Below are positions 1 through 64,000 of a DNA stretch of 64,000 nt, piece after piece (positions within the stretch are counted from its first letter, which is position 1; every line of letters begins with the position of its first letter). Source of the DNA: Thalassolituus maritimus (lineage in GTDB: Bacteria > Pseudomonadota > Gammaproteobacteria > Pseudomonadales > Oceanobacteraceae). The DNA lies in assembly GCA_913019975.1 (NCBI GenBank), contig CAJWBH010000004.1, positions 151,623 through 215,622 on the forward strand, written 5' to 3'. The translations under genes were made by a program, and so were the position numbers. The notes under the pieces were generated by a model. The model was not told where the DNA came from, searched no databases, and worked only from the letters and a program-made list of their open reading frames with translations.

Positions 1-307
1 GAATAGGACGGTCAATCAGACGAGAAGTCAGTGTTTCTTTCTCAGAAGGACGACCTTCACGCTTCAGGTAACCACCAGGGATACGGCCAGCGGCGTACAT
101 TTTTTCCTGGTAGTGAACAGACAGCGGGAAGAAATCCTGGCCCGGCTTAGTAGTTTTGGCGGCTACAACAGTCGCCAACACCTGAGTCTTGCCAATGGTG
201 GCCAGCACAGCGCCGTCTGCCTGACGGGCGATACGACCAGTTTCGAGAGTGACGGTCTGGCCGCCGAATTCGAAGGTTTTTGTCTTAGCAACAGGGATAT
301 TGCTCAT
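1..307 (-). CDS. pnp: Polynucleotide phosphorylase, N-terminal part (cut by window edge)
   Basis: Phosphorolytic 3'-5' exoribonuclease and degradosome partner. About 102 residues are visible on the minus strand, beginning [17 protein letters not shown] and including [16 protein letters not shown] and the [18 protein letters not shown] segment of the first RNase PH core. The remainder lies beyond base 1. It follows rpsO, as in the classical rpsO-pnp arrangement, and is separated from it by a terminator and a long leader hairpin. In E. coli PNPase represses itself after RNase III cuts a leader stem; the hairpin at 354-417 could play that role here. Confidence 0.95.
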
Positions 308-353
308 TCAGTCTTTCCTTAAATGTATACAGTAAATTCCCTACGTCACTGCC

Positions 354-417
354 GGTGCTTCTAAGCATTGACCTTCGATCGATACAACCCGAAAGAAGAT
401 AAATGGTTAGAAGCACC
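354..417 (-). promoter_or_regulatory. Leader hairpin of pnp, candidate RNase III/autoregulation site
   Basis: An 11-bp perfect inverted repeat (GGTGCTTCTAA at 354-364, TTAGAAGCACC at 407-417) with a 42-base loop lies about 47 bases upstream of the pnp start. It is in the same place as the RNase III-processed stem of the E. coli pnp leader. Function is inferred from position and structure. Confidence 0.55.
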
Positions 418-494
418 ACCGTGGATTACTTGATACACGGGGTTGGCACCACAGCTTGCGCAGGATGGTCTTAATTTACAGAGTCAGAGAAGCA

Positions 495-527
495 CAAAAA
501 ATAAGAGCCGCACTTGGCGACCCTTAT
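495..527 (-). terminator. Rho-independent terminator after rpsO
   Basis: Read on the minus strand, an 11-bp stem (ATAAGGGTCGC with GCGGCTCTTAT, two G-U pairs) and loop CAAGT are followed by six T residues, about 10 bases past the rpsO stop. Some readthrough to pnp is expected. Confidence 0.8.
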
Positions 528-536
528 CTTGCTGTC

Positions 537-806
537 TTAGCGACGCAGACCCAGCTTCTTGATCAGCTCAAGGTAGCGGTTTGCATCTTTGCCTTTCAGG
601 TAGTCCAGCAGCTTACGACGCTGGTTAACCATGCGAATCAGGCCGCGACGTGAATGGTGATCCTTCTTGTTCGATTTGAAGTGACCCTGCAGACCATTAA
701 TGTTGTAAGTCAGCAGTGCAACCTGAACTTCAGGAGAACCAGTGTCGCCTTCAGCGGTCTGGAATTCTTTTACGATTTCGGCTTTCTTTTCAGCAGACAG
801 TGCCAT
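537..806 (-). CDS. rpsO: 30S ribosomal protein S15
   Basis: Primary 16S rRNA-binding protein of the small-subunit platform. The 89-residue product starts [15 protein letters not shown] and has the family signature [20 protein letters not shown] followed by [15 protein letters not shown] and a basic tail ending KKLGLRR. Length matches the family. The ATG at 804-806 was chosen because the 24 residues that could be added upstream are not conserved; they are the leader, where S15 binds its own mRNA in E. coli. Lies between truB and pnp on the same strand. Confidence 0.97.
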
Positions 807-899
807 GTTCTTTACTCCGTCTAATGTGCAAAAAATCACATCACCACCGTGCACATTTACAGTGGTATGCGGTGTCACTTATGTGACGGTTAAATCTTT

Positions 900-1865
900 T
901 CAGGCCAGATCTGGCAGGCTCACCTGCATCAGTCTCTGTGACCGGATGGCGCCGTTCTCAACCCGGCCAATGCCAAGCAGAATACGAACCCCAGATTCAA
1001 CGGCCCATAATTGTACAGAAGGGTTATCCGTTAAGCCAGTCTTAATCGCCTGTCCTTGCAGTAACCGTGCGGCTTCGGCGAGGGTTAGTGACACTTCCGG
1101 CCAGGTCTCTGGCAAGGCGGTTTCAGGAGGCATTAACAGTGCGTCCAGGGCACCTTTGTCTTCGCCACCCTGCTCAACGATCTGCTCCAGCTCTTCAAGC
1201 GTATGAGACATGGCTTCGTCGTATGGCCCGGAATGCGTGCGGTGAAGGTCCTGAACGAAGGCACCACAACCCAGAGCTTCGCCGATATCTTCCACTAAAG
1301 TGCGGATATAGGTGCCCTTGGAACAACGCACACTCAAGCTAAGTGAATCCGGAGTGTAGCTGCTGAGGGTCAATTCGTGGATACGGATAACGCGACGCTT
1401 CTTTTCAGCGACAGCGCGCATTTCTTCCTGCGACATCCCCTGACGTGCCAGCTCATAGAGCGGCTTACCATCCATCTTGAGCGCGGAAAACATCGGCGGC
1501 ACCTGTTCGACGTCACCACGAAACCGGCTGAGCACAGTTTCGATTGTTTCAGTATTCAGCTCGGGGACCGGACGCTCCTGCAGAATCTCGCCTTCTTTAT
1601 CCCCGGTACTGCGCACCTGCCCCAGCACTCCGCGAGTGTCGTAGCCTTTATCTGAATCGAGCAGTAACTGTGAGAACTTGGTGGCTTCACCTAAGCAGAT
1701 GGGTAGGACACCGGTGGCCTCAGGGTCCAGCGCCCCCGTGTGCCCTGCTTTGTTGGCGTTATACAGGCGCTTTACGCGTTGCAGAACCTGATTGGAACTG
1801 AGCCCAAGCGGTTTATTCACCACCAGGATGCCGGAAATATCCCGGCCCTTCTTTCTACGCGCCAT
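900..1865 (-). CDS. truB: tRNA pseudouridine-55 synthase
   Basis: Makes pseudouridine 55 in the T-loop of tRNAs. The 321-residue product begins [19 protein letters not shown]. It has the TruB catalytic segment [23 protein letters not shown] with the nucleophilic Asp (about residue 47), the [15 protein letters not shown] stretch and [15 protein letters not shown]. The C-terminal third is the PUA-like region. The ATG at 1863-1865 follows the rbfA stop by one base, so the genes are tightly coupled; an upstream extension would run into rbfA. Confidence 0.96.
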
Positions 1866-1866
1866 A

Positions 1867-2286
1867 TCAGTCCTGACGGTCGTCCCCGTCATTCGCAGCA
1901 TCGCCTGGATGACGCGCGTCATCTGCTGCACGTGCCTGTTTAATCAGGCCCGTCAGGTGATGACCACGTTCTAGCGTCTCGTCGTAATGGAAACGCAGCT
2001 GTGGCGTAACACGTGTGGTCAGAATTCTGGCCAGCTGAGAACGCAGGTAGCCTGCGGCTTCGTTCAGAATCTTGCTGGTGTTGGCACGAATCTCGGCGTC
2101 GGTTTCGCCCTTTGCACCCATCACGGTGAAGTAGATGTCGGCATAACCGAGGTCTTTCGCGACCTTGACCGAATTCAGGGTCACCATACCCAGCTTCGGA
2201 TTTTTCATTTCAAACTGGATCATCTGCGCAACTTCGCGCTGGATCTGCTCCCCAAGACGGGAAGTACGGCTGAAATCTTTAGGCAT
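1867..2286 (-). CDS. rbfA: Ribosome-binding factor A
   Basis: Late 30S maturation factor with a KH-like fold that binds near helix 1 of 16S rRNA. The 139-residue product starts [21 protein letters not shown] and includes the family segment [33 protein letters not shown] (in parts) and [17 protein letters not shown]. Start chosen at MPKDF because the upstream 23 residues are intergenic in homologues. Ends one base before truB. A GC-rich hairpin separates it from infB. Confidence 0.95.
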
Positions 2287-2355
2287 TTTTATCTCTCTGA
2301 GGCCAGCTTTCCGGCCTGGTAAATGCGGGTTCCGGGCATCGCCCAGAGACACCAA

Positions 2356-2374
2356 AGCCCGGCATGGCCGGGCT
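2356..2374 (-). other. GC hairpin between infB and rbfA
   Basis: Perfect 8-bp inverted repeat AGCCCGGC/GCCGGGCT with a 3-base loop. On the minus strand it is followed by only TTTGG, so it is at most a weak terminator, or an mRNA stability or processing hairpin. Confidence 0.4.
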
Positions 2375-2400
2375 CTGGTCTATGGTTCACACACTCGTGA

Positions 2401-4929
2401 TTACAGAGTACGTGCAACCTCTTTCACATCGAAGACTTCAATCTGATCGCCTGGGCGAACGTCCTGATAGTTCTTCACACCGATACCGCACTCTGTGCTC
2501 TGGCGAACTTCCTGAACGTCGTCTTTGAAGCGACGCAGGGATTCAAGTTCACCTTCATAGATCACCACGTTTTCACGCAGTACGCGGATCTTCTTGTTAC
2601 GGTAAATCGTACCTTCGGTCACCATACAGCCAGCAATTTGACCAAACTTAGGCGACTTGAATACGTCACGTACTTCAGCAATACCGACGATCTCTTCACG
2701 CAGCTCAGGCGCCAGCAGACCAGCCATTGCCTGTTTCACGTCATCAATCAGATCGTAAATAACGCTGTAGTAGCGCATATCCACATCGTTGTTCTCGACA
2801 ACTTTCTTCGCTGCGTTATCGGCACGGACGTTGAAGCCGAACAGTACCGCACCCGCCGCAACGGCCAGGGTGGCGTCAGTTTCGGTGATACCACCAACAC
2901 CTGAGGCAACAACGTTTACTTTCACTTCGTCAGTTGCGAGTTTCTGCAGTGAAGACACGATAGCTTCGAGCGAACCACGTACATCAGTCTTAACAACCAC
3001 GTTCAGAGCAGCGACTTCACCCTCTGCCATACCGGCAAACAGTGCATCCAGTTTCGCGGCCTGCTGACGCTGCTGAAGCTGTTCTTTCAGCTTGGTTTCA
3101 CGGAACTCAGCAACTTCACGCGCTTTCTTCTCGTTCTCGACAACCATGAAGTTGTCACCAGCATCCGGGGTGCCATTCAAGCCGAGGATCTCTACTGGAA
3201 TAGACGGACCTGCAGAGTCAGTCTGCTTACCGTTTTCATCCAGCAGCGCACGAGCGCGACCGTAACAGGTACCAGCCAGAACAACGTCGCCCTTCTTCAG
3301 AGTACCGTTCTGAACGAGCAGAGTTGCAACCGGACCACGACCTTTATCCAGACGTGACTCAACCACTACACCCTGACCCGGGCCATCGAAGTGCGCTTTC
3401 AGCTCAAGCAGTTCAGCTTGTAGAAGTACCGCTTCGAGGAGTGTCTCGATGCCCATACCCGTTTTTGCAGAGACAGGGATAAACGGCACGTCACCGCCCC
3501 AGTCTTCCGGAATAACATCGCGTGCTGACAGTTCGTTTTTAACACGATCCGGATCAACACCTTCTTTATCCATCTTGTTAACAGCAACAACCAGAGGTAC
3601 ACCCGCTGACTTAGCGTGCTGAACGGCTTCTTCGGTCTGCGGCATCACGCCATCATCGGCTGCAACCACCAGAATTACGACGTCTGTTGCCTGAGCACCA
3701 CGGGCACGCATTGAGGTAAACGCTGCGTGTCCCGGTGTATCCAGGAAAGACACCATGCCGTGATCTGTTTCAACGTGGTATGCACCAATGTGCTGGGTAA
3801 TACCGCCCGCTTCGCCTGACGCTACGCGTGAGCTACGGATGTAATCCAGCAGTGACGTTTTACCGTGGTCAACGTGACCCATCACGGTAACAACCGGTGC
3901 ACGGGTCGTCTGGTCACCGTCATAGTTGACGGCTTCAGTGACATCCTGCTCAAGCTGGTTGTCTGCGATCAGCTTAGATACTTTATGACCCATTTCTTCG
4001 ACGACCAGAGTCGCAGTGTCCTGATCCAGAGGCTGGTTAATGGTTGCCATAACACCCATTTTCATCAGCTCTTTGATCACTTCACCGGCTTTCACAGACA
4101 TCTTGGATGCCAGGTCACCAACCGTAATGGTTTCAGGCAGCTCAACTTCACGGACCACTGGCGCAGTCGGTTTAGTAAACGCATGCTCGTTATTCGCATT
4201 ACGATTACTGCTGCGACCTTTAGTCTTCAGCTTAGCTTTTGGTCGACGCTGATTACGCCCGCCATTATTGTCTTCGTTATCGAAGCGGCTATCTTTGTCA
4301 GTGCGCTTACGCTCTGGCGTTTTAGCCTTCTTACGATGATCGTCACGCTGCTGAGCTGCTTCTGCTGCCGCACGTTTCTGCGCTGCATCTTCTTCAGGCG
4401 TTGGAGCTGGTTTTGCTTCCGCCTTCTTCTTAGGCGCTTCTTTCGCTTCAACTTTAGGTGCAGGCTCGCTTGCCGCTGGCGCTGATTCAGCTTTGCTTGC
4501 AGCCGCCTTGGCTCGCTCCGCTTCCTCTGCTGCCGCTTTCTCAGCTTCAGCCTGAGCCTTCAGGGCCGCTTCTTTTTCTGCAGCGATACGCGCTTCTTCT
4601 TCCTGACGGGCTTTCTCAGCCGCGACATCAACTTCTTCGCGTTTCACATAAGTACGCTTCTTACGCACTTCGATATTAACCGCTTTCTTACCACCCTGAC
4701 CTGTTTTTAAAGTCGTAGTAACTTTACGCTTCAGAGTGATTTTTTTTGGCTCAGCGTCAGCTTCGCCGTGACTTTTTTTCAGAAATGCGAGCAGGCTTTG
4801 CTTCTGCTCGTCATTTACAGTGTCAGTCTCAGCGCTCTGAGGCAGGCCCGCTTCTTTCATTTGGGAGAGCAGGCGGTCTGTGCTCGTCCCTACCACGTCG
4901 GCTAGCTCTTTAACTGTTACATCTGCCAT
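2401..4929 (-). CDS. infB: Translation initiation factor IF-2
   Basis: GTPase that brings initiator tRNA to the 30S subunit and promotes subunit joining. The 842-residue protein has the IF2 N-terminal domain ([16 protein letters not shown]), a long Lys/Glu/Ala-rich linker (about residues 65-245), then the G domain with G1 [10 protein letters not shown]3 DTPGHAAF and G4 NKMD, followed by the beta-barrel and C-terminal fMet-tRNA-binding domains. The linker is of low complexity and is the least conserved part in all IF2 proteins. It lies 26 bases after nusA, in the standard nusA operon order. Confidence 0.97.
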
Positions 4930-4955
4930 ACGTTTCTCCTATACCGGGCGAGTGA

Positions 4956-6452
4956 TTATTCAGTGCCTTCAAACCAAGGCTTACGGGCAGTCATGATCAG
5001 CTCGCCCGCTTTTTCTTCGGTCATCCCTTCGACATCCAGCAGGTCATCAATTGCTTGCTCAGCAAGGTCTTCCATCGTGCAGATACCTTTGCTGGCGAGA
5101 ACCAATGCCAGATGCTTGTCCATGCCTTCCATATTAAGAAGGTCTTCCGCCGGCTGTGCTGATTCGAGCACTTCTTCAGACGCAATCGCCTGGGTCAGCA
5201 ACACATCTTTGGCGCGATTACGCAGCTCTGTCACGATGTCCTCATCGAGGCCATCAATCTGGAGCATCTCTTCCATAGGTACGTAGGCGATTTCTTCGAG
5301 GGTCGTAAAGCCCTCTTCCACCAGAAGTGTCGCGAAGTCTTCGTCGATATCGAGGCTGTTCATAAAGCCTTCAATAAAGCCGGACGCTTCTTCGTTCTGT
5401 TTCTCGATGGCGTCTTCTTCCGTCATGACGTTGATTTCCCAACCCGTCAGTTCAGAAGCCAGACGAACATTCTGACCACCCCGGCCAATAGCCTGAGCGA
5501 GATTGTCTTCTGCAACGGCAACATCCATTGAGTTGGTTTCTTCATCAACAACAATCGACGCAACTTCAGCCGGAGCCATTGCATTGATTACCAACTGCGC
5601 TGGGTTGTCGTCCCACAGAACAATGTCGATACGCTCGTTACCACCCAGTTCGTTGGTTACTGCCTGAACACGCGCACCACGCATACCCACACAAGCACCA
5701 ACAGGGTCGATTCGCTTATCGTTAGATTTCACAGCGATTTTAGCGCGCGAACCCGGATCACGTGCAGCACCTTTAATTTCAATCACTTCTTCTGAAATTT
5801 CAGGTACTTCGATACGGAACAGCTCAATCAGCATGGCTGGCACAGTACGGCTCAGCATCAGCTGAGGACCACGATTTTCCGGACGGATATCAAACAGAAT
5901 GGCGCGTATACGATCGCCCATACGCATGATTTCACGACCAATCAACTGATCTTTAGGCATCAATGCTTCAGCGTTATTACCGAGATCGACAATAACGTTG
6001 TCACGAGTAACTTTCTTCACAGTGCCGCCGATCAGCTCGCCGACACGGTGTTCGTACTGTTCAACGACCTGAGCACGCTCAGCTTCACGAACTTTCTGTA
6101 CGATGATCTGTTTTGCGGCCTGTGCGGCAATACGACCGAAGTCAGGGTTTTCTACCTGAATTTCGTAGGTATCACCCGGCTGCAGGTTGGTATCAATTTC
6201 GTGTGCTTCTTCCAGGGTCAGCTCATCACCAAGACCTGGTACCACGTCATTGCTTACAACCAGCCAGCTACGGAAAGTTTCGTAGTCGCCAGTTTTACGG
6301 TCGATATCCACACGGATAACGGCCTCTTCATCTTCGTAACGTTTTTTCGCTGCTGCGGCCAACGCCGATTCGATCGCCTGAAAAATAATTTCCCTGGAAA
6401 CGCCTTTCTCGTTGGAAACCGCTTCCGCGACCAGGAGAATTTCTTTGCTCAT
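4956..6452 (-). CDS. nusA: Transcription termination/antitermination factor NusA
   Basis: RNA polymerase-associated factor controlling pausing, termination and antitermination. The 498-residue product has the N-terminal polymerase-binding domain ([18 protein letters not shown]), an S1 domain, and two KH domains ([15 protein letters not shown] and [15 protein letters not shown]). It carries the two C-terminal acidic repeats ([16 protein letters not shown], then [15 protein letters not shown]) typical of gammaproteobacterial NusA. Located between rimP and infB. NusA commonly feeds back on its own operon leader, which is relevant to the hairpins upstream of rimP. Confidence 0.97.
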
Positions 6453-6474
6453 CTTCTAGCCTCGCTTTGCAACC

Positions 6475-6933
6475 TTAATCCTTGAATTGTGGAACAACGT
6501 TAGCCTTTTCAATCAGCTCAATAGGCAACAGGTATTCGTTATCGTCTACGCGAAGAACGATGTCTTCCTGCTCCACACCAATTAATTGGCCCTTGAATTT
6601 CCGCCGCCCGTCAAACGCCATGCGCAAACGTACGTCGATAATATTTCCTGCTAATGACGCGTACTGCTCGAGTGTGAACACAGGACGATCCATACCTGGG
6701 GATGACACTTCCAGGTTGTAAACCTGAGAGATCGGATCTTCTACATCCATCACACTACTGATCTGACGACTGACTGCAGCGCAGTCATCAACGGTGATAC
6801 CGTTTTCGTGATCAATAAACACACGCAATACTGTGTCTTTACCCTGGGAGATATATTCAAGCCCCCAGAAGGTATATCCCATGGACTCAACGACCGGACC
6901 GAGCAGTTCGTTTAACAGACTCTCTTTTGCCAC
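6475..6933 (-). CDS. rimP: Ribosome maturation factor RimP
   Basis: 30S subunit assembly factor. With the GTG at 6931-6933 the product is 152 residues, the usual family size, starting MAKESLLNELLGPVVESMGY and carrying GLEYISQGKDTVLRVFID, the AVSRQISSVMDVEDPI segment and LEVSSPGMDRP. GTG was preferred over an upstream ATG that would add about 61 unconserved residues running through terminator hairpins; a GGGAGA ribosome-binding site sits 7 bases before it. First protein gene of the nusA operon. Confidence 0.93.
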   Translation of the reverse strand: MAKESLLNELLGPVVESMGYTFWGLEYISQGKDTVLRVFIDHENGITVDDCAAVSRQISSVMDVEDPISQVYNLEVSSPGMDRPVFTLEQYASLAGNIIDVRLRMAFDGRRKFKGQLIGVEQEDIVLRVDDNEYLLPIELIEKANVVPQFKD

Positions 6934-6966
6934 GACAAATTCTCCCGGGGATTTGGCTCTCGCCAC

Positions 6967-6995
6967 AAACAAAAACTGGGCAACATGTGCCCAGT
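6967..6995 (-). terminator. Terminator/attenuator hairpin in the rimP leader
   Basis: On the minus strand, ACTGGGC-(7)-GCCCAGT is followed by TTTTGTTTG, ending about 35 bases before the rimP GTG. It has the form of an intrinsic terminator inside the leader of the nusA operon. Confidence 0.6.
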
Positions 6996-7086
6996 CCGCT
7001 ACTGCCTTTTGCAGACCGGAACCTGCAGAGCAGATTCCTGTGATACTGAGCATCCATAAACAAACAATTTCAGAATGCCAGCTACT

Positions 7087-7112
7087 AAAAAGCCCCTGAC
7101 GTGAGGGGCTTT
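7087..7112 (-). terminator. Terminator hairpin upstream of rimP
   Basis: AAAAGCCCCT-GACGTG-AGGGGCTTTT, symmetric and able to act on both strands, lies between tRNA-Leu and rimP. On the minus strand it is followed by TAGTAG after the T-run. Confidence 0.65.
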
Positions 7113-7146
7113 TCAAATAAGCAGCCGCATTATACGCGCTGCCAAT

Positions 7147-7173
7147 AAAAAAAGCGAACCCTGGTCCGCTTTC
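7147..7173 (-). terminator. Terminator after tRNA-Leu
   Basis: Minus strand AAAGCGGACC...GGTTCGCTTT followed by a run of T residues, about 37 bases past the tRNA 3' end. Confidence 0.6.
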
Positions 7174-7209
7174 TCAGATGACCGTTGAGTCACGATCATC
7201 GGAATAAGT

Positions 7210-7295
7210 TGGTGCGGATGGCGAGACTCGAACTCGCACGAGCGTTGCTCACCACCCCCTCAAGATGGCGTGTCTACCAATTCCACCACATCCGC
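7210..7295 (-). tRNA. tRNA-Leu (anticodon GAG)
   Basis: Eighty-six bases, type II tRNA with a long variable arm. Acceptor GCGGATG pairs with CATCCGC, followed by discriminator A and an encoded CCA. The D-arm is GTGGAATTGGTAGAC, the anticodon arm is CCATC-TTGAGGG-GGTGG with anticodon GAG (reads CUC/CUU), and the T-arm is GCGAGTTCGAGTCTCGC. It sits between secG and rimP, the same place as in many gammaproteobacteria. Confidence 0.95.
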
Positions 7296-7310
7296 ACACA
7301 GGGGAAGAAA

Positions 7311-7715
7311 TTACTTAGTCGTTTCTTCCGTTGTTTCCACAACCGGGCTATCTGCTTCAGCAGAAGCGTCCAGTTCTGGAGCGTCATCTTCAGACGGCGC
7401 GTATTCTTCCACAACTGGGGTGTCTTGCTCAAGTACTTCTTGCACTTCCAGTGTAGGAATTCCTGCTTCATCTGCACCAGAGGCCTTTTGCTTGGCATAA
7501 ATGGCCAAACCCAGACTGGTAATGAAAAATGCGGTAGCGAGAATTGCTGTAGTACGACTCAGAAAATTGGCAGAACCAGCAGAACCGAATACAGTCTGAG
7601 ATGCACCTGAACCAAACGAAGCGCCAGCGTCAGCCCCCTTACCTTGCTGCATCAGAACGAAAGCGATAATCGCGATAGCAATGACGATGTGACCGATGAG
7701 AATAATCTGTTCCAT
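7311..7715 (-). CDS. secG: Protein translocase subunit SecG
   Basis: Small inner-membrane partner of SecYE. The 134-residue product has two membrane segments (about residues 3-21 and 53-72), the conserved cytosolic loop [23 protein letters not shown] and the LSRTTAILA motif at the start of helix two. The C-terminal third is a strongly acidic tail rich in Glu, Asp, Ser and Val, longer than in E. coli SecG (110 residues) and probably cytosolic or disordered. Fifteen bases downstream of tpiA and just before tRNA-Leu. Confidence 0.93.
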
Positions 7716-7730
7716 AAAAATCCTGAGCCC

Positions 7731-8471
7731 TTATGCCCGACAAATACCGAGAAATTCATCTACATCGAGGGATGCCCCGCCGACCAGACCACCGTCGATA
7801 TCCTGTTGTGAAAATAATTCAGCCGCATTTGCAGCTTTTACGCTTCCGCCATAAAGCAAGCGAGTTGCAGCAGCAAGATCTGCGCTCCGTTCAGTCAATA
7901 ATCCACGAATAAACGCGTGAATTGCCTGCGCCTGCTCTGGTGTTGCTGTTTCGCCAGTACCGATCGCCCATACTGGTTCGTAAGCGATCACTACGTTTTT
8001 CCAATCGGCATCTGTAAGCTCAGAGATCAGCAAAGACATCTGAGCCCCGACAACCTCTTCGGCTTTTCCGCCTTGACGTTCTTCCAGCGTCTCTCCAACA
8101 CAGACAACAGCAATCAACCCATTATCCAGTGCCTTGCGTGTTTTGCGCAGAACAACGTCGTCAGTCTCGCCGTATAGAGTCCGGCGCTCTGAGTGACCAA
8201 TAATGACCATACTGGCACCGAGATCGCTCAGCATTTCTGCCGACACTTCACCAGTGAACGCACCGCTGTCCGCCTCTGCACAGTTCTGTGCACCAACACT
8301 GATCTGGCTGCCTTCAGCGACAGAGATCGCCTGACTCAGATACGGAAACGGAGGAAACACAGCCAGGTCACACGTGAGTTCGCCGGCATTACGGAGCCCC
8401 GTAATTAAAGTGTCAGTCTGAGCGCGTGACGCGTTCATCTTCCAGTTTCCGGCTACTAATATGCGACGCAT
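7731..8471 (-). CDS. tpiA: Triosephosphate isomerase
   Basis: Interconverts dihydroxyacetone phosphate and glyceraldehyde 3-phosphate. The 246-residue TIM barrel shows GNWKMN near the N-terminus (catalytic Lys), IIGHSERR (electrophilic His), the AYEPVWAIGTG signature with the catalytic Glu, and the phosphate-binding LLYGGSVKAAN and GGLVGGASL segments. Full length. Lies between glmM and secG, a common gammaproteobacterial order. Confidence 0.97.
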   Translation of the reverse strand: MRRILVAGNWKMNASRAQTDTLITGLRNAGELTCDLAVFPPFPYLSQAISVAEGSQISVGAQNCAEADSGAFTGEVSAEMLSDLGASMVIIGHSERRTLYGETDDVVLRKTRKALDNGLIAVVCVGETLEERQGGKAEEVVGAQMSLLISELTDADWKNVVIAYEPVWAIGTGETATPEQAQAIHAFIRGLLTERSADLAAATRLLYGGSVKAANAAELFSQQDIDGGLVGGASLDVDEFLGICRA

Positions 8472-8553
8472 GTGTCACCCCAAAATTCAAAGAGCGCAGA
8501 TACTATCTGAGAAGCTCGTCTGAAACAAGATGGGCAGCGCTGGCTACTTCAGC

Positions 8554-9888
8554 CTATGCCAGCACCTTGCTCACTTCTTCAGCCAGCTCCTGCGCCAGCA
8601 ACTGAGTTACCGCTGGGTCATCAGCCTCGACCATCACGCGAACCAGCGGCTCTGTACCAGACGGACGTAACAACACCCTGCCGCGATCACCCAGCTTTTT
8701 CTCCGTAGCAGAAAGCGCTTGCTGGACACGTTCATCAGCCATCACATCAAGATCACGCTGGCGACGCACATTAATCATGGTCTGTGGCATCTTAATCATA
8801 CGTTCAGTCCATTCACGCAGACCTACACCGGTGTCTCGCAAAGCAACCAGTACCTGCAGCGCTGAAACAATACCGTCTCCGGTGGTATTCGCATCCAGAC
8901 AAAGAAGATGCCCGGACGATTCACCACCGAAGCGCCAGTTATGCTCAACCAGTTTCTGCATCACATAGCGATCGCCGACTTTTGCACGTACAAAATCGAT
9001 ACCCTGCTCTTTCAATGCCAGCTCAAGACCGAGGTTACTCATCTGAGTACCAACCACGCCACCATTTAACCGGCCTTGCTCAGCAGCATGGCTGGCGACG
9101 ATGTAAAGCAACTGATCGCCATCGACCAGTTCGCCAGTGTGATCTACCATCAGGACCCGATCACCGTCACCGTCGAATGCGATTCCGAGATCAGCTTTCT
9201 GTTCAAGAACCGCAGCACGAAGTTTCTCAGGCGAGGTAGAACCGCAATCTTTATTGATGTTAAGACCGTCTGGCGTATTACCAATGGTGGTAACGCTTGC
9301 GCCAAGCTCAGAGAATACTGCTGGAGCAATCTGATAGGTTGCTCCGTTACTGCAGTCCAGTACCAGCTTCAGGCCACGCAGATTCAGAGAATTTGCCGTA
9401 CCTTTGCAAAACTCGATATAGCGCCCCGCCGCATCGTTGATGCGGACAGCCTTACCCAGTTTATCTGACTCAACACACTCGATCGGCTGGTCCAGATAGC
9501 TCTCAATTTCAAGTTCCACTTCATCAGGCAACTTGGTACCGTCAGCTGAGAAGAACTTAATGCCATTGTCATAGTAAGGGTTGTGCGAGGCACTAATGAC
9601 GATGCCGGCATCGGCACGGAAAGTACGTGTGAGATATGCAATGCCTGGCGTAGGAATAGGCCCCAACAAACCGATATCAACACCAGCAGCCGACAGCCCG
9701 GCTTCCAAAGCTGATTCAAACATATAGCCTGAAATACGGGTATCTTTACCAATCAGTATGCGGCTCACTCCGCGCTTAGCAAACACCTTACCGGCAGCCC
9801 AACCAAGGCGCATAACAAACTCAGGGGTAATAGCCCCCTCACCGACCCGTCCACGGATACCATCGGTGCCAAAATACTTTCTACTCAT
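8554..9888 (-). CDS. glmM: Phosphoglucosamine mutase
   Basis: Converts glucosamine 6-phosphate to glucosamine 1-phosphate on the UDP-GlcNAc route to peptidoglycan and LPS. The 444-residue protein has FGTDGIRG at the N-terminus, the active-site serine loop [17 protein letters not shown] (about residues 95-111), the metal loop AFDGDGDRV and the phosphate-binding [12 protein letters not shown] near the C-terminus. Its first codons overlap the folP stop by 8 bases, pointing to translational coupling. Confidence 0.97.
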
Positions 9889-10723
9889 GCCCTTCCCTCA
9901 GGGTTGCGTTCACGACCTGCAAAGCTTCCCAGGTCTTTTTAACATTGTGCGCCCGGATGATGCGTGCGCCCTTCATAGCGCAAAGGGTTGCTGCTGCCGC
10001 ACTGGCATCATCACGCTCGGTAGCGTCACCGCTGGCGTTAAGCACATCAGCGATCATACGTTTACGGGATAAGCCCGTCAGCAATGGGTATCCCAGCGCT
10101 GCGATCTGTTCAAGGCGATTCAACAGCGTGTAGTTGTGTATACGCGTTTTACCAAATCCGAATCCCGGATCAAGCAGAATCTGTTCAGAGGAGATGCCTG
10201 CGGCCTGAGCGGCAGCAATGCGCTCCCTTAAGAAGTTCCTGACATCCTGCACTACGTCATCGTATCTGGGATTCTTCTGCATAGTGTCCGGTTCTCCCTG
10301 CATATGCATCAGGCATACAGGCAGGCCTGTCTCTGCAGCGGCCTTTAGAGCACCTTCTCTTCGCAACGCACGTACATCGTTAATAAGGTGTGCGCCGGCT
10401 TTTGCAGACTCTCTGATAACTTCTGCGGTACTCGTATCGACGGATATCGCAACATCCAGCCTGGCGGCGATATGCTCAACAACCGGCACTACTCGCTCAA
10501 GCTCTTCGGCGACAGATACTGAGGCAGCACCCGGTCGGGTGGATTCACCGCCCACATCGAGAATGGTGGCTCCTTCAGCGACCATACTCCCGGCATGAGC
10601 AATGGCTTTATCCAGCTGGTTAAACTGTCCACCATCGGAAAAGGAGTCTGGCGTGACATTGAGGATACCCATGACGTGGGCTGTACCCAGATCGAGAGTG
10701 CGATTACCACAAGATAGTTTCAC
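9881..10723 (-). CDS. folP: Dihydropteroate synthase
   Basis: Condenses p-aminobenzoate with dihydropterin pyrophosphate in folate synthesis; the sulfonamide target. The 280-residue TIM barrel contains [54 protein letters not shown] and DPGFGFGKT, all family signatures. It overlaps glmM by 8 bases and follows ftsH, giving the usual ftsH-folP-glmM order. The C-terminus ends near [16 protein letters not shown] as expected. Confidence 0.97.
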
Positions 10724-10762
10724 AGGAAGGTCCGATCAGATCATACGAGGGAATTTAAACAA

Positions 10763-10789
10763 AACAGGCACCGGAAACCGGTGCCTGTT
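10763..10789 (-). terminator. Terminator between ftsH and folP
   Basis: Perfect 12-bp stem AACAGGCACCGG/CCGGTGCCTGTT with a 3-base loop, followed on the minus strand by TTGTTTAAA. It should limit readthrough from ftsH into folP. Confidence 0.7.
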
Positions 10790-10812
10790 AGAGACATCAG
10801 AGCCTTAAGTGA

Positions 10813-12750
10813 TTACTGGCGTTCGCCAGCAGGCTCTCCAGCAACGTCGTCATCATCACTGGCCATGTCGCGGGATTCTTTCTCCGCAGGCTCTTCGGCC
10901 GGCATCGCCGGTGAGCCACCAGAACCGTCTCCCCAACCTTTTGGTGGACGCGGCTTGGTACCAGACATGATGTCGTCGATCTGATCAGAATCGATTGTCT
11001 CGTATTCCATCAGTGCGTCTTTCATCATTTCCAGTTTATCGCGGTTATCGACCAGAATCTGAGTCGCACGCTGATAACAACGATCAAGCAGCTCTTTAAC
11101 TTCAGAGTCAATTGAGCGCGCAGTATCGTCAGAAAGATGAGCCATCTGACCGCCACCTGAGTTACCCAGGTAACCGTTCTGCTCGTCTTCAGAGTACAGC
11201 TGAGCACCCAGTTTGTCTGAAAGGCCCCATTTAGTAACATAGTTACGCGCATACTTTGTAGCACGCTCAATATCGTTCGAGGCCCCTGTCGTCACACCGT
11301 CTTTGCCCAGTGTGAGCTCTTCGGCGATACGACCACCGTAGAGCGAGCAGATGTTGCTCTCGATACCACGTTTGCTGATTGAGTGACGATCTTCCTCTGG
11401 CAGGAACATAGTCACACCAAGGGCACGGCCACGAGGAATGATAGATACTTTGTAGACCGGATCGTGCTCGGGCACGAGTCGACCAACAATCGCATGACCA
11501 GCCTCGTGGTACGCCGTATTTTCTTTCTCTTTTTCAGACATGACCATGGTTTTGCGCTCGGCACCCATGAGGATCTTGTCTTTTGCCTTCTCGAACTCTT
11601 CCATCGTCACTTCAGAGCGATTCGCGCGAGCTGCAAAGAGAGCGGCCTCGTTCACCAGGTTAGCAAGGTCTGCACCCGAGAAGCCTGGAGTACCGCGAGC
11701 AATCAGAGATGCGTTCACATCATCTGCCACAGGTGCTTTTTTCATATGCACCTGAAGAATCTGTTCACGACCGCGAATATCCGGCAGACCGACCACAACC
11801 TGACGGTCAAAACGGCCCGGACGAAGAAGCGCTGGGTCGAGTACGTCTGGGCGGTTAGTCGCAGCAATCACGATGATGCCGTCATTAACCTCGAAGCCAT
11901 CCATCTCAACCAGCAGCTGGTTCAGGGTCTGTTCGCGTTCGTCGTTACCACCGCCGATACCTACGCCACGGGAGCGACCTACAGCATCGATCTCGTCGAT
12001 AAAGATAATGCAAGGAGCCTGCTTCTTCGCCTGCTCGAACATGTCACGTACACGGGAGGCACCGACACCGACGAACATTTCGACGAAGTCAGAACCGGAA
12101 ATTGAAAAGAAAGGTACACGAGCCTCACCAGCAATCGCTTTCGCCAGCAGTGTTTTACCAGTACCAGGCTGACCAACCATCAGAACACCGCGAGGGATCT
12201 TACCGCCCAGCTTCTGATACTTGCCGGGTTCACGCAGGAACTCAACCAGCTCTTTCACATCCTCTTTGGCTTCGTCACAACCAGCAACGTCACCAAAGGT
12301 CGTCTTAATCTGGTCTTCACTCAGCAGCTTGGCTTTGCTCTTGCCGAAGGCCATCGGGCCGCCACGACCAGAACCGCCACCCTGCATCTGGCGCATAAAC
12401 AGCATGAACACCGCGATAATAATGAGGATCGGCAGTGACGCCAGCAGCAACTGAGACAGGAAGCTCTGCTTCTCTGGTTTCTCGCCAATCACTTCGACGT
12501 CATTAACCAGAAGCGTATCCATCAGCTTATCGTCGAACGCGGGTAACACAGACTCAAATGCCTGCCCGCCACGAGAAGTCCCCTTGATGGATTGCCCGGA
12601 GATAGTCACTGATTCGACCTGACCGCTTTCGACAGCCTTCATGAACTCCGAGTAGGACCAGCTGTTACTGCGATCTACCGGGTTGAGCCCTTGAAATACC
12701 ATCATCAGCACAGCGGCGATAACAGCCCATAAAACGAAATTCTTTGCCAT
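10813..12750 (-). CDS. ftsH: ATP-dependent zinc metalloprotease FtsH
   Basis: Membrane-anchored hexameric AAA+ protease that degrades membrane proteins and regulators such as LpxC and sigma-32 in relatives. The 645-residue product starts [19 protein letters not shown] (TM1), has a periplasmic domain and TM2 (about residues 98-120), Walker A GQPGTGKT, Walker B IIFIDEID, the second region of homology [20 protein letters not shown] and the zinc site HEAGH. The C-terminal tail is acidic. The ATG at 12748-12750 was chosen over an extension of 11 unconserved residues. Confidence 0.97.
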
Positions 12751-12821
12751 GTGAGGCACCACCTTACTCGTACAGACCGCCACGCGGCCGGAATCACTCT
12801 GCTTAGCTTAGCAGCCAATGG

Positions 12822-13442
12822 TCAGGGACGAAAACCTTTAGCGACGATATACACCTCGCGCGATCGCGCTCGGGATGCCTTAGGTTTACGAATCATTACT
12901 TTCGCAAACGACTGTTTCATATCAGCCAGGTAAGCATCGAAGCCTTCGCCCTGAAACACTTTGGCTACGAAACTGCCGTTTGGTTTCAACACTTGACGCG
13001 CCATATCCAACGCAAGCTCTACAAGGTACATAGCGCCGGGCTGGTCAATAGACGACATACCACTCATATTGGGGGCCATATCTGAGATTACAAGGTCTAC
13101 CGGTCGCCCATCGATGACATCGACAAGCTGGTCGTAAACTTCTTCGGTCGTAAAGTCGCCCTGAATGAAGGTCACGTCTGCGATAGCGTCCATTTCCAGA
13201 ATGTCTGAAGCGATCACCAGACCCTTCTCACCAACCCGCTGAGCAACCACCTGAGACCAGCCCCCCGGTGCAGAACCGAGGTCAACCACCACAGATCCCG
13301 GACGTATCAACTTGTCTTTGTCATCCAGTTCAATCAGCTTGTAACTGGCCCGCGTACGATAGCCGTCCTGCTGTGCTTTCTGAACCCAGATATCATCAAC
13401 GTGTTCTTTCAACCAGTCAGCACTGGATTTCGAGCGCGCCAT
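12822..13442 (-). CDS. rlmE: 23S rRNA 2'-O-ribose U2552 methyltransferase
   Basis: Methylates U2552 in the A-loop of 23S rRNA. The 206-residue product has the AdoMet-binding motif [14 protein letters not shown] (about residues 49-62), SDMAPNMSG and the K-D-K-E catalytic pattern, including the Lys in SFVAKVF. Precedes ftsH on the minus strand (71 bases apart), the classical rlmE-ftsH pair, and is divergent from yhbY. Confidence 0.96.
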
Positions 13443-13558
13443 AAGGCCATGTACTCCGTAATTTTACGTCTGCGAGGCACTCAGAGTGCAGTTATTCTCA
13501 TGCACCTGAGGTATACTTTGGCCATATTTTACACCCTAAAGTCGAGCGACCGAACCCT

Positions 13559-13861
13559 ATGGCGTTAAGCAACGAACAGAAGAAGGCCTACCGATCTATT
13601 GGCCATACCCTGAATCCTATTGTCACTGTAGCTGGCAATGGCCTCACCGAAGGCGTCATGGAAGAGCTGAACCGTGCTCTGGATGATCACGAACTGATAA
13701 AAATCAAAGTATCAGTAGGTGATCGCGAAGTTAAAAAAGCGGTTATCACTGAACTGGTGAAAAAGACCGCAGCAGAGCTGGTACAGCAGATCGGTAATAC
13801 CGCCCTGCTTCTGCGCAGAAACCCGAAAGCTAAGCCAGCTCTGTCGAACCTGCAGCGCTGA
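13559..13861 (+). CDS. yhbY: CRM-domain RNA-binding protein YhbY
   Basis: Small ribosome-assembly-associated protein that binds pre-50S particles. The 100-residue product consists of one CRM domain: LSNEQKKAYRSIGHTLNPIV, then GNGLTEGVMEELNRALDDHELIKIKV and the C-terminal QQIGNTALLLRRN. The GxxG-like GNGL loop is present. Divergent from rlmE with a 116-base promoter region; a TATACT hexamer at 13512-13517 could be its -10 box. Confidence 0.95.
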   Translation: MALSNEQKKAYRSIGHTLNPIVTVAGNGLTEGVMEELNRALDDHELIKIKVSVGDREVKKAVITELVKKTAAELVQQIGNTALLLRRNPKAKPALSNLQR

Positions 13862-13959
13862 GCGCCGCAAATCAGGACAAGTTAACCACCGTGCCCGCGC
13901 AGAGGTTGGATACCGAGCCCGCAGCGGGGATAATGCAAAATAAAAAAGGTTAAGCAGCG

Positions 13960-15084
13960 ATGTCGAACATTGTTATTTCAGGCTCAGGCCTCTTTATTCC
14001 GCCACACACTATCTCCAACGATGAACTGATCGAAGCGTATAACGCCTACGTCGAAAAGTTTAACGCCGACAACGCTGCTGCTATTGAAGCAGGTGATGTT
14101 GATGCCCTGCCATCATCCAGCAGTGAATTCGTCGAGAAAGCTTCAGGTATTAAGTCACGCTACGTGATGTACAAAGAAGGCATGCTGGACCCTGAGCATA
14201 TGGCCCCAGTGTTCAAACCAGCACTGGCTGGTGATGAGCCTGAAACAGTGACCATGGCGATTGCTGCAGGCCGTGAAGCGATGGAGCAGGCCAATAAAAA
14301 GCCTGAAGACATTGATCTGGTGATTATGGGTACGACCAATCATCAGCGCCCCTATCCATCCGCTGCAGTTGAAGTTCAGCAGAAACTGGGCATTAAAGGC
14401 TTCGCCTACGACATGGGTATCGCTTGTTCAACCATGACGTTTGCCATGATTAATGCCTACGCGGCCCTGAAAGCAGGCACAGCTAAATGCGCACTGGTGG
14501 TGAATCCTGAGTTTGCCTCACCTCAGCTGAACCTGAAGTCCCGCGACAGCCACTTCATCTTCGGTGATGTTGCGACCGCTGTGGTGATGGAACTCGAGGA
14601 AACCTGTACCGCCGATTACGCTTTCCGTGTACTCGACACAAAACAGATGACCACCTTCTCTGACAACATTCGCTGTGATGGGAACTACACCGATCACAAC
14701 TTCAGTGACGACCAACTACCAGAAGACCGTCCTTACTTCCGCCAGAATGGACGTAAAGTCTTCAAAGAGTTACTGCCCCTGGTCACCGGCTTCATTACAG
14801 AACAGCTAGGTGAGAACCACCTTGAGGCCAGCGACCTCAAGCGCATGTGGCTGCATCAGGCTAACCTGACGATGAACATGTTTGCCGCCAAGAAGCTACT
14901 TGGACGTGAACCTGAAGCGAACGAGACACCGATCGTTCTTGATGAGTTCGCAAACACAGCGTCTGCTGGCTCTCTGATCGCTTTCCACCGCCACAAAGAC
15001 GGCTTCGAAAGTGGAGAGAAAGGTCTGATCTGCTCATTCGGTGCGGGTTACTCAGTCGGCAGCCTGTTAGTCGAGAAAATATAA
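13960..15084 (+). CDS. Beta-ketoacyl-ACP synthase III-like protein
   Basis: Thiolase-fold condensing enzyme of the FabH group, 374 residues. The catalytic triad is visible: Cys in MGIACSTMTFAM (about residue 153), His in WLHQANLTMN and Asn in EFANTASAGSL. It resembles the longer FabH-like proteins of pseudomonads that load medium-chain acyl-CoA into fatty acid synthesis rather than canonical FabH. Substrate is inferred, not shown. Followed by a terminator, then by a thioesterase gene on the same strand; with the desaturase further on this forms a lipid-oriented neighbourhood. Confidence 0.85.
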   Translation: MSNIVISGSGLFIPPHTISNDELIEAYNAYVEKFNADNAAAIEAGDVDALPSSSSEFVEKASGIKSRYVMYKEGMLDPEHMAPVFKPALAGDEPETVTMAIAAGREAMEQANKKPEDIDLVIMGTTNHQRPYPSAAVEVQQKLGIKGFAYDMGIACSTMTFAMINAYAALKAGTAKCALVVNPEFASPQLNLKSRDSHFIFGDVATAVVMELEETCTADYAFRVLDTKQMTTFSDNIRCDGNYTDHNFSDDQLPEDRPYFRQNGRKVFKELLPLVTGFITEQLGENHLEASDLKRMWLHQANLTMNMFAAKKLLGREPEANETPIVLDEFANTASAGSLIAFHRHKDGFESGEKGLICSFGAGYSVGSLLVEKI

Positions 15085-15104
15085 CGCCTGACAGCCCGAT
15101 CCTT

Positions 15105-15127
15105 AAAGCCGCACATGTGCGGCTTTT
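15105..15127 (+). terminator. Terminator after KAS III-like gene
   Basis: AAAGCCGCACATGTGCGGCTTTTT, a near-perfect stem with a T-run, 20 bases past the stop codon. Confidence 0.8.
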
Positions 15128-15237
15128 TATTTGCCTGATCTTTTTCTTGTACGACAAAGGCGACGTTAGCACGAAGCCGCTGATAAATATCGGATAATCT
15201 GACAAAATGAACGCTTGTCTAAACCAAGGTAAGATTC

Positions 15238-15756
15238 ATGGGTCAGATTATCCAGACCGAAATGACCGAGCTGGTTACCCCCGGCATGGCCAACTTCTCC
15301 GGCAACATGCACGGCGGAGAATTACTTAAACTTCTCGATAAAGTCGCATACACCTGCGCAATGAGATACAGCGGCCACTATGCCGTCACCCTTTCTGTAG
15401 ATAACGTACTGTTTAAGCAGCCCATTCACATTGGTGAGCTGGTCACCTGTCTCGCGACGGTCAACTACGTTGGCCGCACCTCGATGGAGATCGGCATCAA
15501 AGTCATCGCCGAAGACATTAAACTGAAAACCGTCCGCCATACTCATACCTGCTACTTCAATATGGTAGCCATGGACGAGAACAACAAACCAACGCCACTG
15601 CCACCGCTGGAACTGAAAGACGATGTTCAGGTTCGACGCTACAACAAAGCAATGAAGCGTCGCGAGGCCGGCAAGCGCCTGCAGAAAATGATGAAAGCCA
15701 TTGAAGCGGATGATGGTTCGGATGAGCTGGGCGTAGATCTCGTCAGCTGCCCGTAA
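15238..15756 (+). CDS. Acyl-CoA thioesterase, YciA/BFIT-type hotdog
   Basis: Hydrolyses acyl-CoA to free acid and CoA. The 172-residue protein has one hotdog domain: PGMANFSGNMHGGELLKLLD with the family NxHGG motif and catalytic Asp, AVTLSVDNVLFKQPIHIGE, and the beta-strand YVGRTSMEIGIKV. The C-terminal 40 residues are basic (RRYNKAMKRREAGKR), probably a helical tail. The chain-length preference cannot be read from the sequence. Convergent with the PaaX-like gene. Confidence 0.85.
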   Translation: MGQIIQTEMTELVTPGMANFSGNMHGGELLKLLDKVAYTCAMRYSGHYAVTLSVDNVLFKQPIHIGELVTCLATVNYVGRTSMEIGIKVIAEDIKLKTVRHTHTCYFNMVAMDENNKPTPLPPLELKDDVQVRRYNKAMKRREAGKRLQKMMKAIEADDGSDELGVDLVSCP

Positions 15757-15791
15757 CTCCAGCGCCAGGCAAAGAAAACAGGTCAGGCCAC

Positions 15792-16601
15792 TTAGGCCTG
15801 ATCTGCTATAAAACGGCTGATCAGCTCGCGCCAGATAGACTTACCCAGGTCGTCAAAGTCGGCCATGGTCGCTACCATCTCACTGCGGGCCCCTTGATCC
15901 ACAATTTCTTCTGGCAGCAGAGGGTCATAAGCAATATCACGAAGCACCCGATCACCAATCAGGAAGCATTCCCGTGCAGCAACATCCAGCGGTTTATTCT
16001 CAAATGAGGACCGCCAGTTGAGCATCTCTTCTGTATTTGCTCGATAACGGGCATTGATCTCTGCAACCGGCCAGAGTGCTTCCGGTGAAGGTTCAGACTC
16101 CTCATTAAAACCGTCTGCGCGAAACACACACGCCTCAGATTCCAGCCCGAGATGGAACAGCTGTTGAGTAAGATCAGCTAAAGAAGCCTGCAGGTTATCA
16201 GGCCGGATGAGCAACCCCTGATAGAACTCACTGAAGCCCAGCATTTGTGTTGCCCTCTGGCGCTGGCGCAGCATCTTCCGATCACGCCGCCCCAAGTGCG
16301 CCGTGTAGATAGTGATCCATTGTCCTTCCCACGGCCGTACTTTGTCTTCTGTACGCCGCCAGGCACTCTGACGCTCAGCCAGATGCCGCGCTGCAGGGCC
16401 GAGCACATACACACCACGCTCAGTCAGATCCAACAGATCCTGTCGCGCAAGGCGATTCAGAGTGACCCTGACATTGTTTGCTTCAACAGAAAAAAGCTCT
16501 GCCATACGTACCATCACCTGCGCAGAGATGGGCTGCTGCGCCTCTTTAACAAGGTTCAGAATTAGTTTCTTTGCGGGGTACGGACTATCGGAGTCAGGCA
16601 T
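15792..16601 (-). CDS. PaaX-like transcriptional regulator
   Basis: A 269-residue protein with an N-terminal winged helix (residues about 8-70, LILNLVKEAQQPISAQVMVR then NNVRVTLNRLARQDLL) and a PaaX-like middle and C-terminal region (RPWEGQWITIYTAH, RDRKMLRQRQRATQMLGF, AYDPLLPEEI). PaaX proteins repress catabolic operons and release DNA on binding an aryl- or acyl-CoA. Here the neighbours are a thioesterase and a divergent desaturase, so control of lipid genes is more likely than of phenylacetate genes; none of the latter is present. The ligand is unknown. Confidence 0.8.
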   Translation of the reverse strand: MPDSDSPYPAKKLILNLVKEAQQPISAQVMVRMAELFSVEANNVRVTLNRLARQDLLDLTERGVYVLGPAARHLAERQSAWRRTEDKVRPWEGQWITIYTAHLGRRDRKMLRQRQRATQMLGFSEFYQGLLIRPDNLQASLADLTQQLFHLGLESEACVFRADGFNEESEPSPEALWPVAEINARYRANTEEMLNWRSSFENKPLDVAARECFLIGDRVLRDIAYDPLLPEEIVDQGARSEMVATMADFDDLGKSIWRELISRFIADQA

Positions 16602-16726
16602 AGGGGGTTCTTATCTTGTTGTGATCACATACTAACATATCAGCCTGAAAGGAATAATTACTAGACTCATCTCAAAATGCCATATACCGTAATATTTATA
16701 ATAAAAAACCAGGTCTGGTGTGACAT

Positions 16727-17746
16727 ATGAAAGATGACAGAGATTTATTCGAAACCGGCCTGCTAAGAGAATCTGCGCGGCAGCGGCTAAACGATGCTCT
16801 TGGCGAAGACACTATCCGGCGGCTACAGCAGCGCTCTGATCTCCAGGGCGCCATCGGTGTAGCCAAATGCTGGTTCGCTATTTTCCTATTGCTGGGCCTC
16901 TCATGGTTAGCCATGGATATATTGAATTACTGGTCCATCCCCCTGGTTGCGCTGTGCCTCTTATTTTTGGGTGGACGTATACTCGCCCTGGCCATCCTCA
17001 CTCACGAGGGTGCCCACCGGACTCTATTCGCCAACAGAAAGCTGAATGACACAGTAACTCATTGGCTATGTGCTGCCCCTGTCTATCTCGACCTGCTCAA
17101 GTACCGGCATCATCATGCCCAACATCACATTCATACCGGGACAGATAAAGATGTCGACCTTCCTCTGATTGAAGGCTTCCCTACTACCCAGAAATCCCTG
17201 ATGCGTAAGTTCATGCGGGATTTCACCGGCCAGACAGGGCTGAAGTCACTGATTGGCCTGGCAATGATGAATGCCGAACTGATTCGTTGGAACGTTACGG
17301 GTGTCGTCGACCGCCTGGAGCGTCCGGGCTGGCAGAAACGCGATCACTTGCGCGCATTTTTTATCAATAGCCGACGCACTCTGATATTCCATACAGTATT
17401 CTTCGCAATCACATTCAGCCTTAACCTGACAGAACTTTTTGCACTTTGGTGGGCCGCCTACTTCTTCACTTACCCCTTCTGCATTCGTGTCAGAGCCATC
17501 GCCGAACATGCAGTAACAGAACGTACTGGAGATATGTTGAGAAATACCAGAACGACCCGAGCAGGCCTGCTTACCAGAGCACTCTTTGCACCATGCCATG
17601 TGAATTTCCATATCGAACACCACGCATTGGTTTCAGTTCCGTTCTGGCAACTGCCCGAGCTGCATAAACTGATGCAGGAAAAAAACATCACCCCTCCCCC
17701 GCCAAGCTACTGGCAGGTTCTGAAATTGGCAGCGTCTGCTCGCTAA
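16727..17746 (+). CDS. Membrane fatty acid desaturase family protein
   Basis: Di-iron membrane oxygenase, 339 residues, with the three histidine boxes in order: HEGAHR (about residue 90), HHHAQHHIH (about 126) and HIEHH near the C-terminus (about 301). Hydrophobic stretches before box 1 and between boxes 2 and 3 match the four-helix topology. Could act on acyl lipids, carotenoids or other hydrocarbons; boxes alone do not decide. Divergent from the PaaX-like regulator across 125 bases, so the regulator may control it. Confidence 0.85.
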   Translation: MKDDRDLFETGLLRESARQRLNDALGEDTIRRLQQRSDLQGAIGVAKCWFAIFLLLGLSWLAMDILNYWSIPLVALCLLFLGGRILALAILTHEGAHRTLFANRKLNDTVTHWLCAAPVYLDLLKYRHHHAQHHIHTGTDKDVDLPLIEGFPTTQKSLMRKFMRDFTGQTGLKSLIGLAMMNAELIRWNVTGVVDRLERPGWQKRDHLRAFFINSRRTLIFHTVFFAITFSLNLTELFALWWAAYFFTYPFCIRVRAIAEHAVTERTGDMLRNTRTTRAGLLTRALFAPCHVNFHIEHHALVSVPFWQLPELHKLMQEKNITPPPPSYWQVLKLAASAR

Positions 17747-17784
17747 GCTCTTTCTGGGGGCTCGCTAACGTAAATTTCAGACAC

Positions 17785-17811
17785 AAAAAAGCCCGCAATT
17801 GCGGGCTCTTT
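17785..17811 (-). terminator. Bidirectional terminator between desaturase and greA
   Basis: AAAAAAGCCCGCAATTGCGGGCTCTTT: an 8-bp stem with an A-run on one side and a T-rich side on the other, between the convergent genes. Confidence 0.8.
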
Positions 17812-17841
17812 CGTGAAATACAGAACCTGATGCAACACGCC

Positions 17842-18318
17842 TCAGATGTGTTTCACTTCATCGATTTCATATTCAACCGTACCGCTTGGGATATTCACCA
17901 CAACGGTGTCCCCCTCTTCCTTGCCGATCAATGCACGAGCAATCGGCGAGGATACAGAAATACGATTATTTTTGATGTCGGCTTCGTCATCACCGACGAT
18001 CCGGTATTCCACTTCCTCGTCGGTCTCGACATTGATGATGGTTACCGTCGTACCGAACAATACCTTACCGCTGTGCGGAATTGATTTAATATCAATTACC
18101 TGGGAATTAGAAAGCTTACCCTCAATGTCCTGAATGCGACCTTCAATAAAACCCTGCTGTTCGCGTGCCGCATGGTATTCAGCATTTTCTTTCAGGTCAC
18201 CGTGCTCACGTGCGTCAGCAATGTCCTGAATAACCTTTGGGCGTTCAACTGTTTTTAACTGCTTCAGCTCATCACGCAGAGCCTTTTCACCTTCGACAGT
18301 CATAGGATACTTTTGCAT
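17842..18318 (-). CDS. greA: Transcription elongation factor GreA
   Basis: Rescues backtracked RNA polymerase by stimulating transcript cleavage. The 158-residue protein has the N-terminal coiled coil with the acidic tip ([22 protein letters not shown]) and the C-terminal FKBP-like domain ([18 protein letters not shown]). Full length, starting [18 protein letters not shown]. Third gene in the carA-carB-greA order; a long hairpin lies between carB and greA. Confidence 0.97.
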
Positions 18319-18342
18319 CGTATTTTGACTCCCTTGCTATAG

Positions 18343-18374
18343 AAGATGCCCGAAGTCCGTTACTTCGGGCATCT
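18343..18374. other. Long hairpin between carB and greA
   Basis: Perfect inverted repeat AGATGCCCGAAGT/ACTTCGGGCATCT with a 6-base loop. No good T-run follows on the minus strand (TCTATAGC), so it may be an mRNA-stability or partial-termination structure separating carB from greA. Confidence 0.5.
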
Positions 18375-18435
18375 GGATATTATTTTTAATGTCGTTATGT
18401 CATTCGCGATATCGGAATAGCGCACTTCGACTGAA

Positions 18436-21400
18436 TTAAATCGAAGCGTGCAACTCCTGCAGACGACGAACTTCTTTCAGACCTTCTGAACGCAATGCTT
18501 CAACAACAGCTTCTGCCCCAGCCAGTGTGGTGGTGTAGTAAACTTTGTGCTGCAACGCGCTGCGACGAATGTCAGCAGAATCAACAATCGCTTGAGGGCC
18601 ATCTGTCGTATTCACGATCAGAGCGATCTCGTCGTTCTTAATCATATCTACAATGTGTGGACGACCTTCATTCACCTTGTTAACGCGGGCACTTTCAACG
18701 CCTGCTTCACGCAGTACACGACAAGTACCGTCGGTAGAGATCAGCTTGAAGCCACATGCGATCAGACCTTTCGCTACTTCGACAACGCCTTCTTTGTCCG
18801 CGTCGCGGACTGACAGGAACGCCAGACCTTCATTCGGCAGGAATGCGCCTGCACCCAATTGAGCTTTGAAGAAAGCTTCACCGAAGGTGCTGCCTGCACC
18901 CATCACTTCACCGGTCGACTTCATTTCAGGGCCGAGAATCGGATCGACACCCTGGAACTTGTTGAACGGGAAGACCGCTTCTTTTACTGAGAAGTAAGAC
19001 GGTACAATTTCGCTGGTGAAACCAAGCTCGGCCAGTGTTTTTCCTGTCATCACTTTGGCTGCAATCGCTGCCAGTGAAGTACCGATACACTTAGACACGA
19101 ACGGAACCGTACGGGAGGCACGAGGGTTCACCTCAATCACGTAGATTTCGCCATCCTGATACGCCAGCTGAGTGTTCATCAGACCGACAACACCAAGCTC
19201 CATCGCCATTGCCGCAACCTGTTCGCGCATTTTGTCCTGCACGTCTTTCGCCAGGCTGTATGGAGGCAATGAACATGCTGAGTCACCAGAGTGAATACCC
19301 GCCTGCTCAATGTGCTGCATGATGCCGCCAATAACAACTTGCTCACCATCACATACGGCATCAATATCAACTTCGATCGCACGATCAAGGAAGTGATCCA
19401 GAAGTACCGGCGAGTCGTTAGACACTTTAACGGCTTCGGTCATGTAGCGACGCAGCGCTTTCTCGTTGTTCACGATTTCCATCGCACGACCACCCAGTAC
19501 ATAGGATGGACGCACTACCAGCGGATAGCCGATCTCAGTCGCTTTAGCGATCGCTTCTTCCGTAGAAGTCACGGTCGCGTTCACCGGCTGCTTCAGACCC
19601 AGACGCTGGATCATCTGCTGGAAACGCTCACGGTCTTCAGCGCGGTCGATCGCTTCTGGTGACGTACCAATGATAGGTACACCTGCCGCCTCCAGCTCGT
19701 CAGCCAGTTTCAGTGGTGTCTGGCCACCGTACTGAACGATAACGCCTTTAGGCTTCTCTTTAGCAACGATTTCCAGAACATCTTCCAGAGTCACCGGCTC
19801 GAAGTAGAGGCGATCTGACGTGTCATAGTCGGTCGATACTGTCTCAGGGTTACAGTTGACCATGATGGCTTCGAAACCTTCTTCTTTCGACGCCAGTGCC
19901 GCGTGTACGCAGCAGTAGTCAAACTCAATACCCTGACCAATACGGTTAGGACCACCACCCAGAACGATGATTTTCTCTCGATCTGACGGATTCGCTTCAC
20001 ACTCTTCTTCGTACGTTGAGTACATGTAGGCGGTGTCAGTCGCAAATTCTGCCGCACAGGTATCCACACGCTTGTACACCGGATGGATATTCAGCTTATG
20101 GCGGTGCTTACGGACTGTCTTTTCAGTGACACCCAGCAGTTGCGCCAGGCGCGCATCGGAGAAACCTTTACGCTTCAGGCGGAACATGCGGTCGCCATTC
20201 AGCGCCTGCAGGCTGCTTTGCGCCACGGCCTCTTCTTCTTTGATCAGATCTTCAATCTGCACCAGGAACCAAGGGTCAATCGCAGAGTGCTCGTACACTT
20301 CTTCAACCGACATACCCAGACGGAAAGCATCACCCACGTACCAGATACGCTCAGACGCTGGCGTACGCAGTTCAGAAATAACCTTGTCGCGGGACATTGG
20401 GTCTTTCAGATCCACCATTGGGTCGAAACCAACAGAGCCCACTTCCAGACCACGCAGGGCTTTCTGCAGAGACTCCTGCTGAGTACGGCCGATCGCCATC
20501 ACCTCACCCACAGACTTCATCTGAGTCGTCAGACGACCATCAGCCTGTGGGAATTTTTCGAAGGTGAAGCGAGGAATTTTAGTTACGACATAGTCAATCG
20601 ATGGCTCAAAAGACGCCGGCGTCGCTCCGCCCGTAATGTCGTTCTGCAGCTCGTCGAGCGTATAACCGACAGCCAGCTTGGCCGCCACTTTAGCAATCGG
20701 GAAACCGGTCGCTTTCGATGCCAATGCCGATGAACGGGATACACGTGGGTTCATCTCGATCACGACCATACGGCCATCTTTCGGGTTGATACCGAACTGA
20801 ACGTTAGAACCACCGGTTTCTACACCGATCTCACGCAGTACCGCCAGGGAGGCGTCACGCATGATCTGGTATTCTTTATCGCTCAACGTCTGTGCTGGCG
20901 CGACAGTGATGGAGTCACCTGTGTGAACACCCATCGCGTCAAAGTTTTCGATAGAACAGATGATGATGCAGTTGTCGTTTTTGTCACGAACCACTTCCAT
21001 CTCGTATTCTTTCCAACCAATCAGAGATTCATCAATCAGCAGCTCGTTCGTCGGAGACAGGTCCAGACCACGGGTACAGATTTCTTCGAACTCTTCTTTG
21101 TTGTACGCGATACCACCACCGGTGCCACCCATGGTGAAGGATGGGCGGATGATGCAGGGGAAACCCAGAGTTTTCTGAACTTCACGTGCCTCTTCGATGC
21201 TGTGCGCGATACCGGCACGTGGACACTCAAGGCCAATTGCCTTCATGGCTTTATCGAAGCGGTCACGGTCTTCCGCTTTATCGATGGTGTCAGCGTTCGC
21301 ACCGATCATTTCTACGCCGAACTTTTCCAGTACGCCCGCAGATTCCAGACCCAGAGCGCAGTTCAGTGCAGTCTGACCACCCATGGTTGGCAGCAGTACG

Positions 21401-21651
21401 TCAGGACGTTCTTTTTCAATGATCTTAGCGACGGCTTCGACAGTAATAGGCTCGATATAGGTCGCGTCGGCCATCGACGGGTCAGTCATGATGGTCGCTG
21501 GGTTAGAGTTCACCAGAATAACCCGGTAACCTTCTTCACGCAGTGCTTTACAAGCCTGTGCCCCTGAGTAGTCGAACTCACAGGCCTGACCGATAACGAT
21601 CGGACCAGCACCGATAATCAGAATACTTTGTATGTCTGTACGTTTTGGCAT
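18436..21651 (-). CDS. carB: Carbamoyl-phosphate synthase large chain
   Basis: Makes carbamoyl phosphate from bicarbonate, ammonia and two ATP for pyrimidine and arginine synthesis. The 1071-residue protein has two homologous ATP-grasp halves ([17 protein letters not shown] and [16 protein letters not shown]), SNPATIMTD and [12 protein letters not shown], an oligomerisation region, and the C-terminal MGS-like allosteric domain. The ATG at 21649-21651 gives [20 protein letters not shown]; the possible 16-residue extension upstream is not conserved. It starts 22 bases after carA ends. Confidence 0.97.
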
Positions 21652-21673
21652 GTCTCGGTATTTCCTGTTTCTG

Positions 21674-22822
21674 TTACTTCGCGGCCTGGGCAGCTTCAAT
21701 CAATTCAATAAAGTGGTCGAACAGTGGCGCAACGTCTTTTGGACCTGGGCTCGCCTCAGGGTGACCCTGGAAGCTGAATGCCGGACGATCCGTCAACGCG
21801 ATACCCTGCAGAGTACCGTCGAACAGCGACTTGTGCGTCGCCTTCACGTTCGCAGGAAGTGACGCTTCAGTCACAGCAAAACCGTGGTTCTGAGCAGTGA
21901 TCATCACGCGACCCGTCTCGATGTCCTGAACCGGGTGGTTACCACCGTGGTGACCGTGAGGCATTTTTTCAGTCTGGGCGCCGGACGCCAGAGCCAGCAA
22001 CTGATGCCCGAGGCAAATGCCGAACACAGGGATCTTAGTTTCAAGAATTTCTTTGATCGCACTGATGGCGTAATCACACGGCTCAGGGTCGCCCGGGCCA
22101 TTGGACAGGAAGATACCGTCCGGATTCATTGCCAGCACTTCAGACGCGGGCGTCTGCGCCGGTACGACGGTCAGATCACAACCACGCTCTGCTAATAAGC
22201 GCAGAATGTTGCGTTTCACACCGTAGTCGTATGCCACGACTTTGAACTTAGGATCACTGACCTGGCCGTAACCCTGACCCAGCGTCCAGTCTGATTCAGT
22301 CCACTTATACGACTCTGAAACAGTGACTTCTTTAGCGAGGTCCATGCCCTTCAGACCCGGGAAGCCTTTAGCAGCTTCGACCGCTTCGGCGATAGCCGCG
22401 TCTGAGTGCGCGTCTTCACGTGCGATCATGCAGCCATTGAGAGAGCCTTTCTCACGAAGGATGCGGGTCAGGCGGCGTGTGTCGATGTCCGCGATACCCA
22501 GAACATTGTGTTCTTTCAGGTACACATCAAGCGCTTTCTGGTTACGGAAACTGGAAGCGATCAGTGGCAGATCACGAATGATCAGGCCCGTAGCATGAAC
22601 CTCATTCGACTCTGCATCTTCATCATTAGTACCGTAGTTACCAATGTGTGGATAGGTGAGAGTCACCATCTGACGGGCATAAGAAGGATCGGTAAGGATC
22701 TCCTGATAACCGGTCATGGAGGTGTTAAAGACCACTTCCCCTACAGACAGACCTTCAGCACCGATGCTGGTACCTTTAAAGATGCTGCCGTCTTCAAGAG
22801 CTAGAATTGCTGGCGTAGACAA
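21674..22822 (-). CDS. carA: Carbamoyl-phosphate synthase small chain
   Basis: Glutaminase subunit that feeds ammonia to CarB. With the TTG at 22820-22822 the product is 382 residues, exactly the E. coli length, starting [20 protein letters not shown]. The catalytic Cys is in [15 protein letters not shown] and the His/Glu pair in [14 protein letters not shown] was chosen because GGGGAACG lies just before it and the residues an upstream ATG would add cross a terminator-like hairpin. Dual pyrimidine/arginine control would be expected for carAB. Confidence 0.93.
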
Positions 22823-22901
22823 GACTCGTTCCCCGAACTTTGCGATAAAACTGGAAAGCGTACGTAGCGTGTTGATGCCTTCGTCGCCCATGTGTGAGCC
22901 G

Positions 22902-22942
22902 TAAAAAAGCGGGATGGTGACTTTTATGACTCCATCCCGCTT
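22902..22942 (-). terminator. Terminator-like hairpin in the carA leader (possible attenuator)
   Basis: Minus strand AGCGGGATGG-(14)-CCATCCCGCT followed by TTTTTTACGG, lying between the predicted promoter and the carA TTG. The T-run makes it a good intrinsic terminator that RNA polymerase must pass to reach carA. Confidence 0.65.
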
Positions 22943-23001
22943 TCGGATCAATTCTGACAGTGCGAGACTGGCGTCCGCTGTACATACGTAAATTGCGCGG
23001 G

Positions 23002-23030
23002 ATGATACAGAAATATTGACTGATTGTCCA
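23002..23030 (-). promoter_or_regulatory. Predicted sigma-70 promoter of carA
   Basis: Minus-strand TGGACA (-35, 23025-23030), a 17-base spacer and TATCAT (-10, 23002-23007). The transcript would start near 22995 and have a leader of about 170 bases. The rest of the 366-base interval 22823-23188 holds the attenuator-like hairpin and upstream DNA of the next gene. Confidence 0.55.
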
Positions 23031-23188
23031 CGTGAGCTAATCCCACCAGACGTTTCCGCGAAGAGTTACAGCCCTGATACAAACTAATACTATTGTATAA
23101 GTTTTGTTATTAACGTATTCCCTTTTTTATCAGCCTTGCCCCATACTTGATGACCCATCAGGAAAATAATTAAACACGGGGCCAGACC

Positions 23189-23803
23189 ATGCATGGAGAA
23201 GCGCACGTCCGCCGCAGACTGAATCCTTCCAAGCGCAAACAACTACTGATGAAAGACGCTATCTCAGTGTTTGCTCTTCGCGGTATCGGCCGGGCCGGGC
23301 ACACTGAAATCGCTCAACGGGCCGGAGTCTCAGTTGCTACAGTTTTCAACTACTTCAATACCCGTGAAGCTCTGGTAGATGAAGTACTGGACGAAGTTGA
23401 ACATTACCTCATCGACCTCTCTTTTTCCTCCGTCGAGAAACCAGGCAGTGCTGCAGAGGTTCTTGACCACTGCATCACCACTATCATTCAGACGTGTAAG
23501 ACCTATCCAGACTATTTTAAGATATGGCTGGAATGGAGTTCTTCGGTTCGTGAAGATACATGGCCACGCTATCTCACATTTCAGAACCAGATGATGTCTC
23601 TGATAGAAACACAGATACAAAATGCCGTTAATGACGGTCGGCTGGCTCCCGGTCTGCCCGCTCATGACCGGGCCCGATGGGCCTTAGGCAATGCCCATAT
23701 GCTGGTAATGATGGTTTTCAGTCCTGACACAGAAGACGAGTCTGCCATCCGCGAACTCATATCAAGAGGCTTCAGTCACACTCTTGGGGTTAGCCCCGCC
23801 TGA
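23189..23803 (+). CDS. LuxR/HapR/LitR-type TetR-family regulator
   Basis: A 204-residue TetR-family DNA-binding protein of the Vibrio LuxR/HapR type. The N-terminal helix-turn-helix is close to Vibrio LuxR: RRRLNPSKRKQLLMKDAISVF, RGIGRAGHTEIAQ and the recognition segment VSVATVFNYFNTREALVDEVL. The ligand-binding half keeps the family WLEWSSSVREDTWP stretch. In vibrios these are quorum-sensing master regulators; here no synthase or receptor gene is nearby, so that role is inferred from homology only. The gene and its START-protein neighbour lie between carA and dapB, which are adjacent in many relatives. Confidence 0.85.
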   Translation: MHGEAHVRRRLNPSKRKQLLMKDAISVFALRGIGRAGHTEIAQRAGVSVATVFNYFNTREALVDEVLDEVEHYLIDLSFSSVEKPGSAAEVLDHCITTIIQTCKTYPDYFKIWLEWSSSVREDTWPRYLTFQNQMMSLIETQIQNAVNDGRLAPGLPAHDRARWALGNAHMLVMMVFSPDTEDESAIRELISRGFSHTLGVSPA

Positions 23804-23926
23804 CCCCTAGGGTTATAACGCGCCACACACGTGGCGTGTTCTCCGCTTGCGGCCCAGAACAACCTTACATAGCATGGCCTCTCGGGGTTAACCTATTAAA
23901 AATTATCACAACAAGAGACTCATACC

Positions 23927-24691
23927 GTGAAACGCGCAATGTTTTCCTGTGCGGCGGCCGCTGCATTGCTACTGGCCATACCTTTCAGTGCGCACGCTGA
24001 ACCACAAGTCACAGAAATCGATGATTCCATCCCATGGGAAGTCACGTCCTCAGGCGACGACGTGGGCGAGGTCTCAACCTGGCGCCGTGAAATCCCGGGC
24101 GCAGACGTAAAACAGTTTCGCGGTGAAGTGATTCTTAACGAGCCCGCGCTGAATATTCTGCTGACCATCGATACACCGGAAGACCTGCACAAGTGGGTCT
24201 ACTTCTGTCGCGACAGCGCGGCTGTCCCGCCGGAATACAGCTACATGGAATACAAGGGCGTATGGCCCGTCGCTGCCCGCTACGTAACGATCAAAAGCAA
24301 ATCGTGGATCGAGAACGACGTGATTTACATCAGCAGCCGTAACGTAGACGAGGCTGTTCCAGAGCATGACAACATGGTGAAGATCCGCGAATTTTCGAAC
24401 CTGTTTGAGATCACGCCACTTGGCGAAGATATGACGAAAGTACGCTTCACCACCTTCGTTGACCTTGCAGGTAAACTGCCTTCATGGCTAGCCAACGCGG
24501 TATCAAGCCGTGCTCCCTACGTGACACTGAGCGGCATGCGTGACTTGCTTGAAGATGGCGAACGTGACTTCAGTGACGCCTCTGTAGACGACCTTTCTAG
24601 CGTCGCTCAGGACAAAGACGGTCTACGTCGCCTGCTGGCTAAGCTTGATAATATCGACGACAGCGATCCACTGGACCCGAACGACGATTGA
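23927..24691 (+). CDS. Secreted START-domain lipid-transfer-like protein
   Basis: A 254-residue protein with a Sec signal peptide (first about 24 residues, ending FSAHA) and a single START/SRPBCC-like domain (IPWEVTSSGDDVGEVSTWRR, VILNEPALNILLTIDTPEDL, then WPVAARYVTIKSKSWIENDV, VRFTTFVDLAGKLPSWLANA). Such proteins have a hydrophobic pocket for lipids. The C-terminus is Asp-rich (NIDDSDPLDPNDD). Predicted periplasmic. It lies 123 bases after the LuxR-type gene, perhaps with its own promoter; the ligand is unknown. Confidence 0.75.
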   Translation: MKRAMFSCAAAAALLLAIPFSAHAEPQVTEIDDSIPWEVTSSGDDVGEVSTWRREIPGADVKQFRGEVILNEPALNILLTIDTPEDLHKWVYFCRDSAAVPPEYSYMEYKGVWPVAARYVTIKSKSWIENDVIYISSRNVDEAVPEHDNMVKIREFSNLFEITPLGEDMTKVRFTTFVDLAGKLPSWLANAVSSRAPYVTLSGMRDLLEDGERDFSDASVDDLSSVAQDKDGLRRLLAKLDNIDDSDPLDPNDD

Positions 24692-24693
24692 TT

Positions 24694-24797
24694 GCTGATC
24701 AAACGAAAAAGGTCAGCAAGGAAGCGGAGTAACTAAGTTAACCATAAGCATTCCGCGCTGACTTTTAACGCCGCATGGGCAAGTTCAGGAGGTCAGC
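24694..24797. repeat. Nested-hairpin intergenic repeat, copy 1
   Basis: Outer arms GCTGATC (24694-24700) and GGTCAGC (24791-24797), a middle stem GGTCAGC/GCTGACT (about 24711-24752), and an inner palindrome TAACT-A-AGTTA in the core. The core aligns with copies 2 and 3, but its stem bases differ with paired changes. Lies between the convergent START and dapB genes. Confidence 0.6.
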
Positions 24798-25637
<840 letters not shown>

Positions 25638-25723
25638 CTAAGGATACCGAAGGCATGAGGTAAGGAAAAGCGCGGGAAAGGCCAGAGTGTCGCGCATGGG
25701 GTGCGCTACTACAAATTACGACG

Positions 25724-25846
25724 CCAGACCGTTGACGAAGAAGTCAGTACAAGGCAAAAGAGGCCCGGAAACGCGCAGTGTATAAGTCATACATGAGCAT
25801 TTCCGGGCCTCTTTTAACGCCGTAATGACGATGCAGGCAGGTCTGG
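25724..25846. repeat. Nested-hairpin intergenic repeat, copy 2
   Basis: Outer arms CCAGACC (25724-25730) and GGTCTGG (25840-25846), a perfect 16-bp middle stem AAAAGAGGCCCGGAAA / TTTCCGGGCCTCTTTT (25757-25772, 25800-25815) and an inner palindrome TGTAT/ATACA. The 28-base core at 25773-25800 is identical to that of copy 3. Fills most of the dnaJ-dapB interval. Confidence 0.8.
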
Positions 25847-26971
25847 TCAAATGTCCTCGAAGAAGCGTTTAACCCCCTCAAACCAGGATTTTTTTTGTGG
25901 CGAATGCTTTTCTCCCGTCAGCGACTCCTGAAACTTCATCAGCAGATCTTTCTGCTCTGAGTTCAGGTTCACTGGCGTTTCTACCTGCACACGGCAGAGC
26001 AGATCACCGGCGGTACCACCACGGACTGGCGTAACGCCTTTACCGCGCAGACGGAAGAGTTTGCCTGACTGTGTTTCCGCTGGGATCTTCAGTTTCACAC
26101 GACCATCAAGGGTTGGCACTTCAAGTTCGCCACCAAGCGCTGCATCAACGATGCTGATCGGCACATCACAGTACAGGTTGCGACCATCCCGGTGGAACAA
26201 CTCATGCTCTTTCACCGACACCTGAACGTAGAGGTCACCGGCTGGCCCACCCATGGCACCTGCTTCACCTTCACCTGACAGACGAATACGGTCACCGGTA
26301 TCGACACCCGGTGGAATTTTCACTGAAAGCGTTTTGGTTTCTTCTTTCACTCCGCGACCGTGACAGCTGTTGCACGGATCTTCGATCATAGTGCCCTGAC
26401 CACGACAGGTCGGACAAGTCTGCTGCACAGAGAAGAAGCCCTGTTGCATACGCACCTGACCCGCGCCACCACAGGTACCACAGGTCTTAGGTGACGTACC
26501 TGGCTTGGCTCCTGAGCCATCGCAGGTTTCACAACTTGTCAGGGTGGGTACACGGATTTTCTTCTCGATACCGCGCACGGCCTCTTCGAGAGAAAGCTCC
26601 ATGGTGTAACGCAGATCAGAACCACGCTGTGGGCCACCGCGACCGCCCCGGCCACCGCCGCCACCAAAGATATCACCGAACACATCGCCAAAGATGTCGC
26701 TGAAGTTAGCACCGCCGCCACCGAAACCACCGCCACCGGCGTTCGGGTCGACACCTGCGTGACCATACTGGTCGTACGCGGCACGCTTCTGTTGGTCACC
26801 CAGAATTTCGTAGGCTTCAGTCGCTTCCTTAAACTTAGCGTCTGCATCTTTATCATCCGGGTTACGGTCCGGATGGTACTTCATCGCCAGTTTACGGTAA
26901 GCCTTCTTCAGCTCCTTCGCGTCGACATCCCGGCTAACACCGAGAACTTCGTAATAATCCCGCTTGGACAT
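25847..26971 (-). CDS. dnaJ: Chaperone protein DnaJ
   Basis: Hsp40 co-chaperone that stimulates the DnaK ATPase. The 374-residue protein has the J domain with HPD ([10 protein letters not shown]), a Gly/Phe-rich region (about residues 75-110), four CxxCxGxG zinc repeats ([32 protein letters not shown]) and the C-terminal substrate-binding domains. Full length, type I DnaJ. It follows dnaK on the minus strand with a nested-hairpin repeat between them. Confidence 0.97.
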
Positions 26972-27093
26972 GATTCACCTGTTAATTAAAACCGCTTCGC
27001 AGCTCCGCTACGAAGTAAAACGCGGCAAACTGGTTGCCGCGTCCACTGTTCTTACTTTGACAAAGGCGTAACAAAAACTCGTCACGCAGTCTC

Positions 27094-27213
27094 CGGACCG
27101 TCGGCGAGGCCGCTAGCGCAAGGCGGAAAAGAGTGAGGAAGCGCAGTGTATAAGTCATACATGAGCATTCCGAACTCTTTTCCAACACCGCGATAGCAAC
27201 GCAGCCAGGTCCG
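27094..27213. repeat. Nested-hairpin intergenic repeat, copy 3
   Basis: Outer arms CGGACC (27094-27099) and GGTCCG (27208-27213), a middle stem GGAAAAGAGT/ACTCTTTTCC (27125-27134, 27174-27183) and an inner palindrome TGTAT/ATACA in a 28-base core (27141-27168) identical to copy 2, although the stems have different sequences. Lies between dnaK and dnaJ. Confidence 0.8.
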
Positions 27214-27217
27214 TATA

Positions 27218-29134
27218 TTACTTGTCTTTTACTTCTTCGAACTCAGCATCCACTACATCATCATCTTGAGCGCTGCTGTCCGCCTGCTCTGCACCACCTG
27301 CGGCTTCCGCCTGTGCTGCCTGCTCTGCGTACAGTTTCTGAGCCAGAGATGAAGACGCCTCTGTCAGAGCATTGGTTTTGGCTTCGATGTTGTCTTTGTC
27401 GTCGCCTTTCAGTGCTTCTTCCAGGTCTGCGATGGCTGCTTCGATGGCTGATTTCTCATCATCGGTCGCTTTGTCGCCCGCTTCTTCCAGTGTCTTACGA
27501 GTCGCGTGGATCAGGCCATCTGCGGTGTTGCGAACCTGAACCATTTCTTCGAACTTCTTATCCGCTTCAGCATTTGCTTCCGCGTCAGACACCATTTTCT
27601 CGATCTCTTCGTCGCTCAGACCCGAGTTCGCTTTAATCACGATGGACTGTTCTTTGCCAGTCGCCTTGTCTTTCGCGCTTACGTTCAGAATACCGTTAGC
27701 GTCGATGTCGAAGGTCACTTCAATCTGTGGCATACCACGTGCTGCTGGCGGAATGTCTGCCAGGTCGAAACGACCCAGTGACTTGTTCTGCGCAGCCTGC
27801 TTACGCTCACCCTGTACCACGTGAATAGTCACAGCGGTCTGGTTGTCTTCTGCGGTTGAGAATACCTGCGATTTCTTAGTCGGAATCGTGGTGTTTTTCT
27901 CAATCACTGGGGTTGCTACGCCACCCATGGTTTCGATACCGAGGGTCAGCGGAGTCACGTCGAGCAGCAGAACGTCTTTAACATCGCCTGACAGTACCGC
28001 ACCCTGAATCGATGCACCGACAGCAACTGCCTCATCCGGGTTAACATCCTTACGTGGCTCTTTGCCGAAGAACTCAGAAACCGCCTTCTGAACCATTGGC
28101 ATACGGGTCTGACCACCCACCAGAATGACTTCGTCAATTTCTGACGCACTCAGATCAGCATCCGCAAGTGCAGTGCGGCATGGCTCGAGTGAACGCTTAA
28201 CCAGCTCTTCTACCAGCGACTCCAGCTTAGCGCGGGTCACTTTGACGTTAAGGTGCTTAGGACCAGACGCATCAGCAGTGATGTACGGCAGGTTTACGTC
28301 AGTCTGCTGGCTTGAAGACAACTCAACTTTCGCTTTTTCTGCGGCTTCTTTCAGACGCTGCAGGGCCAGCGGGTCGTTGTGCAGATCGATACCGCTTTCT
28401 TTCTTGAATTCGTCCGCCAGGTATTCGATCAGACGCAGGTCAAAGTCTTCACCACCAAGGAAGGTGTCACCGTTGGTCGCCAGAACTTCAAACTGCTTCT
28501 CGCCGTCTACGTCCGCAACTTCGATGATAGAGATATCGAATGTACCACCACCCAGGTCGTATACCGCGATAGTACGGTCACCCGACTGCTTGTCGATACC
28601 GTACGCCAGCGCCGCTGCAGTTGGCTCGTTGATAATACGCTTGACTTCGAGGCCCGCGATTTTACCGGCGTCTTTTGTTGCCTGACGCTGTGAATCGTTG
28701 AAGTAAGCCGGAACCGTAATTACTGCTTCAGTCACTTCTTCACCCAGGTAGTCTTCTGCAGTTTTCTTCATTTTCTTCAGAACTTCTGCAGACACCTGTG
28801 GCGGTGCAAACTTATCGCCTTTCACTTCAACCCAAGCGTCACCATTGCCCGCTTCGATGATTTTGTAAGGCACCATTTTGATGTCTTTCTGAACGACGTC
28901 GTCTTTGAAGCGACGACCGATCAGACGCTTAACTGCGAACAGCGTGTTCTGTGGATTAGTAACAGCCTGACGTTTTGCAGACTGACCAACCAGAGTCTCG
29001 TCGTCGGTGTAAGCGATGATAGAAGGGGTTGTACGATCACCTTCGGCGTTCTCAATAACACGCGCCTTGTCACCGTCCATAATCGCAACACATGAGTTAG
29101 TGGTGCCGAGGTCGATACCAATAATTTTACCCAT
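27218..29134 (-). CDS. dnaK: Chaperone protein DnaK (Hsp70)
   Basis: ATP-dependent Hsp70. The 638-residue protein has the nucleotide-binding domain ([43 protein letters not shown]), the linker [15 protein letters not shown], the substrate-binding domain and an Ala/Glu-rich lid ending in EFEEVKDK. A sigma-32-like promoter lies upstream. It sits between grpE and dnaJ on the same strand. Confidence 0.98.
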
Positions 29135-29210
29135 AATTGAATCTCCAATTTGCCGCCTGCTGCGGCTATCTGAAACTTTGTAAAAACAGCGTTATCTGTC
29201 GTTGTTAGCT

Positions 29211-29238
29211 ATATAAGGTCACGTTTTTTGCTTTCAAG
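29211..29238 (-). promoter_or_regulatory. Sigma-32-type heat-shock promoter of dnaK
   Basis: Minus-strand CTTGAAA (-35), a 13-base spacer and CCTTATAT (-10), close to the sigma-32 consensus CTTGAAA / CCCCATNT, about 75 bases before the dnaK start. Confidence 0.75.
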
Positions 29239-29258
29239 ACCTTATTCCATACTTTTTA

Positions 29259-29831
29259 TCAGGCATTCTCGTCGATCTGAGCGGCGCCTTTGCTGACCAT
29301 CACCATCGCTGGGCGTAACAGACGGCCATTCAGGGTGTAGCCCTTCTGCATTACTGCCATCACTGTGTTCGGCGCCAGCTCTGCATTTTCGACCATGCTC
29401 ATTGCCTGATGTAGCTCTGGGTTGAAAGGCTCGCCTTCCGGGTTTACCTGCTCAACTTTGAAGCGTTCAAGCGAACTGATTAAGCCGGAAAGGGTCATTT
29501 CCATACCTTCACGGATCGCTTTGGTCGCTTCTTCTTCCGGCGCTGCAGCCAGACCGCGCTCCAGATTATCGACAACGGTCAACATTTCGTTGGCGAACTT
29601 CTCGACAGCGAACTTGTGCGCCTTTTCGACGTCCTGCTCTGCACGACGGCGAACATTCTGCATTTCAGCCTGCACACGCAGGACCTGATCTTTGGCTTCT
29701 GCCACTTCCGCACGGGCAGCTTCCAACTCAGCATCAGCCGGGGCTTCTGCCTCTACCTCAGTGTCTTCAACAGTTTCCTGTTCGGCAGCTTCTTCCAGAA
29801 TTTCTTCCTGGGGTTTCTGTTCTTCAGACAT
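29259..29831 (-). CDS. grpE: Nucleotide exchange factor GrpE
   Basis: Releases ADP from DnaK and acts as a thermosensor. The 190-residue protein has an acidic N-terminal region ([16 protein letters not shown]), a long dimeric coiled coil ([18 protein letters not shown] through [15 protein letters not shown]) and the C-terminal beta domain with [12 protein letters not shown] and [15 protein letters not shown]. First gene of the grpE-dnaK-dnaJ block, and divergent from recN. Its upstream region has a sigma-32-like promoter. Confidence 0.96.
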
Positions 29832-29875
29832 CAGTCACCTCTGTCATCGGTCTTAATTCATATCGCTGTCGGCTA

Positions 29876-29902
29876 TATGGGGCCGGCCGTTGGCAGTTCA
29901 AC
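29876..29902 (-). promoter_or_regulatory. Sigma-32-type promoter of grpE
   Basis: Minus-strand GTTGAAC (29896-29902), a 12-base spacer and GCCCATAT (29876-29883), matching 7 of 8 bases of the heat-shock -10 consensus. Confidence 0.6.
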
Positions 29903-29935
29903 CCCTGTTTTCAATCCCTGATCCTGGAAAACACC

Positions 29936-29982
29936 TTGACAGGAATCGATACTGTATATAAAAACACTGTATATACATTCAG
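29936..29982 (+). promoter_or_regulatory. recN promoter with two overlapping LexA (SOS) boxes
   Basis: TTGACA at 29936-29941 is followed by a TATAAA/TAAAAA region. A LexA box CTG-N10-CAG (CTGTATATACATTCAG, 29967-29982) fits the consensus, and a second near-match (CTGTATATAAAAACAC, 29952-29967) overlaps the -10 region. recN starts 15 bases downstream. Confidence 0.85.
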
Positions 29983-29997
29983 ATCAGAGGATGTCGT

Positions 29998-31674
29998 ATG
30001 CTGACCTCACTGTCGATTCATCAGTTTGCCCTGATCGAGCATATGGAGCTCGATTTCTCTCAAGGCATGACGGTTATCACCGGTGAAACCGGCGCCGGTA
30101 AGTCTATTCTGCTGGGCGCACTGGGGCTGACACTGGGGCAACGTGCAGAAGCCGGAGCAGTGCGACAGGGGCAGGATAAAGCCGATGTCGCTGCTACGTT
30201 CTCTACCAATACCGCCGCTCTGGAGTGGCTCAGGCAGCATGAACTCCCCGCCGACGACGATAACGTCATACTTCGTCGGGTCATTTCTGCAGAAGGTCGC
30301 TCGCGAGGCTATGTGAATGGCCGACCAGTATCCGCTGCTGACCTTCGTGATCTTGGCCAGCACCTTATCGGCATTCACTCGCAACACGCACATCAACGGT
30401 TGCTGGAGAAAGACGCCGCCCGCGACATCCTGGACGCCTATGCAGGGTTAAACCCGCTCGCAGAGACGGTTCGTCGTGGATTTTCAGCCTGGAAGAAAGA
30501 AGAGAAGCGCTTACAGACACTGCGCGAATCCAGCAGCGAACTTCTGGCGCAAAGACAACTGCTTGAGTATCAGGTCAGTGAATTGCGCGAACTGGACCTG
30601 AAAGAAGACGAGCTCAACGATCTGGAGCTCGAGCAAAAACGGTTATCCGGTGCAGAGAACACCTTGATCTGTGGCCAGTCGGCCATGATCGTCTGCAACG
30701 GTGGAGACTCCGGCGACGATGCTGCCAGCCAGATGATTCATCGGGCACTGCAGGAGGTCGATAACATCAACGATACACACCCCCTGCTCGACGAAGTCCG
30801 GGACATGCTGAATCAGGCACAGATTCAGCTGGACGAAGCGGCCAGCTCCCTGCAGCGGTATCTTGATAACATCGATATGAACCCACATCGTCTGCAGCAG
30901 ATCGATGCTCGCCTGAGTGAACTGTACAGCATGGCGCGCAAACATCAGATCCGGCCGGAGTCGCTATATGCACACTGGCAGGAACAGGAAGCGACACTGG
31001 AAGCCATGAGCCTGTCGGACGATGACCTTGAAGCACTGGAAGAAGAAGTGGCCAATCTCAGAGCGATCTGTCTGAAAGACGCTCAGCAGCTGTCTGCTAA
31101 GCGTCAGAAAGCGGCCAACAAACTGAGTAACGCAGTAAGCAGTCACTTCGACTCTCTTGGCCTTGGCAAAGCCATTTTCACAACCCGCTGTGATGAGTTG
31201 TCTGAGGACGACCTGAATCCCCACGGGCTGAACTTTGTTGGCTTTGAAGTGCAGACCAACCCAGGAATGCCTGCTGGCCCTCTGGCTAAAGTGGCTTCCG
31301 GTGGCGAACTCTCACGAATCAGTCTGGCGCTTCAGGTCGTCACTGCAGCAACGTCTCATACCCCATGCCTGATCTTCGATGAAGTCGACGTAGGTGTAGG
31401 CGGCGGCACTGCCGAACGTGTTGGGCGCCTGATGCGCGAACTTGGTGGCCAGGCCCAGATTATGTGTGTGACCCATCAGCCTCAGGTGGCGGCACAGGCG
31501 CACAATCACTTTCAGGTGAGTAAAGTCAGTGGTGATTCTGCGACGCATACCAGCATCCGCACGCTAAGTACCTCTCAGCGTAAAGAAGAGCTGGCGCGCA
31601 TGCTGGGCGGCGTTGAAATCACTCAACAGACACTGGCTCATGCGGGTGAAATGCTGGCCATGGCAGGTTCTTAA
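29998..31674 (+). CDS. recN: DNA repair protein RecN
   Basis: SMC-like ATPase for recombinational repair of double-strand breaks. The 558-residue protein has Walker A TGETGAGKSILLGALG near the N-terminus, a central coiled-coil region (about residues 155-370), the ABC signature VASGGELSRISLALQV and Walker B CLIFDEVDVGVGG. Full length. Starts ATG at 29998 directly after the SOS boxes, so induction by DNA damage is expected. Confidence 0.97.
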   Translation: MLTSLSIHQFALIEHMELDFSQGMTVITGETGAGKSILLGALGLTLGQRAEAGAVRQGQDKADVAATFSTNTAALEWLRQHELPADDDNVILRRVISAEGRSRGYVNGRPVSAADLRDLGQHLIGIHSQHAHQRLLEKDAARDILDAYAGLNPLAETVRRGFSAWKKEEKRLQTLRESSSELLAQRQLLEYQVSELRELDLKEDELNDLELEQKRLSGAENTLICGQSAMIVCNGGDSGDDAASQMIHRALQEVDNINDTHPLLDEVRDMLNQAQIQLDEAASSLQRYLDNIDMNPHRLQQIDARLSELYSMARKHQIRPESLYAHWQEQEATLEAMSLSDDDLEALEEEVANLRAICLKDAQQLSAKRQKAANKLSNAVSSHFDSLGLGKAIFTTRCDELSEDDLNPHGLNFVGFEVQTNPGMPAGPLAKVASGGELSRISLALQVVTAATSHTPCLIFDEVDVGVGGGTAERVGRLMRELGGQAQIMCVTHQPQVAAQAHNHFQVSKVSGDSATHTSIRTLSTSQRKEELARMLGGVEITQQTLAHAGEMLAMAGS

Positions 31675-31715
31675 GGCGTCTGGCTCATAACGTATCAGTA
31701 GGTATAAACAGATAT

Positions 31716-31744
31716 AAAAAAGAGCCGCAATTGCGGCTCTTTTT
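31716..31744. terminator. Bidirectional terminator between recN and fur
   Basis: AAAAAAGAGCCGCAATTGCGGCTCTTTTT: a symmetric stem with A- and T-runs between convergent genes. Confidence 0.85.
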
Positions 31745-31772
31745 GATTGTACTTGCTAATAATAGCCTGACG

Positions 31773-32177
31773 TCACTTCTTACGAACGTACAGTACCAGG
31801 CTGTGATCAACCAGATCAAAGCCATGTTCTTCAGCAATTTCGTGCTGCAGACGCTCAATCTGTTCGTTAGAGAACTCAATCACGGTGCCATCTTCGACGT
31901 TCACCATGTGATCGTGGTGCTCTCCACGTGCAAGTTCGAATACAGAATGGCCGCCATCGAAGTTGTGACGTTCAACCAGACCCGCACTTTCAAACTGAGT
32001 CAGTACACGATAAACAGTGGCAAGACCCACGTCTTCACCCGCGTCGATCAATGAACGATACACGTCTTCAGCACTCATGTGCGCTTCTGGGTTACTCTCA
32101 AGAATACTGAGAATTTTGACTCGGGGCAGCGTGACCTTCAGGCCCGCTTTACGAAGTTCCATGTTCTGTTCTGACAC
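31773..32177 (-). CDS. fur: Ferric uptake regulator Fur
   Basis: Iron-responsive repressor. The 134-residue protein begins at a GTG (GAGGAA lies 5 bases upstream) with MSEQNMELRKAGLKVTLPRV. It has the winged helix with DVGLATVYRVLTQFESAGLV and the metal-binding region ending in RGEHHDHMVNVEDG. It lacks the second cysteine cluster of the E. coli protein, as is usual in pseudomonad-type Fur. Divergent from bamE, as is common. It is the likely repressor of the TonB/PepSY locus at 44258-50126. Confidence 0.95.
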   Translation of the reverse strand: MSEQNMELRKAGLKVTLPRVKILSILESNPEAHMSAEDVYRSLIDAGEDVGLATVYRVLTQFESAGLVERHNFDGGHSVFELARGEHHDHMVNVEDGTVIEFSNEQIERLQHEIAEEHGFDLVDHSLVLYVRKK

Positions 32178-32266
32178 GGTATTCCTCTATCATTTCACAG
32201 TGGATGGGGTGATCAGGTATCATCCCGTCCATTCTTAATAACTAATGCCCGGATTTAACCCTGACT

Positions 32267-32665
32267 ATGCGAGCTTTAATTCTGACCGGATTACTGGGTT
32301 TTGCAACCCTTTCCGGCTGTACCTTCCCAGGTGTCTACAAACTCAACGTTCAACAGGGCAATATCGTTACCCAGGACATGTTGGATCAGCTGGAGCCCGG
32401 CATGACTGAACGTCAGGTCATTTACCTGATGGGCAACCCTGTCGCCAGAAACCCATTCTCAGATCAGCGCTGGAATTACATCTACACCCTCGAAGTGAGA
32501 GATAAAATCGCCAAACGCTATCAGGTTACGTTGCATTTCGACGACGCTGCGCTTTACAGCCACTACAGTGGTGAGATTCCGCCCGAAGAGTTCAGCGAAG
32601 AAAACCAGACCAGCGAAGTGCCGCCTGAAGAGCGCAACCCGACGATCCCGACCGTCGAAGAGTAA
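32267..32665 (+). CDS. bamE: Outer membrane protein assembly factor BamE
   Basis: Lipoprotein of the BAM complex that inserts beta-barrels. The 132-residue precursor has a lipobox (LSGC, Cys about residue 18) and the SmpA/OmlA domain: YKLNVQQGNIVTQDMLDQLE, PGMTERQVIYLMGNPVARNPF and WNYIYTLEV. The C-terminal tail is Glu/Pro-rich (PPEEFSEENQ and PPEERNPTIPTVEE) and probably disordered. Convergent with rnfH, which ends one base after the bamE stop. Confidence 0.95.
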   Translation: MRALILTGLLGFATLSGCTFPGVYKLNVQQGNIVTQDMLDQLEPGMTERQVIYLMGNPVARNPFSDQRWNYIYTLEVRDKIAKRYQVTLHFDDAALYSHYSGEIPPEEFSEENQTSEVPPEERNPTIPTVEE

Positions 32666-32971
32666 TTACCCTTCGGCTTTCTTTGCCTTGGCAGCGCGAT
32701 TGGCACGCGCCTGCTTAGGATCAATAATCAGGGGACGGTATATCTCTACCCGATCCCCTGCTTTCAGTACTTCAGTGTCAGGCGAACGCACTGCCTTACC
32801 GAAAATTCCAAACTTGGCGGCACTCAGATCCAGTTCTGGAAACTCGTCCACGATGCAGGATGCCTCAACAGCCTGAATCATGGTTGTGCCCGGCACGACA
32901 TCAATCGCGATAATTTTTTGCTTATCAGGCAAGGCGTACGCCACCTCAACCTGAATTTTTTCGTCACTCAT
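32666..32971 (-). CDS. rnfH: RnfH family ubiquitin-like protein
   Basis: A 101-residue ubiquitin-fold protein: MSDEKIQVEVAYALPDKQKI, then VPGTTMIQAVEAS, KFGIFGKAVRSPDTEVLKAG and DRVEIYRPLIIDPKQARANR, which is the family signature. Biochemical role uncertain; it pairs with ratA in many genomes. The ATG at 32969-32971 has AAGGAAAT before it and overlaps the ratA stop by 8 bases, indicating coupling. Confidence 0.93.
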   Translation of the reverse strand: MSDEKIQVEVAYALPDKQKIIAIDVVPGTTMIQAVEASCIVDEFPELDLSAAKFGIFGKAVRSPDTEVLKAGDRVEIYRPLIIDPKQARANRAAKAKKAEG

Positions 32972-33395
32972 ATATTTCCTTCGCGCGCTTAACAAACGCG
33001 TCGACCATCATTCCGGCTACCTGCTTAAATAGCGCTCCCATGGCGGCTCCGGCAATTCGGCTGGCCATTTCAAACTCAAGCTCAAGCGTTACTTTGCAGG
33101 CCTCATCAGACAGCTTCTGAAAGTGCCAGGTACCGGTGAATTTGCTGAATGGCCCTTCAACCAGACTGATTTTCATCGTTTCCGGGCGATTGAGTTCATT
33201 ACGCGTCGTAAAGCTCTGCTCAAAACCGGCTTTGGCGAGCGTTAGCCTGGCCTCGATAAAATCCTCAGACTCATCGATCACATGCGTCGATTCGCAGCCC
33301 TGAAGGAATTCAGGGTACCGACGCACGTCATTCACCAGGTCAAACATTTGCTCTGCGGTATGTAAAACAAGCGCGCTTCGCGATATTCGGGTCAT
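32964..33395 (-). CDS. ratA: RatA family START-like ribosome-association protein
   Basis: A 143-residue SRPBCC-fold protein (MTRISRSALVLHTAEQMFDL, VNDVRRYPEFLQGCE, GPFSKFTGTWHFQKL, AGMMVDAFVKRAKEI). In E. coli it is reported to bind 50S subunits and block association; relatives resemble mitochondrial coenzyme Q-binding Coq10. Either role is possible here. ATG at 33395 was chosen over a TTG three codons upstream. Overlaps rnfH by 8 bases. Confidence 0.92.
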   Translation of the reverse strand: MTRISRSALVLHTAEQMFDLVNDVRRYPEFLQGCESTHVIDESEDFIEARLTLAKAGFEQSFTTRNELNRPETMKISLVEGPFSKFTGTWHFQKLSDEACKVTLELEFEMASRIAGAAMGALFKQVAGMMVDAFVKRAKEIYE

Positions 33396-33440
33396 CTGAC
33401 TCAACCAACTGTTAATTCAATAGGGCACATCATTAAGGCC

Positions 33441-34916
33441 TCACAGAAGGCCATGATAAAACACGAATAATACCGCGAGCGGCGATACAACTCGAATCAT
33501 AAAGCGCCAGAGAGTAAGCAGCCGCTCACTTTTCATACGTGCTTCATCTGCAATGGCTCTGCGGGTCATAAACCACCCGACAAACAGAGATATCAGCACA
33601 CCGCCCACTGGCAGGAGGATGTTCGTCGTCAGGAAGTCGAGTACATCGAAGAAGGTTTTACCTTTCACTTCGTACTCAAGCCCACCTGTTGAGCCCAATG
33701 TTTCCTTCAAAACGGCGACATCCGCGTACAGTAAAAAGTCATCCTGCTGCACGTCACCTTCAGCATCGACTCCTGACACAGTAACGAAATACTGATGGTT
33801 CTCCCAGTGATTGAATGACATCACAGTACCCAACCCCATCACCCAGGCCAACGCGCACACGGCGATCGTGGCACGACCACGGCTGAACCCTTTCTCTACC
33901 GCCCAGGCAACAGCAGGCTCAGCCAATGAAATAGCCGAGCTCCAGGCTGCAATCGCTACCAATACGAAGAACACCGTGCCAATTACAATGCCGCCAGGCA
34001 ACTGACCAAACGCAATAGGTAATGTCTGGAACATCAGTCCCGGACCCGCACCAGGCTCCAGACCATTTGAAAAAACGATCGGGAAGATCACCAGCCCCGC
34101 GACCAGAGCCACCAGTGTATCCAGTGCGCCTACGGTAAGAATGGTTTTACCCAGTCTGGAGTTCGCTGGCATATAGGCTCCGTAAGCCATAATCGCGCCC
34201 ATACCCAGCGACAGCGTAAAGAATGAGTGTCCAAGGGCAGTGATAATCGCTTCCTGAGTCAGCTTTTCAGGCTCAAAACGAAACAGGAAATCCCACCCCT
34301 GACTGAACCCTGGGGTAGTCAGGCTGTATCCCAGCAGCACCAGCAACATCACAAACAGAAGCGGCATCAACAAACGTAGAGACGTTTCCAGCCCACGGTG
34401 AACGCCTCGTGAAATGACAAATCCGACGAGAAAAAGAAACAGTGTGTGATAACCAATCAGAGTCGCCGGATCTGCCAGCAAACCACCAAACAAGGCGCCT
34501 GCATCTTCGGCGCTGATATCTACAAAGGTGCCAGTCACCATCGCCTGAGAGTAATAAAGCGTCCAGCCAGCGATGACACTATAAAACGACAGAATAAAGA
34601 AACCTGCGACCGCGCCCATCCAGCCGATGCCCGAGAAAAACTCTGGCGCTTTGTACTTGGTAGTCAGGCGATGCATCGTATTAATCGGGCTCATCCGGGC
34701 CTTACGCCCCAACAACACCTCGGCCATCATGACCGGAATACCTACCGACAGAATGCACAGCAGATACACCATCACGAATGCCCCACCCCCGTATTCACCG
34801 GTGATGTAAGGGAACTTCCAGATATTACCTAATCCTACAGCCGAACCCACGGCCGCAAGAATGAATGTCCAGCGACTAGCCCAGATACCATGCATACCGC
34901 GCTTATCTGACGTCAT
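33441..34916 (-). CDS. Sodium-dependent transporter, NSS/SNF family
   Basis: Sodium-coupled secondary transporter of the LeuT fold. The 491-residue protein opens with the family signature [21 protein letters not shown] (TM1) and has about 11-12 hydrophobic segments, including [11 protein letters not shown] and [19 protein letters not shown] (TM6-like). A loop of about 60 mostly polar residues ([20 protein letters not shown] region) lies between two late helices and is unusual for the family. Start ATG at 34916 has AAGGA at the right distance. Substrate, probably an amino acid, cannot be assigned. Confidence 0.88.
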
Positions 34917-35020
34917 TACCATTATCCTTATTCTGCGAAGGGGCTATTGTCCGAAATTTAAACGTTTGCCTCAAGCGCACCCCTCTGCCCTTCAGACTCA
35001 CTGTCAGTTATACTGACGCG

Positions 35021-35503
35021 ATGAGTAAAAAGAAAAAAGCCAATAGCGGCTCCTCAACAATCGCGCTGAACAAAAAGGCCAAACACGATTTCTTTCTGGA
35101 AGATAAGCTCGAAGCAGGTCTTGAGCTGGTCGGCTGGGAAGTGAAATCGATTCGTGAAGGCAAAGTTCAGCTGCTGGATTCCTTTATCGAGTTTCATCGT
35201 GGTGAAGCCTGGCTGCATAATGCCCAGATTACACCGATGACTCAGGCATCAACGCACGTTGTTGCTGAACCTCGCCGCCAGCGCAAGTTGCTGCTGCATC
35301 GTCGTGAGATTGAGCGTTACTCACAGAAGGTACAGGCGAAAGGTTATACCTGTGTCTGCACTGCACTCTACTGGAAGGGGCATCACGTCAAAGCCGAGAT
35401 TGCCCTCGCCAAAGGTAAGCAGAGCCATGACAAGCGCAACACGGCCAAAGACCGTGACTGGGCGAAGCAGAAAGAACGCATTATGAAGCACTCAGTGCGC
35501 TGA
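35021..35503 (+). CDS. smpB: SsrA-binding protein SmpB
   Basis: Binds tmRNA and delivers it to stalled ribosomes. The 160-residue protein has [60 protein letters not shown] and the basic C-terminal tail ([20 protein letters not shown]) that mimics an anticodon stem. Immediately upstream of ssrA on the same strand. Confidence 0.97.
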
Positions 35504-35529
35504 CAGCTCACTGCAACCTGTGCTATATT
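35500..35529 (+). promoter_or_regulatory. Predicted ssrA promoter
   Basis: CTGACA (35500-35505), an 18-base spacer and TATATT (35524-35529), overlapping the smpB stop codon and about 97 bases before the mature tmRNA 5' end. Confidence 0.5.
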
Positions 35530-35625
35530 AGCGACTGTTCTGGGGTTGAACTTCCACTAATTAACCCTATCTAAAGAACAAGGATCAGAAATGATCCAGC
35601 TCCTGGCTGAGAGCGACCAGAATTC

Positions 35626-35984
35626 GGGGATGATCTGGATTCGACGTTGATTACAAAGCTATGGGTGCATGCCGAGAGCGTACGACGATCTCGTAAATAA
35701 ACGTTGTACATTTAAATATTCGCAAACGACGAATCTTACGCACTAGCGGCCTAATAGCCCCGCTTACCTCCGAACCCGGGTTCCTGTAACCGGGGGACGA
35801 GGGCGCAGCCCTACAGGATCGTCCGGAGGCTTTGCTGGGAGCCAAAGGACTAAACGTAATCCAGCTCGTTCCGAACGGCCTGTCTCTCGGCCCGTGACGA
35901 ACTAAATCAATAGAGAAGACTAAGCATGTAGATCCTCTAGTGGAGGATTGGCGGACGCGGGTTCAAATCCCGCCATCTCCACCA
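35626..35984 (+). ncRNA. ssrA: tmRNA
   Basis: One-piece transfer-messenger RNA. The 5' end GGGGATGATCTGGATTCGACG pairs with the 3' CATCTCC-ACCA end, giving the Ala-tRNA-like acceptor; the T-arm is GCGGGTTCAAATCCCGC. The tag frame is 35722-35754: GCA resume codon, encoding ANDESYALAA followed by TAA TAG, one residue different from the E. coli tag. Follows smpB and ends at a strong terminator. Confidence 0.97.
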
Positions 35985-35991
35985 AACAAAT

Positions 35992-36028
35992 AAAAAGGCC
36001 CCACCTGTTTTTCAGGTGGGGCCTTTTT
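35992..36028 (+). terminator. Terminator of ssrA
   Basis: Stem AAAAAGGCCCCACCTG/CAGGTGGGGCCTTTTT with a 5-base T loop and following T-run, 8 bases past the tmRNA CCA. Confidence 0.9.
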
Positions 36029-36141
36029 ATTTGTCTGACGATTGTGATTCTGAATCGATCATAGTTCCGGGTTCTTCTGATTGCCTGGAGCAATCAGTAC
36101 CGCCGCAGGCGCCCGAAGGGGCTGGGCCATTGATGGCCCAG

Positions 36142-36258
36142 AGTACAATCCCGCCTCTGTCTCCGGCCGGGCCTTTTTATTTGTCTGAGGATCACAATTC
36201 TAAACTCATCCTATTCCCAATTTCTTCTCGCATAATTGCTCGAAGCAATCACACCGCA
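36142..36258 (+). repeat. Decayed duplicate of the ssrA 3' end and its downstream flank
   Basis: The stretch GTACAATCCCGCC...TCTCC at about 36143-36164 resembles the tmRNA T-loop and acceptor (GTTCAAATCCCGCCATCTCC). It is followed by GGGCCTTTTTATTTGTCTGA, identical to the end of the ssrA terminator flank at 36020-36038, and then by about 70 bases alignable to 36039-36105, including a GCAATCA...ACCGC end. It looks like a degenerate direct repeat, possibly an attachment-site scar. The rest of 36035-36248 holds no recognised gene. Confidence 0.7.
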
Positions 36259-37031
36259 ACCCGCTTATCCCGCGGCGCATACTCAAAAACATCAGAGTAG
36301 CAGTTCGCTTCAGTTAGCCCATACGGTGCCAGCTGATCAATAGTGCCATACACCATTCGAGGCGACCCACAGAGGTAAGCGACTGTATTATCTGAGACGT
36401 ATTGATCTTCCTGGATGACTTCGAAAATAAATCCCGTGCGCCCGTTCCACTCTGGATGTTCAGATTCGAGTATGGGTGTAAAACTGAGGTTTTCGTCCTG
36501 AGTTTCCCATTCCCGGAATTCTTCGAGCAGGTAGAAGTCATCAATATTTTTATTTGACCAATACAGTCTGACGTCTGCACTCGGATCTCTTGCTACTATT
36601 TCTTCGGCCAGACATTTTATTTTTGATATCCCCGACCCTGCCGCGACCAGCAGATGGGGTTGTTTCAGGTTGCTTTGTAAAAAAGCGCGCCCCATTGGCA
36701 GTGCCACGTTCAGGTGTTCCTGGCGGCCACAAATTTGCACAAGGCGACGTAACAGCTTTTCGGTGAACAGACTGCCGTTCTGTATGAAGAGTTGTAACCT
36801 GCCCGGTTGTTTACTGTCAGGTCGATTAGCGACCGAGTAAAACAAAGAGTGAGCCTGCCCATCAATATCGATATTCAACTGTAAATAGTGGCCAGCAATA
36901 TAGCGTAGGGCAGCATCTGTCGACGATTCCAGCTCCACCTGGAATGTGCCCCGGTTGAGGAAGCGTACACTCGCTACCCGGCACTCATGGGAATATCGTT
37001 CTGGTATGTCTACTGCAGCCACTTCACTCAT
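36249..37031 (-). CDS. NAD(P)H-flavin reductase-like protein (Fre/LuxG-type)
   Basis: A 260-residue ferredoxin-reductase-fold protein without an iron-sulfur motif. The FAD-binding beta-barrel (residues about 10-115) has LFYSVANRPDSKQPGRLQLF in place of the usual RxYS motif; the NAD(P)-binding half has LLVAAGSGISKIKCLAEEIV, VRLYWSNKNIDDFYLLEEF, AYLCGSPRMVY and the C-terminal YSDVFEYAPR typical of Fre/LuxG. It is divergent from metR and near mesX-mesD, so supply of reduced flavin to the oxygen-dependent MesX protein is plausible but inferred. Confidence 0.8.
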   Translation of the reverse strand: MSEVAAVDIPERYSHECRVASVRFLNRGTFQVELESSTDAALRYIAGHYLQLNIDIDGQAHSLFYSVANRPDSKQPGRLQLFIQNGSLFTEKLLRRLVQICGRQEHLNVALPMGRAFLQSNLKQPHLLVAAGSGISKIKCLAEEIVARDPSADVRLYWSNKNIDDFYLLEEFREWETQDENLSFTPILESEHPEWNGRTGFIFEVIQEDQYVSDNTVAYLCGSPRMVYGTIDQLAPYGLTEANCYSDVFEYAPRDKRVAV

Positions 37032-37150
37032 TATTCATCCACTCACGTTGTTAGGGCCTGTTAACACTAATTAAACAGGCCCTCGGTGCCCGCTTCCGGA
37101 CTCTGACCTCTGATGGTGGATAAGCTTAGAAAACTCGTTCAATGAATAAA

Positions 37151-37170
37151 AATGGTATATTTTCACCATT
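37151..37170. promoter_or_regulatory. Inverted repeat in the divergent metR/flavin reductase promoter region
   Basis: AATGGT-(8)-ACCATT within an AT-rich stretch 35 bases before metR; a candidate operator for MetR or another regulator. It does not match the MetR consensus TGAA-N5-TTCA. Confidence 0.35.
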
Positions 37171-37204
37171 CAATTACTTTTCTTCATCATTAGATGGATA
37201 AGCC

Positions 37205-38104
37205 ATGATCGAACGTAGTCATCTCAGAATCATTCAGGCCGTCGAAGAGCATGGCTCACTGACGGCCGCTGCCAGAGAGCTGTGCGTCACTCAGTCCGCA
37301 CTCAGTCATACGGTGCGCAAACTCGAAGACAACCTGGGAACGCCTGTCTGGCTTCGCGAGGGTCGCAGTCTCAGACTCACTCAGGCAGGCCGGTACTTGC
37401 TCAACATCGCCAACCGGGTGCTGCCTCTGCTCTTTCATGCTGAAGATAAACTGAAGCAGATGGCTATGGGGGAGCGTGGCACTCTGCGTATCGGGATGGA
37501 ATGTCACCCATGCTACCAGTGGCTCCTGAAGGTAGTGTCTCCGTTTCTGGACACCTGGCCTGATGTGGATGTCGACGTTAAACAGAAATTTCAGTTCGGT
37601 GGTGTCGGTGCCCTGCTTGACTATGAAATTGATCTGCTGGTCACTCCTGACCCGTTTTACAAAAGTAACCTGAGCTTTACCCCAGTGTTTGATTACGAAC
37701 AGGTACTAGTGGTGCCCAAAGATCATACTCTCACGAATCAGCCATTCGCGGAGCCAGAAGACTTGCGCAATGAGGTCTTGCTGACCTACCCCGTCGCCAC
37801 CGACCGTCTGGATATCTACTCACAGTTTCTGACACCTGCGGGAGTAGTCCCCAAGCAACATAAGACCAGTGAGACCACTGAGATCATGCTGCAAATGGTC
37901 GCTTGTCAGCGCGGTGTTGCTGCCTTGCCTCGCTGGTTAGCAGAAGAATATTGCCAGCGACTACCACTCGATGTTGTTCGCCTGGGAGAACAGGGTATTG
38001 CGAAGCAGATCTTCCTGGGGACGCGGGAAGGCGACGAGGAGATCGGTTATCTGAAGGCCTTTATTGATCTCGCGAAAGACTACGAGCACCCCTTTTCTGC
38101 CTGA
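37205..38104 (+). CDS. metR: LysR-family regulator MetR
   Basis: Homocysteine-responsive activator of methionine genes. The 299-residue protein has the N-terminal helix-turn-helix (SLTAAARELCVTQSALSHTVRKLE) and a MetR-like effector domain with LRIGMECHPCYQWLLKVV and LDYEIDLLVTPDP, FTPVFDYEQVLVVPKDH, close in pattern to E. coli MetR (IAIECHSCIQWL). Full length. It is divergent from a flavin reductase gene and upstream of mesX-mesD, which it probably controls. Confidence 0.88.
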   Translation: MIERSHLRIIQAVEEHGSLTAAARELCVTQSALSHTVRKLEDNLGTPVWLREGRSLRLTQAGRYLLNIANRVLPLLFHAEDKLKQMAMGERGTLRIGMECHPCYQWLLKVVSPFLDTWPDVDVDVKQKFQFGGVGALLDYEIDLLVTPDPFYKSNLSFTPVFDYEQVLVVPKDHTLTNQPFAEPEDLRNEVLLTYPVATDRLDIYSQFLTPAGVVPKQHKTSETTEIMLQMVACQRGVAALPRWLAEEYCQRLPLDVVRLGEQGIAKQIFLGTREGDEEIGYLKAFIDLAKDYEHPFSA

Positions 38105-38204
38105 GCCAGTGGAGGATTTACCCTACTTAGGTGTACGGCCATTTTCAGAGCCATGCTGGGTGGGGAGCCCTCGTCGCCCACCAACCCATTACAATCCCTC
38201 ATGC

Positions 38205-38224
38205 ATTGATTATATAAAATCAAT
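38205..38224. promoter_or_regulatory. AT-rich inverted repeat upstream of mesX
   Basis: ATTGATT-ATATAA-AATCAAT in the 238-base metR-mesX interval. Candidate operator or promoter-overlapping site. The same interval also has a GGTGGG/CCCACC hairpin at about 38159-38182. No cobalamin or SAM riboswitch consensus was recognised. Confidence 0.35.
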
Positions 38225-38342
38225 TTTACTCATATATAAAAAAGCGTAAAACGTGCTCTCAGATCGTATCCGAGACGGTATTGAGTCAGTTTCGGAACGA
38301 CGACATCGAACACTGAACCTGGGAAACGGGAGATACGCAGTC

Positions 38343-39317
38343 ATGAGTAACGGTTTTTCATACACGATCAAGCGTGTGATCTTTGATGAAGATTACACGC
38401 CCTCCGATGCCACGCGCGTCACCACTAACTTCGCCAACCTTGCCCGGGGTGAGCAACGCGAAGCAAATCTGCGCAGCGCCTTGCGAATGATTGACCGCCG
38501 CTTTAATGCTCTGGCTCCGTGGGATAACTCACGTGGCGACCGTTACTCGCTTGAGCTTGAAATTATTTCTGTCGATATTGATGTCGAGGGCAATGGCCAC
38601 GGCTTCCCCTCTATTGAGATACTCAAAACCAATATTATCGATCATAAGACCAATAAGCGTATCGAAGGGATCGTAGGTAATAACTTTTCGTCGTACGTGC
38701 GCGACTATGACTTCAGCGTACTGCTTCGTGAATACAATGCTGGCCAGAAAAAATTCAGTATTCCCGAAGACTTTGGCGAACTGCACGGCAAGCTATTTAA
38801 AGACTTTCTTAAGTCCGACACGTACAAAGAGAACTTCAGCAAATTACCCGTTGTCTGCCTCAGTGTTTCAGACACCAAAACGTATCACCGCACTGAAAAC
38901 CAGCACCCGGTTCTTGGGGTGGAATACACTCCGAATGAGACCTCGCTGACAGAACAGTACTTCCGAAAAATGGGCTTCGACGTCCGCTATTTTATGCCGC
39001 CAGACAGTGTCGCTCCACTGGCATTTTACTTTATCGGTGACCTGCTTACGGACTACACGAATCTGGAACTGATCAGCACCATCAGCACCATGGAAACCTT
39101 TCAGAAGATTTATCGGCCTGAAATTTACAATGCTAATTCCGCCGCCGGGTACGAGTATCAACCTGATCTGACACACAGTGATCACTCACTTACTCAGGTT
39201 GTGTATGACCGCGACGAACGCAGCCAGCTGGCAGTTAAACAGGGCAAGTTCGCCGAAGAACACTTCATTAAGCCGTACCAGAAAATTCTTGAAAAATGGT
39301 CAGCCGATTTCGCCTGA
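38343..39317 (+). CDS. mesX: MesX (DUF1852), partner of core methionine synthase MesD
   Basis: A 324-residue DUF1852 protein, starting MSNGFSYTIKRVIFDEDYTPS, with NFANLARGEQREANLRSALR, YSLELEIISVDIDVEGNGHG and LGVEYTPNETSLTEQYFRKM as recognisable blocks. DUF1852 proteins are known to be needed, with oxygen, for the folate- and cobalamin-independent methionine synthase MesD, but their chemistry is not settled. ATG at 38343 has GGGAGA upstream and is preferred to an in-frame start 30 codons earlier. Thirty bases separate it from mesD, indicating an operon. Confidence 0.88.
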   Translation: MSNGFSYTIKRVIFDEDYTPSDATRVTTNFANLARGEQREANLRSALRMIDRRFNALAPWDNSRGDRYSLELEIISVDIDVEGNGHGFPSIEILKTNIIDHKTNKRIEGIVGNNFSSYVRDYDFSVLLREYNAGQKKFSIPEDFGELHGKLFKDFLKSDTYKENFSKLPVVCLSVSDTKTYHRTENQHPVLGVEYTPNETSLTEQYFRKMGFDVRYFMPPDSVAPLAFYFIGDLLTDYTNLELISTISTMETFQKIYRPEIYNANSAAGYEYQPDLTHSDHSLTQVVYDRDERSQLAVKQGKFAEEHFIKPYQKILEKWSADFA

Positions 39318-39347
39318 ACTATTAACTGTATTCAGATAGAGCTAACA

Positions 39348-40376
39348 ATGAAAAAGCTACTTCCAACGTCAACGGCAGGCAGCCTGCCTAAACCCACATG
39401 GCTAGCAGAACCCGAGAAACTCTGGTCGCCATGGAAACTCGAAGGTAAAGCGCTGCTCGATGGGAAGCAGGATGCCCTACGCGTCTCGCTTCAGGAACAA
39501 CTGGCCGCAGGCATCGATATCGTCAGTGATGGTGAACAGACCCGCCAACACTTTGTGACCACCTTTATCGAAAATCTGAGCGGCGTCGATTTTGAGAATA
39601 AGAAAACCGTGCGTATCCGCGACCGTTACGACGCCAATGTACCTGGGGTGATTGGTCCGGTGAGTCGTCAGAAATCGGTGTTTGTTGAAGATGCTAAGTT
39701 TCTGCGCGGTCAGACAAGCCAGCCGATTAAGTGGGCTCTACCCGGGCCTATGACTATGGTTGATACCCTCTACGATGATTACTATCAGGATCGTAAGACA
39801 CTCGCATTCGAGCTCGCCAAGGCTCTGAATGAGGAGGCTCGTGAGTTACAGGCGGCCGGCGTTGATATTATTCAGTTTGATGAGCCAGCCTTTAACGTAT
39901 TCCTCGATGAGGTTAATGGCTGGGGCCTCGAAGCGCTGGAAATAGCGACGGAGGGTCTGACCTGTGAGACCGCTGTGCATATCTGTTATGGCTATGGCAT
40001 TAAAGCAAATACCGACTGGAAAAAGACACTCGGTGCTGAGTGGCGTCACTACGAAGCAACGTTTCCTGCGATTCAGAAATCCAGCATTAATATTGTTTCA
40101 CTTGAATGCCATAACGGCCGCGTCCCGATGGAAGTTCTGACTCTACTTCACGGTAAGAAGATTATGGTGGGCGCCATCGACGTAGCAACCGATACGATTG
40201 AAACGCCAGAAGAAGTCGCGGCGACGCTTCGTGAAGCACTGAAATACGCCGATGCCGATAAGATTTATCCTTGCACAAACTGTGGTATGGCCCCTCTTTC
40301 ACGGGAGACTGCACGTCAGAAGTTGCAGGCTCTGGCGGCTGGCGCAGAGATCATTCGCAAAGAACTGGCGGATTAA
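39348..40376 (+). CDS. mesD: Core methionine synthase MesD
   Basis: Transfers a methyl group to homocysteine without the N-terminal folate domain of MetE. The 342-residue TIM barrel corresponds to the MetE C-terminal half. Likely zinc ligands are visible: His211 and Cys213 (VHICYGYG), Glu253 (SLECHNGR) and Cys312 (CTNCGMAPL). The DIIQFDEPAFN motif matches MetE. Adjacent mesX and metR identify it as the MesD family. The methyl donor of this family is unknown. Ends 2 bases before the next gene. Confidence 0.88.
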   Translation: MKKLLPTSTAGSLPKPTWLAEPEKLWSPWKLEGKALLDGKQDALRVSLQEQLAAGIDIVSDGEQTRQHFVTTFIENLSGVDFENKKTVRIRDRYDANVPGVIGPVSRQKSVFVEDAKFLRGQTSQPIKWALPGPMTMVDTLYDDYYQDRKTLAFELAKALNEEARELQAAGVDIIQFDEPAFNVFLDEVNGWGLEALEIATEGLTCETAVHICYGYGIKANTDWKKTLGAEWRHYEATFPAIQKSSINIVSLECHNGRVPMEVLTLLHGKKIMVGAIDVATDTIETPEEVAATLREALKYADADKIYPCTNCGMAPLSRETARQKLQALAAGAEIIRKELAD

Positions 40377-40378
40377 AC

Positions 40379-41209
40379 ATGGATATTATTGAATTTATGT
40401 CGGGTCACCTGATGACCATTCTGGCATTGGTAGTGACAGGGGTATTCGCTGGAATTCTTGCTGGGCTGCTGGGTGTCGGCGGCGGTATTGTGGTTGTGCC
40501 TGTGCTGTATTTCCTGTTTCAGGGATTTGGCGTTTCGGCCGACTCAGCCATGTTAGTCGCGACAGCCACTTCACTCGCAACGATCATTCCGACCTCCATC
40601 AGTTCAATCCGCTCACATCACCGGCTTGGCAATGTAGATCTTGATCTGTTTAAACGCTGGAGTCTGTTTATCCTGACGGGTGTTCTGGCAGGAAGCTGGC
40701 TGGTAACTCGCGCAGACGGCGACTGGCTGACCCTCCTGTTCGGTATCATTGCAACACTTGCGGCACTGAACATGTTGTTCAGAGCAGGAAAGCCCGCATT
40801 GTTCCCGGGATTACCCAATCCTGGCGGCCAGGCCGTCATGGGATCGTCAATCGGTTTTTTCAGTGCGATGGTCGGTATAGGTGGGGGCACGCTTTCTGTA
40901 CCACTGCTTACCCTGTTTAACTATCCTGCGCATAAAGCCGTGGGAACGGCAGCGGCAATCGGGCTAATTATTGCGTTGCCAGGCGCACTGGTGATGCTTT
41001 TACTAGGTACGACCCCAGAAGATGCACCCGTTGGCACCTTTGGTTTAGTCAACCTGATCGGCTTTATCTGCATAGTGCCGTTGACGGTACTGTTCGCACC
41101 CGTGGGCGCCCGGCTTGCCTCATCACTTGATGCGGGATTGCTCAAAAAAATCTTTGCCATTGTTCTGCTGTTTACCGGGTTACGTATGTTGGTACAACTC
41201 TCGCTGTAG
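40379..41209 (+). CDS. TauE/SafE family membrane permease
   Basis: A 276-residue integral membrane protein with about 8 hydrophobic segments and the two TauE/SafE glycine motifs: GILAGLLGVGGGIVVVPVLY near the N-terminus and SAMVGIGGGTLSVPLL at mid-length. The family exports or imports sulfur-containing or organic anions such as sulfite or sulfoacetate. It starts 2 bases after mesD, so it belongs to the operon and may move a sulfur compound linked to methionine metabolism; the substrate is unknown. Confidence 0.85.
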   Translation: MDIIEFMSGHLMTILALVVTGVFAGILAGLLGVGGGIVVVPVLYFLFQGFGVSADSAMLVATATSLATIIPTSISSIRSHHRLGNVDLDLFKRWSLFILTGVLAGSWLVTRADGDWLTLLFGIIATLAALNMLFRAGKPALFPGLPNPGGQAVMGSSIGFFSAMVGIGGGTLSVPLLTLFNYPAHKAVGTAAAIGLIIALPGALVMLLLGTTPEDAPVGTFGLVNLIGFICIVPLTVLFAPVGARLASSLDAGLLKKIFAIVLLFTGLRMLVQLSL

Positions 41210-41224
41210 TTCACGTCATAAATC

Positions 41225-41292
41225 GCCTGACTGCCTGGCCAGACTCTAGCGGACACTCTCTGCAGGAGACTGTATGAGCGGTCAGGCTTTTT
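41225..41292 (+). terminator. Terminator after the mesXD-permease operon
   Basis: A 10-bp stem GCCTGACTGC (41225-41234) with GCGGTCAGGC (41278-41287), one G-T pair, followed by TTTTTC. The 43-base loop contains a smaller hairpin. From 41293 to 41614 (322 bases) nothing else is recognised apart from upstream DNA of the next gene. Confidence 0.55.
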
Positions 41293-41614
41293 CTCCACTC
41301 AGAGTCATCTCACTTAATTGCCTTACTCCTCGCTTTAACCTTATCCTCTTGAGCCGATTCGTGGTTACTAGTCATGGCCTCGACGTAATCCCCCAATCCA
41401 GGCCCAACTGTATTCAACAGTTCCTTTACTCTTCTTTCAATGCTCAACACTCAGCCAGATAGACACCCGTCAATGAAAGGTAAATTTCCCGGTCAATAAG
41501 ATAGATTGTGACTTGTATGCACTACTTTGCTGCGACTTGGGGCTATTCTGGACGCTGTACTGAAGATCACCGACATCGGGTATCTCAGAATCTAACAATA
41601 AGGAGCACGGTTAA

Positions 41615-42447
41615 GTGCCAGTTCAGAACATCACCAGGGGAATACGTTACACAGCACACCAGTGTGCTGTGACGCTTATCGCCTGTCTTTTATTGATGTT
41701 TACTCTTCAACTTAACGCGAGTGAAGCTCGGAGCCTGGACCTGCAACAGCTGACAGACGAACTCGCTCTCTCGAACTACGTAGTGCAGGTTCAGCCCGAC
41801 GAAGGAGAAGACAACCTCTCAGAAATCATGAGCCTGCCGGATAACCGCTGGTCTGGTGTTCCTCAAACCAGCCGAAGCCTGGGGCGCGACTATGGTACCA
41901 CCTGGTTCCGCGTTGATCTTACGGGCACGAATAATCTGAAGGCAGACAGCGCTTACTACTCGATTACCCTCACTATGATTTCATCGATGTCTTTCTGGTA
42001 TCTGAATCGGGTGTGGTACAGAGCTTTTATACCGGCGACCAACGTGGCTTTCACTCCCGCCCTGTCGACCAACGAACGTTTCTGTTTCCTCTTGAAAAGC
42101 TGAATCAGTCGACAGACGCTAAGGTGTATTTCCGCATCAGCACTCCAGGTCCACTACTGATCCCTTTCAGTCTGGTGACCGGTGCTGAGAGCAGACTCCA
42201 GGATCGTAATACATCGATGGCCCTTGGTATTTACTTCGGTATTCTGCTCATCATGTTCGCCTACAATGCCTTTATTTCAGGCTCTCTGCGCGATACAGCT
42301 TACATCTATTATCTCGTGTATATGGCGAGTGTCGGGCTACACCAGTTAACTCTTCAGGGGCTTGGGTATCAGTACTTCTGGCCAGACACGTCTCTGTTCG
42401 ACAATAACTTTGCAGTCGCACTGAGTAGCGCGCTGGTGCAAGGCACT
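41615..42447 (+). pseudogene. Frameshifted, truncated 7TM-DISM sensor protein gene
   Basis: From the GTG at 41615 (AGGAG 9 bases upstream), a signal-anchor and extracellular 7TMR-DISMED2-like domain are read. Similarity to the next gene then jumps from reading frame 2 to frame 1 between about 41935 and 41962 (..GTNNLKAD | LLLDYPHYDFIDVFLV..). Frame 1 continues through VDQRTFLFPLEKL, ISTPGPLLIPFSL and the first helices (MALGIYFGILLIMFAYNAF) to ALVQGTA at about 42447, where homology stops in mid-domain. The remaining helices and any output domain are missing. Either a decayed gene or a sequencing indel plus a real deletion. Confidence 0.8.
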
Positions 42448-42595
42448 GCTGTCTCTGACGATTCTGATTGCCGCTCTTCTGGCGCACCGGGCTCACGCCA
42501 TCGAAACCGTCCATTTCACCGGTGACAAAGTCAGTCTCTTACCGCTACTCGAGTTCGTATCAGAGCGGAACGGAGAAACGCTGGACGAAATACTC

Positions 42596-44248
42596 GTGCG
42601 TCCGGAAGAAGACTGGCACCACCGCCAGAACATTAACAACAACCTCGGGCAAACCAGCCAGCCGGTCTGGGCGAGAGTACGCCTTGCCGGCGTGTCTGAA
42701 GCCTTCGGGCAACCCATTGTGCGCCTCAACTACCCACATCATGACTACGTCGACTTCTACCTTTTTGAGCGTGGAAGAATGATCCGTCACTTCTCAGCAG
42801 GTGACCAGCTGCCATTTGATAGTCGCCCTATTGATCAGCGAACCTTCTGGTTCCCGCTTGACGATGCGAGCGCCGATGAGCAGGAAATCTACATCCGGAT
42901 ATCTACACCCGGCCCGCTGCTGATGCCATTGGATCTGATGAACTACAAGGAAGCCGCTGAAGAAGAAAAACTGCTGTACCTATGGGCAGGCGCCTTCCTC
43001 GGAATTATCGCCATCATGGCGCTCTATAACCTGTTTCTGTACTTCTCGCTGACGGAAAGCTCGTACATCCTCTATGTACTTTACCTCCTCAGTGCCGGCG
43101 TTATGCAGGCCACCATGTTTGGCTTTGGTGAGCAGTATTTCTGGGGGGACAGACCCGGCGTCAATAACCAAGTGATCGCGTTCCTCGCGCCGTTTGTTCA
43201 ACTTACTGCGATGGCCTTTGTTCTTAAGTTTATTGATCTGAAGAACTTCGGTTCCGTTCTGGATCGCTCCGTCGCCTACCTGATGTTATTCACTCTGATC
43301 GTTATGTCGATTGCGAGCTTCACCGTGCCCTACAGCCTGATTGTGAAGCTGGGTCACTCAATCGCCTTGTTCGGTGTTGTCTGTGCATTCTACATCGGTA
43401 TCAAAGGTTGGATCATGGGTATGAAGTCGGCCCGTCTGTTCACAATCGCCTGGTTTGCACACCTGGTCTTTATTGGTTGGTACCTGTTGGATATGACCGG
43501 GAAGATTCCAGCAACAGAGCTGGGTAACCATGCCTTTGCGATCGGCTTTATTGCGGAACTGTCACTCCTCTCAATCGCCTTTGCCGATAAGATGAATCAG
43601 GAGAAAGAGCTGAGGATTAACTCTCAGACCAAGCTACTCGATATGCAGGTCGCGATGAATCAGGAGTTAGACAACAAGGTAAAAGAGAGAACATCTGCCC
43701 TTGAAAAGGCCAACCGCCGCCTTGAAGAGTTGAGCGTCACCGATGGCCTGACCAAACTCTTTAACCGCAGATACTTCGATCAGGTTTTCCGCGACCACTA
43801 TGAGCAATCATACAAAGATCAACATCCGATCAGTGTCATGATGGTCGACATCGATTTCTTCAAAAAACTGAACGATAACTACGGTCACGCGTTTGGTGAC
43901 CTGTGTCTGGTGCGTGCGGCCCAACTTATCCGCAAGGTGGTCACTATGCCGGGAGCATTTGCAGCCCGCTACGGCGGTGAAGAGTTCGTTGTCGTCCTGC
44001 CTAAGACAACCGAAGAGCGCGCTGCACAGGTTGGCGAGATGCTCAGGTCAGCATTTGAAAAAACAACCGTGACGCAAGGTAATCAGAGTAAGAATATGAC
44101 GATCAGTATCGGCGTTGCATGCACGATTCCATCGCAACCCGGACTGGAAGAAAAATTGTTGAGCGTCGCGGACAGCTGTCTGTATCAGTCTAAAGAGAAC
44201 GGTCGGAATCAGGTCACCCGCTCAGAGCAGCTGAACGAGGCGGGCTGA
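42596..44248 (+). CDS. 7TM-DISM membrane diguanylate cyclase (5' end damaged)
   Basis: Synthesises cyclic di-GMP. It has an extracellular 7TMR-DISMED2 domain (VDFYLFERGRMIRHFSAGDQ, ISTPGPLLMPLDL), seven hydrophobic helices (about residues 120-330), a coiled coil (MNQELDNKVKERTSALEKAN) and a GGDEF domain with active motif RYGGEEFVVVLP. The first start-like codon is the GTG at 42596, but the same frame is open back to 42425 and encodes a signal peptide (KALLSLTILIAALLAHRAHA, from 42440) and the start of the sensor domain, with no good start codon. The original start appears lost at the junction with the truncated copy, so expression is doubtful. Confidence 0.82.
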   Translation: MRPEEDWHHRQNINNNLGQTSQPVWARVRLAGVSEAFGQPIVRLNYPHHDYVDFYLFERGRMIRHFSAGDQLPFDSRPIDQRTFWFPLDDASADEQEIYIRISTPGPLLMPLDLMNYKEAAEEEKLLYLWAGAFLGIIAIMALYNLFLYFSLTESSYILYVLYLLSAGVMQATMFGFGEQYFWGDRPGVNNQVIAFLAPFVQLTAMAFVLKFIDLKNFGSVLDRSVAYLMLFTLIVMSIASFTVPYSLIVKLGHSIALFGVVCAFYIGIKGWIMGMKSARLFTIAWFAHLVFIGWYLLDMTGKIPATELGNHAFAIGFIAELSLLSIAFADKMNQEKELRINSQTKLLDMQVAMNQELDNKVKERTSALEKANRRLEELSVTDGLTKLFNRRYFDQVFRDHYEQSYKDQHPISVMMVDIDFFKKLNDNYGHAFGDLCLVRAAQLIRKVVTMPGAFAARYGGEEFVVVLPKTTEERAAQVGEMLRSAFEKTTVTQGNQSKNMTISIGVACTIPSQPGLEEKLLSVADSCLYQSKENGRNQVTRSEQLNEAG

Positions 44249-44257
44249 CACTCAATA

Positions 44258-45634
44258 TTAATAGACATCCCGACGGTAGCGTCCCTCTGCCGTCAAAGCT
44301 TCTAGTTTTTCGCTACCCAGAATACTTCCAAGCTGGTGCTCCAGATCCTGAGCCATGCCATCACGACTGCCGCATACAAGGATCGTCGCCCCGGCATTAA
44401 TCCAACGTTTGAGGCGATCACTGTGTTCGGAAACAACATCCTGAACATATCCTCTGCTCGCTTCACCGGTTACTGAGGCCAGTTCCAGCGAGTCAGCGCG
44501 GGAGTAACTGCGATTCAGATACGTCAGGTGCTCTGAGTCATACCATTCTGTCAGTTGTTTATCCCAGTGGCGGTCGAACAGTGGAGAGCGCTCTCCGAAG
44601 ATTAACCAGTTATCATGCTGCCCAGACATATCTCTGACTTTCAAGTGAGCCCTGAGTCCGGCAAGCCCGGAACCATTGCCAATTAATATCAGTTTCTCTG
44701 CATCCGCCGAGCAGTGAAAAGACGGATTACAACGCACAGAAGCGCCAACAGTGTCATTCACCATCGCCTGATGACACAACCAGCCAGACCCTAGCCCAGG
44801 CGAGCCATCAGGATGGTTCTGCTCCCGGATCAAGAGTGTCAGTTCAGATTCCTCCGGAATACTGGCTATACTGTATTCGCGAATTTGCCCCTGCAAATGA
44901 AGCTGAATGATATCACCCGCCTGCCAGCTGAACTGATTTCTGACATCCAGTGTGACTTCGTATATCGGCGCACCGGGACTTCCGGAGTTAAGGTGACGAC
45001 GTCCCTTAAAACGCAAAGGATATTGAGGATTGACTGGCGCTTTATCCGAAAATTCAATCGAATTAAGTTGATCAGGATGAATCACGCCAGCGTCTGCGAG
45101 CTGAGTAAACCAGGACGCAATCGTCTCAGGATCATTACGATCCACGGCCACCAGCGGCGCCAGCACCTGAGCGTCGCGCTCAAGCAAAACCGTATTTATA
45201 TCGTATGAAAATCCACAGAAATGCTCATAGGTTGTATCTCCCAATCCGAGAATTGAGAAGCCCAGCTCAGGATATATCGCCAATGTTTTTTTCAACGAAG
45301 GAATAAAGAAGCGACCATTGTCCGGCGCATCCCCTTCTCCGTAGGTACTCGCAATCACAAAAAGAGAGCGACATTGACTCAGGCGATCTGGCGTCACCTG
45401 ATTAAGAGGCTGATGAAGTACTTTAGCTCCCTGACTTCTGAGAATATCGACCAGTTGCAGTGAAAGTGCCTCGGCAGAGCCACTCTCACTGGCAAAAGCA
45501 ACGACAGTTCGGGCATCGGAATGCTGCCTTGCTTCGATACGTCGGGCGATCACAGTCCGATAGCACCAGACTGTGAAAGCAACCCAGGCCAGAGTGAGCA
45601 CTCCAGCCTGAATATAAGGAGCAACCGTCAACAT
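44258..45634 (-). CDS. Membrane-anchored flavodoxin/FNR reductase (CysJ/P450-reductase-like)
   Basis: A 458-residue diflavin reductase. One N-terminal membrane helix (about residues 8-26) is followed by a flavodoxin domain (VVAFASESGSAEALSLQLVD, ASTYGEGDAPDNGRFFIPSL, ILGLGDTTYEHFCGF), then FAD-binding (REYSIASIPEE) and NADPH-binding (LILIGNGSGLAGLRAHLKV, ending RYRRDVY as in CysJ-type enzymes). It would carry electrons from NADPH through FAD and FMN to a membrane or periplasmic acceptor. Last gene of the PepSY-DUF2271-DUF4198 operon; a role in ferric-siderophore reduction is inferred. Confidence 0.85.
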   Translation of the reverse strand: MLTVAPYIQAGVLTLAWVAFTVWCYRTVIARRIEARQHSDARTVVAFASESGSAEALSLQLVDILRSQGAKVLHQPLNQVTPDRLSQCRSLFVIASTYGEGDAPDNGRFFIPSLKKTLAIYPELGFSILGLGDTTYEHFCGFSYDINTVLLERDAQVLAPLVAVDRNDPETIASWFTQLADAGVIHPDQLNSIEFSDKAPVNPQYPLRFKGRRHLNSGSPGAPIYEVTLDVRNQFSWQAGDIIQLHLQGQIREYSIASIPEESELTLLIREQNHPDGSPGLGSGWLCHQAMVNDTVGASVRCNPSFHCSADAEKLILIGNGSGLAGLRAHLKVRDMSGQHDNWLIFGERSPLFDRHWDKQLTEWYDSEHLTYLNRSYSRADSLELASVTGEASRGYVQDVVSEHSDRLKRWINAGATILVCGSRDGMAQDLEHQLGSILGSEKLEALTAEGRYRRDVY

Positions 45635-45637
45635 AGA

Positions 45638-46468
45638 TCAGTCCGGCAGAACCTCAAGCACAGTCACGTAAGAGCCCGTGCGCTCCGTCGCAGGTTTCTT
45701 CGCTTTATCGTCTTTATATTCGACTTCGATAAAATAGCGACCCGCGCCTTTCCAACTCAGAGTAACTTCGCCTTTTTTATCTGCGACTGCAGTAATTTCA
45801 TCCTGACTGTTGCGATAGCGGGTTCCTTCACGAATGGCGGTCAGTTCAGCGCCTTCAGCAGGCTCACCATCAATCAGAAACTTAAAAGTCGCTTGCTCAC
45901 CGGAATACAGATCGTTCGGGTGCGTTACTGGCACCAGTTCCAGCCCTGTGTTCGTTGGCTTCAGCGTTTCATTGGTCGGTGCACCAAGCGTGACAAAGGT
46001 TTCCATACGGCGGGAAGACTGCATGATGCGCAGCTTGTCGGCTTTTTCCGGTACGTTTTCAGCAAAACCTTCCTCGGTATATTGCTCGCCACGCCCAGGG
46101 TACATGCGACGCTCACCGTCTTCTTCCCACATGGCACGCATACCTGTGCTCGCTGTGAAGATTTTGTAGGTGCCTTCCTCTTCGAGTTTTACATCGAAGA
46201 CAGTGCGGTATTTACCCGTATGCAGATTTTCTGCTTCGTGTTTATCGCCGTCTGGCTGAAGAACGACCAGATCATTGAAACGAACGGCGTGATAGTTAGC
46301 GACAAAAATATCGTTAGAAACTGCAGCCTCGAAACCAACCCAGCGATCTTCGCCTGAGAGTTGTGTCTCCTGTGGGAGAATCCAGGCGCGATGTGCTTCC
46401 ACTGAGAGCGTACTTGCAACCAGTGCGCTCAGTACCAGGGGCTTTAATAGATTCTTTTTCATCTGCAT
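45638..46468 (-). CDS. DUF4198 domain periplasmic protein
   Basis: A 276-residue protein with a Sec signal peptide (cleavage near STLSVEA-HRA) and the DUF4198 opening HRAWILPQETQLSGEDRWVG. It continues with a Cna-B-like or carboxypeptidase-regulatory-like beta-sandwich (LVPVTHPNDLYSGEQATFKF, then KKGEVTLSWKGAGRYFIEVE). DUF4198 proteins are often near metal or TonB receptor genes; their function is unknown. A conserved His follows the signal peptide directly. It lies 3 bases from the diflavin reductase gene and 4 from the DUF2271 gene, so this is one operon. Confidence 0.82.
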   Translation of the reverse strand: MQMKKNLLKPLVLSALVASTLSVEAHRAWILPQETQLSGEDRWVGFEAAVSNDIFVANYHAVRFNDLVVLQPDGDKHEAENLHTGKYRTVFDVKLEEEGTYKIFTASTGMRAMWEEDGERRMYPGRGEQYTEEGFAENVPEKADKLRIMQSSRRMETFVTLGAPTNETLKPTNTGLELVPVTHPNDLYSGEQATFKFLIDGEPAEGAELTAIREGTRYRNSQDEITAVADKKGEVTLSWKGAGRYFIEVEYKDDKAKKPATERTGSYVTVLEVLPD

Positions 46469-46472
46469 TTCC

Positions 46473-46994
46473 TTAAGGTTTGATGGTCAGTTCGATAGCG
46501 CCCAGTTCAGAGCTACCCTGTTCTTCAAAAGTCACTTCGCTGCTCTGCGGCCAGCTGAATGGGATATTGATTAACTCACGTCCACCGACTTCCCGTGCAG
46601 CTTCTACACGCAAGCGATAATCACCCGGCTGCAGGTCTGCTAGGGGGGACTCGCCAACAGTAAATTCAAGATCATGAGCACCCGGGCCGTAGGTTGCACC
46701 GCTGACACCATCGACCGGCATTTCCAGTGAGCGCCCACTGCGACGCCACCACTGGCGCATATCTTTCAACCACTTTTCGCCTTCGGCGTTCCGCATATCC
46801 ACGTCGTACCAGACCGCGAGATTACTCACGACCTGATTACGATTATCTTCAATCCAGACAGCGACGTAGGGTTTATGATATTCGGCGACGTCCAGCTTCG
46901 GGATCTCTACAGAGACAGAGAAATCAGCCGCGTGTGCCTGCGTAAAAGATGCGAAGGCAACCGCGGTCATCAGTCCGGATTTAATTAGTTTCAT
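46473..46994 (-). CDS. DUF2271 domain periplasmic protein
   Basis: A 173-residue protein with a signal peptide (MKLIKSGLMTAVAFASFTQAHA) and one DUF2271 domain: VSVEIPKLDVAEYHKPYVAV, WIEDNRNQVVSNLAVWY, then WWRRSGRSLEMPVDGVSGAT and DYRLRVEAAREVGGRELINI. ATG at 46994 was chosen because upstream residues overlap the PepSY gene tail. Function unknown; DUF2271 genes occur next to PepSY proteins in iron-linked loci, which is also the case here. Confidence 0.82.
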   Translation of the reverse strand: MKLIKSGLMTAVAFASFTQAHAADFSVSVEIPKLDVAEYHKPYVAVWIEDNRNQVVSNLAVWYDVDMRNAEGEKWLKDMRQWWRRSGRSLEMPVDGVSGATYGPGAHDLEFTVGESPLADLQPGDYRLRVEAAREVGGRELINIPFSWPQSSEVTFEEQGSSELGAIELTIKP

Positions 46995-47004
46995 CAGCGA
47001 CTCC

Positions 47005-47601
47005 TTAGTGCGCAGCGAGAACGAGTAAAATAAGTGGCACCACAACCCCAAGCGCAACCAGTGGCCAGGTGCTTGGGCGTTGCCTGGCATAACGGGCGAG
47101 CAACCATAATCCGCTCAGGGAAAAAACCAGACAAAGCACCGAAAAAATATCGATAAACCACGACCACGCGGTATTGGTATTTCTACCTTTGTGCAGGTCA
47201 TTAAGGTAAGAAATCACCCCACGATCTGTGTTTTCATAAATAAAACTGCCTGTTTCCAGGTCAATACTCAGCCAGGCATCCCCGCCGGGTTTGGGCATGC
47301 CGAGGTAGACTTCATACTCATCCCATTCGGCATAAGCATCTGGAGTGGGGATATCATGTTCATCGCTCAGCCAACGACGAACGGCCATAGGCAACGGTCC
47401 TTCCGAGCGACTCTGAACCGCACTGAGCATGCCCGGTGAGAGCTCTGCTTCGACGGTTGTGCGTTCAGGATCTGCCGGGATATCAGCGGCGTGATTGAGA
47501 GTAATACCTGTGAATGCGAACAGAATCATGCCCACCAGACACACTGCTGAACTGATCCAGTGCCACTGGCGCAATGTGCCGGGTAAAAATCGAGAAAACA
47601 T
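47005..47601 (-). CDS. PepSY-associated membrane protein
   Basis: A 198-residue inner membrane protein with three hydrophobic helices: residues about 14-37 (WISSAVCLVGMILFAFTGITL), and two at the C-terminus (FIDIFSVLCLVFSLSGLWLL and WPLVALGVVVPLILLVLA). A periplasmic PepSY-like region lies between (LSIDLETGSFIYENTDRGVI). Conserved His residues in RQWHW, TLNHA and NDLHKG match positions that can hold heme in PepSY ferric reductases. First gene of a four-gene operon preceded by Fur-box-like sequence. ATG at 47601 has GGATGG before it. Confidence 0.8.
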   Translation of the reverse strand: MFSRFLPGTLRQWHWISSAVCLVGMILFAFTGITLNHAADIPADPERTTVEAELSPGMLSAVQSRSEGPLPMAVRRWLSDEHDIPTPDAYAEWDEYEVYLGMPKPGGDAWLSIDLETGSFIYENTDRGVISYLNDLHKGRNTNTAWSWFIDIFSVLCLVFSLSGLWLLARYARQRPSTWPLVALGVVVPLILLVLAAH

Positions 47602-47655
47602 GACACCATCCAAAAAAGCCCATCAGCGAACGGTGAGAATACTAACAAACAGCAA

Positions 47656-47705
47656 GATAATGAGAAGTATTTTTATTTGATAATGACACTTCTATGCATT
47701 ATCAA
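47656..47705 (-). promoter_or_regulatory. Fur-box-like sites before the PepSY operon
   Basis: TTGATAATG (47677-47685) and CATTATCAA (47697-47705) form an inverted repeat of the GATAATG/CATTATC Fur half-site, and another GATAATGA lies at 47656-47663. The spacing is wider than a canonical 19-mer, so more than one Fur dimer may bind. Confidence 0.6.
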
Positions 47706-47721
47706 AAGATGATATCCGTCC

Positions 47722-47748
47722 GTAAAAAAAGGGCCTTCCGGCCCTTTT
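47722..47748 (-). terminator. Terminator of the TonB-dependent receptor gene
   Basis: Minus strand AAAAGGGCCGGAAGGCCCTTTTTTT, about 20 bases past the receptor stop. It separates the receptor from the PepSY operon. Confidence 0.8.
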
Positions 47749-47768
47749 CTATTCATTCTGATCTCTGA

Positions 47769-50126
47769 TCAGAAACGTACGTTCAGACCTACCCAGAGGT
47801 TACGACGCTTGTCTTTGTTGTTGTAATCATCTTCGAATACAACCTCGCTGACAGCACCCCGGCCCGAAGCATATTCGTACTCTCCATCCCCATCGATATC
47901 GTCGTACTCAACGCTGTAGGTGGTGAAGTCCTGATCCAACAGGTTGTTAATACGGCCGTACACACTGAAGTAGCTATTCACCGCATAGGTTGCGCCGAGG
48001 TGCAGTACGCGATAATCCTTGTAGTACAGAGGATCGTTGTCATCATCGACGCCGCGGAAGCGAGCCGAGCGCGTCTCACTGGTCAGCTGCACATTCAACT
48101 TAGTATTCACATCCCAATCGAGAGTGACATTACTCATGTGCTCCGCCGTATTCGTCAGCGGCTGTCCTTCCTGCGAACCAGAAAGCTGACGGCTGTCGGT
48201 GTAGGTGTAGTTCCCACGTACAGCCAGTGCATCAATGATCTGGAAACGACCAGCGACTTCCGCACCACGGATCAACGCATCATCGATATTGATTACCTGA
48301 GCCCACGAGTCATAACCCAAATCTTCGTATTCACCAAGGTTCACACAGGGGCGTTCACCGCCAGTCTGAGCACATGTCTGTACTGAGTCACCACGGGCAA
48401 TTTTATCTTCGAAGCGGTTGTGGAAAATGGTCGCGTTAAAGCTATGACGGTTGACCAGGGACTCCCAGTAAACAGCTGCTTCGGTATTGCGGCTTTTCTC
48501 CGGCTCAAGATCCGGGTTCCCCGCAAAAGGAACGGTACCCTGGCCTCCAAAGCCGGTTACACCGTCGTAAAGATCAGTTGTTTTTGGAGTTTTATAACCA
48601 CTGCTCACACCACCTTTCACCGTCCACTCTGGCGTCAGGCTGTATACCGCGTACAAGCGAGGGCTGACATTGCTACCGAAAGCATCGTGATCGTCGTAAC
48701 GCAGACCCGCAGTCAGCGTAAAGTCTGGTACCATGGTCCAGCTGTCTTCAGCGAACAACGCGTATGTCGTAAAGTCTGATACCTCTCCCGACTCACCATC
48801 TTCGCGTCCAAATACACCGTCGGTCAGCTCCGCATCAATGTACTGACCACCGACGATAAACAGGTGATCACCGGCCAGGTCTTCGACTGGAATTTCAAGC
48901 TTGGCATCCAGCGTGTACTGGCTGCTTTCCATAGTACGGTCTGGGCGTGGCAGAAACGTCTCTTCAGCAATCGCACGGCGCTCGTCTTCACTCAGGCCAG
49001 CGTAGTCGCCAGTGCCGTCGTACATCTCCTGCAGCAATTGTCTTTCAGACACTGACAGCGGTACGGTACGGCCGTTGTTATTTGTCTCGATGTTCTGCAA
49101 AGACACCAGGCTCTTACCAAAACTCCAGCTGCCCTCGTGAGCGATTGCCCACTGGTCGCGGGTGAACTCCTGATCCTGTGCATAACCTGCACGAGGATTA
49201 ACCACACCGCCCCTTGCTTGCCAGAGGGTATCAATACTGTCGACCGTCCCGAGAGGGAAACTGCCATCTTCCAGTGGTTCGTTGTCATATACCTGCTTCG
49301 ATGTGTCGTAATCGAAGGTCAGGCTCTGGTTTTCTGCTACCTTCCAGTTCAGACCTACACCCACATTGTGATTGGTGTTATCTGTAGTTTTACCGCCGCT
49401 GCCGAAGCCAAGAGAGCGTGTCTGTTCAACACCGTTAGGGTCGGTGACTGAGTCGTACTCTGGCTCTGATGCATCGCGCTTATAAATACTGCCACGCAGC
49501 TCCATACCAAGAACATTTTCAATTAACGGGCCTGCCACACTGAAGTCAGCCGTGGTATCCGCACCGTACTCGTCGTACTCCTGGAAAGTGCGGCTGATAC
49601 TTGCAGAACCTGTCCAGTCATCGGTCACCTTCTTGGTGATAATGTTGATTACACCGCCCAGAGCATCCGCTCCATATAGGGTAGACGCTGGTCCGCGGAT
49701 AACCTCAATACGTTCGATCGCATCAATCGGCGGAATGTGGTTGAACTGATTACCACCGAAATTATTCGGATAGATATCACCATGGTTATTCTGACGACGA
49801 CCATCAATCAGGATCAGAGTGTAATCTGCTCCCATACCACGGATCGAAATAGTCCCCTGGCCCGTTTTATCCCGGGTCTCACCGATATCGACACCTTCCA
49901 GTTCACGGACGGCATCCAGAAGCGTGACATAAGGACGTGAGCGCAGATCTTCCTGAGTGATTACAGAGATACTGGCTGGAGCATCAACCACTTTCTGCTC
50001 ATAACCGGCCGCCGTAACAACGAACTTATCCAATTCGATCGGCTGCTCTTCTGCTGTTGCAGAGAAAGAAGCAACAACCGCTGCAGCGAGTGCACTCAAA
50101 GGAAAAAGCTGATTTCGAAACTTCAT
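47769..50126 (-). CDS. TonB-dependent outer membrane receptor (FepA/CirA-like)
   Basis: A 785-residue outer membrane receptor with a signal peptide (to about residue 25, SATAEE), a TonB-box-like start of the mature protein (ELDKFVVTAAG), a plug domain (DAPASISVITQEDLRSR, GTISIRGMGADYTLILIDGR, IEVIRGPASTLYGADALGGV) and a 22-strand barrel ending in LWVGLNVRF. A loop with two Cys (VQTCAQTGGERPCVNLG) resembles those of catecholate receptors. It is transcribed separately from the PepSY operon but with the same kind of operator. The ligand is probably a ferric siderophore, by inference. Confidence 0.9.
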   Translation of the reverse strand: MKFRNQLFPLSALAAAVVASFSATAEEQPIELDKFVVTAAGYEQKVVDAPASISVITQEDLRSRPYVTLLDAVRELEGVDIGETRDKTGQGTISIRGMGADYTLILIDGRRQNNHGDIYPNNFGGNQFNHIPPIDAIERIEVIRGPASTLYGADALGGVINIITKKVTDDWTGSASISRTFQEYDEYGADTTADFSVAGPLIENVLGMELRGSIYKRDASEPEYDSVTDPNGVEQTRSLGFGSGGKTTDNTNHNVGVGLNWKVAENQSLTFDYDTSKQVYDNEPLEDGSFPLGTVDSIDTLWQARGGVVNPRAGYAQDQEFTRDQWAIAHEGSWSFGKSLVSLQNIETNNNGRTVPLSVSERQLLQEMYDGTGDYAGLSEDERRAIAEETFLPRPDRTMESSQYTLDAKLEIPVEDLAGDHLFIVGGQYIDAELTDGVFGREDGESGEVSDFTTYALFAEDSWTMVPDFTLTAGLRYDDHDAFGSNVSPRLYAVYSLTPEWTVKGGVSSGYKTPKTTDLYDGVTGFGGQGTVPFAGNPDLEPEKSRNTEAAVYWESLVNRHSFNATIFHNRFEDKIARGDSVQTCAQTGGERPCVNLGEYEDLGYDSWAQVINIDDALIRGAEVAGRFQIIDALAVRGNYTYTDSRQLSGSQEGQPLTNTAEHMSNVTLDWDVNTKLNVQLTSETRSARFRGVDDDNDPLYYKDYRVLHLGATYAVNSYFSVYGRINNLLDQDFTTYSVEYDDIDGDGEYEYASGRGAVSEVVFEDDYNNKDKRRNLWVGLNVRF

Positions 50127-50182
50127 GTTTAAGGTCCATACGGGGGAATTTGCGCGTATACTATTTTCACTTAATTACAAAT

Positions 50183-50201
50183 GCAAATGTTTTTCATTTG
50201 T
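50183..50201 (-). promoter_or_regulatory. Fur-box-like site before the TonB receptor
   Basis: A 19-base stretch GCAAATGTTTTTCATTTGT inside the palindrome ACAAATG...CATTTGT, about 57 bases before the receptor start. It matches the Fur consensus in 11 of 19 positions, with both AATG/CATT cores kept. Confidence 0.5.
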
Positions 50202-50291
50202 AACTTCACTCACAATACACTTATTAATTTTAATAAAACCGTGTATGGACAAAGGCCTCTGGACCGGAGGCCGATGCGTATTGCAGGAGTC

Positions 50292-51305
50292 TTACTGGTT
50301 TTGAGAGGTTTCGCTGGCGCGAAATTGAGTCGGAGATACGCCGTACCATTTTTTGAAAGCGCGGGAAAATGCACTGACGTCTGAAAAGCCGAGCATAAAC
50401 GCCAGCTGTGTGATGGTAGTACCGGGCAGTGCCAGGTGTCTCTCTACCAGCGTCCGGCGCGTTTTCTCGAGCAGGGCTTTCCAACTCAGATCTTCGTCAG
50501 TCAGACGCCGCTGCAAACTACGCACACTCATGTGAAAGCGTTCAGCAGCATCGGACAAGCTGGGCTCGCCTTCGGGAAGCTGTCCTTCGAGCCATAACGA
50601 TAGCTGAATCACAAGTGAGCCTTTTTCCTGCTCAGCGAGTCGCTCATTCAGTGTTGCTTCGAGCATGGCAACCATCTGGTTATCACTGGAGTGAAGCTCG
50701 GCGGCTGCCTGCTTCCGGTCGAACGTCAGGCCGTAGTAATCGCTTCTGGTCGGTGTCACACGAAAGTAGCGGGCCATCGACGCACAATAATCCTCGTCAT
50801 GATGTGCCACATGAACTTCAAGAGGGTTCAACGCAGGATCTACCCTGAGTCTGACTAATCGCATCAGACTGGACATCACATACTGTATTCCCTGCGGGTG
50901 AGGCACGTGCCCGCTTGAAGGGCGAAACTGCACGCACACGGTCGTATCTTCAACCACTAGTTCAGCCCGAACCGCGTCACTGATCAGCCTCTGGTAGCGA
51001 GCGAGGCGCTGAAGAACACTGAGCATGCTGCCACCCGCAGACAGTGCCAACCCCAGTCCACCAAATGCAGAGTACTCGCTTCGACGAGCCATATTGATGC
51101 CCAGAGAAGGGTCCTGAAGACGATTCTCAGCAGCGGTCAGTAAGGCAGAGGTCGCATCCACACTGATCCAGACCTCCGGGTTAAACGTATCTTCTACCGA
51201 GACACCATACTCCGCAAACAAGGCCGCGGGATCATCACCATGCTGTTGCAGCAGATTGGCCAGCGGGCGCAGAAACATGGCCACCGCTTTAGGTTGCTCA
51301 GTCAT
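50292..51305 (-). CDS. AraC-family transcriptional regulator
   Basis: A 337-residue regulator with an N-terminal AraC-type effector domain of the OruR/ArgR-like class (LRPLANLLQQHGDDPAALFA, SLGINMARRSEYSAFGGLGL) and a C-terminal double helix-turn-helix (MSVRSLQRRLTDEDLSWKAL, AFMLGFSDVSAFSRAFKKWY). Divergent from a desaturase gene, which it probably regulates; the starts are 115 bases apart. Effector unknown, possibly a fatty acid or hydrocarbon-related compound. The TonB receptor on its other side has its own operator, so a link to iron is not indicated. Confidence 0.88.
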   Translation of the reverse strand: MTEQPKAVAMFLRPLANLLQQHGDDPAALFAEYGVSVEDTFNPEVWISVDATSALLTAAENRLQDPSLGINMARRSEYSAFGGLGLALSAGGSMLSVLQRLARYQRLISDAVRAELVVEDTTVCVQFRPSSGHVPHPQGIQYVMSSLMRLVRLRVDPALNPLEVHVAHHDEDYCASMARYFRVTPTRSDYYGLTFDRKQAAAELHSSDNQMVAMLEATLNERLAEQEKGSLVIQLSLWLEGQLPEGEPSLSDAAERFHMSVRSLQRRLTDEDLSWKALLEKTRRTLVERHLALPGTTITQLAFMLGFSDVSAFSRAFKKWYGVSPTQFRASETSQNQ

Positions 51306-51420
51306 TGGCGTCTCCTGTCAACTGGTTGGCGGTGAGTGCAAAGCATGGAAACAGGTTTCTCTCCAGTATGTAATCAAAGGCCTGTGTACGTCTGCCGGGC
51401 CACGAGTTTGGAGTACAAGT

Positions 51421-52506
51421 ATGACTGATACCACGGATAAAAACAGCGAACGCTTTCAGGCACTACGTGCTAAGGATCGTCAGGTTCAGAAAGAACTGAT
51501 GCAGGTGAGCGACAAGGTTCGAGCTCGTCACCCGTTTCTGGTTAAGCACCAGAATGCCGTCGGCATGGGCATTTTTCTGGTCAGTATTGCCGGGATGATT
51601 CTGAACGGCGTACTCTGGATGGAAGGCATCATGCCAGCCTGGATGGTCATCGTATTAAGTGCGTTCTGGACATCACTACTGCATGAGCTGGAGCACGACC
51701 TGATCCATTACATGTACTTCCGTAAGCAGCCTGTCTGGCATCACTTGATGATGGCAGGTGTCTACCTTGCACGTCCCCTTACCCAGAACCCCTGGATTCG
51801 TCGCTACCTACACCTGCATCACCACAAAGTGTCGGGCACAGAAACAGATCTGGAAGAACGCGGTATTACCAACGGCGAAAAATGGGACTGGAAGCGTTTC
51901 CTGATGGTCGGCGACAACATGCTGGCTTTTTATCTGCGCGCTGGGAAATACTTCGTCGTGCCGAAAAAGTTACTGAAGCAAGGTAAAATCAATAAAACAG
52001 ACATTAAAAACTTAAGGATTATCGGTGCACTCAGTTTTAACCCTGTCGGTTATATCAGTTACACCATCTGGCATGGCTTCGTGCTATTTCACCTGGCTAA
52101 TGGCATTGCCTGGGCATTGGGAGCGACAATTGACTGGCCCCAATGGCTGCTGGCACAGGAAGCCTGGGTAACTGCGACCGTTGTTATCCTGATTGCACCT
52201 AACGTGCTGCGTACTTTCTGTCTGCACTTTATTTCATCGAATATGCATTACTTTGGTGACAACACGCCGGGGATTATTCATGAGCAATGTCAGGTGATGA
52301 ATAAGTGGTATCTAATTCCACTGCAACTGTTCTGCTTTAACTTTGGCAGCACTCACGCGATCCACCATTTTGTAGTGCGTGACCCCTTCTATATTCGCCA
52401 TTTAAGCGAGAAAGAATCCCATGAAGTGCTCCGCCGTCACGGTATTCGATTCAATGATATGGGAACGTTTAAGCGCGCGAATCGTTTGAATGAGCGTGCT
52501 GCTTAG
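51421..52506 (+). CDS. Membrane fatty acid desaturase/hydroxylase family protein
   Basis: A 361-residue di-iron membrane enzyme. Histidine clusters: HELEHDLIHYM (about residue 83), HLHHHKVSGTE (about 127) and HAIHHF (about 318), with a further His in FISSNMHYFG. At least four hydrophobic helices. It is not close to the desaturase at 16727-17746: the boxes and spacing differ. Start ATG at 51421 has GGAG upstream; an earlier in-frame start would overlap the AraC gene. Substrate unknown; regulation by the divergent AraC protein is likely. Confidence 0.85.
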   Translation: MTDTTDKNSERFQALRAKDRQVQKELMQVSDKVRARHPFLVKHQNAVGMGIFLVSIAGMILNGVLWMEGIMPAWMVIVLSAFWTSLLHELEHDLIHYMYFRKQPVWHHLMMAGVYLARPLTQNPWIRRYLHLHHHKVSGTETDLEERGITNGEKWDWKRFLMVGDNMLAFYLRAGKYFVVPKKLLKQGKINKTDIKNLRIIGALSFNPVGYISYTIWHGFVLFHLANGIAWALGATIDWPQWLLAQEAWVTATVVILIAPNVLRTFCLHFISSNMHYFGDNTPGIIHEQCQVMNKWYLIPLQLFCFNFGSTHAIHHFVVRDPFYIRHLSEKESHEVLRRHGIRFNDMGTFKRANRLNERAA

Positions 52507-52527
52507 TGAGTTATTAGCTCAGTGAGT

Positions 52528-52561
52528 GCTGCATGTGCGCCAGAGATGGCGCACATGCAGC
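52528..52561 (+). terminator. Strong hairpin between the desaturase and nadE
   Basis: Perfect 14-bp stem GCTGCATGTGCGCC/GGCGCACATGCAGC with a 6-base loop, followed on the plus strand by TCTTCTCG. The T-run is imperfect. Lies between convergent genes. Confidence 0.55.
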
Positions 52562-52621
52562 TCTTCTCGCCCCTAACACGCAGCCAATGACTGTAGCGTT
52601 ATCCTGACAGCCGGAAAAAAT

Positions 52622-54256
52622 TCAGATGCCCGCCTTCCAGCCATTTGTCACAGGGTAACGACGGTCACGACCAAATCCACGGCGAGTCACCCGAACACCG
52701 ATCGGCGCCTGACGTCGCTTGTATTCGTTCACATCCACCAGCCGCACTACCCGCATCACGTCTTCCCGGTTATGGCCGGCCGTGATGATCTGCTCTGCAC
52801 TTTCATCGTGTTCGATGTACCGCTCCAGAATATCGTCCAGCACAGGGTACGCTGGCAGGCTGTCTTCATCGACCTGATCCGGCGCAAGTTCCGCGGAAGG
52901 GGGCCGGTCAATCACACGCTGAGGGATAACAGGTGATATAGAATTCCGATACTCGGCAAGGGCAAAGACTTTGGTTTTATACACGTCTTTTAATGCACCA
53001 TAGCCACCGGCCATATCACCATAAAGCGTCGCATAACCGACAGCCATTTCACTTTTATTGCCGGTTGTCAGGACCATGTAGCCCGTCTTATTCGATAGCG
53101 CCATTAACAACACACCGCGACAACGGGATTGCAGGTTTTCTTCAGTGGTGTCGACCTTCAGTCCCTCGAAGTCGGGGGCAAGTGCAGACATAAATTCACG
53201 ATACATAGGTTCAATCGAAATGGATTGATACTTAACTCCCATGGCCTCAGCCTGCAACGCTGCATCCTCTTTGCTCATACCAGAGGTATAGGTAAATGGC
53301 ATCATCACAGCACGCACACGTTCTGGCCCCAGAGCATCAACGGCAACGGCCAACGTCAGAGCTGAATCGATTCCGCCAGAAAGGCCTAGTACAACCCCCG
53401 GAAAGCGGTTTTTATTCACATAGTCGCGAACGCCAACGACCAGGGCGTTATACAGGCTGGCAAGACCATCTTCCCGCGCTTCCCGCGATTCAGACTCAGC
53501 ACGTAACTCGCCTTGCCCGAACACCACATACGCCTGATCTTCCCGCCAGGAGGCCATCTGCAACACGCATTCGGACGCAGCATTGACGGCAAATGAACTG
53601 CCATCAAACACCAGCTCGTCCTGTCCACCCGACTGATTCACATAAAGAACCGGCAATTTGTGCTGGGATGTATGCTTCTTAATGAGGTCTATACGCTCCT
53701 GCTGCTTCCCGCTATGGAACGGAGAGGCATTGAGGTTCAGGATAACATCGGCTCCGGCGTCGGCAGCCATGGCTATCGGCGCATCAAACCAGACGTCTTC
53801 GCACACGGTAAGCCCCAGTTTAACGCCATGTAGCTCTATCACCTTCGCGTCTTTACCGGCTGAGAAGTAGCGTTTTTCATCGAAGACCTGATAATTCGGT
53901 AGCTCCTGTTTGGCGTACTCTCCAAGACAAACACCCTCAGACCAGACCCCTGCGCAGTTATAGAGACGATTATCCCTGGCAACTGGGTAACCTATCGCGA
54001 TGGCAATATCATGACTGACCGCCGCGACTTCTCTCAACGCCTCGTTGATACGGGGCTCAAGACTTGGACGCATCAGCAGGTCTTCGGGCGGATAGCCCGT
54101 CAGAGCGAGTTCACTGAATACAATCAGCTGAGCACCATCGTCGGCAGCTTTCTTGGCTGCTTCTATAATTTTCGCCGTATTGCCGGGGATATCGCCGACG
54201 TGAAAGTTACATTGCGCCAACGCAATTTTCAGGGTGGCAGTCAGTGACTTGGACAT
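52622..54256 (-). CDS. nadE: Glutamine-dependent NAD+ synthetase
   Basis: Last step of NAD synthesis, amidating deamido-NAD. The 544-residue protein has an N-terminal nitrilase-type glutaminase domain (LKIALAQCNFHVGDIPGN, catalytic Cys in LGLTVCEDVWFDAP, Lys in EYAKQELPNY) and a C-terminal synthetase domain with the P-loop LGLSGGIDSALTLAVAVDAL and TTGNKSEMAVGYATLYGDM. This is the long, glutamine-using form. It is divergent from pilS. Confidence 0.95.
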   Translation of the reverse strand: MSKSLTATLKIALAQCNFHVGDIPGNTAKIIEAAKKAADDGAQLIVFSELALTGYPPEDLLMRPSLEPRINEALREVAAVSHDIAIAIGYPVARDNRLYNCAGVWSEGVCLGEYAKQELPNYQVFDEKRYFSAGKDAKVIELHGVKLGLTVCEDVWFDAPIAMAADAGADVILNLNASPFHSGKQQERIDLIKKHTSQHKLPVLYVNQSGGQDELVFDGSSFAVNAASECVLQMASWREDQAYVVFGQGELRAESESREAREDGLASLYNALVVGVRDYVNKNRFPGVVLGLSGGIDSALTLAVAVDALGPERVRAVMMPFTYTSGMSKEDAALQAEAMGVKYQSISIEPMYREFMSALAPDFEGLKVDTTEENLQSRCRGVLLMALSNKTGYMVLTTGNKSEMAVGYATLYGDMAGGYGALKDVYKTKVFALAEYRNSISPVIPQRVIDRPPSAELAPDQVDEDSLPAYPVLDDILERYIEHDESAEQIITAGHNREDVMRVVRLVDVNEYKRRQAPIGVRVTRRGFGRDRRYPVTNGWKAGI

Positions 54257-54329
54257 GGTCTGGGGGTACTCTCTTCAGTAATGCGCGTATTGTCTGGAAA
54301 TACGCATCAGGACGCAAACCGGAAGACTA

Positions 54330-55841
54330 ATGAATCATCCAATTTCCATCGGACGGGGCAGCCGCCTGCTGTCGCTCTACAGCTACTATTCGCTGATTCT
54401 TGCGCTGTCGATCGTCGTCGTCGACGGTCTCGATTCAATGGACGTCATCGTTGGCAAAGAGGCTCCCCACCTCTTTCTCGTACTTTCATCGCTTTATGTA
54501 CTTGCAGCCGCGGTCTTCGTCGCGCTAATAACCCGGACAACCGATTCGCAGGGAGCTACCACCTACCTGTTCCTGGAAACAGCGCTGCTGACCGGCATGA
54601 TGTTCGCTTCGGGCGGACTCACCGCCGGTTTCTCTAGCCTGTTGCTGATACCGGTCGTCATGGCCAATCTACTCGCCCCAGGCATACTGGGGTACAGCGT
54701 TGCTGCCTGGCTCAGTCTTGCGGTCATCTATACCGAACATATCGCACCGGGCGAGTTTGGCATCAGGGATACGGCCAATACCGGTGTGTATGGGGGCATC
54801 TGCTTTGCTCTCGCCTGGTTAACTCAGCTGCTGTCGCATCGTATCGATGCCGCACTGAATCTCGCTCAGGATACCGCCCGTGATGTTCAGCGCTTACAGC
54901 GCCTGAGCCAGCAGGCGTTGATGAAACTGCCGGATGGCATCATTGCCTGTTCGAAAGAAAAACGGATTCTGTTTATTAATGACACTGCGGCATCCTGGTT
55001 TAAGCTGGAACCCGGCGCCGCGGTACCTGAGTGGCTGATAACGGCACCGGCTCAGGAAAGCCTTGCGGGAAAACTGCAGGGGCTGACAGTCACCCGTCTG
55101 GAGGCAGAAGGCCCCGATGAGGATTGTCTACTGCTTATTGAAGACGAAGCGCGTCTCTCAGCAGAAGTTCAGCAAGCCAAGCTGGCATCGTTAGGTCGCC
55201 TCACCGCCAGTATTGCCCATGAAATCCGTAATCCACTTTCAGCTCTTAATCAGGCCGCACAACTGCTGGACGAATCTGAGCACCTGCCCGCTGAAGATAA
55301 AAAGCTGACCGCCATTATTGAAAACAACAGCCAACGAATTAATCGTATTATTGGGGACATCCTGCAGCTCTCACGAGGCAAGCGGCCAACAGCTACACCT
55401 CTGAAACTCCATAGCTACGTCGACAACTTTTGTCAGAACTTCCGTCAGGTCAGTGGTGAGAATTGTCTGATATTTTCCTATGATGCTGATAGCGAGTTAA
55501 CCGTACTATTCGATCCGGATCATCTGAATCAGGTCCTGACCAACCTGTGTCAGAATGGTCTGCGGCATGCCCGGAAAGCACGGAAACAGGAGGCTGAAGT
55601 CGTCTTACGTATTCTTTCAGAATCCGATAGTAGTGCATCCCTTGAAATCACAGACAACGGCTTTGGCATTGCTGATAACCAGGTATCGCGGCTCTTTGAG
55701 CCCTTCAATACTACCGAACACGACGGTACAGGATTAGGACTCTATTTATGTCGCGAACTGTGTCAGGCCAACCAGGCAAGCATCGAGTTTGCTGGTAACG
55801 ACCCGGGCGCACGTTTTCTTGTCAGGATGAAACGCGCATGA
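54330..55841 (+). CDS. pilS: Type IV pilus sensor histidine kinase PilS
   Basis: Membrane kinase that phosphorylates PilR. The 503-residue protein has about six N-terminal membrane helices (residues about 15-185), a PAS-like segment (DGIIACSKEKRILFINDTAA), the dimerisation/phosphoacceptor region SLGRLTASIAHEIRNPLSAL and a catalytic domain with N box (LTNLCQNGLRHA), ITDNGFGI and GTGLGLYLCREL. All kinase motifs are intact. It lies 54 bases before pilR. In Pseudomonas PilS senses pilin in the membrane. Confidence 0.93.
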   Translation: MNHPISIGRGSRLLSLYSYYSLILALSIVVVDGLDSMDVIVGKEAPHLFLVLSSLYVLAAAVFVALITRTTDSQGATTYLFLETALLTGMMFASGGLTAGFSSLLLIPVVMANLLAPGILGYSVAAWLSLAVIYTEHIAPGEFGIRDTANTGVYGGICFALAWLTQLLSHRIDAALNLAQDTARDVQRLQRLSQQALMKLPDGIIACSKEKRILFINDTAASWFKLEPGAAVPEWLITAPAQESLAGKLQGLTVTRLEAEGPDEDCLLLIEDEARLSAEVQQAKLASLGRLTASIAHEIRNPLSALNQAAQLLDESEHLPAEDKKLTAIIENNSQRINRIIGDILQLSRGKRPTATPLKLHSYVDNFCQNFRQVSGENCLIFSYDADSELTVLFDPDHLNQVLTNLCQNGLRHARKARKQEAEVVLRILSESDSSASLEITDNGFGIADNQVSRLFEPFNTTEHDGTGLGLYLCRELCQANQASIEFAGNDPGARFLVRMKRA

Positions 55842-55895
55842 AACTGCGGGATATGTCACACCAGCGTCAACTCAACTCAGTAATAATATAAGGCC

Positions 55896-57251
55896 ATGAT
55901 GACAAACAGGAACTCCCCGGCAATGCTGCCCGACTTATGCGCACTGATCGTTGATGACGAGCAGGACATTCGCGAGCTGATAGGCATGGCCCTGGAACGC
56001 ATCGATATAAAATGCGAACAGGCTGCCAATGTCACTGAAGCCATGGCATTACTTGAGTCGGGAAATTTCCATTTCTGTATCACCGACATGAAACTGCCCG
56101 ACGGTGATGGCATTCAGTTAATCCATCACTGCAATCGCAACTACCCGGACATGCCGGTGGCTATGATCACTGCGTTTGGCAATATGGAAGTCGGCGTGAA
56201 TGCCCTTAAAGCAGGCGCTTTCGATGTTGTTGCTAAACCGCTTGATATTCAGCAACTACGAAATCTGGCAACAGCTGCACTAAGACTGTCGAAAGTAACG
56301 GGAACACTCCCGGAGCAATGCACCAATCTTATTATTGGCGACTCCCCCCCGATGCAGGAACTGCGCACCACGCTGCGCAAAGTCGGACGCACTCAGGCAC
56401 CGGTATTTATTCAGGGCGAATACGGCACAGGCAAAGAAGGTATTGCACGCGCTATTCACCTGCTTAGCTCACGAACTACCCACCCTTTTATTACTGTTAA
56501 CTGTGACGCGCTTCAGGACGAGAACGCAGCGGAGACCCTGTTCGGCTATATGGACGATCACGGCACCCTTCATGATGGCCTCGTCCAGAATGCTCACCAG
56601 GGCACATTGTTTCTCAACAATATCGAGCACCTTGGTCTGGAGTTTCAGGCCCAGCTCCTGCAGCTTCTGACCGATAAGAAGATCCGGGCGCTGCATGACA
56701 CTCACGAACATGATCTGGATATCCGTATCATCAGCGCCAGCAGTGCGGATCTGCCAGCATTGGCAAGCTCGGGTCACTTCCGTCAGGACCTGCTCTTCCG
56801 TATCCGCGTAGTACACCTGAGCGTGCCACCATTACGCACTCACCGTGAAGATATCCCGCAGCTCACCACCCACCTGCTACAGACCTATGCCAGCCAATGG
56901 GATATGCCTGAAGTATCAGTCTCTGATGAGGCATTACGGGCTATCTGTGAATACGACTTCCCCGGGAACACGCGGGAACTCGATGCCATACTTCAGCGTG
57001 CCTTTACCCTGATGGAAGGCGAAGAAATCCAGCTGAGTGACCTCAGCTTCGAACCGGAAACGCCGCAGGGTGGCTACCATTCAAACAACGAGGCCGTCGG
57101 CGACCTTGAGGGCTACCTTGAGAGGCTCGAGCGTGAAGCAATTGAAGAGGCCCTTAACGCAACACGCTGGAATAAAACCGCAGCGGCAGAACGTCTCGGC
57201 ATCAGCTTCCGGGCGCTTCGATACCGCCTGAAAAAACTGGCGATCGACTAA
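55896..57251 (+). CDS. pilR: PilR response regulator lacking the GAFTGA loop and Walker B acids
   Basis: NtrC-family protein, 451 residues. The receiver domain is intact (acidic pair in LIVDDEQD, phospho-Asp in CITDMKLPDGDG, Lys in VVAKPLD), as is the C-terminal Fis-type helix-turn-helix (WNKTAAAERLGISFRALRYR). The AAA+ domain keeps Walker A (G174-E181, GEYGTGKE) and the arginine-finger region RQDLLFRIRV. The sigma-54 contact loop GAFTGA is absent: residues 216-234 (FGYMDDHGTLHDGLVQNAH) are about 4 residues shorter than in Pseudomonas PilR. Walker B reads GTLFLNNI instead of GTLFLDE. ATP hydrolysis and sigma-54 activation are therefore unlikely; sigma-70-type control or loss of function is inferred. 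Confidence 0.9.
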   Translation: MMTNRNSPAMLPDLCALIVDDEQDIRELIGMALERIDIKCEQAANVTEAMALLESGNFHFCITDMKLPDGDGIQLIHHCNRNYPDMPVAMITAFGNMEVGVNALKAGAFDVVAKPLDIQQLRNLATAALRLSKVTGTLPEQCTNLIIGDSPPMQELRTTLRKVGRTQAPVFIQGEYGTGKEGIARAIHLLSSRTTHPFITVNCDALQDENAAETLFGYMDDHGTLHDGLVQNAHQGTLFLNNIEHLGLEFQAQLLQLLTDKKIRALHDTHEHDLDIRIISASSADLPALASSGHFRQDLLFRIRVVHLSVPPLRTHREDIPQLTTHLLQTYASQWDMPEVSVSDEALRAICEYDFPGNTRELDAILQRAFTLMEGEEIQLSDLSFEPETPQGGYHSNNEAVGDLEGYLERLEREAIEEALNATRWNKTAAAERLGISFRALRYRLKKLAID

Positions 57252-57399
57252 GTAAAATCAATTGGCGATTAGACTCCCTCCGTCACCCTGCCCGAACAAG
57301 CCTTGAAAGACCGTATAAAAATACGAAAAGCGCCTGAGTGCGCTCCCTCATATGCCTGATATCGTAGCTGATTACCTATCAATCAATGAGGGTTCAGGG

Positions 57400-57981
57400 A
57401 TGAACATCAGAAAGCAAACGCCAATTGTGCCTGCCAATGGCTTTACCCTGCTGGAGCTATTAGTTGTGGTGGCGATCAGCGGAATACTCCTTGGAGTCGG
57501 GGTACCAGCGATGGGGGCACTGATCGAGCGCAACCAGTTCAAGGCAGAGGTATCAGCATTGCACCGGGCCGTCGCACTCAGTCGGTCAATGGCGGTGTAT
57601 CGAGGAGAGGCTGTGAGTCTGTGTCCCCTTACCAGTAGTAATGCGTGCGGCAACGACTGGGCAGATAGGCTCACTATCTTTGTCGACTCTAATCAAAACA
57701 GCGCTCTAGACCCAGATGAGACGACAATAAGTATTGTCTCCGCAGTGGAGAAACCTGAAAACCGTCTAGAAAGAGATCACAGCCGAGACAGTGCAATCAT
57801 GTTCCGACCAAATGGCAGCGCCTTCGGCCACAACGGCACCTTGAAAGTCTGCATGGATGGAAGCACAGACCTGTCAGCAACCATCATAGTATCGGGCGCG
57901 GGCAGAATCAGGCTGGGCGAAGATAGCAATAACGATGGACTCGTTGAAGACTCAAGTGGCGACGCAGTCACATGCTCATGA
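57400..57981 (+). CDS. fimT: Type IV minor pilin, FimT/FimU-like (GspH/FimT domain)
   Basis: A 193-residue prepilin with leader ending PANG and the methylation segment FTLLELLVVVAISGILLGVG, including Glu5. The GspH/FimT domain follows (ALHRAVALSRSMAVYRGEAV, LCPLTSSNACGNDW, MFRPNGSAFGHNGTLKVCMD). The C-terminus has a DSNNDGLVEDSSGD stretch that could bind calcium. ATG at 57400 was chosen to give a short leader with GGTTCAGGGA before it. First gene of the minor-pilin cluster after pilR. FimT versus FimU naming is by position only. Confidence 0.85.
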   Translation: MNIRKQTPIVPANGFTLLELLVVVAISGILLGVGVPAMGALIERNQFKAEVSALHRAVALSRSMAVYRGEAVSLCPLTSSNACGNDWADRLTIFVDSNQNSALDPDETTISIVSAVEKPENRLERDHSRDSAIMFRPNGSAFGHNGTLKVCMDGSTDLSATIIVSGAGRIRLGEDSNNDGLVEDSSGDAVTCS

Positions 57982-58166
57982 ACGGATCCAGGTATCCGCT
58001 ACTAGAGAGAAATTCGCTACAGAAATGTGCCAAATAACGCCATCAGAGCCCACTTACTAACAGATAATAACCGCTCGTCAGAGGGAAGTCGGAACCAGCG
58101 CACGTTCAAAATACTATAGTTGTGTGAAAATAGCGTCAAAAGCATCAACGGTAATCAATTATAAAG

Positions 58167-58655
58167 ATGGCAGAGAATATGAAAGCATCGGCGTTTTCGA
58201 ACGGTTTTACTCTCCTGGAGCTGATGGTCACACTGACTATTGTCGGCATCGTTGCAGCTATTGCCATTCCATCCATGAGTGACATGGTGAACAACTCTCG
58301 TGCCGAACGTATTACCGAGCTTTTCGAACTGGACCTGCAGTTCTCCCGGAGCCATGCCATCTCGCGTGGTGATACCGTTCGCATATCGCCTCGCAACGGA
58401 GACATAGCCAACGGGTGGCAAATTGTTGCAGAAGGGTCTGGAGACATCCTCAGGCAGCGAGGTCCTTTGGATGACGGAGTGACCATTACCAGTGAAAACG
58501 GACTGAATACAATCGCGTTCACGCCGACAGGACAAATAGAGGCTACCGATAGGATCACGGTACGCACATCAGGCTGTACAGGTAATGAAGATAAACAATT
58601 TTCCCTCCTGATATCAGGTCAAATTGCAGTAACGGAGCTCGCATGCATCCAATAA
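58167..58655 (+). CDS. fimU: Type IV minor pilin FimU-like (GspH/FimT domain)
   Basis: A 162-residue prepilin: leader MAENMKASAFSNG then FTLLELMVTLTIVGIVAAIA with Glu5, followed by a GspH/FimT-type beta domain (LFELDLQFSRSHAISRGDTV, TIAFTPTGQIEATDRI). The C-terminal Cys pair (SGCTGN, ELACIQ) can form the D-region disulfide. Second GspH-type pilin in tandem, 173 bases after the first gap. It overlaps pilV by 13 bases. An internal ATG at 58179 is an alternative start. Confidence 0.85.
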   Translation: MAENMKASAFSNGFTLLELMVTLTIVGIVAAIAIPSMSDMVNNSRAERITELFELDLQFSRSHAISRGDTVRISPRNGDIANGWQIVAEGSGDILRQRGPLDDGVTITSENGLNTIAFTPTGQIEATDRITVRTSGCTGNEDKQFSLLISGQIAVTELACIQ

Positions 58656-59227
58656 AGAATCAGTCAGGCATCGGCCTTATTGAGGTGTTGGTCACCATTG
58701 TGATTACCACCATCGGCCTTCTGGGGTTGAGTGCCATGCAGATGCAATCAATCAGAACGGTCTCTGATACCGGTAACAGAACTCACGCGATCTGGGTCGC
58801 AAATGACTTGATTAATCGCATCAGAGCAAATGCAGTTGCAGTCGACAGTTACGTGACTGACAGGGAAATCAGCTGTAATGATCCACTGGGGGCAGTGAAA
58901 ATGTGCGCAGCCTATTCTGCCAACGGTGCTCAGGTAGCCCCTGCAGCAGACTGTAGCAACCAGGACTTAGCCCTCTTCGATCAGTATGAAGCTCTATGTG
59001 GCATCAACACGCTGACAGGCGAGGATGGGTTCAGTAGCTCAGCGTCGTTTATCAATACACCCGGCCTTTCGATCAGCGATGAAGGTAACGGAGACTACCG
59101 CATAACCGTAAGCTGGAATTCAAGAACTGCAGGTAAAGATGCGCGGGGCAACGAAGTCTATCGATTAGAGCAAAGCACTCTTGCAGAAGATCAACGGGAA
59201 GATTACAGCTTGGTATTCAGACCATGA
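58643..59227 (+). CDS. pilV: Type IV pilus minor pilin PilV
   Basis: A 194-residue prepilin: MHPIKNQSG then IGLIEVLVTIVITTIGLLGL, with the PilV signature MQMQSIRTVSDTGNRTHAIW and ANDLINRIRANAVAVDSYVT. Cys residues at mid-length (ISCNDPLGAVKMC, ADCSNQ, EALCGIN) suggest disulfides. Overlaps fimU by 13 and pilW by 4 bases (ATGA), so translation is coupled. Part of the tip-priming complex with FimU, PilW, PilX and PilY1 in pseudomonads. Confidence 0.9.
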   Translation: MHPIKNQSGIGLIEVLVTIVITTIGLLGLSAMQMQSIRTVSDTGNRTHAIWVANDLINRIRANAVAVDSYVTDREISCNDPLGAVKMCAAYSANGAQVAPAADCSNQDLALFDQYEALCGINTLTGEDGFSSSASFINTPGLSISDEGNGDYRITVSWNSRTAGKDARGNEVYRLEQSTLAEDQREDYSLVFRP

Positions 59228-60039
59228 AAAACAGAATCTCATTACAACACGGCTTAACCCTTATCGAGTTGATGATCTCGATGACATTGAGCCTCATCGT
59301 GATTTTTGCCGTCGGCAGTATCCTTATCAGTAGCAACCAGGCGGCCTCCGTTTCCGATACGTTAGCCGACTCGCAGGAAACAGGACGATTCGCTGTAGAC
59401 TACATCAACCGCCAATTACTGCGTACGGGATACGACCCGGACGATGCAGGTGTCGTAGCGTTTGGAGATCTATGCCTCGCAGCCGGAGATATAGTTTGTA
59501 TTAATGAATCAGCCAATGGCACTGGCGACCGATTGGCCGTTCGACGTATGGCTGAAGCGGGAGAAAGTAACGCGGTTACTTGTTATGGGAGTGCACTTCT
59601 GGATGCTGCGGACGCAAATATTACGACCGATGTGGTGGTGACAGACGTCTACTGGGTAGCCGTGGATGATAATGGATTGAGCAATTTACGGTGCCAAACC
59701 TTCGATGAAGACGGAACCGTTCGTGCCAACCCCGGTGATAGTTTCGGCAATTCACAAGCTTTGGCGGCTGGAGTTCTAGCAATGCACGTATTGTATGGTC
59801 AAAGTAATTCAGCACCTATTGACGACACCTTAAATGTGACAACCTACTTTAACGCTGCTCAAGTAACCGACTGGGGAAATGTATACGCCATGCGCATTGG
59901 CTTTCTCACTCAGGCGTTAACGAATACGGAAGCACAGAGTTGGGAACAGAATTACATTGTCCTCGATTCACTGAACTATCAATTTGATGATCAAACAGCG
60001 AGACAGGTTTTTACTACCACTGTCACGCGTTTAAATTAA
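59224..60039 (+). CDS. pilW: Type IV pilus minor pilin PilW
   Basis: A 271-residue prepilin: MKNRISLQHG then LTLIELMISMTLSLIVIFAV with Glu5, followed by ISSNQAASVSDTLADSQETG and FAVDYINRQLLRTGYDPDDA, a pattern typical of PilW (large GspJ-like minor pilin). Ends with the usual QVFTTTVTRLN segment. Overlaps pilV by 4 bases and is followed by pilX after 15 bases. Confidence 0.9.
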   Translation: MKNRISLQHGLTLIELMISMTLSLIVIFAVGSILISSNQAASVSDTLADSQETGRFAVDYINRQLLRTGYDPDDAGVVAFGDLCLAAGDIVCINESANGTGDRLAVRRMAEAGESNAVTCYGSALLDAADANITTDVVVTDVYWVAVDDNGLSNLRCQTFDEDGTVRANPGDSFGNSQALAAGVLAMHVLYGQSNSAPIDDTLNVTTYFNAAQVTDWGNVYAMRIGFLTQALTNTEAQSWEQNYIVLDSLNYQFDDQTARQVFTTTVTRLN

Positions 60040-60054
60040 GTTTGAGGTAGCCCT

Positions 60055-60546
60055 ATGAAAAAATTGCAACAAACAGGCAGCGCACTGATCGTCAGTTTGA
60101 TCATGCTAACCTCCGTAACTTTTCTCGCCGTTCTCAGCCTTCAGAGCTCTACGACGCAGATACGCATCGTAAGCAACCTCCAGATCAAAGAAGATGTTTT
60201 CCATACATCTAAGCGGGAACTAGCCACAAAGTATGACAGTTATCGCAAAAGTGCGATCAACTCGGATGAGCTACTGTCCGCTGTGAGCCTTGCTGGGGCA
60301 GCCCACCGAGTAGATACAGGTGTAGTGATAGATAGCAGCAGTTATCGGTCTATATCATCTCAAGTAACATCTCAGTCAGATATTGCGACTTCAATGAATT
60401 ACAATTGGAGCGAAGGAAACAGTGTTGGTTACTTTGCCCCCCTACTATTCGAAATCCACTCTACCACTGTAGATAAAAGCGACCGTTTCAAGTCTGAGCA
60501 GGTTCTCGGGTTTATGTTCTCAGTACCAACACCTGAACGTAACTAA
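60055..60546 (+). CDS. pilX: Type IV pilus assembly protein PilX
   Basis: A 163-residue protein with the PilX N-terminus: MKKLQQTG then SALIVSLIMLTSVTFLAVLS, lacking Glu5 as is common for PilX/GspK-like pilins, followed by LQSSTTQIRIVSNLQIKEDV. It is on the short side for the family. The rest is poorly conserved and Ser/Thr-rich. Lies between pilW and pilY1 in the standard order; PilX contacts PilY1 at the pilus tip in relatives. Confidence 0.88.
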   Translation: MKKLQQTGSALIVSLIMLTSVTFLAVLSLQSSTTQIRIVSNLQIKEDVFHTSKRELATKYDSYRKSAINSDELLSAVSLAGAAHRVDTGVVIDSSSYRSISSQVTSQSDIATSMNYNWSEGNSVGYFAPLLFEIHSTTVDKSDRFKSEQVLGFMFSVPTPERN

Positions 60547-60556
60547 GGAGAGAATA

Positions 60557-64000
<3,444 letters not shown>

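Follow-up and report, generated by a model that had tools for sequence, protein, structure and literature searches.

We analysed a window of 64,000 nucleotides from Thalassolituus maritimus. Profile searches showed that the five genes predicted here by an earlier note, which was made from the sequence alone, lie at the positions and on the strands it gave, and that all match their families. The features are listed below.

36249-37031, minus strand: Fre/LuxG-like NAD(P)H:flavin reductase (PF00175, 64 bits; same position in 9 loci including the window, 9-sequence alignment)
37032-37204, no strand: divergent reductase/metR promoter region with a conserved operator-like box, ATGAATAAAAATGGTATATTTTCA then TTCAT (alignment of 7 sequences)
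37205-38104, plus strand: LysR-type regulator, MetR nearest (PF00126 and PF03466; MetR PRK15421, 221 bits)
38105-38342, plus strand: leader of mesX, carrying WTTTTAYTCAT (window copy ATTTTACTCAT, 38223-38233; motif survey and Rfam)
38343-39317, plus strand: mesX (DUF1852), 324 aa, a putative MesD partner that uses oxygen (PF08908, 592 bits, cut-off 25)
39348-40376, plus strand: mesD, core methionine synthase (equivalog NF006589, 643.5 bits, cut-off 392; 3RPD, E 1.7e-183)
40379-41209, plus strand: TauE/SafE family permease (PF01925, 171.6 bits over a cut-off of 32.6)

The reductase gene and metR point away from each other across a gap of 173 bases. The start of mesX is most likely the ATG at 38343 and not the first GTG of the open reading frame at 38253, because the Pfam match begins at 38343 and GGGAGA lies ahead of it. 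The tauE gene starts with the ATG at 40379, two bases past the mesD stop.

For a survey of mesX neighbourhoods, 185 loci were gathered, 32 of fewer than 4,200 bases were removed (leaving 153), and 10 duplicates by MesX sequence were then taken out, giving 143 distinct mesX loci, with the window itself as L185. The sample is skewed to Gammaproteobacteria. In another class of the window's phylum, that of genome G277, mesX occurred in 3 of 385 genomes, and that class is therefore thinly sampled. Actinomycetota were represented by two plasmids (L112 and L121) and Verrucomicrobiota by L073 (Rubritalea); no locus was known as Bacteroidota. L001 and L082-L111 covered only about 4 kb each. The results showed that mesX and mesD lie next to each other on the same strand in 139/143 loci, and do so in the window; one of the other four had mesD 689 bases further on, as in L168, where msuE sits between mesX and mesD, and three gave no mesD match.

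MesX and MesD were named by Price et al. 2021 (PMC7857596). According to that paper, the system occurs in several phyla, and MesD requires MesX and oxygen; in E. coli carrying the Sphingomonas pair, neither MetF nor B12 was required, and this mesX and mesD alone restored growth on M9 minimal medium with glucose. The dependence on oxygen was observed solely in cells of E. coli, and the authors concede that it could also stem from the respiratory chain or from peroxide. They noted flavin reductases nearby and predicted a flavin cofactor, and the main text makes no mention of TauE. Two MesD-bearing isolates escape nitrous oxide, a MetH inactivator (PMC13059711). A genome search of the host identified MetH and MetF genes and no MetE N-domain. 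PF01717 was the sole Pfam domain of the window's MesD. Its zinc ligands H211, C213, E253 and C312, read earlier from the translation, were all present, were kept in 140, 140, 139 and 140 of 140 aligned proteins, respectively, and correspond to those of MetE in an alignment to 1U1H.

An alignment of 143 distinct MesX proteins contained 81 invariant positions. H188 and E194 were invariant and H148 was kept in 143/144 aligned rows; only one His was strictly invariant. Two model alignments, A1 and A2, comprised the window sequence and 65/66 non-redundant named MesX proteins, and L070, which is short at its end, was excluded. We constructed a structure model of MesX (pLDDT 85.4, pTM 0.87), and the fold search found no clear match to any known fold, including the TIM barrel and acyl-CoA dehydrogenase-like folds of flavin monooxygenases, the modelled core appearing weakly GNAT-like. 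Pfam gave no significant match except to its own family PF08908, and in the fold and profile searches neither a known flavin-binding fold nor a known oxygenase fold came up, nor a sequence signature of either kind. With no oxygenase fold recognised in it, MesX could represent a new class of enzyme. PHROG 30831 matched the whole of MesX. The idea that mesX belongs to phages was set aside: of two 'phage' records found, the one inspected was an Acinetobacter contig with ordinary bacterial genes in the 19 kb around mesX.

The window reductase has 260 aa. PF00175 passed and PF00970 fell just under its cut-off (20.4 vs 21.1), and no 2Fe-2S or ferredoxin domain was found by Pfam search. The nearest solved relative was the flavin reductase 1QFJ (E 1.2e-19). 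Its scores lay under the equivalog cut-offs for Fre (PRK08051, 134 vs 230 bits) and LuxG (102.7 vs 340 bits), indicating that it is Fre-like and not an orthologue by that test. In a first search with this protein as the sole query, it was present in only 6/111 loci, and we therefore searched for unrelated replacements. A flavin reductase was then found beside mesX/mesD in 25/143 loci: the window type in 9, PF01613 in 9 and MsuE in 7, a count that excludes FNR-superfamily proteins of at least 300 aa (one each in L002, L134, L137, L139 and L185). The three families (PF00175/Fre-like, PF01613 and PF03358) are unrelated. By best-scoring profile, members of PF01613 and PF03358 were named RutF, HsaB or MsuE; RutF and HsaB stayed under their own cut-offs, and the MsuE of L114 reached 251.8 bits where the equivalog model asks for 212.5. 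At the PF01613 and MsuE loci, the reductase gene is on the same strand as mesX or mesD and adjoins it.

Flavin reductases made up 24/472 genes near mesX and 3/1585 far from it, an odds ratio of 28 that ignores the relatedness of loci and leaves out the L114 msuE (included in the 25-locus count). The co-occurrence of reductase and mesX, on which the earlier note made its model depend, was borne out as a strong enrichment, spread over three unrelated families. Its description of the reductase as built in did not hold, since none of the three families was found in cis in 118/143 loci and the window type was limited to 9; we therefore rejected the reductase as a fixed component. On the MesX tree, a quick one with 62/140 inner branches open, the window type was confined to one 9-locus group, and the reductase types interleave (6 changes among four labels, minimum possible 3). 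RutF, HsaB and MsuE are partners of two-component flavin monooxygenases. Because three unrelated families replace one another beside mesX, the gene neighbourhoods suggest that reduced flavin is the common need. This replacement turns one paper's remark into a prediction, namely that reduced flavin is required by MesX and can come from any flavin reductase.

The window's LysR-type regulator had been called metR. MetR was its nearest family, the best of 53 NCBIfam matches, but the MetR equivalog cut-off was not reached (221 vs 382 bits), and we call it MetR-like. The motif WTTTTAYTCAT occurred no more than 450 bases upstream of mesX in 52/143 loci; outside the group from which it was derived it preceded mesX in 45/134 loci, against a mean of 0.53 in controls that were first-order Markov resamples, not exact dinucleotide shuffles. 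The exact motif also lay no more than 230 bases upstream of the reductase in 7/9 window-type loci (missing in L012 and L176), and it preceded mesX in 0/7 MsuE loci. At the level of sequence, an operator-like box is common to mesX and the window-type reductase, and the window's MetR-like protein may be what binds it. The signal of MetR is homocysteine, and a build-up of it probably leads the MetR-like regulator to turn on mesX and the reductase jointly. A cobalamin riboswitch (Rfam) stood directly ahead of mesX in L115, L119, L129 and L167, all outside the window's class; the window's own mesX leader contained no Rfam riboswitch.

TauE was beside mesX in 57/143 loci, more often than the reductase, and was the commonest counted family there after mesD. 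It accounted for 57/630 genes near mesX and 4/1427 far from it, and was present in 0/7 MsuE loci. The permease may export a by-product or carry the substrate, and is thus a second clue to either. Other recurrent neighbours, among them what we take to be diguanylate cyclases, SDR proteins, ABC transporters and VOC proteins, appeared in 8 loci or fewer each and were therefore set aside. QueH lay near mesX in L168 and L113. An MTHFR-like protein that ends in a PF12225 domain was beside mesX in L152, L153 and L170 and about 4 kb off in L113 (domains checked in L153 and L170); in L170 the order is mesX, mesD, PF01613 reductase and then the MTHFR-like protein, in line.

Taken together, we read the cluster, with a probability of about 0.6, as a B12-independent, oxygen-dependent backup for the last methionine step in which MesX acts as the oxygenase of a two-component flavin system, with reduced flavin coming from a second protein. 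That reductase would be Fre/LuxG-like here and RutF-like, HsaB-like, MsuE or an unlinked enzyme elsewhere. MesX would use reduced flavin and oxygen on a metabolite that all bacteria share, giving a product with an electrophilic methyl; we infer both the flavin use and the donor. MesD would hold homocysteine as a zinc thiolate and accept the methyl from what MesX makes available. Switching would fall to the MetR-like regulator here and to a cobalamin riboswitch in some other bacteria. The route from reductase through MesX to MesD had been put forward in the earlier note and gains from the reductase enrichment; its core was already published (PMC7857596), and the reductase is not integral to it. 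Relative to the main text of that paper, the three unrelated reductase families, the TauE enrichment, the operator and the riboswitches are new. A long shot is that MesX is the first of a new structural class of reduced-flavin oxygenase with a GNAT-like core of the acyl-CoA-binding type, whose flavin peroxide would make a Baeyer-Villiger-like attack on the acetyl or 2-oxo acid group of acetyl-CoA or pyruvate, moving the methyl onto oxygen or a MesX side chain and then via MesD to homocysteine. If true, methionine would owe its methyl group to the methyl carbon of acetate or pyruvate and not to one-carbon metabolism.

MesX might instead be a non-haem iron oxygenase, with the neighbouring reductases reducing its iron or a ferredoxin-like partner and no flavin co-substrate, which we consider unlikely. 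The superfamily of the window reductase also holds electron-transfer components of oxygenases (MmoC, BenC), and H188, E194 and H148 could form a two-His one-carboxylate site. However, the replacing reductases are named for flavin reductases of two-component flavin monooxygenases and not for iron reductases, the window reductase lacks a 2Fe-2S domain, and a single His is strictly invariant.

It is more doubtful that the reductase and permease are chance neighbours without a role in methionine synthesis, reductases being mobile and common. The many loci without the reductases (118/143) or TauE (86/143) would fit, as would the sufficiency of mesX and mesD in E. coli (PMC7857596). Against this stand the strong enrichment of both families right beside mesX, the same-strand reductases at PF01613 and MsuE loci, and the operator common to mesX and the reductase. 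E. coli, for its part, has flavin reductases of its own. In A. baumannii, moreover, added B12 lowered mesX (ABUW_3198) by log2 8.3 and the flavin reductase ABUW_3196, two locus tags off mesX, by log2 2.5 (PMC12892962).

Still less probable, in our view, is that MesX uses oxygen and reduced flavin to take the methyl off a methylated sulfur compound and that TauE exports the leftover sulfite or sulfinate. The TauE enrichment fits this, and so does MsuE, usually an FMN reductase in methanesulfonate or dimethyl sulfone use; yet many members of the TauE family carry something else or have no known cargo, and no MsuE locus carries TauE. B12 also raised sfnG, msuE, ssuD and tauD in A. baumannii while lowering mesX, as if MesX shut-off cut the sulfur supply (PMC12892962), but this shift may reflect higher sulfur demand once MetH runs, and the rescue in M9 glucose took place with no methylated sulfur compound supplied (PMC7857596).

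Reduced-flavin one-carbon chemistry is known from TrmFO and ThyX. A folate route of this kind, in which MesX takes a one-carbon unit such as 5,10-methylene-THF with flavin as the electron donor and an indirect oxygen need, finds a hint in the MTHFR-like neighbours but is the least likely and was rejected, since PF12225 is local to those four loci without a genome-wide link to mesX (2/44 mesX genomes vs 16/354 others), MetF is dispensable (PMC7857596) and the strict oxygen need is left unexplained.

Compared with known systems, the cluster stands closest to the published MesD/MesX pairs of Acinetobacter baylyi (ACIAD3523/3524) and Sphingomonas koreensis (Ga0059261_2929/2928), which likewise have adjacent mesX and mesD, the zinc ligands, PF01717, no folate-binding domain and a flavin reductase nearby (PMC7857596); in the window there are also TauE and a MetR-like regulator. 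The window reductase is Fre/LuxG-like and divergent, whereas that of the A. baumannii locus L079 is RutF-like and follows mesD. Two-component flavin monooxygenases resemble mes loci in that the flavin reductase has a gene of its own, next to that of a putative oxygenase, and relatives of their reductases recur; unlike them, MesX has no Pfam match beyond its own family and no clear fold match. Such pairs include RutA/RutF, MsuD or SfnG with MsuE, and HsaA/HsaB. MetE shares with MesD the PF01717 catalytic domain and its His, Cys, Glu and Cys zinc ligands, but MesD lacks the N-terminal folate domain, and MesX and oxygen replace 5-methyl-THF (PMC7857596). MesA, MesB and MesC are stand-alone catalytic domains like MesD but, according to the same paper, are found in anaerobes and thought to use corrinoid proteins.

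The five-gene cluster described in the earlier note was confirmed in the window by gene identities and positions, as follows.

36249-37031, minus strand, Fre/LuxG-like flavin reductase
37205-38104, plus strand, LysR regulator, nearest MetR
38343 (best start)-39317, plus strand, mesX
39348-40376, plus strand, mesD
40379-41209, plus strand, TauE/SafE permease

The intergenic gaps were 173 bases (reductase-metR), 238 (metR-mesX), 30 (mesX-mesD) and 2 (mesD-tauE). The window MesD passed the curated MesD synthase model (643.5 bits; cut-off 392), matched MesD 3RPD as its nearest solved structure (E 1.7e-183) and kept all four zinc ligands previously named; the MesX/MesD assignment is near certain. 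The host genome (99.9% complete) contained MetH, one MTHFR and one mesX, and no MetE N-terminal domain was found in it, indicating that the cluster is the host's only evident B12-free methionine route.

The surrounding DNA was also inspected. The smpB and ssrA (tmRNA) genes lie just upstream (35021-35984), and an imperfect 79-base direct repeat (72%; 36000-36078 and 36150-36228), which includes part of a terminator-like hairpin 3' of ssrA, separates ssrA from the reductase gene. Among the nine surveyed loci with a window-type (Fre/LuxG-like) reductase, ssrA lay within 0.8 kb of that gene in five, the window included, and at 3.2 kb in L003, which points either to ancient synteny or to a common insertion site. 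Past the cluster, ORFs 41615-42103, 42013-42525 and 42596-44248 lie in different frames and have similar sensor-like segments in common; the last ends in a GGDEF-like domain, and the group may represent a degenerate duplication that precedes an intact gene. A 458-aa flavodoxin/FNR-type flavoprotein (44258-45634, minus strand), which we take to be CysJ-like, lies 3 kb past the cluster, and L002 carries a 458-aa relative at a similar place.

We gathered 80 named mesX loci together with 30 short ones, 60 longer ones (the window's own among them) and 14 from plasmids, and dropped duplicates and loci below 4,200 bases. The resulting 143 distinct mesX loci are skewed to Gammaproteobacteria near the window, so that proportions within the set should not be taken as natural frequencies. 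In 139 of the 143, mesX was followed by a co-oriented mesD. Separately, mesX was found on 209 of 72,556 plasmid records (Pantoea 71, Acinetobacter 28, Agrobacterium 21, Acetobacter 15), some megabase-sized and 34 predicted to be conjugative. An MTHFR-like protein with a PF12225 C-terminal domain was encoded near mesX in L113, L152 (split into two ORFs), L153 and L170, and a QueH-like gene lay near the mes genes in L113 (by annotation) and L168 (Pfam-checked).

The neighbourhood survey showed that a flavin reductase adjoined mesX/mesD in 25/143 loci; outside the window, Pfam was used to check the family in 9 of 24 cases. The window type occurred in nine loci and was divergent in every one. PF01613-type reductases, of RutF-like and HsaB-like subtypes 24-33% identical, occurred in nine, always on the same strand and 3' of mesD. 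MsuE (PF03358) occurred in seven, immediately 5' of mesX in six and between mesX and mesD in L168, a divergent mesX whose genome carries a second, broken copy (G082:C1:2175963-2176446). Counted per gene, reductases were enriched near mesX/mesD (24/472 near vs 3/1585 far genes; odds ratio 28, p 4e-13, from related, non-independent loci). In a quick MesX tree with many weak branches, the window type formed one group, making up 9 of 11 rows in a branch supported at 98 (the gene was absent from the other two, L073 and L182), and the remaining types interleaved, the four labels needing 6 changes against a possible minimum of 3. Thus, the position next to mesX has been taken by different reductase families, a pattern that we interpret as selection for reduced flavin and not for any one reductase. 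Reductases of these three families were absent in cis from 118/143 loci, including every locus named Vibrio, Pseudoalteromonas or Colwellia; either a general cellular reductase serves there or the flavin idea is wrong.

The TauE/SafE permease, whose co-occurrence was surveyed likewise, was the commoner partner, found in 57/143 loci (32 divergent upstream, 25 downstream) and in 57/630 near vs 4/1427 far genes. Permease and reductase occurred together in 11 loci, about 10 being expected if independent, and neither in 72; L113 and L160 have the consecutive order mesX, mesD, RutF-like reductase gene, tauE. A rival explanation holds that both are neighbours without function.

When the window-type loci were aligned, a conserved box stood out in the mesX leader and also between the reductase gene and metR. 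Its core, WTTTTAYTCAT, was present in the 450 bases preceding mesX in 52/143 loci, where the background rate (21 hits in 1.69 Mb) predicts about 0.8; without the nine derivation loci it occurred in 45/134 (100 Markov resamples: mean 0.53, maximum 4). It lay upstream of the reductase in 7/9 window-type loci, the motif-bearing gap being mesX's own leader in L004 and L005, and upstream of mesX in none of the seven MsuE loci. A MetR-like protein probably acts at this operator-like motif. A scan of 22 loci located a cobalamin riboswitch immediately 5' of mesX and in its orientation in L115 (Rhizobium), L119 (Paracoccus), L129 and L167 (the latter two from the window's phylum but another class), and on the opposite strand in L118 (Acetobacter); scans of 20 further loci and of the window detected none. 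Both controls suit a B12-sparing backup.

The most probable reading (about 60%) is that MesX would use reduced flavin and oxygen to turn a common metabolite into a methyl donor, from which MesD would pass the methyl group to homocysteine. One rival is methyl-sulfur demethylation with TauE as exporter. In a 2026 study of A. baumannii, sulfur-acquisition genes go up with B12 while mesX is shut off (down log2 8.3), and a log2 fall of 2.5 is reported for a flavin reductase two locus tags from it (PMC12892962); together with the TauE link, this makes the rival worth a test. However, the mesX/mesD pair, named by Price, Deutschbauer and Arkin in 2021, was shown to rescue E. coli in minimal M9 glucose medium (PMC7857596), which counts against a supplied methyl-sulfur donor. 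If MesX needs flavin, a general cellular reductase must have served in those experiments. Folate-linked flavin methylation by MesX and an iron-oxygenase MesX are further rivals.

The earlier note's interpretation was partly supported, and its reaction scheme was already mostly in print (PMC7857596), in a paper whose main text contains neither TauE nor a MetR regulator. Later MesX biochemistry did not appear among the matches listed, most subscription-journal papers and preprints lying outside the literature covered. Two MesD-bearing isolates are reported to escape nitrous oxide (PMC13059711). As far as literature searches show, what is new is the reductase family replacement, an association with TauE that exceeds the reductase's, an operator in common, the riboswitches and a MesX without a recognisable fold.
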